Positions 1-64,000 of a stretch of 64,000 nt of DNA are shown piece after piece. Every line of letters begins with the position of its first letter. Position 1 is the stretch's first letter. The stretch comes from Porphyromonas bennonis DSM 23058 = JCM 16335 (lineage in GTDB: Bacteria; Bacteroidota; Bacteroidia; Bacteroidales; Porphyromonadaceae): the NCBI RefSeq assembly GCF_000375645.1, contig NZ_AQWR01000003.1, positions 1 through 64,000 of the forward strand, in the 5' to 3' direction. The position numbers and the translations under genes are program-made. A model generated the notes under the pieces. It made no database searches. It was not told the DNA's origin and was given only the letters and a program-made list of their open reading frames with translations.

Positions 1-38
1 GAAGGCGGAGGAGGTCGCATGTTGCTGGACAAAAAGGC

Positions 39-650
39 TCATTTCTCGAGGGAGATGACCTCCCTGATGTAGCGGGAGAGGGTGTTGCGGTCGCACTTAC
101 AGATCTTGGCGATCTTGCGTAGAGAGATTTGCTCCTCGAGGAGACCCTTGATCAGCTGCTTCTTGCGGTAAAGGGGATGCTTCTCCGGTGCCGTCTTGCT
201 ACCCTTGGGACGCCCGAGGATGACGCCCTCGGCTCTCTTCCTCGCGAGAGCCTCCTTGGTGCGCTGGCTGATCAGGTTGCGCTCGATCTCGGCGCTGAGA
301 CCAAAGGCAAAGGCGAGGACCTTGCTCTGTATGTCGTCCCCTAAGCGGTAGTTGTCCTTGATCGTCCAGACGCGGCACTCCTTAGTCATACATATATTGA
401 GGATCTCCATAATCATGAAGAGGTTTCGCCCGAGGCGAGAGAGCTCGCTGCAGATGATGATATCATCGCGTGTGACCTTGCGGAGGAGGTCTCCTAGCTG
501 GCGCTTGGTGTAAGCCTTGGTGCCGCTGATGGTCTCCTCTATCCAGTCATCGACCAGGAGGCCGTTTCTCTTGCAGAAGTTGTTGATCTCGAAGCGCTGG
601 TTCTCTACCGTCTGCTTGTCGCTGCTGACTCTGATGTATCCGTACGTCAT
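39..650 (-). CDS. Serine site-specific recombinase, Mpi-like DNA invertase
   Basis: A 203-residue small serine recombinase of the resolvase/invertase family. The N-terminus reads GYIRVSSDKQ with the expected nucleophile at Ser9, followed by the arginine-containing ELSRLGRN motif and a long helix (AEIERNLISQRTKEAL). The C-terminus (about residues 165-200) is a Hin-type helix-turn-helix, ISLRKIAKICKCDRNTLSRY. The sequence closely recalls the Bacteroides fragilis multiple-promoter invertase Mpi, which flips promoters of surface-polysaccharide operons; that comparison is from memory of the family. It is the only recombinase in the window. Its targets are not obvious here, but a promoter-bearing repeat (732-834) lies directly upstream. 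A TACATTTG -7 element at 712-719 gives a leader of roughly 55-60 nt with a small inverted repeat (GACCTGA at 669-675, TCAGGTC at 689-695). Resolvase rather than invertase activity cannot be excluded. Confidence 0.9.
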   Translation of the reverse strand: MTYGYIRVSSDKQTVENQRFEINNFCKRNGLLVDDWIEETISGTKAYTKRQLGDLLRKVTRDDIIICSELSRLGRNLFMIMEILNICMTKECRVWTIKDNYRLGDDIQSKVLAFAFGLSAEIERNLISQRTKEALARKRAEGVILGRPKGSKTAPEKHPLYRKKQLIKGLLEEQISLRKIAKICKCDRNTLSRYIREVISLEK

Positions 651-711
651 ATCTGTGATTGAGTTAGTGACCTGACCTCGTGTGGAGATCAGGTCGGGAT
701 GTAGTGAGTCG

Positions 712-719
712 CAAATGTA
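712..719 (-). promoter_or_regulatory. -7 element of the invertase gene
   Basis: Read on the minus strand this is TACATTTG, a full match to the Bacteroidetes -7 consensus TAnnTTTG, 62 nt before the invertase start codon. No clear -33 TTTG partner was found. The predicted leader contains a 7-bp inverted repeat (669-675 with 689-695). Confidence 0.5.
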
Positions 720-731
720 AGGGGTTACCTA

Positions 732-834
732 CAGGAGGCGGATCGGGAGTGTAGGGAAGTCCACAATTCTTGCAGAGAAGAGACAGTAGGAGACTGTAAG
801 AGATAGCGGTGGATGGGGAGGTGGTATATTTGCA
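732..834 (+). repeat. Promoter-bearing repeat R1, copy A
   Basis: A stretch of about 103 bp that recurs in inverted orientation at 34580-34685 with about 80% identity by hand alignment. Shared blocks are GCGGATCGGG, GTGTAGGGAAGTC, GCAGAGAAGAGACAG and the distal TATATTTGCA. The last block contains a perfect -7 element (TATATTTG, 825-832) pointing right, away from the invertase. No convincing coding sequence follows it before the oppositely oriented fhs gene. Confidence 0.75.
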
Positions 835-1121
835 CTCGCAAAGGGCTGTGGGGAGGAGCTCAGAGCTGCTCGTATATATAGAGAGACCTTTGCATAATAC
901 CCCATCTGCGGCGTCCCTTTCGAGATTCGGGCTTGGTCATGTGCGTAAGCACACTCCCTTCGCCCTCACTCTCAGTTCCTTGCATCTGGGGCATTCTGCA
1001 AAGTCCCCGCCGAAAAAGCACCGCTTTTTCGGTGAAAGACCATTTTGCAAAGGTCTTATAGAGGAGGGGGCTGCACCGGTAGTCCGGCACAGCCCCTCGA
1101 TTAGTCAGCTGAGTATGGCGA
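835..1121. other. Structured non-coding stretch between R1-A and fhs
   Basis: No gene is supported here. Visible structure: an inverted repeat AGACCTTTGCA (884-894) with TGCAAAGGTCT (1046-1056); a perfect hairpin CCGAAAAAGC / GCTTTTTCGG (1010-1019 with 1023-1032); and a G-rich stem with CAGCCCCTC (about 1064-1098) just past the fhs stop codon that could act as a weak fhs terminator, although no T-tract follows. The R1-A promoter points into this stretch, so a short untranslated RNA is possible. Confidence 0.4.
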
Positions 1122-2786
1122 TCAGCTCAGACCGTCGATCTCGCCATTGACGATGTCGATCTTCTCGGCATTGGGGACCTTGGGGAGTCCCGGCATGCGC
1201 ATGATGCTGCCCATGATGACGACGATCATCTCGGCACCGGTGGTGACGACGATGTCATTGACATGCATCTCGAAGTCTCTCGGAGCCCCGAGGAGGGAGG
1301 CGTCGTCGGAGAAGGAGTACTGCGTCTTGGCGATGCAGATGGGGAACTTGTCGTAACCCAGCTCGTCGATCATCTTGAGCGCCTTGATGGCCTTCTTGTC
1401 GTAGACTACGCGGTCAGCACGGTAGATCTCGCGGGTGAGGGACTCGATCTTCTCCTTGACAGGGCTGTTGAGGTCGTAGCCGAAGGTGAGGGGCTCAGAG
1501 GGGTGGTTGTCGATGGTGTCGACGACTACCTGTGCCAGCTCTGTCGCTCCCTTACCGCCCTCGGAGAAGGCGTTATTGACGGCGAAGGGTACGCCGAGCT
1601 CCTCGCAGTGGAGGCGGATCGCCTCGAGCTCAGCCTCGGTATCGGTGGGGAAGCGGTTGATGCAGATGACGACGCTCTGTCCAAACTTCCGCATGTTCTC
1701 CACGTGCTGGTCGAGGTTGGAGAAGCCCTTCTTCAGCGCCTCCACATTCTCCGTGCTGAGGTCAGCGTCCTTGACTCCGCCGTGGAGCTTGAGGGACTTG
1801 GCAGTAGCGACGAGGATCGTGGCAGCGGGCTGGAGACCATTCTGACGGCACACGATGTCGAGGAACTTCTCTGCGCCGAGGTCAGCACCGAAGCCTGCCT
1901 CCGTAATGGCGTAGTCGCCGTAGTGGATCGCCATCTTGGTGGCGACGACGGAGTTGCAGCCGTGAGCGATATTGGCAAATGGACCGCCGTGGATGAAGGC
2001 GGGGGTATTCTCGGTCGTCTGGACGAGATTGGGCTGGAGGGCGTCCATCAGGAGGACGGTGATCGCACCGCCGATCTTCATGTCCCCTACGGTGAAGGGG
2101 CTGCCGTCCTTCTTGTACCCCACGACGATGTTGTCGATGCGGCGACGGAGGTCGTCCATGTCCTTGGCGAGACAGAGGATCGCCATAATCTCGGATGCGG
2201 GCGTGATGTCAAATCCTGTCTCATTCACTTCACCATTACCATCCCCGAGACCGGTGACAATGTGGCGGATGCTGCGGTCGTTGACGTCGAGGACGCGCCT
2301 CCAGGTGATCTTGGAGAGACCCTGATCGTCGTTGCGGTGACGGTAGGCATAGTTGTCGACGAGGGCGGAGATGGTGTTATTGGCGGAGGTGATGGCGTGG
2401 AAGTCTCCGGTGAAGTGGAGATTGATCTTATCCATCGGCAGCACCTGTGAGTAGCCACCACCGGCGGCACCGCCCTTGATGCCGAAGACCGGACCGAGGG
2501 AGGGCTCGCGGAGGGCGACGATCGCCTTCTTGCCGATCTGATTCATCCCGAGGGCGAGTCCGATGGAGACGGTAGTCTTGCCGATACCGGCCTTGGTGGG
2601 CGTGATGGCGGTGACGAGGATGAGGTGTCCGGCACCGTGCTGCTTCTCCTTGAGGACATCCAGACTGATCTTACCCATGTAGTGACCATAGGGGAGGAAG
2701 TCCTCTGTGGGGATATTCAGGGACTGAGCGATCTCCTGGATCGGCTTGAGTTTCGCTTCTCTGGCGATCTCGATATCTGATTTCAT
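1122..2786 (-). CDS. fhs: Formate--tetrahydrofolate ligase
   Basis: Cytosolic enzyme of one-carbon metabolism: formate + tetrahydrofolate + ATP gives 10-formyltetrahydrofolate. The 554-residue length is normal for the family. The ATP-binding loop is [11 protein letters not shown] (residues 62-72; the family usually shows TPTPAGEGKTT, so two positions are variant), followed by the signature [12 protein letters not shown]. The start MKSDIEIA is supported by a TACCTTTG -7 element about 31 nt upstream and by the absence of in-frame extension. It is transcribed alone on the minus strand, with the ferritin operon terminator upstream and non-coding DNA downstream. It supplies formyl groups for purine synthesis and for formyl-Met initiator tRNA. 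Confidence 0.97.
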
Positions 2787-2817
2787 AATTGTGTTGTGAT
2801 TTGGTTTGGTGTTTGAC

Positions 2818-2825
2818 CAAAGGTA
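2818..2825 (-). promoter_or_regulatory. -7 element of fhs
   Basis: TACCTTTG on the minus strand matches TAnnTTTG exactly and places the fhs transcript start about 25 nt before its ATG. Confidence 0.55.
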
Positions 2826-2887
2826 CCCATAATTTTGTGAGGGGCGGTGCCAATTTGCGATAAGAGATCTCTTTCCTCAATTTCATC

Positions 2888-2927
2888 AAAAAAAGCGTGA
2901 GGATAGGCAGGTCACCCATCCTCACGC
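2888..2927 (-). terminator. Rho-independent terminator of the ferritin operon
   Basis: A 10-bp stem GCGTGAGGAT / ATCCTCACGC (2895-2904 with 2918-2927). On the minus strand it is followed by a run of seven T (2888-2894). It lies just after the ferritin stop codon. Confidence 0.85.
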
Positions 2928-2945
2928 CGATAGACTCGATATCTC

Positions 2946-3431
2946 TTACTCGCGCATGCCCATCTCCCTGTCGAAGAAGGCGACGGCGCCCTCGCCGATG
3001 AGATCGAGGCGGTCGAGGTTGTGCTGTGCGTTCTCCTCTTCCTCCTCCTGCTCTACGACAAACTTCTCGAAGAAGATGCGTACGCCGTAGTCGTGGTCCT
3101 CAGTGGCCATCTTGACGATCTCCTCGATCGACTTGGTGATGGACTGCTCGTGGCGGAGCGACTGTGTGAGGATCTCGCGGAGGGTACCGAAGGAATTGGG
3201 CACCTCAGCGATCGGCTTCAGCTCGGGGCGCACGCCACGTCCCTCGAGGTAGGAGATCATCGCCTCGGCGTGTCCCATCTCCTCGCGAGACTGCAGGGTG
3301 AGCCACTTGGTCACGCCATCGAGGGCGCGCTCTGCGGTGTCCAGGGACATAGAGCGGTAGAGGTAGGCGGAGTAGAGCTCCTTATTGATCTGCTCGTTGA
3401 TAGCGGCGATCAGTCGTTCAGTCATCTTCAT
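2946..3431 (-). CDS. ftnA: Ferritin (non-heme iron storage protein)
   Basis: A 161-residue cytosolic ferritin that oxidises Fe(II) at a di-iron ferroxidase centre and stores the ferric mineral in a 24-subunit shell. Family marks are visible: the first-helix NKELYSAYLY segment with a ligand Glu, the central SREEMGHAEAMI motif supplying Glu and His ligands, and a C-terminal FVVEQEEEEENAQ helix with further carboxylates. Two possible starts (MKM at 3431 and 3425) differ by two residues. The gene lies 30 nt behind a small DUF4834 membrane-protein gene in the same direction and ends at a strong terminator, so the two are probably co-transcribed. No Fur-like operator was recognised. It could be called ftn rather than ftnA; the function itself is secure. 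Confidence 0.95.
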   Translation of the reverse strand: MKMTERLIAAINEQINKELYSAYLYRSMSLDTAERALDGVTKWLTLQSREEMGHAEAMISYLEGRGVRPELKPIAEVPNSFGTLREILTQSLRHEQSITKSIEEIVKMATEDHDYGVRIFFEKFVVEQEEEEENAQHNLDRLDLIGEGAVAFFDREMGMRE

Positions 3432-3461
3432 AGTGTACTGTATTATCTAAGTGATTAGTGA

Positions 3462-3737
3462 TTACTTATGGTTGCCTGTCTCGTCATCCACCTCCTCATA
3501 GTCGACGTAGGCCCCACCGCCGAGGTCATGCTGCGCCTCGCGGAGGATGTCGGCACTGCTCTTACGGGCGTGCTGCTCACGGGCAGCCTGCTCCTGAGCC
3601 TCCTCTTCCTGACGGCGGTACTCGCGCTTGACCTCTCGGTGGACCGCTCCGATGCGCGCTATCTGGCGGATCAGGGGCCAGAGGGAGTAGAGGATCACCC
3701 CCAGGATGAGGAGAAGGATTATGGTAAATGGTGACAT
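3462..3737 (-). CDS. Small membrane protein, DUF4834 family
   Basis: A 91-residue protein with one N-terminal hydrophobic helix (SPFTIILLLILGVILYSLWPLI, shown by residues 2-23) followed by a highly charged tail rich in Arg, Glu and Gln and an acidic C-terminus. The layout fits DUF4834, a family of unknown function in Bacteroidetes. A TACCTTTG element 24 nt upstream supports this start. The gene is upstream of ferritin by 30 nt in the same direction and likely heads that operon. The tail may form a cytoplasmic coiled coil. No biochemical role can be assigned. Confidence 0.75.
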   Translation of the reverse strand: MSPFTIILLLILGVILYSLWPLIRQIARIGAVHREVKREYRRQEEEAQEQAAREQHARKSSADILREAQHDLGGGAYVDYEEVDDETGNHK

Positions 3738-3761
3738 ATCCTGCTTGCAATTTTACTCTAA

Positions 3762-3769
3762 CAAAGGTA
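3762..3769 (-). promoter_or_regulatory. -7 element of the DUF4834-ferritin operon
   Basis: TACCTTTG on the minus strand, an exact TAnnTTTG match, 24 nt before the DUF4834 start codon. Confidence 0.55.
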
Positions 3770-3798
3770 CCAAAAAAGCTACCCATCTACATAAGTGT

Positions 3799-3842
3799 AA
3801 AAAGCGAGCCTCCTCGGACCTATTTGTCCAAGAAGGCTCGCT
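3799..3842 (-). terminator. Terminator of the Oar-like receptor gene
   Basis: Stem AGCGAGCCT / AGGCTCGCT (3803-3811 with 3834-3842) with an inner GGACC/GTCC pairing. On the minus strand the stem is followed by a T run (3799-3803). It lies 27 nt past the receptor's stop codon. Confidence 0.85.
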
Positions 3843-3868
3843 CAGATGTAAGGTGTGTCAGTCAGCTA

Positions 3869-6800
3869 TCAGAAGAGGAGCTTGACACCGAGGAGCATGC
3901 CCCAGGTGGAGCCGAGGCCGAGGTCGTCATTCCAGACATTGGCCTTCTTGCTGAAGTCCTCGATGCTATTCTCTGTCAGGACAAAGCCCTTCTGAGCACC
4001 GGACTTAGCATTGGCTTTCTGCATCTCCACTGGCAGGATATTGCCGTAGCTGCTCTTGAGGGCAGCGGTCTTGTAGACGCCCCAGTTGGAATTGAGCATA
4101 TTGCCTACGTTGATGAAGTCGAGGCTCACCTGCAGGGTGTAGCGACGATCGGTGCCGAAGTCGGAGTAGAACTCCTGCATCAGCTTCAGGTCAAAGCGAT
4201 TGAGCCAGGGCTGGAGAGCTCCGAAGCGCTCAGCAAAGTTGCCCTTACGCTTGGAGAGGTAGGGATTGCCGTCCACATACTTCATGAAGGCCTCATACTG
4301 GTCGGCAGCAGAGATGAAGATCTCCTTCTTAGCACGCTTGTCATATCCCTTCTTGTCCACGAAGGAGAACTTCGGGTCGCTCGTACCGGTCGGCACGTAG
4401 AGCAGATCGCCGGAGGCACGGTCTCCATTGATATCGTTACCGTAGATGTAGCTGTAGCGACCTGTCGAGGAGCCACTATAGTAGAGACTGATCGTGGTGG
4501 CCATATGCTTCAGGTACTCGATGCGGTAGGAGAGACTACCGACGACACGATGAGGGATGGCAAACTGAGAGTAGCTCAGCTCCGGGTCATTCATGTCACC
4601 GTAAGTGTGATTGCTCGTCCAAGCAGAGTTGGCAGAGGAGCCGGGATTATTGGTCTGATCCTTGGCAAAGGAGTAGGTGTAAGCGACCATCGCATCAAGG
4701 CCCTTGACTGCGCGATTGCGAAGCTGAACCGTCATAGAGCCCTGGTAACCCTTATTGGTATTACCGAGGACGATGGCGTTATTCACACTTGAGACCATCC
4801 GATTCTTGCTGTACAGAGGTCTGCCATCAGCCATCTTACCATCAGGATCGGGGAGATTGACATTACGCTGAAGGAGTGCCTGTACATCCTTACTGTAGAG
4901 TGCCTCCAGGGTCAGGGTCGTATTGCCCGGCAGAGCAAAGTCGGCAGCGATATTAGAGCGCCAGATCTGAGGCATACGGAAATCCTTGGCGACCATAGCG
5001 ACTGCGCCACGATATACGCCATCACTCTTCAGCTGATCTGGAAAGATATTGGGATACTTCTTCTGCTGGTCACGGAAGTTGGGCTCAAAGCGTAGGTCAT
5101 CGGGGATGTCAGCAGCCCCAAATCCCATCTCAGGACTCTGGACAGTACCTGAGGAGGTGGGCTGATTGGTGAACCACACGAAAGGCATCAGACCACTGAA
5201 GAGACCGGTACCACCACGCAGCTGAATGGAGCGGTCACCGAGGATGTCCCAATTGAACCCAACCCGAGGATTAACCTGAAGCTGGCTCTTGGGCCATGTA
5301 GAGATATCCAGCTTTGTCCCATAGCGCATCTCGGGGAGCTTATCCACGAGCGGATTATTCTCAAGCTTATTGAGGTAGAAGGGCACCTCGAAGCGCAGAC
5401 CGGGAGTGAGCTTGAAGCGTGGGGTCACTGTCCACTCATCCTGGAGGTAGAAAGCGAGAAGCCCGAAATTCATCTGGACACCCTTTGGATCCTCGCCATT
5501 ATAGCCGTAGGTAACTCCGAAGCCGATCGGCTTTCGATTCTCCATAAAGTCCTCCATGCTGGCATAGCGGTAGTAGGAGGTTCCCTCACGGATGTAGCTG
5601 TTATTGACGTAAATGTTGTCGTATCGGAAGCCTCCGAGGAGGGTGTGTGCACCAAGGGTGTAGGTGAAGTCATCCGACACCGAGAGGGTGTTATTGATCA
5701 CCTGGTTGTGGAAGGTGAAAAGCTCCGTACCAAACGACATATAGTAGCCGCCATCCTTGAGGATATCGACGAAGGGGAAGTCTGCAGAGGGGCTCTTGCG
5801 CTGAGGATCCTTCGTAGCCGTGTAGGTGACCATCAGCTTATTGGTCATGTTGTTCCCAAAGCGGCTATTGAGCTCACCGGCAAATCCGTGGATCTCATTA
5901 AGACTCTGGTACCAGGAGTTGGGGAAAGCGATCGCATTCTCCGAGAGACGTCCCGGGTTAAGCCGATCGTTATTACCGGGACCGGAGTTCCAGCTGGTTG
6001 TACTCCAGCTGTTATTATTGAGGTAATTGTAGCGGAGGGAGAGGTGGTGATCATCGTTGATGTTCCAGTCGATCTTCGCCAGGATCTTATAGTTCTTCTG
6101 ATCCATATTGGGGAAGTTGCGGACATCACCGGTGTCGTAGTTGTACTTCTCCTTGAGGAACTTGCTCATCGCCTCAAGGTCGGCATAGCTGGTGCGGGAG
6201 ATATTGTTCTTCTTATCTGCGGCACCGTCCTCACTTGGGAGGAAGCCGGTGTAGGGGCGAGCGTCATTCTCGTACTCTGCACTGGCGAAGAAGAAGAGCT
6301 TATCCTTGACGATCGGACCACCGATGGTGAAGCCGTAGGTCTGCTCATTCTTATTATCGAGCTTGGACATATCGACGTCACCGATCTTGGTGCCGGTCAT
6401 CCCCTTACCGCGCTGGTAGGTGTAAGCGGATCCGGTAAATATGTTGGTACCGGACTTGGTGACGGCGTTGACGGAGGCTCCGGTGAAGTTGGAGAGACGG
6501 ATGTCAAAGGGGGCGATATTGACCGACACCTCCTCGATGGCATCGAGGGAGATCGGCTGTGCCGTACCACCGGGCATCATATTGCTCGAGAGACCGAAGT
6601 TGTTACGGAAGGCACCACCATCGATGGTGACGTTATTCATACGACCATCACGACCAGCGAAGGAGCCGCCGTTGGCCTGTGGCGTGAGGCGGGTGAAGTC
6701 GCTGAGGCTTCGGGTGATGGTCGGGAGCTGCTTCAGTTGCTCAGGCGAGACAGAGGTGAGGGCACCGGTGCGCTGGCTATTGAAGACCGGATTCTTGCTC

Positions 6801-7177
6801 TCGGCAGTCACGGTGACGCCCTCGAGCAGCTCGGAGTCCTCATTCATACGGACGTCGAGGACGAAGGTCTGACCGAGCTGAAGAGTGATCCCCTCGGTGA
6901 TGTGGTCCCGGTAGCCGATGAAGGTCACCTTGACGGTGTAGGGTCCACCGACACGCATATTATTGATGAAGAAACGACCCTCAGCGTCCGTCAGGGCGTT
7001 GTAGGTCGTACCAGAGGGCGTGTGGGTCACGCGGACGGTGGCAGCGGCCAGCGTCTCATGGTCATCGCTCACCGTGCCTCGCATGGAGGAGGTGGTGACC
7101 TGAGCCAGAGAGGTCAGCGACATCATCGACAAGAGACCGATGAGCAGCACCGTGAAGATTGTGTAGTGCTTCTGCAT
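3869..7177 (-). CDS. Oar-like TonB-dependent outer-membrane receptor
   Basis: A 1,102-residue outer-membrane protein. It begins with a cleavable signal peptide (ends near SLAQV), then a carboxypeptidase-regulatory-like beta domain (about residues 30-120, MRGTVSDDHETLAAATVRV), a TonB plug (about 130-260, with RNNFGLSSNMMPGG and GASVNAVTKSGTN) and a large beta-barrel ending in the aromatic residue Phe (LGVKLLF). This is the Oar/CarboxypepD_reg receptor type common in Bacteroidetes. The ligand cannot be deduced. The 230-nt upstream stretch (7178-7407) has no gene; a weak TAATATTG -7 candidate is present on the minus strand. It stands alone, with its own terminator and no SusD-like partner. Confidence 0.92.
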   Translation of the reverse strand: MQKHYTIFTVLLIGLLSMMSLTSLAQVTTSSMRGTVSDDHETLAAATVRVTHTPSGTTYNALTDAEGRFFINNMRVGGPYTVKVTFIGYRDHITEGITLQLGQTFVLDVRMNEDSELLEGVTVTAESKNPVFNSQRTGALTSVSPEQLKQLPTITRSLSDFTRLTPQANGGSFAGRDGRMNNVTIDGGAFRNNFGLSSNMMPGGTAQPISLDAIEEVSVNIAPFDIRLSNFTGASVNAVTKSGTNIFTGSAYTYQRGKGMTGTKIGDVDMSKLDNKNEQTYGFTIGGPIVKDKLFFFASAEYENDARPYTGFLPSEDGAADKKNNISRTSYADLEAMSKFLKEKYNYDTGDVRNFPNMDQKNYKILAKIDWNINDDHHLSLRYNYLNNNSWSTTSWNSGPGNNDRLNPGRLSENAIAFPNSWYQSLNEIHGFAGELNSRFGNNMTNKLMVTYTATKDPQRKSPSADFPFVDILKDGGYYMSFGTELFTFHNQVINNTLSVSDDFTYTLGAHTLLGGFRYDNIYVNNSYIREGTSYYRYASMEDFMENRKPIGFGVTYGYNGEDPKGVQMNFGLLAFYLQDEWTVTPRFKLTPGLRFEVPFYLNKLENNPLVDKLPEMRYGTKLDISTWPKSQLQVNPRVGFNWDILGDRSIQLRGGTGLFSGLMPFVWFTNQPTSSGTVQSPEMGFGAADIPDDLRFEPNFRDQQKKYPNIFPDQLKSDGVYRGAVAMVAKDFRMPQIWRSNIAADFALPGNTTLTLEALYSKDVQALLQRNVNLPDPDGKMADGRPLYSKNRMVSSVNNAIVLGNTNKGYQGSMTVQLRNRAVKGLDAMVAYTYSFAKDQTNNPGSSANSAWTSNHTYGDMNDPELSYSQFAIPHRVVGSLSYRIEYLKHMATTISLYYSGSSTGRYSYIYGNDINGDRASGDLLYVPTGTSDPKFSFVDKKGYDKRAKKEIFISAADQYEAFMKYVDGNPYLSKRKGNFAERFGALQPWLNRFDLKLMQEFYSDFGTDRRYTLQVSLDFINVGNMLNSNWGVYKTAALKSSYGNILPVEMQKANAKSGAQKGFVLTENSIEDFSKKANVWNDDLGLGSTWGMLLGVKLLF

Positions 7178-7407
7178 GATGAATGAATTTATTTGAATTG
7201 TACTGTCTTCAAATTTTGCGCAATATTACCTCTATTATTTGAGAAAAGATAACAACTTCGAGACCTTCACCAATACTTCATCTCATCGTAACCAAATCGT
7301 CACTGGGTAGACTACAATCGAGTAGATAGGGATACAATAGTTATCTGACCTACTTTTCATTCCCTCTCACACCTCTTTGATGTAGGACATGCCCGACATA
7401 CTAATCA

Positions 7408-7438
7408 AGCCTCCCCGGACCTTTTGTCCGGGGAGGCT
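7408..7438 (-). terminator. Terminator downstream of tRNA-Leu
   Basis: A perfect 13-bp stem AGCCTCCCCGGAC / GTCCGGGGAGGCT with a 5-nt loop, 9 nt past the 3' end of the tRNA. It lacks a long T-tract on the minus strand, so it may also serve as a 3' processing or stability hairpin. Confidence 0.7.
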
Positions 7439-7447
7439 CGTCTTTTG

Positions 7448-7531
7448 TGCCCGGAACCGGGATCGAACCGGTACGGATGTTACTCCATTGGTGTTTGAGA
7501 CCAACGCGTCTACCAATTCCGCCACCCGGGC
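7448..7531 (-). tRNA. tRNA-Leu (anticodon CAA)
   Basis: An 84-nt class II tRNA. The acceptor stem GCCCGGG pairs with the 3' end CCGGGC plus discriminator A. The D arm is GGCGGAATTGGTAGACGC, the anticodon stem-loop TTGGT-CTCAAAC-ACCAA gives anticodon CAA (codon UUG), there is a long variable arm, and the T loop contains GGTTCGATCC. CCA is not encoded. A TACCTTTG promoter lies 12 nt upstream. Confidence 0.95.
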
Positions 7532-7543
7532 GCTTGTGTGAGG

Positions 7544-7551
7544 CAAAGGTA
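7544..7551 (-). promoter_or_regulatory. -7 element of tRNA-Leu
   Basis: TACCTTTG on the minus strand, 12 nt before the mature tRNA 5' end. The tRNA-Ser gene at 10810 has the same spacing. Confidence 0.65.
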
Positions 7552-7611
7552 CGACATTTTTTCAGACAGGATATCTATGCCTTTTTGGCAGACCCGCCCC
7601 CTATTTCGCCC

Positions 7612-9078
7612 TTACTTCTTGGAAGTCTTGCCCTGGCCCTTGGGGATGGTGTAGTAGATGACGGCGAAGGAGATGACGATGATGATGAGATTGTAGAGGT
7701 AGGCGGCCATCGCCCCCTGACGGATCGTGACGTTGTCCTGTCGTCCGACGAAGGTGACCACCTCGCTGAGGAGGGTGATCGGCTCAGTGGAGTAGGCTAT
7801 GTCCTGGAAGATCGCCGTCGAGATTGCGATGCCGAAGGAGCTACCGAGAGAGGAGGCCATCTTGAAGATCCCGGAGCCGATACCGGTCCTGCTCTCTGGC
7901 AGAGTCGCCAGGGCGGAGTCTGTCGATGCGGTGGCAAAGAGCCCCAGCCCGGCACCGAAGAGCGAGTAAGCGATCACGACAAGCGTCATGTAGGTATCTG
8001 CCATAGCATTCGTAGGGAGGAGCAGACAGAGGGCCACTGCGACCGTGCCACAGGAGAGGAGCATAGGGAGTCGCGCACCATAGCGCTGCATCAGCTTCTC
8101 CCCCACACGGATGAAGAGCAGGATCGACACGCCGTAGCCGATGGACATCAGCCCCACTTGATCCACCGGCACACCGGAGGCCAGCTGCAGGAGACTGCTG
8201 ACGATGATGATGATACCGGTGGAGGCATTGAGGAGAAAATTAGCTACCGTGGCGCCACTGTAGACCGAGTTTCGGAAGACTCGGAGGTCGAGGAAGGGGT
8301 GCTTGGCGCCCCGCTCGATGCCGGTGAAGAGGAGGATGAAGATCGTCGCCATGAGGAGCAGACCAAGAGACTTGACATCCACCCAGCCCCACTGCGGACC
8401 CTCGGTCACATAGAGCTGCAGGCTGACGATACCGAGGATCAGCGTGGCGATGCCGGGGATATCCCGACCGCCCTTCGCGTCACTCCCCGGGCGGTAGTAG
8501 GGCAGGGTTCGGATGAGGAAGAGCCCGAGGAGAGCCACTGCCGCAGCGAGCCAGAAGATCCACCGCCAGCCGAGCCACTGTGCCATATATCCCCCGAGTA
8601 GGGAGCTAAATGCGGTACCACCCCAGGTACCCATACTCCAGAGGCTGATCGCCCGCTGTCGTCCCTTCTCGTCCCAGAACACCCGCAGCAGTGCCAGCGT
8701 CGAGGGCATTACGCAGGCGCCGCTCAGCCCCTGGCAGATACGCCCCAGCAGCAGGATCGGTGCCGTGAGTGGCGAGTGGCCTGGCGTCAGAGCGATGAGG
8801 ACCGCCCCCACGATCGCCAGGATCAGTCCGAGGCGGGTCATCCGTGTGTGCCCGAGGCGATCTCCGAGACCACCGATAAGCACGATCAGGATCCCGCAGA
8901 CGAGGGAGGTGATGGAGACGGAGAGATTGAGCAGCGAGGGGGAGAGCCCAAGGTCTGCATTCATCGTCCCTCCCACATTGAGTAGGGTCATGGCAAAGAG
9001 CCAGAAGGAGAGGAGACCGCAGATAAATCCGAAGAGGACCCGATCGTTGCCCCTGAAGGTAGTACTTTCCTTATCCAT
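7612..9078 (-). CDS. MFS drug/solute transporter (DHA2-like, 14 helices)
   Basis: A 488-residue inner-membrane transporter of the major facilitator superfamily. The loop between helices 2 and 3 carries GGLGDRLGHTRMTRLG, the family's motif A. Helix 5 carries the antiporter-like GTWGGTAFSSLLGGYMAQWLGWRWIFW, shown by its flanks TWGGTAF and GWRWIFW. The length and number of hydrophobic segments fit the 14-helix DHA2 (QacA/EmrB) group of proton-coupled exporters. The C-terminal tail is short and basic. It is transcribed alone, divergently from the nitroreductase gene, which may hint at a shared stress response. The substrate is unknown and no adjacent membrane-fusion protein or regulator is present. 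Confidence 0.88.
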   Translation of the reverse strand: MDKESTTFRGNDRVLFGFICGLLSFWLFAMTLLNVGGTMNADLGLSPSLLNLSVSITSLVCGILIVLIGGLGDRLGHTRMTRLGLILAIVGAVLIALTPGHSPLTAPILLLGRICQGLSGACVMPSTLALLRVFWDEKGRQRAISLWSMGTWGGTAFSSLLGGYMAQWLGWRWIFWLAAAVALLGLFLIRTLPYYRPGSDAKGGRDIPGIATLILGIVSLQLYVTEGPQWGWVDVKSLGLLLMATIFILLFTGIERGAKHPFLDLRVFRNSVYSGATVANFLLNASTGIIIIVSSLLQLASGVPVDQVGLMSIGYGVSILLFIRVGEKLMQRYGARLPMLLSCGTVAVALCLLLPTNAMADTYMTLVVIAYSLFGAGLGLFATASTDSALATLPESRTGIGSGIFKMASSLGSSFGIAISTAIFQDIAYSTEPITLLSEVVTFVGRQDNVTIRQGAMAAYLYNLIIIVISFAVIYYTIPKGQGKTSKK

Positions 9079-9153
9079 TGCGAGTGACGTTACTTAGTTA
9101 TTGGAAGAGCAAGATACGGAATTATCATAAAAACAGATGCGCACTAATTTAGG

Positions 9154-9161
9154 TAATTTTG
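9154..9161 (+). promoter_or_regulatory. -7 element of the nitroreductase-porin operon
   Basis: TAATTTTG matches TAnnTTTG and lies 64 nt before the nitroreductase start codon in the divergent region shared with the MFS gene. Confidence 0.45.
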
Positions 9162-9225
9162 CGACTCAAGGGTCACTCCCCCACCCGGTGGAAGAGGGGG
9201 AGATTACTCCATAGAGCAGAGACAA

Positions 9226-9744
9226 ATGGACTTCAGAGACTTAGTGATGGAGCGCTACAGCGTCCGTCAGTGCGATACGACACGCGATATACCGGAGGAG
9301 GATATGCAGCTGATCCTCGATGCGGCGGTGCAGGCCCCCACAGCGTGCAATAATCAGCCCTTCCGCATCTACCGGATCCGCAGCCGGGAGATGCGCGAGC
9401 GTGCGGAGCAGTGGTACGATAGAGCCCACTTCCGCAGCGCCCGGGAGGTGCTCCTGATCGTGGGGGAGGATGCCGCCGCATACGTCTATCCGGATAAGCA
9501 AAACAACTCCCTCTACACAGACACCGCTATTGCGATCGCCTACATGCAGCTCCAAGCGGAGGACCTCGGGATCGGCTCCGTCTGGATCAACGCCTTCGAC
9601 CGACCTCTCTGCGCCCGGGACATGGGACTGGAGATGGGGAAAGAGACTCCGGTTGCGCTCCTTGCTCTCGGCTACCCCCTCCCCGACGCCAAGCAGCCGA
9701 CCCGCAAGCGGAAGAGCATGGACGACTTAGTCAGGACGATCTAA
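9226..9744 (+). CDS. Nitroreductase-family flavoprotein
   Basis: A 172-residue FMN-dependent oxidoreductase. The N-terminal RYSVRQCDTTRDIPEED segment corresponds to the family's R-S-x-R phosphate-binding motif, APTACNNQPFRIYRI to the conserved AP(S/T)..N.QPW region, and DTAIAIAYMQLQAEDLGIGSVWI to the dimer and flavin-binding helix. These enzymes reduce nitro compounds, quinones or related substrates with NAD(P)H in the cytosol; the natural substrate is unknown. It lies 18 nt upstream of a porin gene in the same direction, so the two are likely one operon. The length is in the short range for the family, but all landmarks are present. Confidence 0.92.
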   Translation: MDFRDLVMERYSVRQCDTTRDIPEEDMQLILDAAVQAPTACNNQPFRIYRIRSREMRERAEQWYDRAHFRSAREVLLIVGEDAAAYVYPDKQNNSLYTDTAIAIAYMQLQAEDLGIGSVWINAFDRPLCARDMGLEMGKETPVALLALGYPLPDAKQPTRKRKSMDDLVRTI

Positions 9745-9762
9745 ACCTTTTCATCAATAATC

Positions 9763-10776
9763 ATGAGGAAAATACTCCTAACCCTACTCGCCATCGGCGG
9801 TCTCGCACTCACTGCCGCCGCACAGGACTCAGGCGAACTCCGGGACCGCATCACCGTCACCGGATGGGGGCAGACCTACTACGACGCTGCCTTCGGCCCC
9901 GATGTCCGCGGGACCAATACCTTTGCCATCAATAAGATCAACCTCGTAGCCAAGGGTCAGATCACCGACCGCTGGAGCATGGGGATCCTCTTCCAGTTGC
10001 ACAGCCCGGCGAAACTCAAGGAGCTCTGGCTGCAGTACACCCTCATGCCCCAGCTCCGGGTCCGCATCGGCGAGATGAAGACCCCCTTCGGCATGGAGAA
10101 TCAGATCCCGCCCTCTCTCCTCCCCCTCACCTCCGGCTGGACCATGCCCACCTGCTACTTTGCCGGCGTCAGCGGTGACCCGCTCTACCGAGGCACCTCA
10201 GGTCGAGACATTGGGCTCGAGCTGTCGGGTGACCTCTGGGGCAAGATCCTCTCCTACAAGCTCGCCGTCATGAATGGTCAGGGGATGAATACCCTCGATC
10301 TCGGCACCACCAAGATGTATGGCGGCTCGCTCTACGTCCGCCCCTACCGCGGCATCACCCTCCACACCTCCTACCTCGGTGGCGAGATGCATGCGATGGG
10401 CACCCGGGGAGCCATCCAGGCGGGAGATGCCTATAAGCGAAGCAGCATCAGCGCCGGTCTCAGCCTCGACTACCGTCCTGTCACCCTCTCCGCCGAGTAC
10501 CTCATCGCAGACACCGATGAGACGATCGGCGACGGAGCCTATGTCATGGTGGTGGGACACCTGCCGAGGAGCTTCGAGCTCTACGGAGCGGTCGACTGGC
10601 TCAGGACTGACCGGAGCGCGAGCGAGAGCCTCCTCACCGGCACGGTGGGCGTCCAGAGATGGTTCGCCAAGAAGTGCCGCTGGCAGCTCGAGTACCGCGT
10701 CCCCGGCACCCTCGGCTCTGACGAGGGCTTCGGACCGGTGCACCACATCAGGACGCAGGTGCAGTTCGGATTCTAA
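9763..10776 (+). CDS. Outer-membrane porin (paralogue of the 28.9-kb porin)
   Basis: A 337-residue beta-barrel with a signal peptide (MRKILLTLLAIGGLALTAAAQ). It alternates short hydrophobic and polar strands and ends in the terminal Phe typical of outer-membrane barrels (QVQFGF). Features such as RIGEMKTPFGMENQ resemble the phosphate-selective porin O/P group. It shares long stretches with the porin at 28881-29885 (SGRDIGLELSGDLWG, YKLAVMNGQGMN, KMYGGSLYVRP), so the two are clear paralogues. This copy follows a nitroreductase, whereas the other follows an ABC importer. The substrate is unknown. It ends 33 nt before tRNA-Ser. Confidence 0.85.
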   Translation: MRKILLTLLAIGGLALTAAAQDSGELRDRITVTGWGQTYYDAAFGPDVRGTNTFAINKINLVAKGQITDRWSMGILFQLHSPAKLKELWLQYTLMPQLRVRIGEMKTPFGMENQIPPSLLPLTSGWTMPTCYFAGVSGDPLYRGTSGRDIGLELSGDLWGKILSYKLAVMNGQGMNTLDLGTTKMYGGSLYVRPYRGITLHTSYLGGEMHAMGTRGAIQAGDAYKRSSISAGLSLDYRPVTLSAEYLIADTDETIGDGAYVMVVGHLPRSFELYGAVDWLRTDRSASESLLTGTVGVQRWFAKKCRWQLEYRVPGTLGSDEGFGPVHHIRTQVQFGF

Positions 10777-10789
10777 GCGAAAAATATCG

Positions 10790-10797
10790 TACCTTTG
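10790..10797 (+). promoter_or_regulatory. -7 element of tRNA-Ser
   Basis: TACCTTTG, exact consensus, 12 nt before the mature tRNA 5' end. Confidence 0.65.
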
Positions 10798-10809
10798 CCA
10801 CGCATCTAA

Positions 10810-10894
10810 GGAGAGTTGGCAGAGTGGACGAATGCGGCGGATTCGAAATCCGTTGTAGTGCAAGCTACCGGGGGTTCGAATCCCTCACTCTCCG
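10810..10894 (+). tRNA. tRNA-Ser (anticodon CGA)
   Basis: An 85-nt class II tRNA. The acceptor stem GGAGAGT pairs with ACTCTCC and is followed by discriminator G, as expected for serine. The anticodon loop TTCGAAA gives CGA (codon UCG), the variable arm is long (GTAGTGCAAGCTAC), and the T loop contains GGTTCGAATCC. CCA is not encoded. It has its own promoter and a strong terminator. Confidence 0.96.
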
Positions 10895-10902
10895 CAGGCA
10901 TA

Positions 10903-10947
10903 AGCCCGCCCATACCCAGGCAATCGGGTATGGGCGGGCTTTTTTTG
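10903..10947 (+). terminator. Rho-independent terminator after tRNA-Ser
   Basis: A perfect 15-bp stem AGCCCGCCCATACCC / GGGTATGGGCGGGCT with an 8-nt loop followed by seven T. Confidence 0.95.
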
Positions 10948-10975
10948 TTTCTATCTGGCCGCTCCCTCTTTTTGG

Positions 10976-10983
10976 TACCTTTG
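10976..10983 (+). promoter_or_regulatory. -7 element of mtaB, start codon 7 nt downstream
   Basis: TACCTTTG ends 7 nt before the mtaB ATG at 10991. The predicted transcript start therefore falls at or next to the start codon, suggesting a leaderless mRNA. Confidence 0.55.
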
Positions 10984-10990
10984 TATCCTG

Positions 10991-12307
10991 ATGAGTGAGC
11001 AAGGATTTACATACACGGGGCGGCGCGTCGCCCTCTGCACGCTGGGTTGTAAGCTCAATTTTGCCGAGACCTCGTTCCTCGGGCAGGCACTCTTAGAGCG
11101 GGGCATGGTCCTCGCCCAGGAGGGCGAGCCGGCCGACCTGGTGCTGGTCAATACCTGCTCCGTCACCTCGGTGGCGGACCGGAAGAGCCGGCAGCTGATC
11201 CGCCGAGCCCACCGCGACCATCCCGATGCGGTGATCGTCGTCACCGGCTGCTCGGCTCAGCTCCAGCCGGAGCGGTATGCCAAGCTCCCCGGCGTCGACC
11301 TGGTGCTGGGAGCAAAGGAGAAGGGAGCACTACTCCACTACCTCGACCACCTGAGCGCAGTCGATACGGTGGAGGTGTCACCCTACGAGGAGGCGACCAC
11401 CTTTGTCCCCAGTGTCTCATCCGAGGGACGCACGCGCCACTTCCTCAAGGTGCAGGACGGCTGCGACTACTGCTGCTCCTACTGCACGATCCCCTTTGCC
11501 CGAGGCCACAGCCGCAGTGGCGAAGTAGCGGACCTCGTCCGCCGAGCCGAGCAGGTGGCGGCGCACGGCGGGAGGGAGATCGTGCTGACGGGAGTCAATG
11601 TGGGCGACTTCGGGCGAGACACCGGGAGTTCCTTCCTCCGGCTCTTAGTGGCTCTGGACGAAGTAGAGGGGATCGACCGCTTCCGCATCTCGAGCATAGA
11701 GCCCAATCTCATCACCGACGAGATCATCGACTTCGTCCGGGGGAGCAAGCGCTTTGCCCCACACTTCCACATCCCCCTCCAGAGCGGCTCTGATAAGGTG
11801 CTGCGGCTGATGCGGCGGCGCTACCGGCGGGAGGTCTTTGCCCACAAGGTGGAGCTGATCCACCGGCTCATGCCGGACGCCTACATCGGCGTAGACGTGA
11901 TCGTCGGCATGCGGGGCGAGGAGGAGGCGGACTTCGAGGAGAGCGCCGCCTTCATCGCCGGGCTGCCGGTATCCAAGCTCCATGTCTTCCCCTACAGTGA
12001 GCGAAAGGGCACTGCGGCGCTACGGATCGCCCCGGTAGTCTCGCCGGAGGAGAAACACCGCCGGGCGCGGCGCCTGATCACCATCAGCGACCGGAAGCTG
12101 AGCGACTTCACCCGAAGTCAGGTGGGGACGGAGCGGCGGCTGCTGGTGGAGGAGCCGGAGGGGTGCGACTGGCTCTATGGCTATACAGAGAATTATCTCC
12201 GCGTCCGGATCCCCTACCGCCCCGACCTAACAGGCGAGGTGGTCAAGGTCCGGGCGGATCACGTGGTGCCGGGACATCCGGACTTAGTGGAGGGCGTACC
12301 GGTATGA
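10991..12307 (+). CDS. mtaB: tRNA t6A37 methylthiotransferase MtaB
   Basis: A 438-residue radical-SAM methylthiotransferase that would convert N6-threonylcarbamoyladenosine-37 of ANN-decoding tRNAs to its 2-methylthio form. The N-terminal UPF0004 domain has its three cluster cysteines in CTLGCKLN (C20), NTCSVT and TGCSAQ. The radical-SAM cluster CDYCCSYC has the C-x3-C-x2-C spacing. A TRAM-like domain ends the protein (about residues 375-430). The TLGCKLN and DGCDYCCSYCTIPFARG signatures fit MtaB better than MiaB or RimO. It opens a three-gene operon: its stop codon overlaps the next start by 4 nt (ATGA). The start lies 7 nt after a perfect -7 element. Confidence 0.92.
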   Translation: MSEQGFTYTGRRVALCTLGCKLNFAETSFLGQALLERGMVLAQEGEPADLVLVNTCSVTSVADRKSRQLIRRAHRDHPDAVIVVTGCSAQLQPERYAKLPGVDLVLGAKEKGALLHYLDHLSAVDTVEVSPYEEATTFVPSVSSEGRTRHFLKVQDGCDYCCSYCTIPFARGHSRSGEVADLVRRAEQVAAHGGREIVLTGVNVGDFGRDTGSSFLRLLVALDEVEGIDRFRISSIEPNLITDEIIDFVRGSKRFAPHFHIPLQSGSDKVLRLMRRRYRREVFAHKVELIHRLMPDAYIGVDVIVGMRGEEEADFEESAAFIAGLPVSKLHVFPYSERKGTAALRIAPVVSPEEKHRRARRLITISDRKLSDFTRSQVGTERRLLVEEPEGCDWLYGYTENYLRVRIPYRPDLTGEVVKVRADHVVPGHPDLVEGVPV

Positions 12308-13314
12308 GGAAAAAGGTTGCCGTCGTCGTACTCAACTGGAACGGCTCCACGCTGATCCCACACTACCTCCCGGCTCTGCTCGAGCATACCGACCCGAAGT
12401 TGGCAGACGTGATCGAGGCGGACAACGGCAGCACGGACGACTCCCTCGAGATCCTGGAGCGGGACTACCCGCGAGCGGTGCCGCTTCCACTCGGGAGCAA
12501 CCTCGGCTTTGCCGCCGGGTACAATCGCGCCATCGCTCAGCTAGAGGGGTACGACTACATCTGCCTCCTCAATGACGACGTCCTCGTGACCAAGGACTGG
12601 CTGGAGCCGCTGGTCGATTTCCTCGACAGCCATCCCGAGGTGGTCTCCGTCCAGCCTACGATCCGTTGGGAGCGCGAGCCGAAGCGTCTTGAGTACGCCG
12701 GCGCACTGGGAGGCTATATGGATCGGCTGGGCTACCCCTTCTGCCGAGGGCGGCTCTTCTCCACACTCGAGGAGGATCGGGGGCAGTACGGGACGGAGCC
12801 GATGCCGGTCTTCTGGACCAGCGGTGCCTGTATGCTCTGCCGGCGGGAGGCCTACATTGCTGCCGGAGGACTGGACGAGACCTTTGTCGCCCACCAGGAG
12901 GAGATCGACCTCTGCTGGAGGTGGCAGGCTGCCGGCCTCGACCTATACGTCATCCCCGAGAGCATTGTCTACCATTGGGGAGGAAAGTCGCTCAGCGCCG
13001 ACAACCCGCGGAAGACCTTCCTCAACTTCCGAAATAACATCCTGATGCTGCGGAAGAACCTCCCCTCGCGGGTCCTCCGCTCCACGCTGCGGAAGCGGTG
13101 GCTCCTCGACCACATCGCCGCTCTCCACTTCCTCCTCTGCGGGCACCTCGGCGATGCCCGGGCCGTGCTGCGTGCCAGGCGGGAGCTGCGGAAGCTCCGC
13201 CCTGTGCGAAGTGGCGGCGACCTTGAGCGAGCCTATAGCCGACTTTATCATAGATCCATTCTCCTCGAGTATCACCTCCGGGGACATCATACCTACGACA
13301 GACTATCACCATGA
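12304..13314 (+). CDS. Family 2 glycosyltransferase
   Basis: A 336-residue inverting glycosyltransferase with a GT-A fold. It opens MRKKVAVVVLNWNGS, typical of the rhamnosyltransferase/WcaA-like GT2 group. It has the nucleotide-binding ADNGSTDDS and the metal-binding LLNDDV (a DxD-type motif), followed by GACMLCRREAYIAAGG and EEIDLCWRWQ. No membrane helix is apparent, so it probably acts at the cytoplasmic face on an activated sugar and a lipid- or polysaccharide-linked acceptor, which is unknown. The start is set by the ATGA overlap with mtaB; an in-frame start further upstream would lie inside mtaB. Its stop overlaps the next gene in the same way, so translation of the three genes is probably coupled. 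Confidence 0.88.
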   Translation: MRKKVAVVVLNWNGSTLIPHYLPALLEHTDPKLADVIEADNGSTDDSLEILERDYPRAVPLPLGSNLGFAAGYNRAIAQLEGYDYICLLNDDVLVTKDWLEPLVDFLDSHPEVVSVQPTIRWEREPKRLEYAGALGGYMDRLGYPFCRGRLFSTLEEDRGQYGTEPMPVFWTSGACMLCRREAYIAAGGLDETFVAHQEEIDLCWRWQAAGLDLYVIPESIVYHWGGKSLSADNPRKTFLNFRNNILMLRKNLPSRVLRSTLRKRWLLDHIAALHFLLCGHLGDARAVLRARRELRKLRPVRSGGDLERAYSRLYHRSILLEYHLRGHHTYDRLSP

Positions 13315-14153
13315 GACCGACACTTGCACTTATCATCCTCCTGCTCCTTACCGGCTGCGTCAGCAAGGAGGAGCGCGCCGCCAAGCATCTCCTTGCCGAG
13401 GCGCAAATCGCCTATCAGGACTCCGACTACATCCACTCGGCTCAGCTCCTGGACTCCCTCCACCGCACCTACAGCGGTGCCGTGGAGACGCGCAAGGTGG
13501 CACTCCACCTGCAGCAGCTGGTTCGTACAGCGACGGCAAGACGCGACTCGATCCGGATGACCTCGCTCGCCGAGGAGGGCGTCGCTCGACTCGACTCGCT
13601 TCAGCGACTCTTCAAGCTGATCGAGTACCCCCGCATGCCGGATGAGAATATCCTGCGGTACAAGGGCTACGACCCCTCCGCCGCCAATCCTGAGGCAAAC
13701 TTCCTCGACGCGTATATCAAGGCAGACGGCAAGATCCAGCTCATCGCCGGCACCTCGGCCCCCAAGGCTCAGGGCGTCACCTACCTCCGCCTGATGGAGG
13801 AGACGGGTGGGACCTACGTCCTCAGCGACACCATTCCCTACGATAAGGCGCTCAACTACCGCTTCCGCACCGGCGGGGTGACCCATGAGCGGCTGACGCT
13901 CTCTCTCGAGGCCTCGGAGCGTCTCGGCGCCTTTGTCCACGCCACTCCGGCATCGTCAGCCATCCGCGCCTCCTTCGGCCCTCAGGGCAAGAGCTTTACC
14001 CTCGAGGCCCGAGCGCGAGAGGCGATCAGCGCCACCTACCTCTACTTCCGCACCTACGTGGGGATAAAGAATGCAGAGGGCGAAAGAGAAGCCGCCACCG
14101 CCCGCGCCGCCCACTTCGGCTCCAAAGCCCACCTCACCGCCCCCGCCCGGTAA
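13311..14153 (+). CDS. Lipoprotein of unknown function
   Basis: A 280-residue predicted lipoprotein. The signal peptide ends in the lipobox LLTG-C (Cys15) within MRPTLALIILLLLTGCVSK. The mature N-terminus (about residues 20-115) is helical and TPR-like in character (AAKHLLAEAQIAYQDSDY, SAQLLDSLHRTY). The remainder is predicted to be beta-rich (residues 120-245). Nothing identifies a catalytic function. It is translationally coupled to the glycosyltransferase by an ATGA overlap, which suggests a linked role in envelope biogenesis, but that is inference only. The last 20 residues are Ala-rich and low-complexity. Confidence 0.8.
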   Translation: MRPTLALIILLLLTGCVSKEERAAKHLLAEAQIAYQDSDYIHSAQLLDSLHRTYSGAVETRKVALHLQQLVRTATARRDSIRMTSLAEEGVARLDSLQRLFKLIEYPRMPDENILRYKGYDPSAANPEANFLDAYIKADGKIQLIAGTSAPKAQGVTYLRLMEETGGTYVLSDTIPYDKALNYRFRTGGVTHERLTLSLEASERLGAFVHATPASSAIRASFGPQGKSFTLEARAREAISATYLYFRTYVGIKNAEGEREAATARAAHFGSKAHLTAPAR

Positions 14154-14262
14154 ACTGACGGAAAGGCTGTAGGGACATCGACGGCGTGAGAAACTCTGCT
14201 CTCCAGGCTCATCCTGATCATACCTGGCTCAGGCGAATGTGCACCACTGGTCAGAGCTCTCA

Positions 14263-14322
14263 CTATTACCGATATTAGTGAAGTCTATTACCGGTATTAG
14301 TCGACACTAATATCGGTATTAG
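14263..14322. repeat. 22-bp-period palindrome array, locus 1 (3 units)
   Basis: Three 16-bp imperfect palindromes start at 14263, 14285 and 14307, exactly 22 bp apart: CTATTACCGATATTAG, CTATTACCGGTATTAG, CTAATATCGGTATTAG. The 6-nt spacers are TGAAGT and TCGACA. The array sits in the convergent gap between the lipoprotein and ATPase genes; 14154-14262 holds nothing recognisable. Confidence 0.9.
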
Positions 14323-14387
14323 ATAATCGGCTGACGCACAGAGTCTATTTTCCCACGAAGCGAGGACGCTATTTCAGCCATCCCTGA

Positions 14388-14446
14388 CACACTATTAAGT
14401 GCTGAAAAGTGTGCAATCACTACACTTTTCGGCACTTAATAGTGTG
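14388..14446. repeat. Long palindrome downstream of ATPase 1
   Basis: Inverted repeat with 25-nt arms (14388-14412 and 14422-14446), 24 of 25 positions paired, and a 9-nt loop. The arms contain CACTATTAAGTGC and GAAAAGTGT. The same arm sequence recurs in the palindrome at 15878-15931, just upstream of the ATPase start, so the gene is bracketed by two related palindromes. Confidence 0.9.
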
Positions 14447-14553
14447 CTGTGATGCTGTTTTGCTCTTGTCAGCTAATGTGTATCCAGTGGGCTAGGTAGC
14501 ACTGATGGGGGGACGAGGGTTTGGGAGTTTCATATAGCCCCGGCAATAGTCCT

Positions 14554-15873
14554 CTACAACCCCAGGAGCTTAGGGAACCACTCGGCGAGAGGAGAGGGGC
14601 AGCTGAGTAGTCCGTCATTGTACTGCAGGTTGCGGAGTGAGAAGCGGATGCGCTTATCGGGGCTGTACTTCGCAGTGTAGACTCCGAGACTTCTTCCGCT
14701 GATCGAGCTCTCCGCCTTCACCTCTATGGGTATGATCCGCTCACCCCACTGGATGACGAACTCCACCTCTGCTTTATTTTCGGATGTCCAGTAATTGGGC
14801 TGACGATTATAGAGCAGTGGCATGAGTGATTGAAGGATCGCATTCTCTGCCAGACTTCCCTTAAACTCGGTGAAATTGGCACTCGGGCTCAGTACCGTGG
14901 AGGGTGGGAGATTGGCGAGTCGGCGAAGAAGCCCGCAGTCGCACGCGTAGACCTTAAAGGCTCTTGGATCCTCGTACGCAGAGAGCGGTAGTCCGGGCTT
15001 GGAGATATTGAATATCCGGTAGATCATCCCGGCGTCCTCGAGCCAGAGAAGCGCATCCTCGTAGTCCTTGGATCGGGCGCCACTCCGGATCACTCTGTAG
15101 ATGAATTTCTTATTCTCCTTGGTCAATTGTGAGGGGAGTGAGTGCCATACGGATCGGATGCGAGGAATGTCGCGCGGCTCTGCATACTTAGAGAAGTCCA
15201 GCTCATAGAGATCCAGTATGTCCTGTAGGACCTGCTCCACGCGCTCCATTCCCTCTCCATCAAGGAGTGCAGTGGCTGCCTCGGGCATACCTCCGCAGAC
15301 CAAGTAGCGTCGGTACTCGGTGGTGAGTTTATTGAGGATGACCTCGGGGAGATGCTCCGGCTGCTCCATTTCCTCCACGTAGGAAAAGGTCTTGGGGTCA
15401 GCAGTGCGGAGAAACTCTCTGAAGGTTATCGGGTACATGTGCATCAGGCTTACCTTGCCCACCGGTACGGTCATACTCTTGCGCTTCACGGCCACGCCCA
15501 GCAAGCTCCCCGCAGCCAGGATGTGGTACTCAGGTGCATCCTCGTAGAAGTACTTGAGGCTATTTAGGGCCTCCTCACACTCCTGTATCTCATCAAAGAT
15601 GAGGAGTGTCTTCCCTGCCTCGATCGGAACATCTGTATAGAGGGCAAGCTCCTTGAGGATGCGCTCCGGCTTCTTTGATGTGCTGAAGACTGACTTGAGC
15701 TCCGGCTGACGGTCGAAGTCAAACTTGGCGTAGTAGTCGAAGTGATCGGCTCCAAACGTCTCCATCACCCAGGTCTTGCCGATCTGCCGAGCGCCCTCAA
15801 GCAGGATCGGCTTCCTGTGAGGGGAATCTTTCCACCCGATGAGGTGGTCTGTTATGTCTCTCTTGATCTCCAT
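14554..15873 (-). CDS. AAA-family ATPase with C-terminal DUF4143/nuclease-like region
   Basis: A 439-residue protein of the AAA_14 + DUF4143 type. Walker A is GARQIGKT (residues 27-34), Walker B LLIFDEIQ (90-97), with a sensor-like ILAAGSLLG. Next come a winged-helix-like middle and a C-terminal segment with VEFVIQWGERIIPIEVKAE (shown by VEFVIQ and PIEVKAE), which resembles the E...ExK arrangement of PD-(D/E)xK nucleases. Such proteins are very common in anaerobic Bacteroidetes, often in many divergent copies, and their function is unproven. It is isolated, convergent with the lipoprotein operon, and its start codon lies 4 nt after a long palindrome. A second family member lies at 53849-55054. 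Confidence 0.88.
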   Translation of the reverse strand: MEIKRDITDHLIGWKDSPHRKPILLEGARQIGKTWVMETFGADHFDYYAKFDFDRQPELKSVFSTSKKPERILKELALYTDVPIEAGKTLLIFDEIQECEEALNSLKYFYEDAPEYHILAAGSLLGVAVKRKSMTVPVGKVSLMHMYPITFREFLRTADPKTFSYVEEMEQPEHLPEVILNKLTTEYRRYLVCGGMPEAATALLDGEGMERVEQVLQDILDLYELDFSKYAEPRDIPRIRSVWHSLPSQLTKENKKFIYRVIRSGARSKDYEDALLWLEDAGMIYRIFNISKPGLPLSAYEDPRAFKVYACDCGLLRRLANLPPSTVLSPSANFTEFKGSLAENAILQSLMPLLYNRQPNYWTSENKAEVEFVIQWGERIIPIEVKAESSISGRSLGVYTAKYSPDKRIRFSLRNLQYNDGLLSCPSPLAEWFPKLLGL

Positions 15874-15877
15874 AATA

Positions 15878-15931
15878 CACTATTAAGTGCCGAAAAGTGT
15901 CAAAAAACACACTTTTCGTTAGTTAATAGTG
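15878..15931. repeat. Long palindrome at the ATPase 1 start
   Basis: Arms of 23 nt (15878-15900 and 15909-15931), about 20 of 23 positions paired, with an 8-nt loop. The left arm reads CACTATTAAGTGCCGAAAAG and continues TGT, the same as the arm at 14388. It ends 4 nt before the ATPase ATG and would make up almost the entire mRNA leader, forming a hairpin next to the start codon. Confidence 0.9.
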
Positions 15932-15939
15932 CAATTATA
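15932..15939 (-). promoter_or_regulatory. Possible -7 element of ATPase 1
   Basis: TATAATTG on the minus strand, a 7-of-8 match to TAnnTTTG, immediately upstream of the start palindrome. If used, transcription would begin inside the palindrome. Confidence 0.3.
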
Positions 15940-16027
15940 CCCATTGTTCGACATATAGTGTAATATGCTTTGTGGGGTGGGGGAGAGGGGTGGTGGGAGT
16001 AATTATTCTCACTATAGGACTTTTGTG

Positions 16028-16035
16028 TACCTTTG
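16028..16035 (+). promoter_or_regulatory. -7 element of the acyl-CoA synthetase gene
   Basis: TACCTTTG, exact consensus, 65 nt before the start codon at 16101. Confidence 0.5.
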
Positions 16036-16100
16036 TCTCAGTAAGGGTCTTGCGGAAGTGAGACGCCTTGATTTAATGAGTTTGCCAACTGATAAGTGTC

Positions 16101-17936
16101 ATGAGCCATACACCTGAGATATATCCGCTGTGTCAGCTGCCGGATGCTAATGTAGAGCGCTACGGGGGGACAGCCCCCTGCCTGCTCCTGCGCGATAATG
16201 CCTCCAGGACGTGGCATGAGATGAGTCAGCAGGCCTTTGCCGACCTGACGCACCGGATGGCTGCGGCACTCCTCTGCTTCGGGATCCGTCCGCAGGAGGG
16301 GGTGGCGATACTGTCGGAGAATAAGCCCGAGTTCCTCGCCCTTGACCTTGCCGTGCAGCAGGTCCGTGCCTTCAGCATCCCGATCTATGCCAGCTCTGCC
16401 GCAGGAGAGATCCGCCATATCGTGACGGAGGCGGAGATCCGGCTGATCTTCGTGGGGGACGACCGGCAGCACAGTATGGTAAGCGAGGTGGTGAAGGATC
16501 TCGACTGCACGGTGGTCTGCATCGATCCGAGCGAGAGAAGGCCCTTCGACGGCACGAGACTGGATGACTTCCTCCGGATGGAGGATGCCGAGTATGAGCG
16601 GTACCGTGAGGAGATGAAGGTGAGGATGGCAGACTACAGCCTCGACGACATCGCCTTTATCCTCTACACGAGTGGTACCACCGGCACGTCTAAGGGCGTC
16701 CCGCTCACACAGCGCAATATCATCACTGCCATCAAGGCGCACTTGATGATCGAGGGCATGAAGCCGGGCAGGGTGTCGCTGATGTTTCTGCCGCTGGCAC
16801 ATATTTTTGAGAAAATGTTTAGCCTCCTCTGCCTGCAGTGCGGGGTGACCATAGCAGTGAATGAGAATGCCCGCTCGCTCTTCCACTCGCTCAAGGAGGT
16901 GCATCCGCACTTTATGTGCAGCGTGCCGCGCCTCTGGGAGAAGCTGCATCAGGGGCTGATGAAGTACGTACGGGAGGCACCTAAGTCGCTCCAGAGCGTA
17001 GCTCGACGGTCGATGAGCGTAGCGACTGCCTATCAGGAGAAGTATATCTCGACGGGGCGGAGGGCGCCTTTCTTTCGGAAGCTGCAGTACAAGTTTTACG
17101 ACAACATCTTCTTCCACACGATCAAGAAGAAGCTCGGCATAGACCGGGGGCTGGTCTTCCCAACCTCCGGTGCGGCGCTTAATGAGCATGTCTATCGCTC
17201 GCTCCTCTCGATGGGGATCCCGATCATGTACGGGTATGGCCTGACGGAGACGACGGCATCGGTATCCTTCAGTCGTCAGGGTGACTTCGTGATCAGCTCC
17301 GTGGGGCGTGTCATCGACCCGGTGGAGGTGAGGATCGATGAGTCGGAGGGGGGCGAGATACTGGTGCGGGGTGATACCATCACGCCGGGATACTACAAGC
17401 GTCCGGAGGAGAATGCGAAGGTCTTTACGGCCGATGGATTTTTCCGCACGGGGGACCTCGGCCGGATCGATGAGAAGCGTAACCTCTTCTACATCGAGCG
17501 GAAGAAGGACCTCTACAAGACCAGCAACGGGAAGTACATCGCTCCGAACTTCCTCGAGGGGCAGATCCTGCAGGACGAGCTCTTCAGCCAGGTGGTCACT
17601 ATCGGCGACAAGCGCAATTACGTCACAGCTCTCGTGGTACCGGACTATAAGGTGCTGAGCCAGCTGATGGGCGAGGGAGCGCCGACCGATCCGAAGGAAC
17701 TGGCAGAGAGCGAGGAGGCGCAGAGGATCGTCAAGGAGCATATCAATGAGACGCTCCGTGAGCAGGCCGACTATGAGCAGGTACGGCGGTTTGTGCTGCT
17801 GACTGAGCCCTTCTCGGTAGAGAACGGACTCCTCACCTCGACGATGAAGATCCGCCGGGCGCACATCATCGAGCGCTACACGCCCGAGATCGACTCCATG
17901 TATGGCTACTCGGTAGACGACAAGCCCCATCTCTGA
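16101..17936 (+). CDS. Long-chain acyl-CoA synthetase (AMP-forming)
   Basis: A 611-residue member of the ANL adenylating superfamily, FadD-like, that would activate fatty acids: fatty acid + ATP + CoA gives acyl-CoA + AMP + PPi. Motifs in order: the P-loop FILYTSGTTGTSKGVPLTQ (shown by YTSGTTGTSKG), the A4/A5 region MYGYGLTETTASVSF, the ATP-ribose-binding FFRTGDLGRIDEKR, and the hinge/catalytic lysine segment KTSNGKYIAPNFLEG. The C-terminal domain matches bacterial long-chain acyl-CoA ligases of the Bacteroidetes type (length about 600). It is probably membrane-associated. It is monocistronic, with a TACCTTTG promoter and a strong downstream hairpin. The exact chain length is not determinable. 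Confidence 0.93.
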   Translation: MSHTPEIYPLCQLPDANVERYGGTAPCLLLRDNASRTWHEMSQQAFADLTHRMAAALLCFGIRPQEGVAILSENKPEFLALDLAVQQVRAFSIPIYASSAAGEIRHIVTEAEIRLIFVGDDRQHSMVSEVVKDLDCTVVCIDPSERRPFDGTRLDDFLRMEDAEYERYREEMKVRMADYSLDDIAFILYTSGTTGTSKGVPLTQRNIITAIKAHLMIEGMKPGRVSLMFLPLAHIFEKMFSLLCLQCGVTIAVNENARSLFHSLKEVHPHFMCSVPRLWEKLHQGLMKYVREAPKSLQSVARRSMSVATAYQEKYISTGRRAPFFRKLQYKFYDNIFFHTIKKKLGIDRGLVFPTSGAALNEHVYRSLLSMGIPIMYGYGLTETTASVSFSRQGDFVISSVGRVIDPVEVRIDESEGGEILVRGDTITPGYYKRPEENAKVFTADGFFRTGDLGRIDEKRNLFYIERKKDLYKTSNGKYIAPNFLEGQILQDELFSQVVTIGDKRNYVTALVVPDYKVLSQLMGEGAPTDPKELAESEEAQRIVKEHINETLREQADYEQVRRFVLLTEPFSVENGLLTSTMKIRRAHIIERYTPEIDSMYGYSVDDKPHL

Positions 17937-17955
17937 TCTCCGGAGAGAGCAAAAA

Positions 17956-17996
17956 AAAGGCGTCCGAGGGACTTCCATAGTCCCTCGGACGCCTTT
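17956..17996 (+). terminator. Terminator after the acyl-CoA synthetase gene
   Basis: A 16-bp stem AAAGGCGTCCGAGGGA / TCCCTCGGACGCCTTT with a 9-nt loop, 19 nt past the stop codon. The T run on the plus strand is short (three), while the flanking A run would serve the other strand. Confidence 0.8.
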
Positions 17997-18160
17997 ACTG
18001 GTAGATATTCCGTACCGAATTTATACCTCTAACTGAAGAATAATATTCTTTTTAGCGAAAAAAAAGAGAAGTAAGTTTGTTTGCAACCAAAGTGAAGAAT
18101 AAACAAATGAAATCAGAAAAAATGTCATCCGGAGTGAGCAATTGATCCGATAATAGTCCG

Positions 18161-18168
18161 TACATTTG
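18161..18168 (+). promoter_or_regulatory. -7 element of the BACON-protease operon
   Basis: TACATTTG, exact TAnnTTTG match, 84 nt before the first gene. The upstream DNA (18000-18120) is clearly AT-rich compared with the surroundings and holds no supported gene. Confidence 0.5.
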
Positions 18169-18252
18169 TGTCGTGAAGCTTGGTGCGAGGCATTTCGATC
18201 GCTCTGTCGAACACCAATGCGAACCTTTTTATTACTCACTTAATACATTATT

Positions 18253-19770
18253 ATGAATCGCTGTAAACCAAAAAAACTCCTGGTGCTACTGCCGATCCTC
18301 CTGCTCCTCCTACAGACAGGATGCACGATCGGTGACGAGCTGAGTGAGACGGCGAGTCTGACCCTCTCGGAGGTAGGGATAGTCTCACTCGATCCGGGTA
18401 AGGTGTCTCGCGAGATCGGCGTGACGACGGATGCCTCCGACTGGAGCTGCTATACCGCCAATAGCTGGATCTCGGTCACCAAGAAGGATGACCACACCCT
18501 CCTCATCAGTGCGGAGGCTAATCCCACCTCCGATGCGCGTCTGGGGTCCGTCGTCGTGACGGCATCCGGAGTGCGTCGCCAGCTCACCATCATGCAGGGT
18601 AAGGGCACGGAGGTGATCATAGCTCATGCCGGTAGTAGTGCCGGCTCGAGTGAGCTCTCGATCAGTCAGTGGGGCGAGACCCGCTCCATCGATGTGGAGA
18701 GCGGGACCGACCTCTGGACTGCCAAGAGTGACGATGAGTGGATCACCGTTACGCCCTATCCCGTCGCCAAGCGGATCGATGTCCGCGTGGCACCCAATCG
18801 CAATCGCGAGCCGCGCGAGGGCAAGATCATGATCACCCTGCAGGGTGAGAGCAGCGGGGGAGCTGAGATACGCGTGTCTCAGAGTGGGGTAGACTGGTTT
18901 ATACTCCCCTATATGAACTTCGAGAGTGCTACAAGGCCCGATATCCAGCTCTTCGAGGAGAAGAGGGGTGGGGCGATCGAGGACGAGAGTGAGCGCTTCT
19001 TCACCTTCTCCACCACGAGCAGCGCCTTCCCTCGTGTCGTATATACGATCTATGCCGGTGGTGCCTACCTGTACGCTCAGGTGGATGCCTCCTCGACGCA
19101 GCTCCTCCTCGGTGAAGCGCGGCTGGAGCTGATCAGCTTCCTCAAGGAGAATGGCTTCACCGAGCAGGTGGATGAGAATACCTACCGCCACAAGGATCAG
19201 CGCAATCTGACGGTGGAGATCAAGCCGTTCTTCAAGAATACGCCGCACCTGCTCTTCAGCTACAAGCCGGAGCAGCCCGTGGCGATGCCTACCTTTGACA
19301 CCCTGCCTCTGGGACTGACCACCTTTGGTATCACCAAGGAGGAGGTGAAGAAGTACGAGGACAGTGTAGGCGGTGAGGAGACCTACAATTATGAGGATGA
19401 GTACGAGTTTGTCACTCCTCCGGGTAAGTACGAGGCCGATGGGCGGCTCTATCTCTTCCACCAAGATAAGAAGAGCGGCATCTACCAGCTCGAGAAGACT
19501 CGCCAGTACTTCCTCGACACGGATCGAGCCTTCTGGAGTTACAAGGGGTACTTCACGCCGACCAACGAATTTATGGAGCTCTGCGAGAGAGAGGGCTTCC
19601 ACTTCGAGGAGTACAACATCCTCGAGCATGTCTACGTCTTTGTCTCCAAGGAGAAGGGGCTGACCTTAGGTGCTCAGTGTAAGAAGTTCTTCGGAGATCC
19701 CAAGCCGATCATCGTCCTGCAGATCAATCCTGGGACCAAGATGATTGCTCACCAAACCAACCGTAAGTAA
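18253..19770 (+). CDS. BACON-domain surface lipoprotein 1
   Basis: A 505-residue predicted lipoprotein; the signal peptide ends LLLQTG-C (Cys24). Two BACON-type beta domains follow (about residues 35-115 and 125-215), recognisable by WISVTKKDDHTLLISAEANP and RLGSVVVTASGVRRQLTIMQ-like blocks (shown by WISVTKKDD and RQLTIMQG). After a WFILPYMNFE junction comes a roughly 280-residue C-terminal region of unknown type that is also present in the next gene. BACON domains are usually carbohydrate- or mucin-associated spacers in Bacteroidetes surface proteins. It opens a four-gene operon (24-nt gap to the next gene) with a subtilisin-like protease and a PorV-like barrel. Confidence 0.85.
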   Translation: MNRCKPKKLLVLLPILLLLLQTGCTIGDELSETASLTLSEVGIVSLDPGKVSREIGVTTDASDWSCYTANSWISVTKKDDHTLLISAEANPTSDARLGSVVVTASGVRRQLTIMQGKGTEVIIAHAGSSAGSSELSISQWGETRSIDVESGTDLWTAKSDDEWITVTPYPVAKRIDVRVAPNRNREPREGKIMITLQGESSGGAEIRVSQSGVDWFILPYMNFESATRPDIQLFEEKRGGAIEDESERFFTFSTTSSAFPRVVYTIYAGGAYLYAQVDASSTQLLLGEARLELISFLKENGFTEQVDENTYRHKDQRNLTVEIKPFFKNTPHLLFSYKPEQPVAMPTFDTLPLGLTTFGITKEEVKKYEDSVGGEETYNYEDEYEFVTPPGKYEADGRLYLFHQDKKSGIYQLEKTRQYFLDTDRAFWSYKGYFTPTNEFMELCEREGFHFEEYNILEHVYVFVSKEKGLTLGAQCKKFFGDPKPIIVLQINPGTKMIAHQTNRK

Positions 19771-19794
19771 ACCACCACACGACATAATCAGATC

Positions 19795-21351
19795 ATGAAT
19801 AAATCACTATATATACTTGCATCGCTCCTCACGGCACTCCTCTGCTTCGGATGTACGCCTGAGAGCTTAGAGAAGGAGCCGACTATGCTCGAGCTCGACA
19901 AGCCGGAAGTACGCCTCACCAAGGACAAGGGCGAGATGGTCGTCAGCGTGCAGACCAATGAGGAGTCCGTCGTCGCCATCAGCAATAGAGACTGGATCAC
20001 TGCGGTACCTGAGGGTAAGTCCGTCAAGCTGGTCTATGATGAGAATAAGGTGATCGGTCAGCGTGATGCCGTTGTCCTCGTGCAGGCGGGAGACTTAGTC
20101 AAGGCTCTTAAGGTAACCCAGGAGGGCAACGCCCTCGATGTGACCACCGTCCCCGAGGCTATCGTACTGGAGCCGTGGGACAGCGAGGTCACCATCAGTG
20201 TCCGCGTCAATGGCGAGGGCTGGAGCTGCACCTCAGCCACCGACTGGATCCAGGTCACCTCCCTCCCGTGGAAGAAGGAGGTGATCCTCCGCGCAGAGTC
20301 TAATAAGAGTGGCGGTGAGCGTCAGAGTGAGCTTATCTTCCAGGTAGAGGGAGAGACCGGCACCGTAGCCGTACCGGTGAAGCAGAAGGAGTGGCCCCTC
20401 TTCCTCCTTCCCTACATCGACTTTGAGTACGGCACCATGAGCCTCATCTCCCGCTTCGAGATGGAGCGCAGGAGCATGATCAAGCAGACGCTCACCGGCT
20501 CTGTCACCTTTACGACCACCAGCCCGATGATGAGCCAGATAGCCTACTCCTTCTCCACCAAGGGTGTGATGACGGCTGCACAGGCTTACATCGCCGCCGA
20601 CTATACAACCACCGATGAGGATGGCGAGACGATGATCACAGAGGAGACCATGCATGTCATCGACTCCGCACTCCTCGCCGAGGGCTTCACGGAGAAGCAG
20701 GGCAAGCTGCGCTACTTCGATCCCTCTACCCGCGTCGTAGCCTCCATCAAGGATCACACCTACGACCCCAATATCGAGTACATCTACATCCCGAAGCAGC
20801 CGCAGGCTTACAAGACCTTCGACAAGTTCCCCTACATACCTGTAGCATTCGGTGCCGACTACAGCGAGGTGGAGAAGTTTGAGCAGGAGAATGGCGGTGT
20901 CTACTATCCCGATGCCGACCAGTATGACGATGCGAATGGTCTCTGCTACTTCGAGTACAAGGTGCCCGGCAGCAAGCAGATCAAGTCGCGCAACTACTAT
21001 CTCACATGGGATGCTAAGAAGCAGAAGGTCGGCATCCTCCTGGCTACCTTCCAGGAGTGGTCTGACATCAATCTGGTCTACTGGGAGTACAACGGCCGTC
21101 TCAATATCACTGAGGAGTTCCTTGCCCTCTGTGAGAAGGATGGATTCAAGTACAACGGCAAGACCTCTGACGGCAAGATGGACGTCTTTGTCAATGCCTC
21201 TAAGGGTGTCCAGATGAGGACCCAATTTGCACATTTCCAGGGCGAGGAGGATCCGTCGCTCGTCATCATGATGTTGCCCTACGAGGCCTCCAATACACAG
21301 ACGAGCGCTCTCGACCATAAGATGACTCAGATGAAGAAGCTATGGAAATGA
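19795..21351 (+). CDS. BACON-domain surface lipoprotein 2
   Basis: A 518-residue paralogue of the preceding protein. The lipobox is LLCFG-C near residue 20. Two BACON-like domains follow (about residues 30-115 and 120-205; NRDWITAVPEGKSVKLVYDE, ATDWIQVTSLPWKKEVIL). The junction WPLFLLPYIDFEYGT mirrors WFILPYMNFES in gene 1. The C-terminal region shares landmarks such as LLAEGFTEKQGKLRYFD, versus FLKENGFTEQVDENTYR, and a final LCEKDGFKY versus LCEREGFHF. The duplication is old, since identity is limited. The stop codon overlaps the start of the protease gene, so translation is probably coupled. Function unknown; the context suggests an accessory or inhibitor role for the protease. Confidence 0.83.
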   Translation: MNKSLYILASLLTALLCFGCTPESLEKEPTMLELDKPEVRLTKDKGEMVVSVQTNEESVVAISNRDWITAVPEGKSVKLVYDENKVIGQRDAVVLVQAGDLVKALKVTQEGNALDVTTVPEAIVLEPWDSEVTISVRVNGEGWSCTSATDWIQVTSLPWKKEVILRAESNKSGGERQSELIFQVEGETGTVAVPVKQKEWPLFLLPYIDFEYGTMSLISRFEMERRSMIKQTLTGSVTFTTTSPMMSQIAYSFSTKGVMTAAQAYIAADYTTTDEDGETMITEETMHVIDSALLAEGFTEKQGKLRYFDPSTRVVASIKDHTYDPNIEYIYIPKQPQAYKTFDKFPYIPVAFGADYSEVEKFEQENGGVYYPDADQYDDANGLCYFEYKVPGSKQIKSRNYYLTWDAKKQKVGILLATFQEWSDINLVYWEYNGRLNITEEFLALCEKDGFKYNGKTSDGKMDVFVNASKGVQMRTQFAHFQGEEDPSLVIMMLPYEASNTQTSALDHKMTQMKKLWK

Positions 21352-24092
21352 GACAGATGTCAAGTATGGGGCTCTTAGCCCTCTTCCTTACCCTTGGACT
21401 CGGTCTTGCCTCCTGCTCCGACAGGAGGGCACTCGACCCCGAGGAGCCTGAGCAGTCTGCCGAGATCGATCCGGCAGGTCAGGGGGCGACCGTCCCCGGT
21501 CTCGTCCGCGTCCGACTGACGCCCGACCTGGCCGATAAGATCGGTACCCGTGCCCTCAGCGCTGATGATCCTGCGCTACGGAGCTCCGATGCGCCCATGA
21601 GCGATCTCCTCCGGAGTATCGGTGCACGCGAGGTGCGCCCGGTCTTCATCATGGAGCCTGCCTATGAGAAGCGTATGCGCCGGGCGGGGCTACACCTCTG
21701 GTACGACATTATCCTCGATGAGAGTGCCGGTGAGAGCACCACACTCCGCTCTGCTTCTCAGGTCGCTGATCTCCCCGGAGTGGATCTGGTGGAGCAGGTG
21801 CCTCTCTACCGGACGATGGATGAGCCGGTATTCTTCCCTCTGAGAGCCTACGGCTTTGACTCCGAGCGTGACGAGAAGGATGTGATGCCCTTCAACGACC
21901 CCTACCTCCCCAAGCAGTGGCACTACCACAATACAGGCTCGGGACTCAAGTCGCTCAAGGGCGCTGATCTCAACCTCTTCGAAGCGTGGAAGCAGGAGAC
22001 CGGAGACCCTTCCGTCATCGTGGCTGTCATCGATGGTGGTGTCTACTATGAGCATGAGGACCTGGCTCAGAATATCTGGGTCAATCCGAGTCCCGGTCAG
22101 GGCGAGTACAAGGACGATATCCACGGATACAACTTTGCCGATGAGGATGCCAATATCGCTTATGACGCCCACGGTACTCACGTGGCGGGCGTGATCGCTG
22201 CGGTGAATAACAACGGTGTCGGCGTCTCCGGTGTCGCAGGTGGTAACGGTAGCCCCGACACGGGTGTGCGGATCATGGTCTGCGATGCCTTTGGGCGAAA
22301 GAATGGTCAGGCCTTTGAGCGCGCCTTTGTCTACGCTGCCAATCACGGTGCCGTCATTGCGCAGAATTCCTGGGGTGGATCCAAGTTTATGTCCCCCTCG
22401 CTCAAGGCTGCGATCGACTACTTCATCGACTGTGCCGGCTGCGATGCCGATGGCAATCAGCTGCCCGACTCCCCGATGAAGGGTGGGGTGGTACTCTTTG
22501 CTGCCGGTAATGAGTCCTCGGATGATATGTCCTACCCGGCTGCCTACGGTCCGGTGGTGACCATCTCTGCGATGGCTCCCGACTGGAAGAAGGCGTACTA
22601 CACCAATCGTGGCGAGTGGATCAAGCTGATGTGCCCCGGTGGTGACCTTCACTATCCCGGTGGTCAGATCTACAGCACCTCCGTACAGAAGAAGGTGGAC
22701 GACGAGGGAACAATCCTCGCTGCTCAGAGTTACTACGAATTTATGCAGGGGACCTCGATGGCCTGTCCTCACGCCAGTGGCGTGACCGGACTGATCGTCT
22801 CCAAGTATGGCGGTCCCGGCTTCACGAATGCCGACTGTAAGAGTCGCCTCCTCTCTGCACTCCGCCCGGCGGACATCGACGAGTACAATCCCGGATTTGA
22901 GGGCATCCTCGGTGCCGGGTACCTCGATGCTGCTCGTGCGCTCGACAGTGATACCTCTAAGGCTCCTGAGCAGGTCAAGGACGTAGCGGCAGAGCCGGGC
23001 TACACCGACCTGACCATTACCTTCCCTGCCGTGGCAGACCCGGATGACCGTACCGCAAGCTACTACGTCATCTACTACAGCGATAAGGAGCCTCTCACCG
23101 CCTCTACCTACAAGAGTGCGAAGTCTACCAAGGTCTTCGGACTGAAGTATAATGTGGGCGAAAAGGTCTCCTATACCAGCCGCAACCTCTCGATCAACCA
23201 GGGCTACCACTATGCCATAGTGGCGGTAGACCGCTGGGGCAATGAGGCAGCACCCACCTTCTTCTCCTCCTCTACGCTCGACAATGCCGCTCCTGTGGTA
23301 ACCGTAGAGGGACCTAAGGAGATCCGCCTCGCCGGCAGTGAGACCGCTCAGCTGCTCCTCAGGGTAGCCGACCCGGAGGGACACACCTGGTCCTACACCA
23401 TGAAGGGCGACCTCCTCGGCATCACTGCCACGAGAGAGGAGGAGACGATCCTCGTCGATCTCTCGGCAAGAGGTTCCGTCGGTAAGCACGACTTCTCAGT
23501 AGTCGTCAGGGATCAGTATGGCGCTGAGACGGAGGTGAAGATCTCCTACGAGGTCTACCTCAACTCCGCCCCCGTACTCTCCAAGCCGATCACACTCACC
23601 TATCTCCCGATAGGCCGTGAGCAGACCATCTCTCTCGGAGACTACATCAGCGATCCCGATGGGCATAAGCTGACCTACTCGGTCACCTCCTCAGCCGATC
23701 AGGTCGTCTCTGCCAAGCTACACGATGGCGTCCTCTCCCTCAAGGGAGTCTCCAAGGGTAGCTCCACGGTCCAGATCCATGCGGTCGATGAGCTGGGCGC
23801 TGAGCTCTATGTCAGTCTCAGCATCCGGGCAGTGGCTGACGATATAGTCTACCATGTCTTCCCGATCCCGACCTACGGTGACCTGAGTGTCGTCCTCTCG
23901 GGGAAGATCAGCACCGCCACCATCTCCGTCGTCGCCGGCAATGGGTCGGTAGTGCATAAGGAGGAGGTCAGCGTCGGGAGTGAGGGAAGTACCCACAAGA
24001 TGGATCTCTCCAAGCTCGCCGGCGGCAAGTATCTGCTCCGGGTGGAGGGTAATAATGGTCTGAAGTATACCCGATACTTCGTGAAGTACTAA
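21348..24092 (+). CDS. Subtilisin-like (S8) protease with T9SS sorting domain
   Basis: A 914-residue exported serine protease. Numbered from the ATG at 21348 (overlapping the previous stop as ATGA; 21342 is the alternative), the catalytic residues are Asp229 (VIDGGV), His275 (HGTHVAG), Asn340 (QNSWGG) and Ser470 (GTSMACPHASG), so the enzyme looks complete. A propeptide occupies about residues 40-190. Fibronectin-III-like and cadherin-like beta modules lie between about 540 and 830. The last 75 residues (VFPIPTYGDLSV ... GGKYLLRVEG ... YTRYFVKY) have the form of a type A T9SS C-terminal sorting domain. Oddly, the signal peptide ends in a lipobox-like LASC, unusual for a T9SS substrate. A PorV-like gene follows after a short gap. 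Confidence 0.9.
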   Translation: MRQMSSMGLLALFLTLGLGLASCSDRRALDPEEPEQSAEIDPAGQGATVPGLVRVRLTPDLADKIGTRALSADDPALRSSDAPMSDLLRSIGAREVRPVFIMEPAYEKRMRRAGLHLWYDIILDESAGESTTLRSASQVADLPGVDLVEQVPLYRTMDEPVFFPLRAYGFDSERDEKDVMPFNDPYLPKQWHYHNTGSGLKSLKGADLNLFEAWKQETGDPSVIVAVIDGGVYYEHEDLAQNIWVNPSPGQGEYKDDIHGYNFADEDANIAYDAHGTHVAGVIAAVNNNGVGVSGVAGGNGSPDTGVRIMVCDAFGRKNGQAFERAFVYAANHGAVIAQNSWGGSKFMSPSLKAAIDYFIDCAGCDADGNQLPDSPMKGGVVLFAAGNESSDDMSYPAAYGPVVTISAMAPDWKKAYYTNRGEWIKLMCPGGDLHYPGGQIYSTSVQKKVDDEGTILAAQSYYEFMQGTSMACPHASGVTGLIVSKYGGPGFTNADCKSRLLSALRPADIDEYNPGFEGILGAGYLDAARALDSDTSKAPEQVKDVAAEPGYTDLTITFPAVADPDDRTASYYVIYYSDKEPLTASTYKSAKSTKVFGLKYNVGEKVSYTSRNLSINQGYHYAIVAVDRWGNEAAPTFFSSSTLDNAAPVVTVEGPKEIRLAGSETAQLLLRVADPEGHTWSYTMKGDLLGITATREEETILVDLSARGSVGKHDFSVVVRDQYGAETEVKISYEVYLNSAPVLSKPITLTYLPIGREQTISLGDYISDPDGHKLTYSVTSSADQVVSAKLHDGVLSLKGVSKGSSTVQIHAVDELGAELYVSLSIRAVADDIVYHVFPIPTYGDLSVVLSGKISTATISVVAGNGSVVHKEEVSVGSEGSTHKMDLSKLAGGKYLLRVEGNNGLKYTRYFVKY

Positions 24093-24115
24093 TCGACTCA
24101 TACCCTATGTATATC

Positions 24116-25069
24116 ATGAAACACATATACGCCATTGCCCTCCTCCTCGCCGGTATCACCCTGACCGCCTCCGCTCAGGAGGACTCCGGGACGCTACCCG
24201 TCCTCGCTCAGAATCCTGATGCCCTCTCTGCATCCATGGGTCAGACCGGGGGCAGCACCCTCTCCGGAGGTCACTACATCTACTCAGCCCCGGGGGCTGT
24301 ATTTGACCGGAGCGAGCGCTTCTCACTCTCCTACACCGGCATCATCGGTACGGGACACGACTCGATGCGCTCGGGGAGTGGATTTTACAACGCCGTCACT
24401 GGGAGCTGGAGATTTCGCGACAAGCATGCCCTGATCGCAGGCTTCCGCTACCTCGGCGGGGGAAGTGTCCTCACGTCGACCGAGAGCGGGGATGGCCGCG
24501 AGATACACCCGATGGACATCACGGCCGACCTTGGTTACGCCCTCCGGATCAATAATCACTGGAGAGCCTACGTGGTAGGACACTTCGTCGAGTCCTACAT
24601 CGGCAAGATCGCACTCACCGGCGGCGGATCTCTCGGTACCACTTACGGCAGTCGGCTCTCCTCGGTTCCCCTCAGCTATACCCTCGGAGCCTCACTCCGC
24701 AATCTCGGTGGAGCGGTCCTCTACGGAAAGAAGAGTGGCAAGTACACCATGCCCGGCTCCGTCACTCTCGCCGGTGACCTGCGCTACGGACTCACCTCGG
24801 AGTGGACGCTGATCGCTGCGGCGACCGGCGACTACCTCGTCCAGCCCGCCTCGGCAGGGCAGTATGCCGTTGGTCTTGGACTGGGTGCAGCATTCCTGGA
24901 TGTGATGAGCTTCCAGCTCGGCGGCACGATCCTGCCCGGTCAGTACCACCTCACCGGAGGTATCTGCTATCAGCCGATACGCCATGCCTCTGTCGGCCTC
25001 GCCTGGAGGGTCGCCCCACAGCTGAGGGAGGCCAATCACATTGCCCTCTCTGTAGGCTGTCACTTCTGA
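24116..25069 (+). CDS. PorV/PorQ-like outer-membrane barrel
   Basis: A 317-residue predicted beta-barrel with signal peptide MKHIYAIALLLAGITLTASA; an alternative ATG lies 9 nt upstream. The mature start PVLAQNPDALSASMGQTGGS resembles the PFL..NPDAR..GMG.AG..T signature of the T9SS shuttle PorV and its relatives PorQ/UPF0164. The rest is regularly amphipathic and ends in an aromatic residue (SVGCHF). At about 317 residues it is shorter than classical PorV (near 390). Being the last gene of the operon directly behind a T9SS-tagged protease, it may be a dedicated shuttle or anchor for that protease. It could instead be a generic FadL-like barrel. Functional assignment is inferred from the signature and context. 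Confidence 0.68.
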   Translation: MKHIYAIALLLAGITLTASAQEDSGTLPVLAQNPDALSASMGQTGGSTLSGGHYIYSAPGAVFDRSERFSLSYTGIIGTGHDSMRSGSGFYNAVTGSWRFRDKHALIAGFRYLGGGSVLTSTESGDGREIHPMDITADLGYALRINNHWRAYVVGHFVESYIGKIALTGGGSLGTTYGSRLSSVPLSYTLGASLRNLGGAVLYGKKSGKYTMPGSVTLAGDLRYGLTSEWTLIAAATGDYLVQPASAGQYAVGLGLGAAFLDVMSFQLGGTILPGQYHLTGGICYQPIRHASVGLAWRVAPQLREANHIALSVGCHF

Positions 25070-25136
25070 GCGCTGCAGTTAGGAAAACTAAGCAACCTCG
25101 GCTCTCTGCATAAGTGACTGTGCACCAGAGCCACTT

Positions 25137-25218
25137 CTAATAGCGGTATTAGTTTCGACTAATACCGCTATTAGTTTACGCTATTATCGGTATTAGAACT
25201 CTCTATTACCGGTATTAG
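25137..25218. repeat. 22-bp-period palindrome array, locus 2 (4 units)
   Basis: Four 16-bp units start at 25137, 25159, 25181 and 25203, exactly 22 bp apart: CTAATAGCGGTATTAG, CTAATACCGCTATTAG, CTATTATCGGTATTAG, CTATTACCGGTATTAG. Spacers are TTTCGA, TTTACG and AACTCT. The array sits between the end of the PorV-like gene and the bidirectional terminator. Confidence 0.92.
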
Positions 25219-25252
25219 TCTGATGCCTCCGACGGCATGGTTAGGAGAGAGC

Positions 25253-25306
25253 AAAAAAAAAGAGGTCCCCCGCAGACAGATCGTCTGCGGGGGACCTCTT
25301 TTTTTG
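25253..25306. terminator. Bidirectional terminator between the PorV-like and AraC genes
   Basis: A perfect 16-bp stem GAGGTCCCCCGCAGAC / GTCTGCGGGGGACCTC with a 5-nt loop, flanked by nine A on the left and a run of T on the right, so it can stop transcription from both converging genes. Confidence 0.95.
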
Positions 25307-25321
25307 CTTAAGTGGGTGGGA

Positions 25322-26221
25322 TTACTTCTCCTTCATCTCTGCTCTTGCCTTTTCGCGGAGGAGCTTGTGACGGCGCTGAGTAGGCGTCATGTCGTACTGA
25401 CGGCGGCAGAATACGGTGAAGTGGCTGGGAGAGGAGAAGCCAAACTCCTTGATGATCTCCGAGAAGGGTACTGCGGCGTCTGCGAGCTGCAGGTCGATGT
25501 ACTTCGCCTTCTCCTGGAGCATCCAGGTGTAAGGGGGCATATTGAAGGACTCTTGGAACTTCTTCTTGAAGACCCGCACCGGCATCCCTCTCTGATCGGC
25601 CAGATCCTGGACCGTCTTGGCGCGGAGGAAGTTTTGGACCACAAACTCCTTGAAGTCGATCTCCTGACGCAGCAGGGGCGCAAGGATCCACGCTACCTGC
25701 TCTCTCTCGTAGAAGGCACCGAGGTAGAAGAAGAGCTCCTTGAGCTTCGACTCGTAGATGTTGATGCAATTGAGCTGATGATTGTGCATGTAGAGCATGC
25801 TGTCGAGCACCATCTTGATCGACTCGTGGGTGGGAAGGGAGATGAAGACATGTGATGTGGGTGCCTTGTCCTTGAGCTGAGAGATGGCGTAATTGTCGCA
25901 GAGCTGTGTGGGCTTGCTGAAGAAGAAGGTGTGCACGGTCGTGTCCTTCCCCTCGCCGTAGATCGTCACGGTGCGCTGCGTACCGAGGAAGAGGAAGAAG
26001 TCTCCTCGGCAGGCGTGTCTCTCAGTCTCGTCCCTGTAGGTGTATGATGAGGAGCGTGCCTCCACGAAGACAAACATGAAGTGCTTCTCGCTGTCGATGG
26101 TGAGCTCCTCACCCTTCTTCAGGTGATAGCTTCTCAGCGGGCAGCGTAGGGCACATCCATAGTGGTGACAATTGAGATGTCGATCGATGTCGACGATATC
26201 CTTTCTATTATTCGTAATCAT
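25322..26221 (-). CDS. AraC-family transcriptional regulator with Cys/His-rich N-terminus
   Basis: A 299-residue regulator. The C-terminal 100 residues form the two helix-turn-helix motifs of AraC proteins (TVQDLADQRGMPVRVFKKKF and FSEIIKEFGFSSPSHFTVFC), with the second-motif signature GFSSPSHFTVFCRRQYDMTPTQ (shown by SPSHFTVFCRR). The N-terminal half (about 20-170) is a cupin-like sensor region. Unusually, it opens with HLNCHHYGCALRC, a cluster of three Cys and three His that could bind metal or respond to redox. It is divergent from an ABC importer-porin operon (243 nt between start codons), so it most likely controls that operon. The effector is unknown. Confidence 0.9.
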   Translation of the reverse strand: MITNNRKDIVDIDRHLNCHHYGCALRCPLRSYHLKKGEELTIDSEKHFMFVFVEARSSSYTYRDETERHACRGDFFLFLGTQRTVTIYGEGKDTTVHTFFFSKPTQLCDNYAISQLKDKAPTSHVFISLPTHESIKMVLDSMLYMHNHQLNCINIYESKLKELFFYLGAFYEREQVAWILAPLLRQEIDFKEFVVQNFLRAKTVQDLADQRGMPVRVFKKKFQESFNMPPYTWMLQEKAKYIDLQLADAAVPFSEIIKEFGFSSPSHFTVFCRRQYDMTPTQRRHKLLREKARAEMKEK

Positions 26222-26285
26222 TGATCCTCCATTACTCTATTTCTCAGTAGTATCAGGTCTTTGTATGCCTGTACCAATAATTTTA

Positions 26286-26293
26286 CAAAGTTA
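26286..26293 (-). promoter_or_regulatory. -7 element of the AraC gene
   Basis: TAACTTTG on the minus strand, exact TAnnTTTG, with TTG 19 nt further upstream (26313-26315), close to the usual -33 spacing. The predicted leader is about 60 nt. Confidence 0.55.
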
Positions 26294-26415
26294 GTTCTTT
26301 TCAGCCAAATAAGCAACCAGAATCCACAAGCGATATTGTAATATCTCTTCCATCGGACAAAGAATATTGATGCAAATTCTTGAAGATGTCGCTCCGGACT
26401 TCACTTTCTTTTAGG

Positions 26416-26423
26416 TACCTTTG
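26416..26423 (+). promoter_or_regulatory. -7 element of the ABC importer operon
   Basis: TACCTTTG, exact consensus, 40 nt before the preferred start codon at 26464. No riboswitch-like fold is evident in the short leader. Confidence 0.55.
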
Positions 26424-26463
26424 CTATTAGATATTTAGTCTAATGCTGTCTTTCAATGTAATT

Positions 26464-27408
26464 ATGAATAAGCAATCTACCCTTACCCTCCTCCTCGCAG
26501 GAGCACTCCTGACCCTTCTTGCCTGCTCATGCACGGGGAAGAGTAAGGAGGAGCGCCGCCTGCCGTCGCTGAAGATCGGCGCCATGTCGTCAATGGACTA
26601 CCTGCCCTACGTGGTGGCTGAGAAGATGGGGATCTACGACTCGCTGGGGCTGGAGGTGGAGATCGTCAAGTTTTTCTCCGCCAACGATCGGGATGCCGCC
26701 TTCCGTGCCGCCCAGGTGGATGGTACCGTGATCGACTATACCGGCGCAGCGATCCAGCATGCTGCCGGGATGCCTCTCGCGCTCATCACCGCCCACGACG
26801 GCTACTTCGAGATGATGGCGACCGGCGGGCTCTCTACCATGGAGGATCTGAGGGGGAAGAAGGTGGGCGTCTCGCGTAATACCGTGATCGACTACTCTAC
26901 CGACCTGATGCTCCGCGCCGCCGGCATGGAGCCGACGGACGTCGAGAAGCCGGAGGTGAATAAGATCCCTCTTCGGCTCGAGATGATGCTTGGTGGCGAG
27001 CTGGAGGGCTCGGTCTTCCCCGACCCCTTCATCACCATTGCGAAGTCTAAGGGCTTCGCCTCCCTCTCCTCCACCAGGGCGCTCGGCATCTCTGTCACCG
27101 GTACGATGATGCGACGCGAGGCTCTGGACGAGAAGTCGGAGTCGGTGAAGCTCCTCCTCGAGGGGTACAATCTCGGTGTCGACTACCTGCTCTCTCACCC
27201 CCGCTCCGAGTGGCAGTCGATCCTCGTCGAGGATGCCGGCATCCCTGAGGGGCTGGTCGATCAGGTGACCCTTCCGGACTATCGTCATGCGGCGCTCCCC
27301 TCAGCCAAGGATATGGAGGAGACGCTCGCCTGGCTCCATGAGCACGACCTCGTCCCGGCGGACTATACCGGCGAGGGACTGGTCGACGGCTCGTATCTCC
27401 CGCAGTAA
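26464..27408 (+). CDS. ABC importer substrate-binding lipoprotein (SsuA/NMT1 type)
   Basis: A 314-residue periplasmic binding lipoprotein. The signal peptide MNKQSTLTLLLAGALLTLLACSC provides a lipobox at one of two nearby cysteines. The fold marks LPSLKIGAMSSMDYLPYVVAEKMGIYDSLGLEVEIVKF, seen here in MDYLPYVVAEKMG and GLEVEIV, fit the nitrate/sulfonate/taurine/pyrimidine-precursor (NMT1/SsuA) group. DLRGKKVGVSRNTVIDY is the ligand-binding lobe motif. An in-frame start 21 nt upstream is possible, but this ATG precedes the natural signal peptide. It heads a four-gene operon with an ATPase, a permease and a porin, under a divergent AraC regulator. The ligand is unknown. Confidence 0.88.
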   Translation: MNKQSTLTLLLAGALLTLLACSCTGKSKEERRLPSLKIGAMSSMDYLPYVVAEKMGIYDSLGLEVEIVKFFSANDRDAAFRAAQVDGTVIDYTGAAIQHAAGMPLALITAHDGYFEMMATGGLSTMEDLRGKKVGVSRNTVIDYSTDLMLRAAGMEPTDVEKPEVNKIPLRLEMMLGGELEGSVFPDPFITIAKSKGFASLSSTRALGISVTGTMMRREALDEKSESVKLLLEGYNLGVDYLLSHPRSEWQSILVEDAGIPEGLVDQVTLPDYRHAALPSAKDMEETLAWLHEHDLVPADYTGEGLVDGSYLPQ

Positions 27409-27416
27409 CCGAGCTT

Positions 27417-28115
27417 ATGAGTCGGGTGTCGATAGAGCACCTCTCGGTCGCCTATAAGGGGCGACGAGGCGAGACGGTGGCGGTAGAGGATCTCACGCTC
27501 ACGCTCGAGGATGGGGAGATCCTCGGGCTGACCGGTCCCTCGGGGTGCGGTAAGTCGACGCTCCTCCACGTCCTCTCCGGGATCATCACCGACTATGAGG
27601 GGACAGTGCTGATCGATGACCTGCCCCCTGATCCTAAGGTCCACTCCGTGGCGCTGGTTCCGCAGGGCTTTGCCCTCCTCCCCTGGATGACGGTTCGAGA
27701 GAATATCCTCCTTCCCCATACGCTAGGAGGAAAGGAGTGTCCCAATGCCACCCACCTGGATGAAGTGCTGGAGACGCTTGAGATCGCCCCCTTCGTCGAT
27801 CGCTATCCGCGCGAGTTGAGTGGCGGGCAGAGACAGCGGGTCGCTCTGGCGAGGACGATGGTGCAGGACCCGGACCTGCTGCTCCTCGATGAGCCCTTCT
27901 CGGCACTCGACATCGGGACCGCAGAGCGGAGTAGGGCGCTCCTGCAGCACTTCCGCCGCAGGCTCGGGCTGACGACGATCCTCGTGAGTCACAATGTGGA
28001 GGAGATCGCCGGACTGGCGAAGCGGGTGATCGTCATGGGTGGCACGCCGGGGCGTATCCTCTCTGAGACGAGAGGCGCATCGGCGGAGCGCCTCGCAGAG
28101 GAGATCAAGTCATGA
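27417..28115 (+). CDS. ABC importer ATP-binding subunit
   Basis: A 232-residue nucleotide-binding domain of the nitrate/sulfonate/taurine class. Walker A is GPSGCGKST (residues 40-48), the Q-loop region VPQGFALLPWMTV, the signature LSGGQRQRVALAR, Walker B LLLLDEPFSALD, and the switch His lies in VSHNVEEI. It sits on the cytoplasmic face and powers uptake. It begins 8 nt after the binding-protein gene, and its stop overlaps the permease start by 4 nt (ATGA), showing tight coupling. Confidence 0.95.
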   Translation: MSRVSIEHLSVAYKGRRGETVAVEDLTLTLEDGEILGLTGPSGCGKSTLLHVLSGIITDYEGTVLIDDLPPDPKVHSVALVPQGFALLPWMTVRENILLPHTLGGKECPNATHLDEVLETLEIAPFVDRYPRELSGGQRQRVALARTMVQDPDLLLLDEPFSALDIGTAERSRALLQHFRRRLGLTTILVSHNVEEIAGLAKRVIVMGGTPGRILSETRGASAERLAEEIKS

Positions 28116-28864
28116 GACCGGATAGCATCACTTACCGCTTCCTCGTCGGCACGCTGCTGATCAATCTGATCTGGTACGTAGCCTATCTCCTCATCGGGGA
28201 GGGGGCCTTGATCTCGCCACTGGTGGTCTACCGTCATCTGCCGGCGCTCCTGGCGGGGAAGATGGGACCGCACCTCCTGGCGAGTCTCTATCGGATCCTC
28301 CTCGGCATCCCCATTGCGCTACTCCTCGGTCTGGTCATCGCCTGGCTGATCTACAGCTATCGCCCCTTCGGTCGGGCGATGAATGCCCTCACCTACCTCG
28401 CCTATCCGATCCCGAAGCTCGCTCTCCTGCCGATCGTTATGCTTATAGCCGGGCTGGGCGATGGGGGAAAGGTGGCGATGATCGTCCTGATCCTGATTTT
28501 CCAGGTGATCGTCAATGTCCGCGACAGCCTCACGAATATCCCCCGGGAGAGCTTCCACATAGCTCGCTCTCTCGGTGCCGATCGCTGGCGTATCCTGCGG
28601 TACATCCTCCTGCCGGCAGCGCTGCCGGATATCCTCTCTACGCTCCGCGTCGCCATCGGGACGGCGATCTCTGTCCTCTTCGTCACGGAGACCTACGGCA
28701 CCGACCGCGGCATGGGGTACTTCATCACCGATGCCTGGATGCGCTTTGACTACATCGATATGTACGGCGGGATCGTCGTCCTGAGCATCACCGGATTTAT
28801 CTTGTTTATTCTTACAGATATTGCTGAGGAGCACTTCTGTCGATGGCGCTCAGCAGGTCACTAA
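28112..28864 (+). CDS. ABC importer permease subunit
   Basis: A 250-residue inner-membrane protein with about six hydrophobic helices, of the BPD_transp_1 type. The EAA-like coupling motif appears around FHIARSLGADRWRILRYILLPAALPDI (shown by ARSLGADRWRIL and LPAALPDI), which contacts the ATPase. Its N-terminus overlaps the ATPase stop codon. It forms the channel of the importer with the two preceding genes. It is followed after 16 nt by a porin, so the operon continues. Confidence 0.93.
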   Translation: MRPDSITYRFLVGTLLINLIWYVAYLLIGEGALISPLVVYRHLPALLAGKMGPHLLASLYRILLGIPIALLLGLVIAWLIYSYRPFGRAMNALTYLAYPIPKLALLPIVMLIAGLGDGGKVAMIVLILIFQVIVNVRDSLTNIPRESFHIARSLGADRWRILRYILLPAALPDILSTLRVAIGTAISVLFVTETYGTDRGMGYFITDAWMRFDYIDMYGGIVVLSITGFILFILTDIAEEHFCRWRSAGH

Positions 28865-28880
28865 TTCACTTCTTTATCTT

Positions 28881-29885
28881 ATGAAAAAAGCACTACTATC
28901 GCTTCTCCTCCTCTTCGTCCTGATGCCCGGTCTATCGGCACAGGGGCACCATCACTTCGATAGGGGAAAGCGCATCGAGATCCACGGGTACGGTCAGGTC
29001 TACTACGATGCGCTACTTGGGCCGGGGAAGAATTCCTTTGGCGTCAATAAGTCAGAGCTTATGGGGACCATGCGCATTACCGACCGGTGGAGCGCGGCTG
29101 TCCTCTTTCAGCTCAATAGCCCCGCGATCCTCAAGGAGCTAAATATGTCCTACCGCTTCGCTCCGGAGCTGAGCCTCCGTGTGGGGCAGATGAAGACGCC
29201 CTTCGGTCTGGAGAATCAGGTGGCGCCTTTCCTCAATCCGCTGAGCCTCGGCGGAACCATGCCGACGGTCTACTTCGCCGGCGTGGGGATGGATCCGCTC
29301 TACTCGGGTACCTCCGGGAGGGATATTGGTCTCGAGATGTCGGGTGACCTCTGGGGCAGGGTGCTCTCCTACAAGCTGGCGGTGATGAATGGTCAGGGGA
29401 TGAATGCCCTTGACCTCGGCACCAGCAAGATGTACGGCGGTGCCCTCTACATTCGCCCCATACCCTTGCTGACGCTCCACGCCTCCTACCTCGGTGGTGA
29501 GCTCCACGCGATGGGGGCCGGCAAGGGGGTCGAGGCGGGTGCGCCCTATGTCCGTCACCGCGTCAGCGGCGCCGTGCAGCTGGCCACCAAGCCGGTCTCC
29601 CTGACGGGTGAGTATATGTATGGCAAGGATGCCGGGGTCGTGGGACAGGGGGCTTACCTCACCGCTGTGGCACATATGACCAAGCGGTACGACTTCGTCG
29701 CCTCCGTGGACTACCTCAAGACCGGCATGGGTCCCGGCAGTCTCCTCACCAGTACGCTCGGTGTGCAGCACTGGTTTGGCAAGCTCTCCCGCTGGCAGCT
29801 GGAGTATCGTCTCGTCGCACCGCAGGGTGAGGGACACGGCCCGATGGACCACCACATCCGGATGCAGTTCCAGTTCGGCTTCTGA
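28881..29885 (+). CDS. Outer-membrane porin of the ABC importer operon
   Basis: A 334-residue beta-barrel with signal peptide MKKALLSLLLLFVLMPGLSAQ and terminal Phe (MQFQFGF). It is a close paralogue of the porin at 9763-10776 (shared SGRDIGLE.SGDLWG, YKLAVMNGQGMN, KMYGG.LY.RP). An in-frame upstream start would overlap the permease and lacks a signal peptide, so 28881 is preferred. Its place at the end of an importer operon suggests it admits the same solute through the outer membrane, giving a complete route porin > binding lipoprotein > permease/ATPase. The solute is not known. Confidence 0.87.
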   Translation: MKKALLSLLLLFVLMPGLSAQGHHHFDRGKRIEIHGYGQVYYDALLGPGKNSFGVNKSELMGTMRITDRWSAAVLFQLNSPAILKELNMSYRFAPELSLRVGQMKTPFGLENQVAPFLNPLSLGGTMPTVYFAGVGMDPLYSGTSGRDIGLEMSGDLWGRVLSYKLAVMNGQGMNALDLGTSKMYGGALYIRPIPLLTLHASYLGGELHAMGAGKGVEAGAPYVRHRVSGAVQLATKPVSLTGEYMYGKDAGVVGQGAYLTAVAHMTKRYDFVASVDYLKTGMGPGSLLTSTLGVQHWFGKLSRWQLEYRLVAPQGEGHGPMDHHIRMQFQFGF

Positions 29886-29903
29886 CGGTTAAGTTTTTCT
29901 GGC

Positions 29904-29911
29904 TAACTTTG
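29904..29911 (+). promoter_or_regulatory. -7 element of the transglutaminase-like operon
   Basis: TAACTTTG, exact TAnnTTTG, 24 nt before the start codon. It overlaps a perfect 7-bp inverted repeat, GGCTAAC (29901-29907) with GTTAGCC (29929-29935), the second arm ending right at the ATG. This could be an operator or a leader hairpin. Confidence 0.5.
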
Positions 29912-29935
29912 GTCTGTATATAAAAACCGTTAGCC

Positions 29936-32572
29936 ATGAATAGACTTACACCTCTTACTCTTCTACTCGCTCTGACCCTCTTCGCCACCTCATGCGGCGG
30001 GGGGCGGAGCGAGTCGCTTTTTCCCTCCGATGTGATGGCTCGTGCTGAGAAAGCCCTCGAGACGAAGATCGACACCCTCGGCATAGTCTCTCCGACCGAC
30101 TCCCTCCGCTTCGTCGACGTGACCGCCGAGGAGCGGGATGCGATGACCTACCTCTACGCCTATATGAGTCTGCCGGACCTGATGGATCACAGCATTGCCT
30201 ATCATCTGGATAATGTCCGGGTGACGCTGAGGGCGAGGGAGGAGATGCCGTGGGTGAAGGAGGTCCCGGGCGCTCTCTTCCGCGCCTTTGTCCTCCCTAA
30301 GCGGGTGAATAACGAGGTGCTGGATGACTTCCGGACTACCTATTACGACGAATTGTCCGCCCTCGTCGATACCATGACGATGGAGCAGGCGGTCCTGGCG
30401 CTCAATCGTTGGGCCCATAAGCACATCACCTATCAGCCCTCGGACGGTCGCACCTCCAGCCCGATTGCCACGCTGCGGAATGCCCTCGGCCGCTGTGGTG
30501 AGCAGAGTACCTTCGTCGTCGCGGTGCTCCGGACCGTCGGCATACCGGCGCGGCAGGTCTACACACCCCGCTGGGCGCATACGGACGACAACCACGCCTG
30601 GGTCGAGGCGTGGGTAGATGGGAAGTGGCACTACCTCGGGGCGAGCGAACCAGCCCCCGTGCTGGACAATGCTTGGTTTGACGCCCCGGTGATGCGGGCG
30701 ATGATGCTCCATACCACTGCCTTTGGTGACTACGATGGCGACGAGGAGGTGCTGAGCAAAAACGATTGCTTCACCGAGCTCAATGTGACGCCCAATTACA
30801 TCCGCACCGCACCGATGACCGTCCGCGTCCTGGACGAGGCTGGTAAGCCGGTCGATGGCGCCACCGTCACCTACCGCATCTACAACTACGCCGAGCTCTA
30901 CCCCCTTGTCACCCGCACAACCGATGCTCGAGGAGAAGCGGTGACTAACCTCGGTCTCGGGGATGTGGTGATCTTTGCCTCCAAGGGCAAGGACCGAGTC
31001 GCGATGGAGAAGATGACCAATAAGGAGGGCGGCAGCACCCTCGAGCTGACCCTCCGCCCGCTCGACACCATACCGGCGGAGCAACACCTTCGGCTCACCC
31101 CGCCGGTTGAGCAGACCCCGGAGGTTAGGTACACCGAAGCTCAGGCGGCAGAGAATGCTCGTCTACTCGCCGATGAGGATGCCGTCCGTGAGTCGTATAC
31201 CGCCACCTTCCCCACAGCAGAGCAGGCTGCCTCACTGGCCGACGAGCTGGGCGCAATGGGCGAGGACCGCACCTTGCTCCTTGACCTCTTCCCCAAGAGC
31301 CGCGGATACCACGCTACGATAGAGCACTTCCTCCGCCACTCGGCTGAGAGCGGACGGCTGCACCACGCCCTTCTCCTTCTCTCTTCTCTCACCGAGAAGG
31401 ACCTCCACGATGTATCCATTACCGCCCTCGAGCAGGTGCTCGACCGAGATCTCACCGACGCTGACTGGCAGGAGCCGATGATCTACTGCCCGAGGGCCAT
31501 GGACCGTGAGCCGATCGCGCCACAGCAGCCGGAGCTGGATCTGATCTGCGAGCAGATCCTTGGCAACGAGGAGCTCAGCCGAGAGGAGCGAGTGACCCGG
31601 ATCCTCGATCGTATGGGTCAGCTCTCGTACGACAAGCAGTACAATCCGCTCAACCTCCCCATGACGCCCGCCTCCACCTGGATCCTCCAGCGCGGTAACC
31701 AGCGCTCCCTCACCATCCTGCTGATCCGACTGCTCCGCACGGCCGGAGTACCGACCTGGTATGACTTCGGCAACAGCGTTGTCCGCTACCGCGACGATGA
31801 GGGTAGGGAGCAGGTGATCCCTTATCTAAAGGAGGAGAAGGAGGCTGCTGCGGACTGCCCCCTACAGCTCACCTACGAGCAGGGGTCAAATACCGTCCGC
31901 ACGCCCCACTACACGTCTCACTTCACCGTCGGCTACTTCGATCCTGCCGATGGACAGATGAGGACCTACTACTTCGACGACATGGTTCCCTACACCGATC
32001 TGCAGGGCAAGTCGCTCCTCTACCCGGACAACTTCCTCCTCACCGGCAGCAGGCTTGCCGACGGCACCGTCCTCGCCTCCATCCGGAGGATGAGTTGCGG
32101 GAAGCCTATGGCGATCGACTTCGACAGGGAGGAGGGTGCCCTGGCGGTGATCGGAAACTTCGATTCCGAGTCCCTCTACGAGGATCTCTCGGGCGAGGAG
32201 CGCTCACTCCTCAGCACCACGGGACGGGGCTACTACCTCCTCGTGCTGGCCCGCGATGCCCACGAGCCGTCCGATCATATCCTCCGCGACCTAGGCGCCA
32301 TCGCTGACGGGTCCGGCAAGCTACCCATCCCGACCGTTGTCCTCACACCGCAGGCGCCCTCTGAGGCGCTCCATAGCCTCCTCCCTGGAGCCTCTTGGGG
32401 TGTCGACACACAGGGACTGGATATAGCGCTTGCAGAGGGTCTGGAGCGCTCCCTGCCGCTTGACTATCCGGTGGTGATCGTTGCCGACACCTTCAATCGC
32501 GTTGTCTACTTCCACCAGGGTTACACCATCGGTATCGGTGGACAGATCGCCGATGTCCTCTCACGACTATGA
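29936..32572 (+). CDS. Lipoprotein with transglutaminase-like domain
   Basis: An 878-residue predicted lipoprotein (lipobox ATSC, Cys20). A transglutaminase/protease-like core lies at about residues 150-230: catalytic Cys187 in GRCGEQSTF and His220 in DDNHAWVEAWVDGKWHYLG. The usual Asp-containing block (WxxxDPT) is replaced by HYLGASEP, a variant whose effect is uncertain. A prealbumin-like domain follows (TVRVLDEAGKPVDGATVTYRIY). A second, degenerate papain-like region near 555-600 (STWILQRGNQRSLTILLIRLLRTAGVPTWY, shown by RGNQRSLT and TAGVPTWY) lacks a clear Cys. The C-terminus includes a possible thioredoxin-like segment. It is translationally coupled to a fimbrillin-like gene. The substrate is unknown. 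Confidence 0.82.
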   Translation: MNRLTPLTLLLALTLFATSCGGGRSESLFPSDVMARAEKALETKIDTLGIVSPTDSLRFVDVTAEERDAMTYLYAYMSLPDLMDHSIAYHLDNVRVTLRAREEMPWVKEVPGALFRAFVLPKRVNNEVLDDFRTTYYDELSALVDTMTMEQAVLALNRWAHKHITYQPSDGRTSSPIATLRNALGRCGEQSTFVVAVLRTVGIPARQVYTPRWAHTDDNHAWVEAWVDGKWHYLGASEPAPVLDNAWFDAPVMRAMMLHTTAFGDYDGDEEVLSKNDCFTELNVTPNYIRTAPMTVRVLDEAGKPVDGATVTYRIYNYAELYPLVTRTTDARGEAVTNLGLGDVVIFASKGKDRVAMEKMTNKEGGSTLELTLRPLDTIPAEQHLRLTPPVEQTPEVRYTEAQAAENARLLADEDAVRESYTATFPTAEQAASLADELGAMGEDRTLLLDLFPKSRGYHATIEHFLRHSAESGRLHHALLLLSSLTEKDLHDVSITALEQVLDRDLTDADWQEPMIYCPRAMDREPIAPQQPELDLICEQILGNEELSREERVTRILDRMGQLSYDKQYNPLNLPMTPASTWILQRGNQRSLTILLIRLLRTAGVPTWYDFGNSVVRYRDDEGREQVIPYLKEEKEAAADCPLQLTYEQGSNTVRTPHYTSHFTVGYFDPADGQMRTYYFDDMVPYTDLQGKSLLYPDNFLLTGSRLADGTVLASIRRMSCGKPMAIDFDREEGALAVIGNFDSESLYEDLSGEERSLLSTTGRGYYLLVLARDAHEPSDHILRDLGAIADGSGKLPIPTVVLTPQAPSEALHSLLPGASWGVDTQGLDIALAEGLERSLPLDYPVVIVADTFNRVVYFHQGYTIGIGGQIADVLSRL

Positions 32573-34482
32573 ATAAATTCTCTTTCCTCTCCCTCCCCCT
32601 TCTCGCCCTTCTCCTCTCTGCCTGTGCGCAGCAAGTGGAGCTGACCGAGGAGACCGAGGAGCGTATCTACCCTGACTTCGTTGCCTCCGCGCCACGCCTG
32701 CGTGTCCTCGATGACCGCTGGGAGGCGGGCGACCAGATCGGGATCTTCTCCTCCCGGGAGACCGATGTCCCCTATGTCACGACGCATGGGGACGGCGCCT
32801 TTGCCCCCCGGAGTGATCGGCGCATCTCCATGGCTCCGGAGGGTGAGACCTTCCACGCCTACTACCCCTACAGCTACGGCGGCGGGGGATCTGTCTCCTT
32901 CGACTTGCGAGACCAGTGCGCTCTGCTCTATGGGGAGGGAAAAGGAATCAAAGGGGAGACTCAGGTGGAGCTCTCCTTCTCTCACCGGCTCTCCCAGATC
33001 CGTGTCCGACTCGTCTCTGAGATCGAGGGACTGGACCTCTCCGATGCGACTGTGGAGCTGCTGGGCTACCGCTCCGGAGGGCTGATGGATAAGCGGAGCG
33101 GCACCATTACGGCGGGCGAAGCAGTGGAACCTCTCTCTGCGGTGCGCTATGGAGACACGTTTGTCTCCTACATCCTGCCTGGCGAGACGCTTGGTGACCC
33201 ATCGCACAAGATCCAGATCGGCGTGGGGAGCAAGACGGTCACGCTCGATGAGCCGGCCTTTGAGCAGGTCGCTAGGTCGGAGAGCGGCATCTACTACTCC
33301 CTGATCCTGCACCTTAAGCAGTCTACTCCGGAAGTCTCCTCCGGGGGCTTCTCTGCCTCCATCCGCTCCTTCGTCGAGGGCGGTCGGATCGAGGGGGACA
33401 TCTACCTGGACGACCCTACGGTCGGAGTCGGTGAGCGAACCATCCTGGAGGAGCACTTCGATACGTCGCTTGGTCAGATGAGCAGCCATACCGTCATCGG
33501 CACAGGGGTCGACTTCCGTGCGGATGAGGGCTGTGCGACGGTGTCGAGTGAGGGCATGGGGATCACCAAGATCCTACTCCTCTCCCCTTCGCTCGACTTC
33601 ACCAGCGTCTCTGATGCCCGGCTCTCCTTCGCTCACAGCATCATCGGCGGAAAGAGGATGCAGGAGCAGCAGACGCTCTTTGTGACCACGGAGGACTTCC
33701 CGCTCGATGATCCTGAGGCGGCTCGGTGGCAGCAGGTGACCATCCCCAATTACCCCTCGGCGAAGTCGGAGGACTTTGTCCCCAATTCGATCTCCCTCCC
33801 GGACTTCGTCTACGGGCAGGCCAATGTCCACTTCGCCTTTGTCTACACCAGCAAGGGCTACGAGAGCGTGAGGTGGCGCATCGACGACCTGCTCCTCCGG
33901 GTGACCGACAGCGGATCGGTCGATGATACGCCCGATCCGGGGAGGGACCCGGGGGATGCGAAGTGGCTCTTCGATGGCGCTGACTGCGAGAGTGAGACAG
34001 ACTTCAGGGCCGCACTTGGCAAGCAGGGATTGCGAAGTTATGCGGTCATCTCGCGAGACCACGCCTACCCGGATCGCGGTCAGGTGCTCTCGGTGGTCAA
34101 GAGGCTTAATGGGAATGAGTACCTCCTCTCCTTCAAGGGCGCGATCCCCTCTGGCACGGAGACGATCTCCTTCCTCCTCAAGGGCGTCAGCTCCGCCCGC
34201 TCTATGTCGGTCAATGTCTACTCCGATCAGGTGGGGGCAAATGGTCAGCAGAGCTACGTCTGCTACAATCTCGGCGAGGTCGGCTCACGTGATGTCGTCC
34301 TGCAGCCAGAACCGCGGAATCTCTACAAAGGCACCATCAACACCCGTGGTCAGTGGATCAAGGTCTCCCTGGATGTCCGATCGGTAGGGCTCAGCTCTCA
34401 GCGCGGTGGCGAGTCGCTGGCGATCAAGCTCGGCGGCGCATCCGACATCGACCTGATGCTGGATGACTTCTGTTTCCGGTAA
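32569..34482 (+). CDS. Fimbrillin-like lipoprotein with choice-of-anchor domain
   Basis: A 637-residue predicted lipoprotein (LLLSAC, Cys19). The N-terminal half (about residues 30-260) has the fimbrillin/Mfa-like pattern: RWEAGDQIGIFSS, FHAYYPYSYGG, and VELSFSHRLSQIRVRL. From about 285 to 450 it has a choice-of-anchor J (cleaved-adhesin) jelly-roll: ILEEHFDTSLG, LLLSPSLDFTSVSDARLSF, WRIDDLLLRV. A further beta domain ends the protein. The start overlaps the transglutaminase-like gene by 4 nt. It is probably a surface adhesin or fimbrial subunit, but no assembly partners are encoded nearby. 34483-34579 downstream holds no gene. Confidence 0.8.
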   Translation: MNKFSFLSLPLLALLLSACAQQVELTEETEERIYPDFVASAPRLRVLDDRWEAGDQIGIFSSRETDVPYVTTHGDGAFAPRSDRRISMAPEGETFHAYYPYSYGGGGSVSFDLRDQCALLYGEGKGIKGETQVELSFSHRLSQIRVRLVSEIEGLDLSDATVELLGYRSGGLMDKRSGTITAGEAVEPLSAVRYGDTFVSYILPGETLGDPSHKIQIGVGSKTVTLDEPAFEQVARSESGIYYSLILHLKQSTPEVSSGGFSASIRSFVEGGRIEGDIYLDDPTVGVGERTILEEHFDTSLGQMSSHTVIGTGVDFRADEGCATVSSEGMGITKILLLSPSLDFTSVSDARLSFAHSIIGGKRMQEQQTLFVTTEDFPLDDPEAARWQQVTIPNYPSAKSEDFVPNSISLPDFVYGQANVHFAFVYTSKGYESVRWRIDDLLLRVTDSGSVDDTPDPGRDPGDAKWLFDGADCESETDFRAALGKQGLRSYAVISRDHAYPDRGQVLSVVKRLNGNEYLLSFKGAIPSGTETISFLLKGVSSARSMSVNVYSDQVGANGQQSYVCYNLGEVGSRDVVLQPEPRNLYKGTINTRGQWIKVSLDVRSVGLSSQRGGESLAIKLGGASDIDLMLDDFCFR

Positions 34483-34579
34483 CTCTGCAGACTCTCTGTC
34501 GGGAGGGCTGTGTCAGTGGTAGCAACATTCTCACTCCGATGTCTTACCCTCAAATAGCTTGAGGTGGGGCAGGAATGAA

Positions 34580-34685
34580 TGCAAATATATCACCATCCCT
34601 CCCGCGACTGTCTCTCGCAGTCCTCCCCTGTCTCTTCTCTGCATGTACGGTAGACTTCCCTACACTTCCCGATCCGCTTATCCTG
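34580..34685 (-). repeat. Promoter-bearing repeat R1, copy B (inverted)
   Basis: The minus-strand counterpart of 732-834, about 80% identical by hand alignment. The perfect -7 element TATATTTG is at 34582-34589, directed left toward the end of the fimbrillin-like gene. A short hairpin (CCTCAA / TTGAGG, about 34549-34566) lies just downstream of it. Confidence 0.75.
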
Positions 34686-34721
34686 AAATAGGTTGACATC
34701 TATGGAGTGATGGAAGGGTAG

Positions 34722-34790
34722 GGGTGACGTATTTGAGTGGTACAGAAGCCACTCCACTCATCGTGAAGGTTGGGAACGAAGCACCCCTTG
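34722..34790. repeat. Dispersed repeat R2, copy a
   Basis: About 69 bp matching 53196-53265 at roughly 56 of 70 positions by hand alignment, including the shared blocks GGGTGACG, ATTTGAG, GTGAAG and a perfect 19-nt end GGGAACGAAGCACCCCTTG. It lies between R1-B and the end of the outer-membrane protein gene. Confidence 0.8.
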
Positions 34791-34814
34791 ACGTTGCTGA
34801 GGAACAGTCAATAC

Positions 34815-37142
34815 TTATTCTTGGACCTTGACTATGCTGTTGTCCTTGTCGTAGTTATTCAGGCTGCGGTTGATGCGCTGTCCTTTCTTGCCGAAGGAGA
34901 CGTTCCATACAAGCCCCAGCGTCAGCATGTTGCCGTTGTCGGGGATGACGATGGACTGAGTGCCGGGTGCCACTCTTGAGTAATTTCTTGTGCGGTATAC
35001 ATCACCATTGGGGATGCCGACATAGAGCATTTGGGCGTAGAGGGTAAGGGTTTCCTTATTCCAGATAAAGGTTAGACCGGAGTTGGGTCCCGGTCGGGTG
35101 ATCGTCTGATTGCGCAGCGATGCGGGCACGTCTGTGTAGTAACCTGCGATAGTGAAGTCTCTGTAGGTGAACATCAAGGACAGATCCCAGTAAAAGTCGT
35201 GTAGCTCGAGTGGATTCCCGCCGACATCACTTCGGAAATAGTTGTATCCGGCATTTCCCACAATGGTCATAAAGCCGAGTAACCGACTCCAAGTCATGCT
35301 CAGCTTCGCTCCGGTCTTAGTATTGAAATGTCCGTTCTCCGGTCGCATAATGAAGGCATCCCGGCTTGCGTCGTAGAGGATACTGGAGTAAATGGGGTTG
35401 AAAGTATGGTTGTAGATTAGGTCGATGTATCCGTCTAACTTGTTCTTTCGGTAGCTTGCAGTCAGCCGGTTATTCAGCTCCGTGCCCGGCTTGAGGTCGG
35501 GATTACCGGCGTAGATGATCAGGTCATCGTAGCGCTGTGAGACGGGGGAGAGCTGCGAGAGTGCCGGCAGGTAGGGGGTAAGGTGGCTATTGAATGAGAA
35601 GTTCCAGTTATTGGTAGGTGAATAGAAGAGAGCCAGGCTGCTCTGGTTCTTTACGAACGTCCTGTGGTCGGCTTGGTCTGCAGTGTAGAGGACCTTGAGC
35701 CCTGTGCCGAGACTGTACTGCGTAGCCTTTGAGAGACGCCCCGATATTTGCCCGTAGAGGTACGTGTTGTTGCGGTCGAGTAGGTCGGTGTAGTCATCTG
35801 TGAGGTAGGTGTTAGATGCGCGTCCGTAGCTTTCTTGGAGTCCGAGGAGCAGATAAATCGCTGGGTGGATCAGTCTCTGATAGCTTACTTCTCCGACTAA
35901 GGAGTAGTATCGGTTTCTGACGGGGTTAGATACCGAGCTGGTTATGGTATCTTCCACCTTGTCAGTGAGATCGCGGTTGTTTTCGCCCGTCGTAAGGCTC
36001 CCGACAAGGTTTGTTTCCAAGATACCGCCGTCCCTGAAGCTGTGCTTGTAGTAAGCGTCCAAGGCCGGTACATAGCCCTTGTACCGACTCAGGCTGCGTC
36101 TGGTGTATGGTATCTTACCGGTCTCAGTCATCTCAGACCGAATGTCGTAGCTCTGTCTGCCAAAACCATTGCGCCAGGTCAGACTAAAAATGTTGCTCTT
36201 GTCCAGGATGTAGGAATAGGTAAGGTTTAGGCTCTGGTTGAGCATAAACATCGGACTCTTTTCCTGCCCGTTTTCCTCCCTCTTTATTTGTTGCTTTGGC
36301 TTGATAAAAGACTGGGAGGCATCTTGGCGCCATCTGGGATAGTCGCGATAGCTTCCTGTGTAATCGAGGGTGAGATCCGACTTGCCCCGGTGGTAATTGG
36401 CGCTAATGCCGGCTTCTGCTAATCCTGTCCAGAGTGCACTCTTGAGGCTTGTCCGCACCGTGCCGCCGTCGGTACGCTCTCTTAGGATGACATTGATGTA
36501 CCCACCTTGATCTTTGTCGAGGAGTCGGATGGAGGGAAGGTCGGAGTACTCGAGGCGTAGGATCTTCTTCGGATCGAGCTGAAGCACGTCACTCATCGTC
36601 TTGGGAACCCCGTTGATCATCCAGTAGATCTCTTTTCCGCGGATCTTTGCCGTTTTATGAGCCATATCCACCGTAAGCCCGGACAGGGAGAGATTAAAGA
36701 GGAGTGTAAGTGCATCCGGGCTTGCCTTGACGAGATTGGTCTTGGGGAAAATGATCTCGCGGTCGATCTGCTTTAGGTTGCCTTGGACGACCACTTCAGT
36801 GAGCGTCTTGTCGTCGTTTCTTAAGTAGATCTGTCCAAGGTCTATTTTCGCCTGTCTGGCGCCTTTGATGCCGATGGTTGTGGGTGCAAGTCCTACATAA
36901 GTGATGTGGAGGTCGGACACTCTCTGGCTCTCGGCTTGGATGACGAACGTGCCATCGTCCTTGGTGGCAAGTCCGGTAATCGTTTCTCCCTTAGTGTCTC
37001 TCAGACGAACAGATGCCCCAGGCACTGCCGTCGAGTCGCTCGCCATCAGCACTGTCCCCGTCACGGTCAGCTCTTGAGCGGTAATTGCTGTTCCCGTGAT
37101 GAGGAATAAGCTTCCGATTAGTACAATTGTCCGTAAGTTCAT
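34815..37142 (-). CDS. Outer-membrane beta-barrel protein, TonB-receptor-like
   Basis: A 775-residue outer-membrane protein with a signal peptide (MNLRTIVLIGSLFLITGTAITAQ). It has a carboxypeptidase-regulatory-like domain (about 25-110, VTGTVLMASDSTAVPGASVRL), a reduced plug-like region (about 115-225) and a barrel of the 'outer membrane beta-barrel family' type found in Bacteroidetes. No classic ligand motif is visible. The C-terminus SIVKVQE lacks the usual terminal aromatic residue. It begins 31 nt after a TetR-family gene in the same direction, so the regulator probably controls its own operon including this gene. Its DNA looks somewhat richer in A+T than its neighbours. The protein at 38157-40538 is a distant relative. 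Confidence 0.85.
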   Translation of the reverse strand: MNLRTIVLIGSLFLITGTAITAQELTVTGTVLMASDSTAVPGASVRLRDTKGETITGLATKDDGTFVIQAESQRVSDLHITYVGLAPTTIGIKGARQAKIDLGQIYLRNDDKTLTEVVVQGNLKQIDREIIFPKTNLVKASPDALTLLFNLSLSGLTVDMAHKTAKIRGKEIYWMINGVPKTMSDVLQLDPKKILRLEYSDLPSIRLLDKDQGGYINVILRERTDGGTVRTSLKSALWTGLAEAGISANYHRGKSDLTLDYTGSYRDYPRWRQDASQSFIKPKQQIKREENGQEKSPMFMLNQSLNLTYSYILDKSNIFSLTWRNGFGRQSYDIRSEMTETGKIPYTRRSLSRYKGYVPALDAYYKHSFRDGGILETNLVGSLTTGENNRDLTDKVEDTITSSVSNPVRNRYYSLVGEVSYQRLIHPAIYLLLGLQESYGRASNTYLTDDYTDLLDRNNTYLYGQISGRLSKATQYSLGTGLKVLYTADQADHRTFVKNQSSLALFYSPTNNWNFSFNSHLTPYLPALSQLSPVSQRYDDLIIYAGNPDLKPGTELNNRLTASYRKNKLDGYIDLIYNHTFNPIYSSILYDASRDAFIMRPENGHFNTKTGAKLSMTWSRLLGFMTIVGNAGYNYFRSDVGGNPLELHDFYWDLSLMFTYRDFTIAGYYTDVPASLRNQTITRPGPNSGLTFIWNKETLTLYAQMLYVGIPNGDVYRTRNYSRVAPGTQSIVIPDNGNMLTLGLVWNVSFGKKGQRINRSLNNYDKDNSIVKVQE

Positions 37143-37173
37143 AGCTTGCCTTTGATTCGTACTGTCTCACGTG

Positions 37174-37785
37174 TCATCCGCGTATAGCATTATACAGCAG
37201 CATATATTTCTTTTTCAGCTCCTCAATATCCAACTCACTCCCTATCATGAATTGGATAAACGAATCACCATAGTATAGCGATCGGAACATAGTGACTGCC
37301 AAGAGTGGGTCAATGCCCTGGCTCAGCTCTCCCACAGAGAGCCCCTTGTTGCAATACTCTACCCACAGTTTTGTTATCTCATGGTCTAGGGCGCCGCACT
37401 TGTTGCTAAACCCTTCGTAGTGAAACTTGGCAGAGGAGAGTAAGTTTATGTATTCCGAGGAGTTCGCACCTTTGAGGGTACTCCTTACAGAGTTCATTCG
37501 CTCTTTCGTGAGGTTTAGTTCGTTTGTTATGAAGCCAAGGAATGGCTTCTCGCTTGATACAGACACCTCTCTCTGGAGGGAGTTGGATAGCAGCTCAAAG
37601 ACGAACTTGTCGATGACCGCTCTGTAGAGTCCTTCCTTGTTCTTCACCTTATAGTAGATAGCTCCTCTGGACAATCCTATTATTTCTTCAAGATCAGAGG
37701 TGGTGACATCCGCATACTCCTTTGTCAAGAAGAGGTTGAATGCTCCCACGAGTATCTGATTCCTACGTTCTTCGCTCTTGCTCAT
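37174..37785 (-). CDS. TetR-family transcriptional regulator
   Basis: A 203-residue regulator. The N-terminal DNA-binding domain (residues 1-50) reads SKSEERRNQILVGAFNLFL ... TSDLEEIIGLSRGAIYYKVKNKEGLY, matching the TetR helix-turn-helix. The C-terminal ligand domain is divergent. The ATG at 37785 is preferred over an in-frame ATG at 37911, because a good promoter (TTTG, 20 nt, TACCTTGG) lies between them. It is co-oriented with the downstream outer-membrane protein gene (31-nt gap), which suggests autoregulation of the pair. Its A+T content is noticeably higher than most of the window, a possible sign of horizontal acquisition. Confidence 0.9.
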   Translation of the reverse strand: MSKSEERRNQILVGAFNLFLTKEYADVTTSDLEEIIGLSRGAIYYKVKNKEGLYRAVIDKFVFELLSNSLQREVSVSSEKPFLGFITNELNLTKERMNSVRSTLKGANSSEYINLLSSAKFHYEGFSNKCGALDHEITKLWVEYCNKGLSVGELSQGIDPLLAVTMFRSLYYGDSFIQFMIGSELDIEELKKKYMLLYNAIRG

Positions 37786-37822
37786 CTGCTTTAGTACTAC
37801 CGTAATAATGTCTTTCTGGGTG

Positions 37823-37854
37823 CCAAGGTAGACATATAAAACCAAACTGTCAAA
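37823..37854 (-). promoter_or_regulatory. Complete -33/-7 promoter of the TetR operon
   Basis: On the minus strand TTTG (37851-37854), a 20-nt spacer, then TACCTTGG (37823-37830; 7 of 8 to TAnnTTTG). This is the best paired Bacteroidetes promoter in the window and decides the TetR start codon. Confidence 0.65.
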
Positions 37855-37934
37855 CCACACTTGTTGAGGTGGTAATGAATAATAGAACGGGACGCGAGGG
37901 ACGGTGTCCAATGCCCGATGGATAGGGCGTCGAT

Positions 37935-37994
37935 CTAATACTGGTATTAGTGAAGTCTATTACCGGTATTACTCATCACTAATATCGGTATTAG
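37935..37994. repeat. 22-bp-period palindrome array, locus 3 (3 units)
   Basis: Units start at 37935, 37957 and 37979: CTAATACTGGTATTAG, CTATTACCGGTATTAC, CTAATATCGGTATTAG, with spacers TGAAGT (also used at locus 1) and TCATCA. This copy sits in the divergent gap between the TetR gene and an outer-membrane protein gene. Confidence 0.9.
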
Positions 37995-38104
37995 AGATTT
38001 CCCCGAGGAGTGGACTGCTTTGGTAGGGGTGATCAGAAGCAGCGCCGTAGATCGTATTTGATTAACTTCTAGAAGTCTGCAACTGAGTTGCGAGCGATAG
38101 TACC

Positions 38105-38112
38105 TACCTTTG
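38105..38112 (+). promoter_or_regulatory. -7 element of the 38-kb outer-membrane protein gene
   Basis: TACCTTTG, exact consensus, 44 nt before the start codon at 38157. Confidence 0.5.
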
Positions 38113-38156
38113 CGGGTGAGGAGGGGAGGCGACTCAGTACATAGTAGATAAGTTTA

Positions 38157-40538
38157 ATGAAGCGATTATTTTTCTTGGTATCCCTACTGATGATGATAGG
38201 GGTTTGGGGAGTTTCAGCACAGGAGCTCCGTGGGGTAGTGTATGACGAGGCAGGGGAACCGCTCCCCTACGCGACCGTCAAGGTGAAGAGCATCGACGGC
38301 AGCAAGGTGCTCACAGGAGGTGTAACCCGTGACGATGGCTCCTTTACTCTACAGACTGGGCAGCAGCAGTTACCCCTATTACTCGAGGCAAGCTTGATCG
38401 GATTCACCACCAAGGAGGTGAGGTGCGAGAGCTTCTCCGATTACAAGATCGTACTAAAGGAGAGTGCCTTAGTGCTAGATGAGGTCTCCGTCACCGCTAA
38501 TCGTATCACACACCGGATGGTCGCCGGTGGCATCAGCACCTCCATAGAGGCCTCTCCGCTCGCAAATCTATCGGACGTCTATAGTGTGCTCAGAGGCGTG
38601 CCACTGGTCGAGATCGAGGGGACCGAAGTACGGGTAGCTGGCAAGGGGACCCCCATCATATACATCAATGACCGACTGATGACCGACCCCAATCAGCTGC
38701 GCAACCTCAAGCCCTACCTCATCCGAGACATAGAGGTACTCACCAATCCCGGTGCCAGGTATAGCTCCTCCGCCGAGTCGGTGATCAAGATCTACACCAA
38801 GCGCGAGCAGGGCACCGGTCTCAGCGGCGAGGTAAAGCTCGATCTAAATAATCAGATAGGTAGCCCCATGGGTTATCAGCCCTACCTTCGGCTCAATTAT
38901 CGGCTCAATAACTGGGACTTTTTCACCAGTGTCATGTACAAGGACGAGCAGACCAATCACTCCTTCCCCTCCCTCCGTACTCACGGCAAAACCGATCAAA
39001 GCGAGTGGATCAATCAATCCACCACCAAGCACAAGGAGGGTGTACAGACACAGGAGTATACGGTGGGCATCAATTACGAAGACGAGGTGCAGAGCGCAGG
39101 CTTCAGATACCGTATTGCCGCCGATAAGGAGGACTCCTGGATGTTCTCCGACCTCACCAGCAACCACCTCAGGCCCACACCCGAGGCGGTGGAGCGCTTC
39201 TTTGGCAAGTCACAGACCCTCAAGCCCTGGAATGCCTCGCACCGACCCAATCTCTACTACCTGCGGAGGTTTGGGGACTGGAAGGCACAGATCGACCTCG
39301 ACTACTTCCAGACCGGTATGAGCCACTCCACTGAGAGGGCAGCAGAGGGACACACGGAGGCGTACGAGCTCTCCGGCGTGGAGAATAGCCATGGGGCGAA
39401 GTACCAGTCGGCCGGAGCGCGCTTGGACATCTCCGGACCACTCTGGGGCGGTCGTCTCGAGATGGGTGGGGAGTACTCTAAGGTCCATAACCGCTTTTAC
39501 AATCATCTCGATGCCAGCCTCAATCTCACCGACCTGGATAGCGAACAGCGGGAGCAGTTTCTAGCTCTCTACTTAGAGTATCAGCGCAAGATAGCCTCCG
39601 AGTGGAGCGCCACCGCAGGCTTGCGCATGGAGCACCTCGCGAATAAGTATATAGACAAGGGGGTATTAGATCCCGATAAGAGCCATACCACCACCAATCT
39701 ATTCCCCACACTGGCAGTCTCAGGTCGCCTCTTGGGTGTGCGCACCGAGCTCTCCTTCAGGAGCCGGATCAATCGACCAAGCTACGTACAGCTACAGCCA
39801 CAGTACCTATATGTAAGCCGATACGAGTACAAGGTGGGCGACCCCAACCTCAAGGACGCCATCGACTACTCCACTGCTCTCACCCTCAGTAAGAGCTGGC
39901 TTACCACCATCCTCAGCCACACCTATAGCCGCGACTGTCTCACCCCGGAGACCGCCCTCTTTACCGACCCCACCACCGGAGTCGTTCGCCCCTATATCAC
40001 CCTATACAAGACCGTCAACGCCCCTCCACACCATGCTCTCTCGGCGGCGATGGTAGCCAGCCCTACGATCAAGTGGTGGAAGCCCACCTTCACCCTGCGC
40101 CTCTCCAAGATGATCGGCTACGACCTCTGGAACTTTGAGGAGCGGATCACCAAGCGTAAGGCGACCCTCGCCCTCAGCGTGGCTAATCAATTCACCCTCC
40201 CCAGGGATATCAGCATGGTTTTCAACGTCGGCTACACCCCATTTGGTAACGAAGACAATATGGAGTTCACCGCCCCCATCCTCACCAGCTACGCCGAGAT
40301 CTCCAAGCAGTGGCTTAAGGAAAAAAATCTCCTCACCACCCTCTCTATCAGCAACCTCTTCAATACCACCCACTCCGTGCGTACCGCCACCAGGTACAGC
40401 GTGATGGAGTCCACCGAGCACGTGCCTCCACGTATTGCCTTCACCGTCTCCTACCGCTTCAATAGCTCCAAGGACAAGTACCAAGGCACCGGCGCCCTCG
40501 AGTCAGTCATCGACCGCATGACTGCGGACCACGACTAA
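38157..40538 (+). CDS. Outer-membrane beta-barrel protein, TonB-receptor-like
   Basis: A 793-residue outer-membrane protein. The signal peptide is MKRLFFLVSLLMMIGVWGVSAQ. It carries a carboxypeptidase-regulatory-like domain (about 23-105, LRGVVYDEAGEPLPYATVKV), a plug-like domain with VLRGVPLVEIEGTEVRVAGKG and INDRLMTDPNQL (about 120-215) and a barrel of the Bacteroidetes 'outer membrane beta-barrel family' (CarboxypepD_reg + OMP_b-brl_3). The C-terminus extends past the barrel as a charged tail. It is transcribed alone, divergent from the TetR operon with a palindrome array between them. Substrate unknown; a TonB-coupled importer is likely. Confidence 0.88.
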   Translation: MKRLFFLVSLLMMIGVWGVSAQELRGVVYDEAGEPLPYATVKVKSIDGSKVLTGGVTRDDGSFTLQTGQQQLPLLLEASLIGFTTKEVRCESFSDYKIVLKESALVLDEVSVTANRITHRMVAGGISTSIEASPLANLSDVYSVLRGVPLVEIEGTEVRVAGKGTPIIYINDRLMTDPNQLRNLKPYLIRDIEVLTNPGARYSSSAESVIKIYTKREQGTGLSGEVKLDLNNQIGSPMGYQPYLRLNYRLNNWDFFTSVMYKDEQTNHSFPSLRTHGKTDQSEWINQSTTKHKEGVQTQEYTVGINYEDEVQSAGFRYRIAADKEDSWMFSDLTSNHLRPTPEAVERFFGKSQTLKPWNASHRPNLYYLRRFGDWKAQIDLDYFQTGMSHSTERAAEGHTEAYELSGVENSHGAKYQSAGARLDISGPLWGGRLEMGGEYSKVHNRFYNHLDASLNLTDLDSEQREQFLALYLEYQRKIASEWSATAGLRMEHLANKYIDKGVLDPDKSHTTTNLFPTLAVSGRLLGVRTELSFRSRINRPSYVQLQPQYLYVSRYEYKVGDPNLKDAIDYSTALTLSKSWLTTILSHTYSRDCLTPETALFTDPTTGVVRPYITLYKTVNAPPHHALSAAMVASPTIKWWKPTFTLRLSKMIGYDLWNFEERITKRKATLALSVANQFTLPRDISMVFNVGYTPFGNEDNMEFTAPILTSYAEISKQWLKEKNLLTTLSISNLFNTTHSVRTATRYSVMESTEHVPPRIAFTVSYRFNSSKDKYQGTGALESVIDRMTADHD

Positions 40539-40573
40539 CCGCTGCACAGCCGCTAGGCACCTCACCAGAGGTA

Positions 40574-40635
40574 ACAAGTCGGACGAGTCGGACAGGTCGG
40601 CAAATCAATGCCACTGTCCGACTCGTCCGGCTTGT
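40574..40635. repeat. Long hairpin between the outer-membrane protein gene and mnmG
   Basis: Two 22-nt arms (40574-40595 and 40614-40635), 21 of 22 positions paired, around an 18-nt loop. The arms consist of GTCGGAC-like sub-repeats. No T-tract follows, so it is not a classic terminator, though it may still end the upstream transcript. Confidence 0.8.
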
Positions 40636-40690
40636 CTGATAATGAGAGGGCGGAGTGTTTTGGATCGTCATCCGACGGCGCAAATCTGCG

Positions 40691-40698
40691 TATCTTTG
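40691..40698 (+). promoter_or_regulatory. -7 element of mnmG, start codon 5 nt downstream
   Basis: TATCTTTG ends 5 nt before the mnmG ATG at 40704, implying a leaderless or nearly leaderless mRNA and fixing the start. Confidence 0.6.
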
Positions 40699-40703
40699 CG
40701 GAT

Positions 40704-42584
40704 ATGAGACTATCCTATGATATCATAGTGGTCGGTGCCGGCCATGCTGGCTGTGAGGCGGCTCACGCGGCGGCCCTGCTCGGCTCCCGTACCCTCCTCA
40801 TCACCATGGATCTCGACAAGATCGCCCAGATGTCGTGCAACCCCGCCGTGGGAGGCATCGCCAAGGGGCAGATCGTGCGCGAGCTGGATGCCCTCGGCGG
40901 TCTGATGGGGATCATTACCGATAGGTCGTCGATGCAATTTCGGATGCTCAATAGGAGCAAGGGACCCGCAATGTGGAGCCCCCGCTCTCAGAGCGATAGG
41001 GGGCGATTCTCTCACCTGTGGCGAACTTATCTCGAGCAGACGCCCAATCTCTCCCTCTGGCAGGATGCTGTCGTGCAGCTGCTCCACGAGGGTGGGGCGG
41101 TCACCGGCGTCGTCACCGCTATGGGGCTTACGATAAAGGCGAAGTCTGTGATCCTCACCAATGGGACCTTCCTCAATGGCCTGATGCACATCGGCAGCGT
41201 GAAGATCCCTGGGGGACGCATCGCCGAGCCGGCCTCGCTCCGCCTCTCGGAGCAGATCACTGGGCTGGGCTTCAGGACCGATCGGATGAAGACCGGCACG
41301 CCGATGCGGCTGGATGGTCGGACGATCCACTTTGACCTCTGCCAGCGTCAGGAGGGCGAGGAGGGATGGCACCACTTCTCTTTCCTCCCCGGGGTGTCTC
41401 GCTTAGAGACTCCGCAGAGGCCCTGCTTCCTGACGGAGACGACGCCTGCCAGCCATGAGGTGCTGCGGCGTCACCTCGACGAGGCACCGCTCTACAATGG
41501 TCAGATACACAGCATAGGACCGCGCTACTGCCCCAGCATAGAGACGAAGATCGTCACCTTTGCCGGGAAGGATCACCACCCGCTCTTCCTCGAGCCGGAG
41601 GGCGCCGACACGACGATGTATTACCTTAATGGCTTCAGCAGTTCGCTCCCCATAGAGGTGCAGGAGGAGGCGATCCGGCAGATCCCGGCGCTGCGCGATG
41701 CGACGATCATGCGGCCCGGCTATGCGATCGAGTACGACTTCTTTGACCCTACGCAGCTGCACCACACGCTGGAGACGAAGTTGGTCAAGGGGCTCTTCTT
41801 TGCAGGTCAGATCAATGGCACGACAGGCTACGAGGAGGCGGCAGGGCAGGGCTTCGTCGCCGGGGTTAATGCCCACTTCGCTGCTCAGTCTCTTGCCAAG
41901 TCCTTTACCCTCGCTCGGGATGAGGCCTACATAGGGGTGTTGATCGATGACTTAGTGACGAAGGGGGTGGACGAGCCCTACCGGATGTTTACCAGTCGCT
42001 CAGAGTACCGCATCCTCCTAAGGCAGGACAATGCCGACAGACGTCTCACGCCTAAGGGGATAGAGCTGGGGACGGTCGACTTGTGTCGTGAGAGGCGACT
42101 GGAGGCGAAGCTGGCGCTGATCGATCGCTTTGAGGAGCTGCTCAGGGACACTTCCGTAGCCGACACGCCAGACCTTGCGGCTTACTTCGCGCGGGTAGGG
42201 GAGACGCCGCTGAGGCATCCGCAGAGGCTCCGTGAGGTGATCCTTCGCCCCCGTATCACGCTGGATGGACTGGTCCCCTTTGTCCCACAGCTGGCGAACT
42301 TCTTAGAGCAGGGTCAGCTGGCGGAGGAGGTGAAGGAGACCATCGAGGTGGAGGTGAAGTATGCCGGCTACATCGCTCGCGAGCGTCAGGCTGCCGAGAA
42401 AGCTCGCCACTTAGAGGACATTCGCATCGCCGGCCACTTTGACTACCTCTCCATACAGTCGCTCTCGACCGAGGCTCGTCAGAAGCTCGACCGGATCCGC
42501 CCGGCGACCATCGGTCAGGCCTCCCGCATCCCCGGCATCAGCCCCTCGGATATCAATATCCTCCTGATACTCATGGGACGATAG
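40704..42584 (+). CDS. mnmG: tRNA uridine-5-carboxymethylaminomethyl modification enzyme MnmG
   Basis: A 626-residue FAD enzyme (GidA). With MnmE and 5,10-methylene-tetrahydrofolate it builds the cmnm5 group on U34 of several tRNAs. The N-terminus YDIIVVGAGHAGCEAA is the FAD dinucleotide-binding motif. The conserved CNPAVGGIAKG and INGTTGYEEAAGQG blocks are present, and the C-terminal tRNA/MnmE-binding helices end the protein. The start at 40704 agrees with known proteins; the longer in-frame ATG at 40608 lies inside a hairpin and upstream of the promoter. A parS-like site occupies the 25-nt gap to uvrC. mnmE is not in the window. Confidence 0.97.
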   Translation: MRLSYDIIVVGAGHAGCEAAHAAALLGSRTLLITMDLDKIAQMSCNPAVGGIAKGQIVRELDALGGLMGIITDRSSMQFRMLNRSKGPAMWSPRSQSDRGRFSHLWRTYLEQTPNLSLWQDAVVQLLHEGGAVTGVVTAMGLTIKAKSVILTNGTFLNGLMHIGSVKIPGGRIAEPASLRLSEQITGLGFRTDRMKTGTPMRLDGRTIHFDLCQRQEGEEGWHHFSFLPGVSRLETPQRPCFLTETTPASHEVLRRHLDEAPLYNGQIHSIGPRYCPSIETKIVTFAGKDHHPLFLEPEGADTTMYYLNGFSSSLPIEVQEEAIRQIPALRDATIMRPGYAIEYDFFDPTQLHHTLETKLVKGLFFAGQINGTTGYEEAAGQGFVAGVNAHFAAQSLAKSFTLARDEAYIGVLIDDLVTKGVDEPYRMFTSRSEYRILLRQDNADRRLTPKGIELGTVDLCRERRLEAKLALIDRFEELLRDTSVADTPDLAAYFARVGETPLRHPQRLREVILRPRITLDGLVPFVPQLANFLEQGQLAEEVKETIEVEVKYAGYIARERQAAEKARHLEDIRIAGHFDYLSIQSLSTEARQKLDRIRPATIGQASRIPGISPSDINILLILMGR

Positions 42585-42591
42585 CCCTTTC

Positions 42592-42607
42592 TGTTTCACG
42601 TGGAACC
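42592..42607. promoter_or_regulatory. parS-like centromere site 1
   Basis: TGTTTCACGTGGAACC; its reverse complement GGTTCCACGTGAAACA matches the bacterial ParB-binding consensus TGTTNCACGTGAAACA at all but one position. It fills the intergenic gap between mnmG and uvrC. Confidence 0.8.
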
Positions 42608-42609
42608 CT

Positions 42610-44439
42610 ATGCTGATAGCCAAGAAAGACATACGCAACAGCCTATCCGTGATCCCTGAGTCGCCCGGTGTCTATATCTACCGCGACAAGGAGGACAAGG
42701 TGCTCTACGTCGGTAAGGCAAAAAATCTCCGTAAGCGGGTGGGGCAGTACTTCCAGCGCGAGTCGGATCGGCCCAACGCTCGGGCGATGCTGCGTGTTTT
42801 TGAGACCGTGGAGTATATCGTGGTCCAGACGGAGACAGATGCGCTCTTGCTTGAGAATAACCTCATCAAGACGCACCAGCCGCCCTACAATATTATGCTC
42901 AAGCATGGTAATTTCTACCCTTACATCTACGTCACGAGGGAGCGCTTCCCGCGCTTTGGGACCACGCACAAGCCTCAGCCGGGCGGTAGCACGGAGTACT
43001 ATGGTCCCTATCCCAATAAGTCGATGGCCTATCAGCTGGTCCAGCTCTTCCGCCGGCTCTATAAGTTTCGTACCTGTACATATAACCTCTCTCCGGAGAA
43101 TATCGAGCGGGGAAAATTTCGTGTCTGCCTGAAGTACCACATCGGCCGCTGCAAGGGTCCTTGCGAAGGTCTGCAGACGGAGGAGGACTACGACAGGGAC
43201 GTACGGGCGGCTAAGGAGATCCTGCGAGGGCATATCACGGAGGTGAAGCGGGATATCAAGGAGGTGATGACAAAGGCATCCGAGGAGCTGGACTTTGAGA
43301 CCGCCCTGCAGATGCAGAATATGCTCTATACGCTGGAGAACTACCAGGGGAAGAGCACCATCATGAGCAACGTTATCGGGGATGCGCTTGTGGCCACCTA
43401 TGGCTCCTCGCGTCGCTCCTTCTTCGTCAATTATCTCCTGACGCGGGACGGGCGGATCATCTCGGGGCGCACTATGGAGTACCGTCGGGGAATCGAGGAG
43501 GACGAGGAGGAGCTCTTTGCCTCTGTCCTGAAGGACCTGCTTGATACGCTGCCGCTGGAGGGCACTCGCGAGCTCATTCTCCCCCTCATGCCGGAGTACC
43601 TCGACCTCTCTGCCTATCGCGTCACGATCCCTCAGAGGGGCGACCGTAGGCATATCCTGGACCTGAGCCAGCACAATGTGGATCAGTTCATCAAGGACAA
43701 GGATCTGCAGGCGGAGAAGCTCAACCCCGCCCAGCACAATATGCAGATCCTGCGAGACCTGCAGAGCTCCGTCGGGCTGCCTACGCTTCCGTGGCACGTG
43801 GAGTGCTTCGATAACTCCAATATCCAGGGTGCCGATCCCGTGGCTGCCTGTGTCGTCTTTAAGGGCGGTGTCCCCTCCAAGAAGGACTACCGGCTCTACC
43901 ACATCAAGACGGTCGAGGGGCCGGACGACTACGCCTCGATGCACGAGGTGGTGGTGCGGCGCTACAGCCGCCTACGTGACGAGGGGGAGGAGCTCCCCGA
44001 CCTCATCATCACCGATGGAGGTAAAGGTCAGATGAGCGTGGTGAGGGAAGCGCTTGAAGAAGTGGGTGTGGAGATACCGATCCTCGGTCTCGCCAAGGAC
44101 GATCGTCACCGGACCAGCGAGGTGCTCTATGGAGATCCGCCTCAGGTGATCGGCATCATGCAGCGCGGGCAGGTCTTTCACCTCTTGGAGCGGATCCAAA
44201 ATGAGGTGCACCGCTTTGCCATCACATTTCACCGAAATGTCCATGCTAAGAAATCGATCTCCTCTGAGCTCGACGCTATTGCAGGCATCGGTCCTGCCAC
44301 TCAGAAGAAGCTGATCCGTACCTTCAAGTCTGTGAAGCGGATCCGTGAGTCAGTCTCTCTCGACGAACTGGCAGAGACCATCGGCCCCGCAAAGGCTCGC
44401 CTTGTGTGGGACTACTTCCACCCCGACAGCGAGGCCTGA
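42610..44439 (+). CDS. uvrC: Excinuclease ABC subunit C
   Basis: A 609-residue UvrC, the dual-incision nuclease of nucleotide excision repair. The N-terminal GIY-YIG nuclease domain (SPGVYIYRDKEDKVLYVGKAKNLRKRV, shown by GVYIYRD and LYVGKAKNL) makes the 3' cut. A UvrB-binding UVR motif follows near residues 205-240. The RNase H-like domain (VECFDNSNIQGADPVAA and DLIITDGGKGQ) makes the 5' cut. C-terminal helix-hairpin-helix motifs (IAGIGPATQKKLI) bind DNA. Length and order are normal. It follows mnmG by 25 nt, across a parS-like site, and has no separate strong promoter that I can see. Confidence 0.97.
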   Translation: MLIAKKDIRNSLSVIPESPGVYIYRDKEDKVLYVGKAKNLRKRVGQYFQRESDRPNARAMLRVFETVEYIVVQTETDALLLENNLIKTHQPPYNIMLKHGNFYPYIYVTRERFPRFGTTHKPQPGGSTEYYGPYPNKSMAYQLVQLFRRLYKFRTCTYNLSPENIERGKFRVCLKYHIGRCKGPCEGLQTEEDYDRDVRAAKEILRGHITEVKRDIKEVMTKASEELDFETALQMQNMLYTLENYQGKSTIMSNVIGDALVATYGSSRRSFFVNYLLTRDGRIISGRTMEYRRGIEEDEEELFASVLKDLLDTLPLEGTRELILPLMPEYLDLSAYRVTIPQRGDRRHILDLSQHNVDQFIKDKDLQAEKLNPAQHNMQILRDLQSSVGLPTLPWHVECFDNSNIQGADPVAACVVFKGGVPSKKDYRLYHIKTVEGPDDYASMHEVVVRRYSRLRDEGEELPDLIITDGGKGQMSVVREALEEVGVEIPILGLAKDDRHRTSEVLYGDPPQVIGIMQRGQVFHLLERIQNEVHRFAITFHRNVHAKKSISSELDAIAGIGPATQKKLIRTFKSVKRIRESVSLDELAETIGPAKARLVWDYFHPDSEA

Positions 44440-44459
44440 CCCGTATTCTCCTAAAGTTG

Positions 44460-44467
44460 TATCTTTG
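44460..44467 (+). promoter_or_regulatory. -7 element of dtd, start codon 4 nt downstream
   Basis: TATCTTTG ends 4 nt before the dtd ATG at 44472, so the predicted transcript starts at the start codon. Confidence 0.55.
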
Positions 44468-44471
44468 GCTT

Positions 44472-44921
44472 ATGAGAGCAGTTATTCAGCGTGTGAGCGA
44501 GGCATCCGTGACGGTCGATGGGTCTTTGATCTCGTCGATTGGGCCGGGGATGCTGGTTTTGCAAGGCGTGGAGGTTGGCGACACCGCCGAGGATATGGAC
44601 TACTTGGTTCGTAAGATCACCGCCCTCCGCATCTTTGATGACGAGGAGGGGGTGATGAATAAGGACATCAAGTCCATCGGCGGGGAGATCCTTCTGGTGA
44701 GCCAATTCACCCTCCTGGCATCGACGAAGAAAGGCAATAGACCCTCCTACATCTATGCCGCCAAGGGACCCGAGGCAGAGCCATTCTACAACCTTATGGC
44801 GCAAGCTCTCTCCAAAGAGATCGGCAAAGAGGTGAAGAAAGGGCGCTTTGGGGCTGATATGAAGGTCCGGCTACTCAATGACGGACCTGTGACCATTTGT
44901 ATAGACTCGCGAAACCGATGA
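44472..44921 (+). CDS. dtd: D-aminoacyl-tRNA deacylase
   Basis: A 149-residue DTD that hydrolyses D-aminoacyl-tRNAs (and mischarged Gly-tRNA), a proofreading step in translation. Visible marks: the N-terminal MRAVIQRVSEASVTVDG, the catalytic-site SQFTLLASTKKGNRPSY (shown by SQFTLL and GNRPSY), and the cis-Gly-Pro motif in NDGPVTICID near the C-terminus. A longer in-frame start exists, but the promoter position and family alignment support 44472. The stop overlaps the next gene's start (ATGA), beginning the operon dtd > mazG-like > deoC. Confidence 0.95.
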   Translation: MRAVIQRVSEASVTVDGSLISSIGPGMLVLQGVEVGDTAEDMDYLVRKITALRIFDDEEGVMNKDIKSIGGEILLVSQFTLLASTKKGNRPSYIYAAKGPEAEPFYNLMAQALSKEIGKEVKKGRFGADMKVRLLNDGPVTICIDSRNR

Positions 44922-45280
44922 CCGACACGCCCAGCCCTACACTTAAAGATGTCCAGTCCGTTGTCGACCGGTGGATCCACGACTACGGGGTCCGGTACTT
45001 TTCGCCGCTTACCAATATGGCGCAGCTCACGGAGGAGGTGGGTGAGGTGGCTCGCATTATCGCTCGAACCTATGGGGATCAGAGCGCGAAGGCCACGGAT
45101 AACCTCTCCAAAGAGCATCTGGCAGACGAACTCGCTGATGTACTCTGGGTCCTCGCCTGCATTGCTAATCAGACCGGTTGCGACCTGACGGAGGCCTTTG
45201 AGAGAAACATTGTGAAGAAGACAGACCGCGACAAATTCAGACATTTATCCAATCCCAAATTATACAACCATGAGTCATAA
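44918..45280 (+). CDS. MazG-like nucleotide pyrophosphohydrolase
   Basis: A 120-residue all-alpha NTP pyrophosphatase of the MazG-like group, expected to hydrolyse (d)NTPs, possibly non-canonical ones, to the monophosphate plus pyrophosphate. Metal-binding residues lie in QLTEEVGEVARIIA (ExxE) and HLADELADVLWVLACIANQ (ExxxD). The start is set by the 4-nt overlap with dtd. The 3' end overlaps deoC by 11 nt. Clustering with a D-aminoacyl-tRNA proofreader and deoxyribose-phosphate aldolase suggests housekeeping and nucleotide clean-up; this is inference from context. Confidence 0.9.
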   Translation: MTDTPSPTLKDVQSVVDRWIHDYGVRYFSPLTNMAQLTEEVGEVARIIARTYGDQSAKATDNLSKEHLADELADVLWVLACIANQTGCDLTEAFERNIVKKTDRDKFRHLSNPKLYNHES

Positions 45281-46169
45281 TCACCACGATAACGACTTCT
45301 TCCCCTCACATGATAAGTACAGTGAGGCCTTCGGAAAGTTTACTTTCGACCTCACTATAGACGAGGTCTCTGCGAAGGTACAGGAGTGTGTCGACAAGCA
45401 CTATAAGGAGCTTGATACGAGAGATAATATCAATCTGATCCACAGCATGATCGACCTCACCTCGCTTACCTCTGAGGACAATGAGGACAAGATCTATAAG
45501 CTGACTCAGCAGGTCAATAAGCTGGATGACGACCACCCCGACATTACCCCTGTAGCGAGTATCTGCGTCTATCCCAACTTTGCACAGGTGATCAAGGATA
45601 ACCTCACCGTCGAGCAGTGTCATATCACCTGCGTGGCAGGTGGCTTTCCCTCGTCGCAGACCTTCCCCGAGATCAAGGTGGCTGAGATCGCCCTGGCAAT
45701 CCACGATGGGGCAGAGGAGATCGACATTGTACTTCCAGTCGGTGCCTTCCTTGCCGGTGACTACGAGACCGTCTGTGACCAGCTGCAGGAGCAGCGACAG
45801 GCCGCCAAGGATGTGATCCTGAAGGTGATCCTCGAGACCGGTGCTCTGCAGACGCCCGAGCATATCGTTAAGGCATCCATTCTTGCCCTCTTCTGCGACG
45901 CAGACTTCATCAAGACCTCTACAGGTAAGGGTTACCCCGGTGCCACGCCCGAGGCGATCTACATCATGGCCTCTATCGTCAAGCAGTACTACGATCAGTT
46001 TGGTCTCAAGAGAGGGATCAAGGCCGCCGGTGGTGTCCGTACGACCGAGGAGGCGCTCAAGTATCTCTGTATCCTTAAGGAGGTGCTGGGCGACGAGTGG
46101 CTCACCCCAGAGCTCTTCCGCTTCGGTGCCACCTCCCTGGAGGCAGACACGCTAAAGCATCTGCTCTGA
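45270..46169 (+). CDS. deoC: Deoxyribose-phosphate aldolase
   Basis: A 299-residue class I aldolase that converts 2-deoxyribose 5-phosphate to glyceraldehyde 3-phosphate and acetaldehyde in deoxynucleoside breakdown. The Schiff-base lysine is Lys215 in DADFIKTSTGKGYPGATPE (shown by FIKTSTGKG). Other family blocks are ICVYPNFAQVIKD, VAGGFPSSQTFPEIKVAE, EIDIVLPVGAFL and IKAAGGVRTTEEAL. The N-terminus is about 40 residues longer than the short E. coli-type enzymes and His/Asp-rich at its start (MSHNHHDND). It ends the dtd operon and is followed by a strong terminator. Confidence 0.96.
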   Translation: MSHNHHDNDFFPSHDKYSEAFGKFTFDLTIDEVSAKVQECVDKHYKELDTRDNINLIHSMIDLTSLTSEDNEDKIYKLTQQVNKLDDDHPDITPVASICVYPNFAQVIKDNLTVEQCHITCVAGGFPSSQTFPEIKVAEIALAIHDGAEEIDIVLPVGAFLAGDYETVCDQLQEQRQAAKDVILKVILETGALQTPEHIVKASILALFCDADFIKTSTGKGYPGATPEAIYIMASIVKQYYDQFGLKRGIKAAGGVRTTEEALKYLCILKEVLGDEWLTPELFRFGATSLEADTLKHLL

Positions 46170-46192
46170 TCTTTTTAGTCCATCCTAATCGA

Positions 46193-46235
46193 CCCGCAAG
46201 CTCTACAATATGGTAGAGCTTGCGGGCCTTTTTTT
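46193..46235 (+). terminator. Rho-independent terminator of the dtd-deoC operon
   Basis: A 14-bp stem CCCGCAAGCTCTAC / GTAGAGCTTGCGGG with a 6-nt loop followed by a run of seven T. Confidence 0.95.
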
Positions 46236-46632
46236 CCCTCTCCCGATCCTCGTCTGGCTCCACTGACCCGTCCGACTTGATAGGGCATAATGGGGGCACG
46301 ACTATTAGATCCCTTCATGAGCTACTTTGGATTGCAAAGATACGGGCTTGACCTCCACCTATTGTCTCTTTGTGTCTCGGACAGCCTCCTATGTGCCATT
46401 CTTATCACATCTTGTCAGTAACCTAAGCCTACGACCCACTTCGGCAATGCAAAAGCACCAGTTCCACAGTACACAGGACGGAGGACTCTTTTGGAATGTT
46501 GAAGAAGCCTCTTAACTCATTGTGGTTAGTAGGTAAGGTATCACTTCTTATGAGTGGACGCTACGCTATAATGATCGAGTAGTTCATCCTTATTTAGGCG
46601 CTGTTTAGCGATGATGGGACGGGACTTTCTGC
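46236..46632. other. Non-coding gap between deoC and aroA
   Basis: About 400 nt without a supported gene. It is more A+T-rich than its surroundings. A perfect minus-strand -7 element TATCTTTG lies at 46336-46343, pointing back toward deoC. Short open frames on both strands have no recognisable features and no initiation context. A small RNA or a decayed gene is possible. Confidence 0.4.
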
Positions 46633-46640
46633 TATCTTTG
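46633..46640 (+). promoter_or_regulatory. -7 element of aroA, start codon 5 nt downstream
   Basis: TATCTTTG ends 5 nt before the ATG at 46646, another predicted leaderless mRNA. Confidence 0.55.
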
Positions 46641-46645
46641 TGACT

Positions 46646-47923
46646 ATGAAAGTGCTCACTAAAACCGCTTTTCAGTCATCCATAGAGATCGATCTCCCTC
46701 TATCAAAGAGTGAGGGGATACGTGCTCTGATCTCCTGCTATATCGTCCTTCGGAGTAGGGGAGCCACGGTGATGCCCTCTATGGATCTCTTGGGTGCTGA
46801 TGCTCCTGAAGATCTCCATGCAATCTATGATGATCTCCAGGCGCTGCTCTCCGGTCAGTCAGATATACGACTTACCGGATCCGCAAGTGTGTCCCGCTTT
46901 CTCCTATCACTGGCTGCAGCCGAACCCCAGCAGACTGTCTTTTATCTTACGGATCCTCAGCTCCGACGTCGACCTATGGGGCAACTGGTAGACTTCTTAC
47001 GTCGTTGTGGTGTCTCTATAGAAATGACCGATGATCGATGGGTTGTTGATGCCCGTACCTCCACGGTTCCACGTGAAACTGATCTCGACACAAGGACATG
47101 GGAATCAAGCCAATTTGTTTCAGCGATAATCTATTTTGCTGTTATCCAAAACTACCCTATCACTATCCATAGGCAGCATTCTGACCCTAGTTCAGAGTAC
47201 ATATCTTTGACCATCGACTCTCTTCGTCGGATCGGTGTAGATCTCACTTGGGAAGCGGATTGGATTATCTTCGAGCCTCGTACGAGATCAGGTTTAGAGC
47301 CTATCGAATCTTGTGATTTTTCTCTCCCAGCCGACTATACCTCTGCATCGTATTGGCTCGAGTTGCAGACGCTCCATCCTGAGATCCAAATCCTGACTTT
47401 GAATGGACTGAATCCTGATTCATCTCATCCGGATGCTCGATTATTCTGCTTTTTTAGCCCATTCTTGGTGATTGATGAGTTCATGAGAGTTTCGCGTCGT
47501 CGTGAGTCATTTCCAGAACAGTCGCTTTTCTTTGACTTGTCGCAGAATCCGGATCTCTTCCCCACTCTCTTTGCCACGGTGATAGGACTTGGGGTGGAGA
47601 CCACATTTACCGGTTTATCCTCGCTTGCCTACAAGGAGTCGGATCGCCTGGGTGCTTCGCTCTCTATAGCGCAAGATCTCGGCTGGTCAGCTGATGCATT
47701 TATCAATGTCACGCCAAACGGCTTTACCTACACGGGGGTTCCACGTGAAACAGAGCCGGAGCATGTGATGCTCAACCATAGAGGTGACCACCGATTAGCC
47801 ATGGCCTTCGGGGTGCTTGCCACCACTCTTGAAGAGACGCACGTGGAGATCCCGGACGATAAGGCGGTTACGTCACGGAGTTATCCCCACTTTTTTACCG
47901 ACCTTTGCAGGCAAGCCAGATGA
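46646..47923 (+). CDS. aroA: 3-phosphoshikimate 1-carboxyvinyltransferase (EPSP synthase), divergent
   Basis: A 425-residue shikimate-pathway enzyme: shikimate 3-phosphate + phosphoenolpyruvate gives EPSP. Recognisable blocks: LPLSKSEGIRALI (substrate-binding Lys-Ser; the usual SNRALLL is altered), GSASVSRFLLSLAA (in place of GNAGTAMR), RRRPMGQLVDFLRRCGV, PADYTSASYWLE, SLAYKESDRLGA and HRGDHRLAMAFGVLA. It is therefore a divergent member of the kind seen in Bacteroidetes. The DNA is clearly richer in A+T and less codon-biased than its neighbours. Two parS-like sites lie inside the coding sequence. No other shikimate genes are nearby. The start is fixed by the adjacent promoter. Confidence 0.9.
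   Translation: MKVLTKTAFQSSIEIDLPLSKSEGIRALISCYIVLRSRGATVMPSMDLLGADAPEDLHAIYDDLQALLSGQSDIRLTGSASVSRFLLSLAAAEPQQTVFYLTDPQLRRRPMGQLVDFLRRCGVSIEMTDDRWVVDARTSTVPRETDLDTRTWESSQFVSAIIYFAVIQNYPITIHRQHSDPSSEYISLTIDSLRRIGVDLTWEADWIIFEPRTRSGLEPIESCDFSLPADYTSASYWLELQTLHPEIQILTLNGLNPDSSHPDARLFCFFSPFLVIDEFMRVSRRRESFPEQSLFFDLSQNPDLFPTLFATVIGLGVETTFTGLSSLAYKESDRLGASLSIAQDLGWSADAFINVTPNGFTYTGVPRETEPEHVMLNHRGDHRLAMAFGVLATTLEETHVEIPDDKAVTSRSYPHFFTDLCRQAR
47065..47080. promoter_or_regulatory. parS-like centromere site 2 (inside aroA)
   Basis: GGTTCCACGTGAAACT; 14 of 16 positions match TGTTNCACGTGAAACA, and it shares the 15-mer GGTTCCACGTGAAAC with sites 1 and 3. Confidence 0.75.
47737..47752. promoter_or_regulatory. 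parS-like centromere site 3 (inside aroA)
   Basis: GGTTCCACGTGAAACA; 15 of 16 positions match the consensus and it is identical to the reverse complement of site 1. Confidence 0.8.
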
Positions 47924-47927
47924 ACTT

Positions 47928-49943
47928 ATGATGAAGAATCAACGTCGATCTCCTTGGCTCCACCTCTCTCTCCTGATAGGCGGAACGATAGCCATGATAT
48001 ATGGGTGTGCCAATAGAGTCGCACCCGACGGAGGCCCTTATGACGACCAGCCGCCCAAGCTTGTCCGCAGTCATCCGGCGGAGAAGGAGCTCAATGTCTC
48101 GTCACGTAAGGTGACGCTGTGGTTTGACGAGTTCGTCACCGTCAAAGATCCGCTCAAGAAGATCATCGTCTCCCCGCCCCAGCTCCAGCAGCCGGAGATC
48201 ATCTCCTACGGCAAGCGGGTAGTGGTTAGTCTAAAGGACACACTGATCCCCAATACCACCTACACGATCGACTTCACCGATGCGATCGTCGACAATAATG
48301 AGGGCAATCCGATGGAGAACTTCTCCTTTGCCTTCAGCACCGGAGAGCGCATCGACACCATGGAGATCGCCGGGACAGTGATTAATGCTCGGACCCACGA
48401 GCCGATGCAGGGACTCCTCGTCGGACTTCACCCGGACACCGCTGCGCGGAGTGCCTTCCACGACACCACGTTCCTCCGCACCAGTCGTACGTCAGATAAG
48501 GCGAAGTTTGTGATCCGTAACGTCCGCGAAGGACGCTACCACGTCTATGCCCTAAAGGAGAGTGACGGCAACTACCGCAACGATATGGTAGGTACGGAGG
48601 GCGTCGCCTGGCTCGACAGCGCCGTCCTCACTACCTGCAAGCCCGACATCCGCCCCGACACCCTCTGGGTCGACTCGCTCACCATCGACACCATCAAGCA
48701 GGTCCCCTTCACCCACTACTACCCCGACGACCTGGTCCTGCTCTACTACGAGCCGAGGGATACCAAGCGGTTCATCAAGAAGCGTGAGCGCCCTGCCCCC
48801 TATCAGCTACGTCTCACCTTCAACGCCCTCCCCGACAGTGCCATCAAGCTCGCCCGGGTTGACTCCCTCGCGCTACCGACCGACACGATGAAGCCCCCTT
48901 ACGTCATGGATAAGAGTAAGGAGGGCATCGTCGACTTCTTCTTCACCGACACCACCTGGAGCGCCCACAGCACCTTTGCGCTCACCTACCTCTCCGTAGA
49001 CAGCCTCGGTCTCCCCGCCTACAAGAGCGACACCCTCCGCATTCCCTACAAGACCCCCAAGCTGGATAAGAAGAAGGAGAAGAGAGCAGAGAGTGACTCC
49101 ACCACGACCGCACCGGCAGTCGAGAGTCCCCTCTCCATCAAGATCGAGCATAAGGGCAAGGGCGGCATCTCCGACTCGATCCTCTTCACCTCGACCCTCC
49201 CGATCGACACCTCGATGCTCCGCGCTTTTGCCCTGTACGACGCCAAAGACTCGATCCTCCAGCCGATGCGTATCGACACCATCACTTTCTTTGATGGGAG
49301 CGTCACCTCCGGACTTATCCGTGCCAGCCTCAGCTATGGCGGTCAGTATGAGCTCCATGTCGACAGCGCCGAGATCGCCGACATCTATGGTCACCGGCTC
49401 GACAAGACAGTGGTCGATGCGTTTAAGATCAAGGAGAAAAGCGAATTCTCCTCCCTCCGCGTCACCATCCACGACCTGCCCGACTCCATCATTGGCGAAC
49501 TCCTCACCCCCGACGACAAACTCGTCTGGACCTCCTACAGCAAGGCAGGCGAACTCTTCTTCCCCGATCTCGACCCGGGCAAGTATGGCCTCCGGATCAT
49601 CTACGACCGGAATGGCAACCACCGCTGGGATCCGGGCGACTACGATGCTGCCATACAGCCGGAGGCGGTCTACTACGCCCCCAAGGTCTTTGAGCTGATG
49701 AAGAACTGGGAGGTGAAGGAGAACTTCTACCCCCTTCTCACGCCCCTCCTGTCGCAGAAGCCCCGGACAATGATCCGGACAAAGTTCAATGAGGAGAAAC
49801 GCAAGGACCGCAACAAGGAGCGCGAGGAGGAGCTCCGGCGCCGTCGTGAGGGAGGCGGAGACCAGCCCGGCGGCAACCCCTTCGGTGGTCAGATGCCCGG
49901 AGGTGCCCTCGGTGGCATGAGGCAGGACGACCGCCGCTACTGA
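47928..49943 (+). CDS. Ig-like (Big_5) domain lipoprotein
   Basis: A 671-residue predicted lipoprotein (signal anchor SLLIGGTIAMIYGC). Directly after Cys there is a Big_5-type bacterial Ig-like domain (about residues 40-140: PPKLVRSHPAEKELNVSSRKVTLWFDEFV, shown by VTLWFDEFV and TYTIDFTDAIVDNNEGN), then a prealbumin-like domain (MEIAGTVINARTHEPMQGLLV) and long beta-rich regions. The C-terminus is a charged coil (KFNEEKRKDRNKEREEELRRRR) ending in a Gly/Pro-rich tail. Related Bacteroidetes proteins are conserved single-copy envelope proteins of unknown function. It follows aroA by 4 nt and is probably co-transcribed. ATG 47928 and 47931 are adjacent alternatives. Confidence 0.82.
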   Translation: MMKNQRRSPWLHLSLLIGGTIAMIYGCANRVAPDGGPYDDQPPKLVRSHPAEKELNVSSRKVTLWFDEFVTVKDPLKKIIVSPPQLQQPEIISYGKRVVVSLKDTLIPNTTYTIDFTDAIVDNNEGNPMENFSFAFSTGERIDTMEIAGTVINARTHEPMQGLLVGLHPDTAARSAFHDTTFLRTSRTSDKAKFVIRNVREGRYHVYALKESDGNYRNDMVGTEGVAWLDSAVLTTCKPDIRPDTLWVDSLTIDTIKQVPFTHYYPDDLVLLYYEPRDTKRFIKKRERPAPYQLRLTFNALPDSAIKLARVDSLALPTDTMKPPYVMDKSKEGIVDFFFTDTTWSAHSTFALTYLSVDSLGLPAYKSDTLRIPYKTPKLDKKKEKRAESDSTTTAPAVESPLSIKIEHKGKGGISDSILFTSTLPIDTSMLRAFALYDAKDSILQPMRIDTITFFDGSVTSGLIRASLSYGGQYELHVDSAEIADIYGHRLDKTVVDAFKIKEKSEFSSLRVTIHDLPDSIIGELLTPDDKLVWTSYSKAGELFFPDLDPGKYGLRIIYDRNGNHRWDPGDYDAAIQPEAVYYAPKVFELMKNWEVKENFYPLLTPLLSQKPRTMIRTKFNEEKRKDRNKEREEELRRRREGGGDQPGGNPFGGQMPGGALGGMRQDDRRY

Positions 49944-50119
49944 TCCCTCTATAGTGTGACGCAAGGGTACTATCCACATTAGGGTCAAGGTCTCCTTATG
50001 CCCCAAGAGACCGATAGCCAGGCTCTTAGAGAGTCATAAGCACGCACAGGAGAGAGAGATTTAACATTTCAAGGGCTTTATATTAACCCCTGTTATGTTA
50101 ATGGAGTGGGGAAAATCGC

Positions 50120-50127
50120 TACCTTTG
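50120..50127 (+). promoter_or_regulatory. -7 element of the histidine kinase operon, start codon 7 nt downstream
   Basis: TACCTTTG ends 7 nt before the ATG at 50135, predicting a leaderless mRNA. Confidence 0.55.
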
Positions 50128-50134
50128 GTGCGAT

Positions 50135-51691
50135 ATGAAGAAGTCTACACTCTGGCTCATCGTGGTGGTGATGGTGGTCGCCTTTGTTGGCCTGCTCTTT
50201 ATGCAGGTCAAGTACATTGATGCGACCTACCAGTCCAGGAGATACCAGTTTGACAACTCAGTCAGGCAGGCACTCTTCGAGACCAATCATGACTTGGAGC
50301 GAGACGAGATGATCGACATCATCCGTGTGGACCTCGGGCTGCCGGGCTATGTGGTCCGCGACTTCCTGATCCGCCCTACGGAGGGGAGCAACTCCCCATT
50401 TGACCTCGGCACGGCGGGACAGGGGCTGCCTGACTACAAGCTGGAGCAGCTGCCACAGCCGCCCAAGAAGTCGTTCGACTTTGTCTCCCCCGGGGATCGC
50501 TTTCGTGAGGCGGAGCGGATGCTGAGGAGCCACTTCGCGGAGCCGGACAGCGTGACACAGCGGATCCTGCTGCAGGTGGCGCTCGAGGGACTTCGTAAGG
50601 CACAGTACCGTCCGATCTACGACCGTATCGACGGACAGCATCTGGAGGAGTACCTCCTGGCATCGCTCGACAAGTATGGCATCACGATCCCCTTCCGCTA
50701 CGAGGTGGTAGACAGCCGCGGTACGATCTCCTTCTCCAATGGTCGCCTCCCCGCCGATCAGCCGGATAAGATATACACCCAGGCGCTTCTGACCAATGAC
50801 CCACCCTCACGGCTCCACTACCTGAGGGTCTACTTCCCCGGACAGGCACGCTTTATCTCCTCCACCATCGGCTTCCTGATCCCCTCAGTGATCTTCACCC
50901 TCCTGGTGCTCTCCACATTCATCTACACGATCATCACACTCTTCCGGCAGAAGAAGATCGATGAGATGCGGATCGACTTTGTCAATAACATGACCCACGA
51001 GCTGAAGACCCCCGTCAGTACCATCCGCCTCGGCGTGGAGATGCTCTCGGATCCCGACATCGGGTCTCAGTCCGATCGACGCGCGCGGATCCTCGAGTCG
51101 ATCAATGCTGAGGCGTACAGGCTGACGCTGCTGATCGAGCAGGTGCTGCAGATGTCCTTCTTCGACAGCCACGACTCCCGTCTCAGGCTCCGCATGACTG
51201 AGCTGGACATGGAGGAGATCATCATCGACGCCACATCGACCTACTCGCTCAAGGTCGAGGAGGCAGGCGGCAGCCTGGACCTCGACCTGGAGGCGACCCA
51301 TACGGAGGTGATGGGAGACAAGCTTCAGCTGACGAATATTGTCTTCAATCTCCTCGACAATGCGATGAAGTATCGCAAGCCTGATGTGCCGCCGCACATC
51401 ACGGTCCACACATCAAGTAATGACCGCAACCTGATCATCCGCGTGGAGGACAACGGCTGCGGCATCAAGCGCGAGTATCTCAAGAAGATATTCGACCGAT
51501 TCTTCCGTGTCCCCTCCGGCAACCGGCATGACGTCAAGGGCTTTGGCCTCGGCCTCCCCTACGTCGCCCTGACGGTGCAGTCGCACGGCGGACACATCCA
51601 TGCAGAGAGCGAGGTGGGAGTGGGGACCACATTCATCATCTCCCTCCCGCTCCTGACTAATAAGAGTAATAATACACGAACGAATAAGTAA
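50135..51691 (+). CDS. rprX: Sensor histidine kinase, RprX-like
   Basis: A 518-residue inner-membrane sensor kinase. One transmembrane helix at about residues 5-25, a periplasmic sensor region of about 220 residues, a second helix near 245-270, then the HisKA domain with phospho-acceptor His288 in NNMTHELKTPVSTI. The ATPase domain has the N box (VFNLLDNAMKYRKPD), G1 (VEDNGCGIKREYL) and G2 (GFGLGLPYV). Length, architecture and the adjacent OmpR-type regulator resemble RprX/RprY of Bacteroides and Porphyromonas; the symbol rests on that recollection. It is co-transcribed with its regulator (9-nt gap) and smpB. Confidence 0.85.
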   Translation: MKKSTLWLIVVVMVVAFVGLLFMQVKYIDATYQSRRYQFDNSVRQALFETNHDLERDEMIDIIRVDLGLPGYVVRDFLIRPTEGSNSPFDLGTAGQGLPDYKLEQLPQPPKKSFDFVSPGDRFREAERMLRSHFAEPDSVTQRILLQVALEGLRKAQYRPIYDRIDGQHLEEYLLASLDKYGITIPFRYEVVDSRGTISFSNGRLPADQPDKIYTQALLTNDPPSRLHYLRVYFPGQARFISSTIGFLIPSVIFTLLVLSTFIYTIITLFRQKKIDEMRIDFVNNMTHELKTPVSTIRLGVEMLSDPDIGSQSDRRARILESINAEAYRLTLLIEQVLQMSFFDSHDSRLRLRMTELDMEEIIIDATSTYSLKVEEAGGSLDLDLEATHTEVMGDKLQLTNIVFNLLDNAMKYRKPDVPPHITVHTSSNDRNLIIRVEDNGCGIKREYLKKIFDRFFRVPSGNRHDVKGFGLGLPYVALTVQSHGGHIHAESEVGVGTTFIISLPLLTNKSNNTRTNK

Positions 51692-51700
51692 GAAAAGATC

Positions 51701-52441
51701 ATGGAAAACTCAGTAAAAGTATTCCTCTGTGAGGACGACGAGAGCTTAGGCCCACTGCTGGCAGACTACCTGACAGAGAAGGGCTACGAGACCGACCTAT
51801 TCAAGGACGGCGAGGCGGGCCTGAAGGGCTTCGAGGAGCATCCTCGCTTCTGGGACATCTGTGTCCTCGACGTGATGATGCCCAAGAAGGACGGCTTCGA
51901 GCTGGCGAAGGACATTCGCTCGCTCAATCCTGAGACCCCGATCATCTTCCTCACCGCCAAGACGCTGAGTGAGGATGTGCAGGAGGGCTTTAGCCTCGGC
52001 GCAGATGACTATCTGAAGAAGCCATTCAACACCTCAGAGCTGACGATGCGCATCGATGCGGTGCTCCGTCGCGTGCAGGGAAAGAAGCCGGATGACGTCG
52101 CCTTCTACCGCATCGGAGACTATGTCTTCGACACCCAGCACCAGTCCCTCCAGTACAAGGATGAGGAGCCGGTGAGCCTAACCACCAAGGAGACGGAGCT
52201 GCTGGCGCTCTTCTGCGCCAACGCCAATACCACCGTGGACCGCTCCTTTGCCCTCAAGACCATCTGGGGCGAGGACACCTACTTCAACGCCCGCTCCATG
52301 GACGTCTACATCACGAAGCTGCGCAAGCACCTCGCCCAGGATCCCGGCATCGAGATCCAGAATAAGCACGGCAAGGGCCACCGACTCATCACCCCGGGGG
52401 CCAACTCCGAGCCGGACGAGTCTAATACGAAGGTGATCTGA
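51701..52441 (+). CDS. rprY: OmpR-family response regulator, RprY-like
   Basis: A 246-residue DNA-binding response regulator. The receiver domain (1-120) has the acidic pair EDD (11-13), phospho-acceptor Asp57 in CVLDVMMPKKDGFE and the conserved Lys in DYLKKPF. A winged-helix OmpR/PhoB domain follows (about 135-235: SLTTKETELLALFCANANTTVDRS; RSMDVYITKLRKHLA). It is the partner of the kinase 9 nt upstream. RprY in related species is linked to oxidative-stress and envelope functions, but the targets here are unknown. It is followed 9 nt later by smpB, so control of trans-translation might be tied to this operon's promoter. Confidence 0.9.
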   Translation: MENSVKVFLCEDDESLGPLLADYLTEKGYETDLFKDGEAGLKGFEEHPRFWDICVLDVMMPKKDGFELAKDIRSLNPETPIIFLTAKTLSEDVQEGFSLGADDYLKKPFNTSELTMRIDAVLRRVQGKKPDDVAFYRIGDYVFDTQHQSLQYKDEEPVSLTTKETELLALFCANANTTVDRSFALKTIWGEDTYFNARSMDVYITKLRKHLAQDPGIEIQNKHGKGHRLITPGANSEPDESNTKVI

Positions 52442-52450
52442 TCCCTACCT

Positions 52451-52951
52451 ATGGCTAAGACATCCACATCCAAGAAGGGGCAGGGAAAGACCCCCTTCCG
52501 CAAGAGCGTCAATATCCGCAATAAGCGGGCGACGTACGACTACGAAGTGCTGGAGAGACTTACCGCGGGCATCGTCCTCACCGGTAATGAGATCAAGTCG
52601 ATCCGCATGGGTCGCGCCTCTCTCGGTCAGAGCTTCTGCTATGTCGATCGCGGAGAGGTGTGGGTCAAGAATATGTACATCGGCACCTATGCCTTTGGCT
52701 CCTGGACCCAGGAGGGCTCACGACGAGACCGGAAGCTGCTGCTCAATAAGCGGGAGATCCGCCACCTCACCGAGGCGCAGCACGATCCGGGCTTTACGAT
52801 CGTGCCGCTCCGGCTCTTCATCAACGGCAAGGGGCTGGCGAAGCTGGAGATCGCCATCGCTAAGGGTAAGAAGGAGTACGATAAGCGAAATGCGATCCGC
52901 GACCGCGAGATGAAGCGGGAGCTGGATCGGGCGCGTCGCACCCCCTACTGA
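52451..52951 (+). CDS. smpB: SsrA-binding protein SmpB
   Basis: A 166-residue RNA-binding protein that delivers tmRNA to stalled ribosomes in trans-translation. Core motifs: NKRATYDYEVLERLTAGIVLTGNEIKSIR (shown by AGIVLTGNEIKSIR), YIGTYAFGSWTQEGSRRDRKLLLNKREI (shown by RDRKLLLNKREI), and the basic tail KGKKEYDKRNAIRDREMKRELDRA (shown by KKEYDKRNAIRDRE) that enters the mRNA channel. A Lys-rich extension of about 15 residues precedes the core. It follows the response regulator by 9 nt. tmRNA itself was not found in this window. Confidence 0.96.
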   Translation: MAKTSTSKKGQGKTPFRKSVNIRNKRATYDYEVLERLTAGIVLTGNEIKSIRMGRASLGQSFCYVDRGEVWVKNMYIGTYAFGSWTQEGSRRDRKLLLNKREIRHLTEAQHDPGFTIVPLRLFINGKGLAKLEIAIAKGKKEYDKRNAIRDREMKRELDRARRTPY

Positions 52952-53064
52952 TCCCCGGCGGCAGCTCCATCGGGGCACCTACATCCCCTCCGTCGGACTC
53001 GTATGGCCCCGACAGGAAACAGGGACGCATGCCCTGACTGTCAGCGGTAGGAGATCCGTTGTTT

Positions 53065-53124
53065 CTAATACCGGTAATAGTTCCGACTATTACCGGTATT
53101 AGTTTTGCCTATTACCGACTATAG
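53065..53124. repeat. 22-bp-period palindrome array, locus 4 (3 units)
   Basis: Units start at 53065, 53087 and 53109: CTAATACCGGTAATAG, CTATTACCGGTATTAG, and a decayed CTATTACCGACTATAG, with spacers TTCCGA and TTTTGC. A single loose unit (CTAATACCGGGTTTTAG) is at 53566-53582. The array opens an 0.8-kb repeat-rich non-coding stretch after smpB. Confidence 0.9.
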
Positions 53125-53161
53125 ATTTCACTCCGATTGTCTCCGTATGACTACATCCTGC

Positions 53162-53184
53162 CGACCCCGCCAGGGTGTCGCACT
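53162..53184 (+). repeat. 23-bp repeat R3, copy 1
   Basis: Begins CGACCCCGCCAGGG and ends TGTCGCACT. It is identical to the reverse complement of 53384-53406 and one base different from 53341-53363. Confidence 0.9.
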
Positions 53185-53195
53185 CACCGGTCCGG

Positions 53196-53265
53196 GGGTG
53201 ACGCATTTGAGAGACACCGTAGCCATTCATCTAATTGTGAAGAGTGGGGAACGAAGCACCCCTTG
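53196..53265. repeat. Dispersed repeat R2, copy b
   Basis: Matches 34722-34790 at about 56 of 70 positions; the last 19 nt (GGGAACGAAGCACCCCTTG) are identical. The end overlaps a small hairpin GCACCC / GGGTGC. Confidence 0.8.
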
Positions 53266-53754
53266 TGGGTGCCCGTTTTTTAGCAACGGGTCGAGGGGCG
53301 CAGCCCCGACGACCCGTGGATCAGGCATCGCAGGCGATCGCGACCCCGCCAGGGCGTCGCACTGATTGCTTGACTCTCTGACAAGTGCGACACCCTGGCG
53401 GGGTCGTATATATTTCTCGGGATCCTCTTTCCCGGGGTCTTCGGCACTTCGTGCCTCGACACCCGGTCTAAAAAGCGATGATCCCTCCGGGGCTTCGCCC
53501 CTGCGGGATCGGTCCGGCGTATCATTAACCACGGCTCTCACATGCGTCAGCCCTACGCCCCCAAACTAATACCGGGTTTTAGACTTCACCGAAGTCTATC
53601 CGGCTCGATACGATACTCCTCGCCGCCTGGGATGCCCGCTCCCTTACTCTCAGTGCAAATCGCAAGGGGTCGAGGTCAAAACGTTGATCTGCCCTGCTCA
53701 CTGGTCCGGCAATCAGTGCTGTCCAGTAACCGCATTTCAGCAGGGCACTTCTCC
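53266..53754. other. Hairpin-rich non-coding region before ATPase 2
   Basis: No gene is supported. Visible hairpins include GTCGAGGGGC / GCCCCGAC (about 53290-53310), GGCAC-TTC-GTGCC (about 53442-53455) and GATCCC..CGGGGC-TTC-GCCCC..GGGATC (about 53481-53511), several closed by short TTCG-type loops. R3 copies 2 and 3 also lie here. From 53585 to 53754 no structure stands out. Confidence 0.5.
53341..53406. repeat. R3 copies 2 and 3 forming a long hairpin
   Basis: Copy 2 (53341-53363) and inverted copy 3 (53384-53406) pair over 23 nt, with one T/C difference, around a 20-nt loop. Copy 3 is the exact reverse complement of the copy at 53162. Confidence 0.9.
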
Positions 53755-53812
53755 AAAACCACTTTTGGAAAAGCTATTTTTCCCCTAAAAACCACTTTTG
53801 GAAAAGCTATTT
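53755..53812 (+). repeat. Tandem 25-bp repeats at the ATPase 2 promoter
   Basis: Two identical 25-nt copies (53755-53779 and 53788-53812) separated by 8 nt. Each begins AAAACCACTTTTGG and ends AAAAGCTATTT, with a CTTTT-GG-AAAAG inverted core. The second copy ends two nt before the -7 element, so the repeats occupy the operator/-33 zone. Confidence 0.9.
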
Positions 53813-53814
53813 CG

Positions 53815-53822
53815 TATCTTTG
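53815..53822 (+). promoter_or_regulatory. -7 element of ATPase 2
   Basis: TATCTTTG, exact consensus, 26 nt before the ATG at 53849; it supports this start over an upstream in-frame TTG at 53798 that lies inside the tandem repeat. Confidence 0.6.
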
Positions 53823-53848
53823 TCGTATCACTAATCAGCCTTTTACCT

Positions 53849-55054
53849 ATGGATCAGCAGACAATCATACCCTTAGTGGACGCCTATCACCGAAGACTTG
53901 CCGTTGTGGACACGAGATTTGTCCGCTTCTTGCACGACAAAGTCAATTGGTCGTCCCGTCTTATTGGTATCAGAGGTTCGCGTGGTACGGGTAAGACTAC
54001 GCTTCTGCTCCAGCATATTAAGCGGACCTTTGAGAGAGTAGATGATGCACTGTGGGTCTCACTGGACAACCTGTGGTTTAAGACCCATTCGCTCCCTGAC
54101 TTAGTGGAGTTTCTATATAGTCGTGGTCTCAGATACCTCTTTGTGGATGAGGTGCATAAGTATCCAGACTGGACGATCGTCCTGAAGAATCTCTACGACA
54201 GCTACCCCGATCTTAACATCGTCTATACCGGCTCCTCCATGCTGGAGATAGACCACTCTAAGTCGGACCTGTCGCGGCGTCAGTCGCTCTACACTCTGCC
54301 GGTGATGTCCTTTAGGGAGTTCCTCTCCATCAGCAGTGCACTTGAGGTGTCGCCGGTATCGCTCGAGGACTTGCTTGGCGACCATGTCTCTCTGGCGATG
54401 GAGCTAACTCCTCAGGTGACGATACTACAGCTCTTCGATGAGTACCTGAGGCAGGGATGTTACCCATTCTATATAGAGGCAGGTGAGGAGTACCTCCTGA
54501 GACTTGCTGCTATAGCGACACTGGTTATCGAGAGTGATATGCCGGCTGTGGAGAGCGTCTCTTACTCAACGATCGAGAAGACTAAAAAGCTGCTGGCCAT
54601 CATCTCTCAGAGCGTCCCTATGGTTCCGAATGTCAGTAGACTCGCCTCCGCCCTGGAGTCTACGCGGGACAGCTGCCTCAGGATGCTCCATGCGCTAGAG
54701 CGTGCTCAGATCATCTCTACACTGACCAAGACCCCTAAGAGCTATAAGCGTCTCTCCTCTCCGGATAAGGTATTCCTCGGAAATACCAACCTTATGGCGG
54801 CCCTCGGGAACAAAGTGGATCTCGGGAACAGGCGAGAAACGTTCTTCAATAACCAACTCCAGGTCATAGGGGATGTGACTATGCCGGCTAAGGGGGACTT
54901 CTTCGTCAATGGGAAGTATCTCTTTGAGGTAGGTGGAGCCGGCAAGACGTTTGACCAGATTAAGGACGAGCCCGCTAGCTTCCTCGCAGTAGACGATGTG
55001 GAGATCGGATCCGGTAGCCGGATCCCGCTCTGGATGTTTGGGCTGCTCTACTAA
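53849..55054 (+). CDS. AAA-family ATPase (AAA_14 type)
   Basis: A 401-residue ATPase. Walker A is GSRGTGKT (residues 43-50), Walker B LFVDEVHKYPDW (from 97), and the sensor region is IVYTGSSMLEIDHS. The middle is winged-helix-like. The C-terminal segment KGDFFVNGKYLFEVGGAGKTFDQIKD (shown by GDFFV and FEVGGAGK) could be a nuclease-fold remnant with D...E..GK spacing. It belongs to the same broad group as the protein at 14554-15873 but is only distantly similar. It is isolated, preceded by tandem repeats and hairpin-rich DNA and closed by a bidirectional terminator. Function unknown; members are candidates for regulatory, defence or selfish elements. Confidence 0.85.
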   Translation: MDQQTIIPLVDAYHRRLAVVDTRFVRFLHDKVNWSSRLIGIRGSRGTGKTTLLLQHIKRTFERVDDALWVSLDNLWFKTHSLPDLVEFLYSRGLRYLFVDEVHKYPDWTIVLKNLYDSYPDLNIVYTGSSMLEIDHSKSDLSRRQSLYTLPVMSFREFLSISSALEVSPVSLEDLLGDHVSLAMELTPQVTILQLFDEYLRQGCYPFYIEAGEEYLLRLAAIATLVIESDMPAVESVSYSTIEKTKKLLAIISQSVPMVPNVSRLASALESTRDSCLRMLHALERAQIISTLTKTPKSYKRLSSPDKVFLGNTNLMAALGNKVDLGNRRETFFNNQLQVIGDVTMPAKGDFFVNGKYLFEVGGAGKTFDQIKDEPASFLAVDDVEIGSGSRIPLWMFGLLY

Positions 55055-55071
55055 TCCAGGTGTTTTCGGGC

Positions 55072-55114
55072 AAAAAAAAAGGTCCTACACCGAGTATCCG
55101 GCGTAGGACCTTTT
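55072..55114. terminator. Bidirectional terminator between ATPase 2 and rnhB
   Basis: A 12-bp stem AAAAGGTCCTAC / GTAGGACCTTTT with a 14-nt loop that itself contains CACCGAGTATCCGG. It is flanked by an A run on the left and T on the right; it serves the converging genes. Confidence 0.9.
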
Positions 55115-55124
55115 GATATATTTT

Positions 55125-55742
55125 TCAGTCGTCAGGGAAGAGGGAGGGGCGGCAGGGAGCGAAGGAGCGGCGATGGTGAGGTGTGAGGCCGTACAGGCGG
55201 ATCGCCTCGAGGTGAGCCGCCGTGCCGTAGCCGGCATTTCGCTCCCAGTGGTAGGCGGGATAGCTCTCTCCAAGCCTTGCCATCAGACTGTCACGGTAGA
55301 CCTTTGCTACGATGGAGGCGGCGGCGATGGAGGCGACCCTGCCGTCACCCCCCACGATGGTCTCGTAGGGGATCTCCTTAGTGGTGCGAAATCGATTGCC
55401 ATCGATGAGGAGGTACTCAGGAGCGGGCCTTAGCCCGTCGATGGCGCGCTGCATGGCGAGGAAGGTGGCACCGAGGATATTCATCTGGTCGATCTCCTCG
55501 GGCGATGCGCTTCCGACAGAGACGGCAACTGCCTGCTCACGGATCATGAGATCGTAGGCCTCCCGCTTGTGTGGTGTCAGCTGCTTCGAGTCGGTCAGCC
55601 CCGGTAGGTCGAGGGTAGGGGGCAGGATCACTGCAGCAGCGACCACAGGGCCGGCGAGACAGCCGCGGCCTACCTCATCCACGCCCGCCTCCAGCCGATC
55701 CGCCCGGAGTCGGGCGGGGAGATGGATCACTTCCCTACTCAC
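55125..55742 (-). CDS. rnhB: Ribonuclease HII
   Basis: A 205-residue type 2 RNase H that removes misincorporated ribonucleotides and RNA from RNA-DNA hybrids. The catalytic acidic pair is Asp22-Glu23 in GVDEVGRGCLAGPVVAAAVIL (shown by VDEVGRGCLAGP). Further acidic residues lie in YLLIDGNRF and the ASIVAKVYRDSLM block. Its start overlaps the end of the CDF transporter gene by 8 nt, making it the last gene of the long minus-strand division/cell-wall operon. Length and motifs are typical. Confidence 0.96.
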   Translation of the reverse strand: MSREVIHLPARLRADRLEAGVDEVGRGCLAGPVVAAAVILPPTLDLPGLTDSKQLTPHKREAYDLMIREQAVAVSVGSASPEEIDQMNILGATFLAMQRAIDGLRPAPEYLLIDGNRFRTTKEIPYETIVGGDGRVASIAAASIVAKVYRDSLMARLGESYPAYHWERNAGYGTAAHLEAIRLYGLTPHHRRSFAPCRPSLFPDD

Positions 55743-56778
55743 GATCCGGCAGCGGCTCTCCAGAGTCGGGATCGCAGAGATCGGGACGACGACGCATGAA
55801 GTCCCTCGTGTGGCGATAGGGGTGCGACGGCTCCATGTGGACCACCACGTGCGTCCGGGCGCCGAAGTGGTCCAGCAGCTCTTGCTCTGTCTCGCTCGCT
55901 ATGTCGTGTGCCTCGTAGAGAGTGAGGAGGCCATTGGCACGTATATCCAGTTCGATCGAGAGTGTCTCCGAGCCGATCATTCGTGCCATGATGTGGTGAG
56001 GGGAGGAGGCTCCGGGTACCGTCTCCACGACGCTGCGGATCTCCTCGACGGTCTCCGGGTCGACCGTGCTGTCGGTCAGCTTGAGGATGGCGGGACGGTA
56101 GACCCCTATGCCGGATCGGATGATCAGACCTCCGACGATGATCGCCGCCAGTGGCTCGAAGAGTGTCCCCTCGCCCGGGATCAGTCGTGCCCCGAGCACG
56201 CCTATGACGACGGCAGAGGCGGAGAAGACGTCGGAGATGTGGTCCATCGCCTGTGCGTGGAGGGCGTCAGAGCGGGTCTCTCTCGCCTTCTGCTCTGTAT
56301 AGAAGTAGGTGAGGAGCTTCAGCACCACCGTCGTGATGGCGACCCAGAGTGCGATAATCTCCGGGGACTTGGGCAGTACACCCTCACTGAAGTAGTCGTA
56401 GAAGGTTCTGCAGGAGCCAAAGACGATCAGCACGCCGGTCACCAGCATCGACAGGGCGATCAGGAGCGAGCCGACGATCTCGTACTTCCCATGGCCGTAG
56501 ATGTGCTCGTCGTCCTCCTTGGGCTTAGCGGAGATGTGGAGGAAGATGTAGGTGATGATATTGGCGCAGATGTCGAGGAGCGAATTGATCGCATCGGCGA
56601 TCAGGGCGGCGGAGTGACCGGTGATACCGGCGAAGAGCTTGACCGGAGGAAGGAGAAAATTGACCATGGAGGAGAAGGCATAGGCGCGCTTCTTCGCTCG
56701 ATCGTTCGCCTTGATCTCCTGTTCTGTCAGTGCTCGTTCGTGTGCAGGTGGGGCGGTTACTTCTCTCTCTTTACGCAT
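55735..56778 (-). CDS. Cation diffusion facilitator transporter
   Basis: A 347-residue inner-membrane metal-ion/proton antiporter of the CDF family. There are about six hydrophobic helices. Metal-site residues are visible in ALIADAINSLLD (helix 2) and DALHAQAMDHISDVFSA (helix 5), along with the conserved HGKYE. A cytoplasmic C-terminal ferredoxin-like domain (about 225-320) follows, with HHIMARMIGSETLSIELDI. The tail is acidic. It lies between ftsQ and rnhB, overlapping ftsQ by 22 nt and rnhB by 8 nt. The metal (Zn, Mn, Fe or Cd) cannot be set from the sequence. Confidence 0.93.
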   Translation of the reverse strand: MRKEREVTAPPAHERALTEQEIKANDRAKKRAYAFSSMVNFLLPPVKLFAGITGHSAALIADAINSLLDICANIITYIFLHISAKPKEDDEHIYGHGKYEIVGSLLIALSMLVTGVLIVFGSCRTFYDYFSEGVLPKSPEIIALWVAITTVVLKLLTYFYTEQKARETRSDALHAQAMDHISDVFSASAVVIGVLGARLIPGEGTLFEPLAAIIVGGLIIRSGIGVYRPAILKLTDSTVDPETVEEIRSVVETVPGASSPHHIMARMIGSETLSIELDIRANGLLTLYEAHDIASETEQELLDHFGARTHVVVHMEPSHPYRHTRDFMRRRPDLCDPDSGEPLPDRE

Positions 56779-57518
56779 ACGATCTGGTTTTCATAGGAGA
56801 GCTTCACGAGGGAGTACTTATTGGTCCCCACCTGCGGTTCGATTTCCTTGTAGTAGACGGGGATCTTGGCGAGGTCTTGCTCCAGCGTCTCGAGTCCGTG
56901 GAGCTCAAAGACGACCCTCCCCACTCTCGGGTAGAGGTGTATCTTGCTCTCGGAGAGGATCTCTATGTATCCGAAGAAGTGGCTCCACTCACTGTGCTCA
57001 TACAGGTACTGAGCGAGCGGGTAGAGTACGTAGTGGATCGTCCCGTCGGTCATCGCCCCCTCGGCGAGCGGGACGTAGGCAGTCGAGCCTCGTCTCTGAG
57101 GGACGGATATGCCCTCATCGTCGAGGTACCAGGTGGCACCGTTTCGGCTGTATCGGATGATCGGCGTCCTCTCGTGGACGATCACGTGGAGGCGCATCGT
57201 GGAGGGAGATATGTAGGCGGTGGCGCTACGGATGTAGGTGGAGGCATCGACGAGATCTCTCTCAATCTTCTCCGGGTCTACGCCGCGGGAGATGCTGTCC
57301 TTGAGGTCGATCGGGAGTGCCGCCGCCACCTCTCGCTCCTGGAGGAAGCGTCCCTTGCCGGTGTCCTCTATGCGGATCGCCGTACGAGAGGGGTAGATGG
57401 CGTACGAGACGTGCCGGCGAGCGAGGACAAAGGAGCAGCCGAGCAATATCACCAGCAGCCCCATCACCGTCCAGCCGAGGATCCGGCGAAGTCTCTTTCT
57501 CTCCTTGCGACGTACCAT
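56757..57518 (-). CDS. ftsQ: Cell division protein FtsQ
   Basis: A 253-residue bitopic inner-membrane division protein. It has a basic cytoplasmic N-terminus (MVRRKERKRLRRI), one transmembrane helix (residues 15-33), a POTRA-like segment and a beta domain in the periplasm (LHVIVHERTPIIRYSRNGATWYLDDEG, shown by ERTPIIRY and WYLDDEG). Sequence conservation is low, as usual for FtsQ in Bacteroidetes. Position directly after murC in the same direction supports the assignment. The usual downstream ftsA and ftsZ are missing; a CDF transporter and rnhB follow instead. Confidence 0.88.
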   Translation of the reverse strand: MVRRKERKRLRRILGWTVMGLLVILLGCSFVLARRHVSYAIYPSRTAIRIEDTGKGRFLQEREVAAALPIDLKDSISRGVDPEKIERDLVDASTYIRSATAYISPSTMRLHVIVHERTPIIRYSRNGATWYLDDEGISVPQRRGSTAYVPLAEGAMTDGTIHYVLYPLAQYLYEHSEWSHFFGYIEILSESKIHLYPRVGRVVFELHGLETLEQDLAKIPVYYKEIEPQVGTNKYSLVKLSYENQIVCVKREK

Positions 57519-57533
57519 AGCGGACTCCTTTTC

Positions 57534-58934
57534 TTACCCTTTCTCTCTCAGATGGGCGATCACCTTGGGGATCTCAAACTCGATATCCCCTGCCCCCATC
57601 ATCACCAGTACGTCAAAGGAGTGCTGCTCCAGCTCCGATGGCAGTGACTCCAGCGGGACGACGCACTTATGAGGCGAGGTGACACGCTCCAGGAGCGCCT
57701 CTGAGGTGATGCCGGAGATGGGCTCCTCGCGTGCCGGGTAGATCGGTGCCAGGATCACATCATCCACCGTGGAGAGCGCTTTGCCAAAGTCCTCCATGAA
57801 GTCCCTCGTCCTGCTGTAGAGGTGGGGCTGGAAGACGAGCGTGATCCGCTTCTCCGGGTAGAGCTCTCGGATCGACAGGAGTGAGCGACGCACCTCTCCC
57901 GGGTGATGGGCATACTCATCGATCACCACCGGTCCGTCGATGCCTATGCGCGTTCGCTCAAATCGTCTGTGAGTCCCTCGGTAGTCTGCCAGTGCGGGGC
58001 GGATCTCCTCTTCGGTCAGTCCCACGAGGAGTGCCATGGCAATAGCAGCAGTGGCATTGAGGACATTGATCCGTATCGGCGTGCCAAGCTCCAGGTGGCG
58101 CAGCACGCCGTTGGGCGTATGGAGGTCAAAGAAGAGCCGATCCTCCTCGTAGGTGATCCGATCGTATCGGTAGTCGCACTGCTCCGATGCGCCGTAGCGG
58201 TAGAGTCGGCAGCCCTCGGGGAGGTCGTCCCGGGATACCTGTGCCGCCTCCTCGGCGATCACGAACCCTCCCGGGCGAAGTAGCCCTACGAAGGTGCCAA
58301 ATGCAGCGACATACTCGGCCGCTGTGCCGTAGATATCGAGGTGATCTGCCTCTGTCGCCGTGATGATCTCTGCGTAGGGCGTGAGACGGTGGAAGGAACG
58401 GTCAAACTCGTCCGCCTCTACTACCACATAGTCGCTGCTCTCATCTAGGAGGAGGTTATTGGAGTCGTAATTGAGCATCAGTCCTCCGACGAAGGCATTG
58501 ACCCCCAGGTGGGACTGTCTCATCAGGTGAGCCAGCAGCGAGGAGGTGGTTGTCTTGCCGTGCGAGCCGGCGACGCAGAGTGCCTTGTGTCTCCGGGTCA
58601 CCTGCCCCAGCAGCTCTGCCCGCTTGATCTGCGGTACTCCATGCTCCCTGTAGTAGGCTCTCAGTCTATTGTCCTCATGGATAGCCGGGGTGTAGATCAC
58701 GGTCAGCTCCTTCGCATCGGCGTGGAAGGGCTTAGGCAGCAGTGCAGGGTTGTCGTCGTAGAGGATCTGAGCCCCCAGCGCCTCCAGCCGATCCGAGACA
58801 GGCTTCCGCACATGGTCATAGCCTCCGACGGTGTAGCCGTAGTAGAGGAAGTACTCGGCGAGGGCGCTCATGCCGATCCCGCCTATGCCGATGAAGAAGA
58901 TCGCTCTCCTCTCTGTAGGGTTACGGTCTGGCAT
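57534..58934 (-). CDS. murC: UDP-N-acetylmuramate--L-alanine ligase
   Basis: A 466-residue Mur ligase: UDP-MurNAc + L-Ala + ATP gives UDP-MurNAc-L-Ala in peptidoglycan precursor synthesis in the cytosol. It has the N-terminal Rossmann motif FFIGIGGIGMSALAEY, the ATP P-loop VAGSHGKTTTSSLLAHL, the central VVVEADEFDRSF (metal and substrate) and the C-terminal DEYAHHPGEVRRSL. The start MPDRNPTERR at 58934 is preferred because it leaves a short 14-nt overlap with murG; two further in-frame ATGs up to 58970 would extend into murG. It lies between murG and ftsQ, the usual division/cell-wall order. Confidence 0.96.
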   Translation of the reverse strand: MPDRNPTERRAIFFIGIGGIGMSALAEYFLYYGYTVGGYDHVRKPVSDRLEALGAQILYDDNPALLPKPFHADAKELTVIYTPAIHEDNRLRAYYREHGVPQIKRAELLGQVTRRHKALCVAGSHGKTTTSSLLAHLMRQSHLGVNAFVGGLMLNYDSNNLLLDESSDYVVVEADEFDRSFHRLTPYAEIITATEADHLDIYGTAAEYVAAFGTFVGLLRPGGFVIAEEAAQVSRDDLPEGCRLYRYGASEQCDYRYDRITYEEDRLFFDLHTPNGVLRHLELGTPIRINVLNATAAIAMALLVGLTEEEIRPALADYRGTHRRFERTRIGIDGPVVIDEYAHHPGEVRRSLLSIRELYPEKRITLVFQPHLYSRTRDFMEDFGKALSTVDDVILAPIYPAREEPISGITSEALLERVTSPHKCVVPLESLPSELEQHSFDVLVMMGAGDIEFEIPKVIAHLREKG

Positions 58935-60057
58935 AGCGCTGGATCTCATCGACAATACGTTGTGTGGCATCGGGTAGTCCCAGCTCCTTGGCCGCCGCTG
59001 CCATCCGCTCGCACTGCTCCGGATGGCTCAGCAGATCGAGTGCCGTCGGTACGAGGTCGGTCTGAGCCTTGGCGTCCGGTACGAGGAGTGCCGCTCCCCG
59101 ATCGACGAGCGACTGAGCATTGTGTGTCTGGTGATCCTCAGCAACGTTGGGGGAGGGAATGAGGATCATCGGGAGACCGAGAGCGGTCAGCTCGGAGATC
59201 GTACCGGCTCCGGCACGTGAGATCACCAGGTCGGCGATAGAGTAGGCGTGATCCATCTCGCTGATGAAGGGCATCAGGTGGACGGAGTCGAAGTCCCGCA
59301 CCTGACTCTCCAGTGCGGCATAGTGGTTCTGCCCGCACTGCCAGATTACCTGCAGATCCTCCCGATAGGCGAGCTGAGAGAGCGACTCCAGGATACTCTT
59401 ATTGATGGATCCGGCTCCGAGGCTGCCCCCGAGGATCAGCAATGTCTTCTTGTCCGGGACGAGGTCAAAGGTGGCATACGCCGCCCGACTCTTCCGCTCG
59501 ATCTCCATCAGGCTGTGGCGTATCGGATTGCCCGTGAGGACGATCTCCGGAGTGTCGGGGAAGAAGCGCCGCATATGGGGATAAGCGGTACAGACACACT
59601 TCGCCTTCTTTGCCACCAGCTTATTGGCCTTGCCGGCGTAGGAGTTTTGCTCCTGCACCACCACCGGGATACCGAAGTTGTTAGCGGCGATCAGCGTCGG
59701 CGCACTGGCATATCCGCCCACCCCGACGACGACCTGAGGATCGAAGTGATGGACGAAGTCCTGAGCCTGCTTCGTGCTCTTGTAGAGTTGGGTGGTGAAG
59801 GGGATGATCGAGAATAGGCGCTTGAGCCCTCCACCGCTGGAGAGTCCGCGTACCGGCAGGAGGTGGATCGGATAGCCCGCTGCTGGGATCCGCTTCGCCT
59901 CCGCACGACCCTCAGCGCCGACAAACTGGATGTCGCACTTGGGGAATCGCCTCCGGATCTCATCTGCGATGGAGAGTGCCGGGAAGATATGTCCGCCGGT
60001 GCCACCACCGCTGATGATGACCCGGTACAATTCTGTAGTTGCTTTTTCGTTATCCAT
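58921..60057 (-). CDS. murG: Lipid II synthase MurG
   Basis: A 378-residue GT-B glycosyltransferase at the cytoplasmic membrane face. It transfers GlcNAc from UDP-GlcNAc to lipid I, forming lipid II. The N-terminal ISGGGTGGHIFPALSIA (glycine loop near 17-25) binds the lipid diphosphate. The UDP-GlcNAc site is in ILGGSLGAGSINKSI, PFISEMDHAYSIADLVISRAGAGTISE (shown by SRAGAGTISE) and IPSPNVAEDHQTHNA. It starts 11 nt after ftsW and overlaps murC by 14 nt. Confidence 0.97.
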   Translation of the reverse strand: MDNEKATTELYRVIISGGGTGGHIFPALSIADEIRRRFPKCDIQFVGAEGRAEAKRIPAAGYPIHLLPVRGLSSGGGLKRLFSIIPFTTQLYKSTKQAQDFVHHFDPQVVVGVGGYASAPTLIAANNFGIPVVVQEQNSYAGKANKLVAKKAKCVCTAYPHMRRFFPDTPEIVLTGNPIRHSLMEIERKSRAAYATFDLVPDKKTLLILGGSLGAGSINKSILESLSQLAYREDLQVIWQCGQNHYAALESQVRDFDSVHLMPFISEMDHAYSIADLVISRAGAGTISELTALGLPMILIPSPNVAEDHQTHNAQSLVDRGAALLVPDAKAQTDLVPTALDLLSHPEQCERMAAAAKELGLPDATQRIVDEIQRYARP

Positions 60058-60068
60058 GAGGCGTCTGT

Positions 60069-61475
60069 CTATAGATGAGCTGTTCCGCCGGAAGCCTCCC
60101 GGTGGAGTTTTTCTTTCTGTAGCTTGGTGAGTTGATCAGTGAGCTGTATCTCCTCCTCCATCTCCGGCACCTCCTCCAGGTCGATGATGCGGGTGGCGCT
60201 GCCCGAGACTACGGCATCCTGATAGAGACGGTTCTTATTGATATCGTGAGCGATACTCTGCACGATGGCGAAGTAGATCGCCGTGATGATGTAGGAGGAG
60301 CCCCCCTTAGAGATGAATGGGAGTGTCTGTCCTGTGACCGGAAGTAGGTTTGCCGCCACCGCCATATTCATCATCGCCTGTGTCGTCACGAGGATCCCCA
60401 CGCCCATCAGCACGAGCGTACGGTACATACTGCGGGAGTGCTTGGCCAGCATACCGCAGCGGAAGAAGAAGACGAGGTAAAGGATCAGCAGCCCGGCCGA
60501 ACCGATGATGCCGTACTCCTCCACCACAACGTTGTAGACATAGTCGGAGAAGGCCTGGGGGAGGAACTGCCGCAGCTCGCTCTGCCCCGGTCCCTTGCCG
60601 ATCACATTGCTGTTGGCAATCGCTTTCTGAGCCGCCACCACCTGGTAGTCGTTGCCCATGATATCGTCGTAGGTCTCCTCGTTTATCGGCCTGCCGATCT
60701 TCTCGAAGAATCCCGTCAGGCGGCTGTATCCGGTGGAGGTTCGCCCGATATCGATCACCGATCCCTTCGGAGCCAGCAGCACCACGAGGATCACAAGAGT
60801 GACCGCCGCCAGTCCTCCCAGGGTGAGCCACCGCATACTCTTCCGGTGAGCTCCCCCGACCCACATCATCAGATAGACGATCAGGGCGAGGAAGACGGCG
60901 GTCGAGATATTCTCCATAAATATCAGCAGGCAGGTGATGCCGGTGGCGATGATGATGGTCCAGAAGACCCGCAGTGAGGAGTGCTGCTCATCACTCCCGC
61001 GGAGCAGGCTGGCAGTGAAGTTGATCAGCGTCAGTCGCGTCAGCTCCGACGGCTGGAAGGTGAGGAAGAAGATCTTGAGCCACCGCTTACCGCCATTGAT
61101 CTCAATGCCGATGAAGGGCACCAGCATCAGCAGTATGAGGGAGAAGACAAAGGCGATCGTCGAGCAGCGGAGGTAGTACCGACTCGGTACGTGTGACCCG
61201 AGGACGATGATCCCAAAGGCGCAGATCACCAGGATCAGGTGCTTGAGTATCTGACCGAAGAAGTTTTGCCCGCTATTCTCTGCACGGAATGCCTCCTGGC
61301 TCACGGCAGAGAAGACGACGATGATACTGATCAGCATCAGCGCTATCGTCACGATCCAGATCCCCTTGTCTCCTACAAAGAGATTGGACAGCCGATCCCA
61401 CCGCGCCCAGTGGATCCCAGCGGCAGTCCCCTGCTCCTCGCCCTCAGGCACAGTGTTTAGTCTCTCGTCCGTCAT
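60069..61475 (-). CDS. ftsW: Septal peptidoglycan polymerase FtsW
   Basis: A 468-residue SEDS-family glycosyltransferase with about ten membrane helices that polymerises lipid II at the septum with a class B penicillin-binding protein. Marks include FQPSELTRLTLINF, the extracellular loop VVAAQKAIANSNVIGKGPGQSELRQFLPQAFSDYVY (shown by GKGPGQSELRQFLPQ and SDYVY), EEYGIIGSAGLL and the final TLPFISKGGSSYI. A cytoplasmic C-terminal extension of about 65 residues is predicted coil. It sits between dedA and murG with gaps of 6 and 11 nt. RodA is the alternative, but the murG-murC-ftsQ context favours FtsW. Confidence 0.94.
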   Translation of the reverse strand: MTDERLNTVPEGEEQGTAAGIHWARWDRLSNLFVGDKGIWIVTIALMLISIIVVFSAVSQEAFRAENSGQNFFGQILKHLILVICAFGIIVLGSHVPSRYYLRCSTIAFVFSLILLMLVPFIGIEINGGKRWLKIFFLTFQPSELTRLTLINFTASLLRGSDEQHSSLRVFWTIIIATGITCLLIFMENISTAVFLALIVYLMMWVGGAHRKSMRWLTLGGLAAVTLVILVVLLAPKGSVIDIGRTSTGYSRLTGFFEKIGRPINEETYDDIMGNDYQVVAAQKAIANSNVIGKGPGQSELRQFLPQAFSDYVYNVVVEEYGIIGSAGLLILYLVFFFRCGMLAKHSRSMYRTLVLMGVGILVTTQAMMNMAVAANLLPVTGQTLPFISKGGSSYIITAIYFAIVQSIAHDINKNRLYQDAVVSGSATRIIDLEEVPEMEEEIQLTDQLTKLQKEKLHREASGGTAHL

Positions 61476-61481
61476 CCTCGG

Positions 61482-62150
61482 TCACTGCTTCTTATCCTTA
61501 TCCTCGAGACTCTCCTCAAGCGGCTTGCGCCGGTGTGCACGATACATCATCACGCCGAGGACGATCACCACTATGGCGATGATGACTCGCCCGATCTCCG
61601 TACTGTATCGTGAGACCATGGGGCTGAGCTGATCCATCGGCACCACGCTCTCCAGGTACCACCCGATGGCGATCAGTATTGCATTCCACAGCCCTGCGGC
61701 GAGAGCGGTGTAGAGGTAAAAGGGAGCCAGCGGCATCTTTGCCAGACCCGCCGGGAGGGATATCAGCTGGCGGATACCCGGGATCAGCCGCCCGGTAAAG
61801 GTCGCCACCTTACCATGCTCGACGAAGTACTCCTCCGCATGGCGCACCCCCTCCTCGCTCAGGAGGAAGAAGGCTCCGACCCGACTCCCGGCAAAGGCAT
61901 AGACCACAGGCCGACCGAGCCAGCGGGCGAGGAAGTAATTCACTGTCGCACCGATCAGCGCTCCCAGGGTACCGAAGAAGAGTATCCCCACCACACTCAT
62001 CTCCCCCGTGCTAGCAGCGAGGTAGGCCGCCGGCGGTATGATGATCTCGCTCGGGAAGGGGATGAACGAGCTCTCTATCGCCATCAGCAATGTGATGGTG
62101 AGGTAATTGAGATGCTCCAGGCACCAGGCGATGAAGGGAATGCTCTCCAT
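61482..62150 (-). CDS. DedA-family membrane protein
   Basis: A 222-residue integral inner-membrane protein of the DedA/VTT superfamily, thought to act as a lipid-carrier flippase in other bacteria (for example of undecaprenyl phosphate). Visible marks: the early ESSFIPFPSEIIIPPAAYLA with the family's acidic residue and prolines, and the TFTGRLIPGIRQLISLPAGLAKM block with the two conserved arginines (shown by GRLIPGIRQ). The C-terminus is charged. A flippase of undecaprenyl carriers would fit its place 6 nt upstream of ftsW and murG, but this link is inferred. Confidence 0.92.
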   Translation of the reverse strand: MESIPFIAWCLEHLNYLTITLLMAIESSFIPFPSEIIIPPAAYLAASTGEMSVVGILFFGTLGALIGATVNYFLARWLGRPVVYAFAGSRVGAFFLLSEEGVRHAEEYFVEHGKVATFTGRLIPGIRQLISLPAGLAKMPLAPFYLYTALAAGLWNAILIAIGWYLESVVPMDQLSPMVSRYSTEIGRVIIAIVVIVLGVMMYRAHRRKPLEESLEDKDKKQ

Positions 62151-62157
62151 ACGACGA

Positions 62158-64000
62158 TCAGAGCTGGTCCGCCGGCAGTGGCTCTACCGACAGCGTGACG
62201 AAGTAGGAGCGTTGCTCGCCGGTGAAGCGGTCTTTCTTGCGGAAGACGAATCCTCGGAGCGTGCACCTCTCTTCCTCCGTCAGCTCGATCGGAGAGAGAC
62301 TCTGAGAGAAGGTTCCGGTGACTCCATCGTCCGTCTCTATCGTCACGCGACCGTCCTCTGTGGCGATCACCGTGGCAGGGACGAGAGGGAAGGAGGCGAG
62401 AGCCTCCATCGGGTCGATCCTGCAGGGATCGATCAGAAGTGCCCGCTGCTGAGCCGGACGCTTGGGGGAGGGCTTGCGAACCGTGTCGTAGAGGAGGATG
62501 AAACTGACGAAGTCTCCGATCATAAAGTCCTCCTCGTCTCCCGGTAGGTAGTGGTGCTTGCTCTCTGTGTCTACGAGGTGGAAGGAGTGCATCCCCTGGC
62601 TGTAGCCGGTGATGTAGGCGACCCGAAGCGGGAATAGCTCCCGAGGATCTGCCTCTGACGGCTCCATGTGAACCACTACTGCGTGACTGTCCTCCGGCTC
62701 GATAAACTTGACGTCGAAGAGCTTCCCTCTCAGATCCCCCTCCGGCAGACCCATCTCTGTGGGATTGGTCAGCAGGACCCGCCCCTCCGGGCTACTCAGC
62801 TTCAGCATAGGCACCACCTGTCGCATCGGCTGCTTGAGTCTCAGAGCGATCACGTCCATAACGATCATAGGAGTGGCGGCCAGGGATCGATAGACATAGG
62901 CCTCTGCCGGCTTGGCATCGAGGATGTAGTGTGCCTTATTCTCCTTATCCTCCACCGTTCCCTCAGGGATCAGCTCCATCATCTTGTCGAAGCTCTGTGG
63001 CAGCTTCCGTCCCCGCTCTCCAGCGATCTGTGCGATGATGCGCAGCTCGCGGAGAGCCTTGTCGTAGGCTCCCCGATCGATCAGCAGTTTGGCGTAGTGT
63101 AGTCGGATCGTGAGGAGGTAGGGCGCATAGTCGTCCGTCTCCTCCTTCAGCGTCTTGGCGAGAGCGGCAGCCTCCAGCTCCGGATCATCGCCGAGGAGTG
63201 AGGCCAGCTCGCCCCAGATCCTCGGCTGGGTGTATATCAGCAGTACCCGGAGGTACTCCTCGAGTGCGGTCTCCCGCTCCCCTTCCAGTAGATGCAGTCT
63301 AGCCTGGGTAAGTTTAACGAGGCGGTCATCGGGATAGAGGCTCTGCAGCCCGGTGAAGAGCTCGTAGATCATCTCCGGCACGGGACTCTCCCGCCGGTCG
63401 ATCAGCTCCTCGATGGAGGTGATGAGGGCGCGATCCACAAGCGAGGAGCTCTCCTGGCTCCGCTCCTTGCGTCCCTTGCCTCCGCCCCGCTGCCAGTCCT
63501 CCGATCGGAGTGACTTAGCGGGATCCCACTTAGTGAGGAAGGTGGTGAAGTCGAAGTGCTCCCGGAAGAGTCCCTTCACCCGGAGCACCTGGTCGAGGAT
63601 CTTGGAGTTAAGAGCCGAGGGCTTCTCTATGTCGAGGCTCAGATAGATACCCAGTGCCTGACGCACCTCGTCGAGTGTGATGTACTTATTGCGGAAGTCG
63701 AAGAAGTCACTCACCACCTGAGCCACCCTCGGGTGGAGAGCCTTATGGAGTCCCTCTGGAGTATTGTGCCAGCTGAGTACCTTGTCGAAGGTCTGACGGA
63801 CCTGATCCCTCCTGTGGTAGGGGTTCTTCTCCTTCTGGTATCCGGTCAGCAGCTCGCTCAGCTCGCCGAAGTGCGGCACGACACTCTGACGAAGAGAGAT
63901 GAGAGACTCCTCCGCCATCGGTGCGGTGGCGCCCATCCCATCGACCAGCGTCTCCATCTCAGCCACCGCGTCAGCAGCGGTGCTGATATCCCTCTGCTCT
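62158..64000 (-). CDS. Large hypothetical protein, 5' end outside the window
   Basis: I do not recognise this protein. At least 614 codons are open, and the reading frame continues past the right edge of the window, so the true start is probably beyond 64000 (a GTG at 63966 would give 602 residues). The first 180 residues are helical. A basic Gly/Lys-rich linker follows (WQRGGGKGRKER). Residues about 200-330 look like TPR-type helical repeats (LVKLTQARLHLLEGERETALEEYLRVL, shown by EGERETALEEYL). The C-terminal 250 residues are beta-rich with no known motif. No signal peptide or membrane helix is seen. It ends 7 nt before dedA and so likely heads, or lies within, the long ftsW-murG-murC-ftsQ operon. 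Confidence 0.75.
   Translation of the reverse strand, partial: EQRDISTAADAVAEMETLVDGMGATAPMAEESLISLRQSVVPHFGELSELLTGYQKEKNPYHRRDQVRQTFDKVLSWHNTPEGLHKALHPRVAQVVSDFFDFRNKYITLDEVRQALGIYLSLDIEKPSALNSKILDQVLRVKGLFREHFDFTTFLTKWDPAKSLRSEDWQRGGGKGRKERSQESSSLVDRALITSIEELIDRRESPVPEMIYELFTGLQSLYPDDRLVKLTQARLHLLEGERETALEEYLRVLLIYTQPRIWGELASLLGDDPELEAAALAKTLKEETDDYAPYLLTIRLHYAKLLIDRGAYDKALRELRIIAQIAGERGRKLPQSFDKMMELIPEGTVEDKENKAHYILDAKPAEAYVYRSLAATPMIVMDVIALRLKQPMRQVVPMLKLSSPEGRVLLTNPTEMGLPEGDLRGKLFDVKFIEPEDSHAVVVHMEPSEADPRELFPLRVAYITGYSQGMHSFHLVDTESKHHYLPGDEEDFMIGDFVSFILLYDTVRKPSPKRPAQQRALLIDPCRIDPMEALASFPLVPATVIATEDGRVTIETDDGVTGTFSQSLSPIELTEEERCTLRGFVFRKKDRFTGEQRSYFVTLSVEPLPADQL

Follow-up and report, generated by a model that had tools for sequence, protein, structure and literature searches.

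A Multiplied Cassette of BACON Lipoproteins, a CTD-Bearing Subtilase and a PorV-Family Barrel in Porphyromonadaceae: A Candidate Surface Protease Complex

Organization of the Operon

The window, that is, the whole stretch of 64,000 nucleotides of Porphyromonas bennonis DNA that was analyzed, contains four tightly spaced genes on its forward strand, as the first-pass annotation had proposed. The first (18253–19770) encodes a BACON lipoprotein of 505 amino acids with its lipobox cysteine at Cys24, the second (19795–21351) another BACON lipoprotein of 518 amino acids, the third (21342–24092) an S8 subtilase of 916 amino acids, and the last (24107–25069) an outer-membrane barrel of the PorV/PorQ family, 320 amino acids long and provided with a secretory leader. 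The two lipoproteins were assigned from open reading frames and profile matches, the subtilase also from an alignment of homologues, and the barrel from profiles, a fold match and a tree. The intergenic distances given earlier (24, −4 and 23 nt) hold with the later in-frame ATG starts at 21348 and 24116, whereas the first ATGs give 24, −10 and 14 nt. The repeat search revealed two perfect, terminator-like inverted repeats, neither assigned to a strand: one of 18 nt (17956–17996) separates the operon from an upstream acyl-CoA ligase gene, and one of 23 nt with A/T runs on both sides (25255–25305) lies before a convergent AraC-family gene. As these repeats bracket the four genes, the latter probably form one transcription unit. 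In the comparison with the nearest relative, dN/dS is 0.08–0.16 across all four genes.

As a separate observation, 16-nt palindromes, CTAATACCGSTATTAG, occur in clusters of two to four with a spacing of exactly 22 nt at four sites of the window (14263–14322, 25137–25218, 37935–37994 and 53065–53102), with 24 matches observed against 0.02 expected.

The two BACON lipoproteins, the S8 protease and its type A C-terminal domain (CTD), all named in the first-pass annotation, are borne out by profile matches. The BACON domain (PF13004) is found in both lipoproteins with E values of 2.8e-17 and 1.5e-8; the proteins are paralogous (approximately 26% identity), and both combine two BACON domains with a C-terminal half made of two related units. 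In lipoprotein 1 this half consists of an unknown alpha/beta unit present twice (probability of duplication 91%, against no more than 0.3% in column-shuffled controls), for which no known family was matched and no confident fold was obtained. The structure prediction for the lipoprotein (mean pLDDT 60.8), in which a BLIP/SmpA-like inhibitor fold was considered, gave only Ig-tandem matches, which come from the BACON part.

The protease consists of a Peptidase_S8_N prodomain (residues 53–199, 21498–21938, PF16361, 2e-29), a subtilase catalytic domain (residues 224–507, 22011–22862, PF00082, 3e-38) and a T9SS type A-like CTD (residues 839–911, 23856–24074). Asp231, His277, Asn390 and Ser472 do not vary across 25 homologues, in agreement with the intact set described earlier, and the catalytic residues are kept in every protease examined; with the triad and the oxyanion Asn, the protease would qualify, at the level of its sequence, as an active S8 subtilase. 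The CTD scores 27.5 bits against Por_Secre_tail PF18962 (cut-off 27), while TIGR04183 (cut-off 23) gives 26.0 bits in the genome scan and 19.8 in the protein scan. Lys915, just after the CTD, is likewise invariant in the 25 family homologues, and the combination of a CTD above cut-off with a near-terminal lysine places the protein among type A CTD proteins. Furthermore, the leader carries a lipobox (LASC, Cys25) that is invariant in the same 25 homologues and was absent from the first-pass annotation; it stands in place of the signal-peptidase-I-type leader of KLIKK proteases and of the ordinary CTD protein of the host. The window protease is consequently a predicted lipoprotein, with lipidation and surface export predicted from the motif. 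After the cysteine it reads C-SDRRALD, with one acidic residue at +3 and the second only at +8, which is to be read as a motif only.

The barrel reaches 93.9 bits against the PorV/PorQ family model NF033709 (cut-off 90), and stays below both equivalogs, with 46 bits against NF033710 for PorV (250 needed) and 25 bits against NF033711 for PorQ (220 needed). The model of the PorV-family paralogue PorV2 in the NCBI library (NF052325) gives no match to the window barrel, and a barrel from a SprA-less genome (L177) reaches 25 bits against its cut-off of 325. The predicted structure (pLDDT 78, pTM 0.78) finds PorV as its best fold matches (8gl6_F and 6h3i_F), followed by FadL and TodX, and the profile search separates PorV (1.7e-36) from FadL-like channels (0.02). 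The PorV/PorQ-like assignment of the first-pass annotation is thus upheld by profile and fold, and a match to an unrelated family did not occur. In the tree, canonical PorV forms one clade (support 1.0) outside of which the cassette barrels fall, with weakly supported deep branching among the latter. Judged by its scores and its place in the tree, the window barrel is neither canonical PorV nor PorQ and appears as a separate lineage.

The Cassette in the Genus and the Family

The core T9SS and a canonical porV were found elsewhere in the genome, as the earlier annotation had asked to be confirmed, with SprA on contig C1 and PorV on contig C37 (249.4 bits). Near SprA lies an ordinary CTD protein, trypsin-like and with a signal-peptidase-I-type leader (L166:16071-18293). 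The genome also holds a second cassette (L158, G000:C36:14275-16782) with two lipoprotein genes and a protease; the latter stops at two TAGs after the Ig domains, and neither a CTD nor a barrel is found before the contig end, so that the window cassette is the only intact one detected in this genome. Each of the 12 genus genomes searched encodes both SprA and PorV.

In the genus and its sister genus, 35 further loci around PorV-family genes repeat the order of protease and barrel. Almost all of these also include BACON lipoproteins, one to three in number, which as a rule lie upstream but at a few loci follow the barrel. Conservation of the gene order across Porphyromonadaceae, on which the earlier interpretation depended, is therefore found together with multiplication; the opposite outcome, genes not kept together, was not observed. 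Copy number differs between genus genomes: none was detected in G004 and G006, and the maximum is the seven CTD proteases of G011, six of them examined as whole loci. One member of the genus is Porphyromonas levii DSM 23370 (L044). Within the 12 genus genomes, a PorV-family gene comes just after 26 of the 30 CTD open reading frames that reach 890 aa or more, compared with 0 of 9 shorter ones (<890 aa); at least one of the four unpaired long frames (L164) does have a barrel, which scores below the listing. The leftover PorV-family genes are the canonical PorV, one per genome, and one gene on G002:C59 that follows the protease in L026. Across 30 cassettes, the distances correlate between lipoprotein and protease (r 0.90), lipoprotein and barrel (0.79) and protease and barrel (0.83), and shuffling partners within genomes gives 0.001 for both pairings that involve the barrel. 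The correlated distances, and the loss of the link to the barrel in these shuffles, indicate that the cassette genes move and diverge as a unit. The window operon is one copy of a cassette multiplied in Porphyromonadaceae.

The features that mark the window protease recur in a set of 57 proteases. A lipobox is present in 52 of them and a lysine among the last four residues in all 57; at positions +2 to +7 after the lipobox cysteine, at least one acidic residue occurs in 51 and at least two in 32, again as a motif only.

Co-evolution of barrel and CTD was considered as evidence of contact. The partial correlation given the catalytic domain (0.51–0.53) seemed specific; however, in a sliding control, segments beyond the catalytic domain that also evolve fast gave 0.44–0.65, and this line of evidence was dropped.

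At two loci, a small separate open reading frame downstream of the barrel matches the protease profile (L030:7485-7991 and L031:7651-8235). In L030 it corresponds to nothing but the Peptidase_S8_N prodomain, a candidate free inhibitor or chaperone.

Protease–Barrel Pairs in Genomes without Detected SprA

Scanning species genomes with the protease profile brought up more loci in Bacteroidales genomes, of which many are metagenome-assembled; at these loci the barrel gene again directly follows the protease. In 23 Bacteroidales genomes with such a protease-CTD/barrel pair, SprA was undetected by profile search: 15 of the 17 pair-bearing genomes first tested, then G156 and G175, and finally G381, G395, G360, G363, G420 and G397. 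G156 and G175 are 99% complete, and the main contigs of G381 and G395 (5.26 and 4.84 Mb) amount to approximately whole genomes; as the latter two are essentially single contigs, missing sequence is an unlikely cause of the absence. The absence of SprA is defined by one profile, backed by GldM TIGR03517, which misses the host genome's own PorM and is therefore a weak second marker of T9SS. Two of the first 15 genomes (L064, L089) have the genes of the pair broken up across several reading frames.

Of 12 CTDs tested from SprA-less proteases, 11 score 23.4–37.1 bits, where the cut-off is 23. The 17 SprA-less genomes picked for carrying the pair have between one and three CTD proteins each, 24 in total, of which 18 are encoded directly upstream of a barrel; the SprA-bearing G371 and G386 have 23 and 11 CTD proteins for comparison. 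For G360 and G395, both SprA-less, dN/dS is 0.13 for the protease and 0.17 for the barrel over small distances, which points to purifying selection on both genes where it is measurable. Many SprA-less pairs lack the lipoproteins or have diverged versions of them. G420 and G397 retain the full lipoprotein–protease–barrel cassette, which nests inside the family clade of the tree.

Two other arrangements were noted in genomes without SprA. In other SprA-less Bacteroidales, a different PorV-family barrel directly follows an AmiA-like amidase (PF07313), sometimes esterase-fused (L178, L181, L184, L186, L189, L190, L191, L193 and L194); this amidase is possibly a second type of cargo for barrels outside T9SS. 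At L153–L157 (G246, G163, G311), S8 proteases belonging to the same family stand in tandem, two to about nine per array, with no barrel detected.

Proposed Mechanism and Alternative Readings

Taken together, these findings lead us to favor, with some reserve, a dedicated surface protease complex, in which the barrel would anchor the lipidated protease by its CTD and SprA would not be needed. The subtilase and both BACON proteins would be exported by Sec, lipidated and transported to the outer membrane, and the surface-lipoprotein route of Bacteroidota would then display them on the cell surface. The PorV-like barrel would reside in the outer membrane, where its extracellular loops would permanently retain the protease through its Ig-like CTD, an arrangement modelled on PorV with PorU and PorQ with PorZ. 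With the loops holding it, the CTD would serve as a docking domain for its own barrel, without requiring the SprA translocon. The co-inherited lipoproteins would be surface partners of the complex, most likely shielding the cell from the protease or presenting its substrate. The conserved lipidation signals, the retained terminal lysine and the survival of the pair without SprA fit such a permanent complex; we infer surface display, contact between CTD and barrel and, for the window organism, independence of the translocon.

Several observations weigh against this anchor model. Since the host genome encodes at least one ordinary CTD protein together with SprA and canonical PorV, transport of the window protease by T9SS is still conceivable; the evidence for lipidation and surface export comes from sequence motifs, and the barrel correlates equally well with other fast-evolving segments of the protease. 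Moreover, the CTD in Flavobacterium johnsoniae contacts largely SprA as well as PorV (PMC10994853), and PorV alone may consequently bind weakly. A dedicated T9SS shuttle, in which the protease would pass through SprA, be extracted by its cognate barrel in place of the shared PorV and then be kept on the surface, would make use of a translocon found in this genome and in all 12 genus genomes searched. It would also agree with the recognizable type A nature of the CTD, with PorV as the closest solved relative of the barrel, and with the operonic substrate–shuttle pairs established for type B CTDs and PorP/SprF (PMC12618676). Such a shuttle is nevertheless rather unlikely, as the pair is kept without SprA in 23 genomes and the proteases are predicted lipoproteins, as opposed to ordinary signal-peptidase-I cargo such as the CTD protein of L166. 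Of the dedicated shuttle or anchor suggested in the first-pass annotation, the cognate barrel for a CTD protease is thus well supported, whereas the T9SS shuttle is weakened, and the anchor is the likelier of the two.

The barrel might instead work as an uptake channel of the FadL type, taking in peptides or hydrophobic products freed by the protease, with the CTD as a leftover or a structural Ig domain. Surface-lipoprotein/barrel uptake pairs such as SusCD, RagAB and BtuBG are common in Bacteroidota, and FadL and TodX are the fold matches next after PorV. This explanation is improbable, since the CTD and the terminal lysine are kept in every pair examined, the CTDs of SprA-less genomes are mostly those adjoining a barrel, and the profile match to PorV lies far above that to FadL-like channels.

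With regard to the lipoproteins, an inhibitor is a plausible candidate role, beside substrate and adhesin. Cognate inhibitors that shield the producer, as potempins do for KLIKK proteases, would be compatible with the anchor model, and we put this forward tentatively, with less confidence than the anchor itself. A lipoprotein gene directly precedes the protease both here and in the potempin/KLIKK loci (PMC4404884, PMC7296668), and the co-inheritance of lipoprotein and protease is strong. However, the cassette lipoproteins are mostly 480–610 aa long and contain BACON domains, compared with potempin open reading frames of 360–550 bp, and the C-terminal half has no confident predicted fold; their loss or divergence in many SprA-less pairs also speaks against inhibition. 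The window locus itself falls outside the KLIKK/potempin group, since its lipoproteins measure 505 and 518 aa and the C-terminus of its protease is YTRYFVKY rather than KLIKK.

Relation to Known Systems and Biological Meaning

The closest parallels are PorU–PorV and PorZ–PorQ of the Porphyromonas gingivalis attachment complex, in which a CTD-bearing surface protein is kept on a barrel of the PorV/PorQ family through its retained CTD (PMC10202324). A near-C-terminal lysine of the CTD is contacted by PorV in all solved F. johnsoniae complexes (PMC10994853). PorU and PorZ are, however, part of T9SS, whereas the window system comprises a predicted lipoprotein subtilase and a separate barrel lineage, with pairs kept without SprA. 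Type B CTDs with PorP/SprF in F. johnsoniae resemble it as cognate pairs with the barrel gene directly downstream and several pairs per genome, but the window system combines a PorV-family barrel with a type A CTD; a single common PorV is reported to serve type A substrates, cognate CTD–shuttle pairs being known for type B (PMC12618676). The KLIKK/potempin loci of Tannerella forsythia share a CTD-bearing protease preceded by a lipoprotein gene and differ in their small potempins, the classical signal peptides of the proteases and the absence of a described barrel partner in the KLIKK literature searched. In BamG–BamH, the extracellular loops of a FadL/PorV-type barrel hold a surface lipoprotein independently of T9SS (PMC12578637); this pair belongs to the BAM machine, and a protease and CTD are not described there. 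A study of vaginal Porphyromonas predicted an Ig-containing serine protease, Poras_1747, as both Sec/SPII and type IX (PMC8861167). No description of type A/PorV-family cognate cassettes or of T9SS-free CTD–barrel pairs was found in the open-licence literature.

More broadly, PorV-type barrels and type A CTDs may constitute a T9SS-free surface-display module across Bacteroidales, including Bacteroides, in which the CTD docks a lipidated protease and which was multiplied to up to seven cassettes per genome in T9SS-bearing Porphyromonadaceae; we regard the case for this generalization as evenly balanced. A Por_Secre_tail match is routinely taken to mean secretion by T9SS, and intact CTD-protease/barrel pairs without detectable SprA suggest that this equation can be wrong. 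Similarly, the cognate pairs argue against one PorV common to all type A CTDs. The SprA-less pairs offer a natural system in which recognition of a CTD by a PorV-type barrel can be considered apart from the translocon. If the proposed complex is correct, it would add a class of surface lipoprotein–barrel protease complexes to gut and mucosal Bacteroidales.
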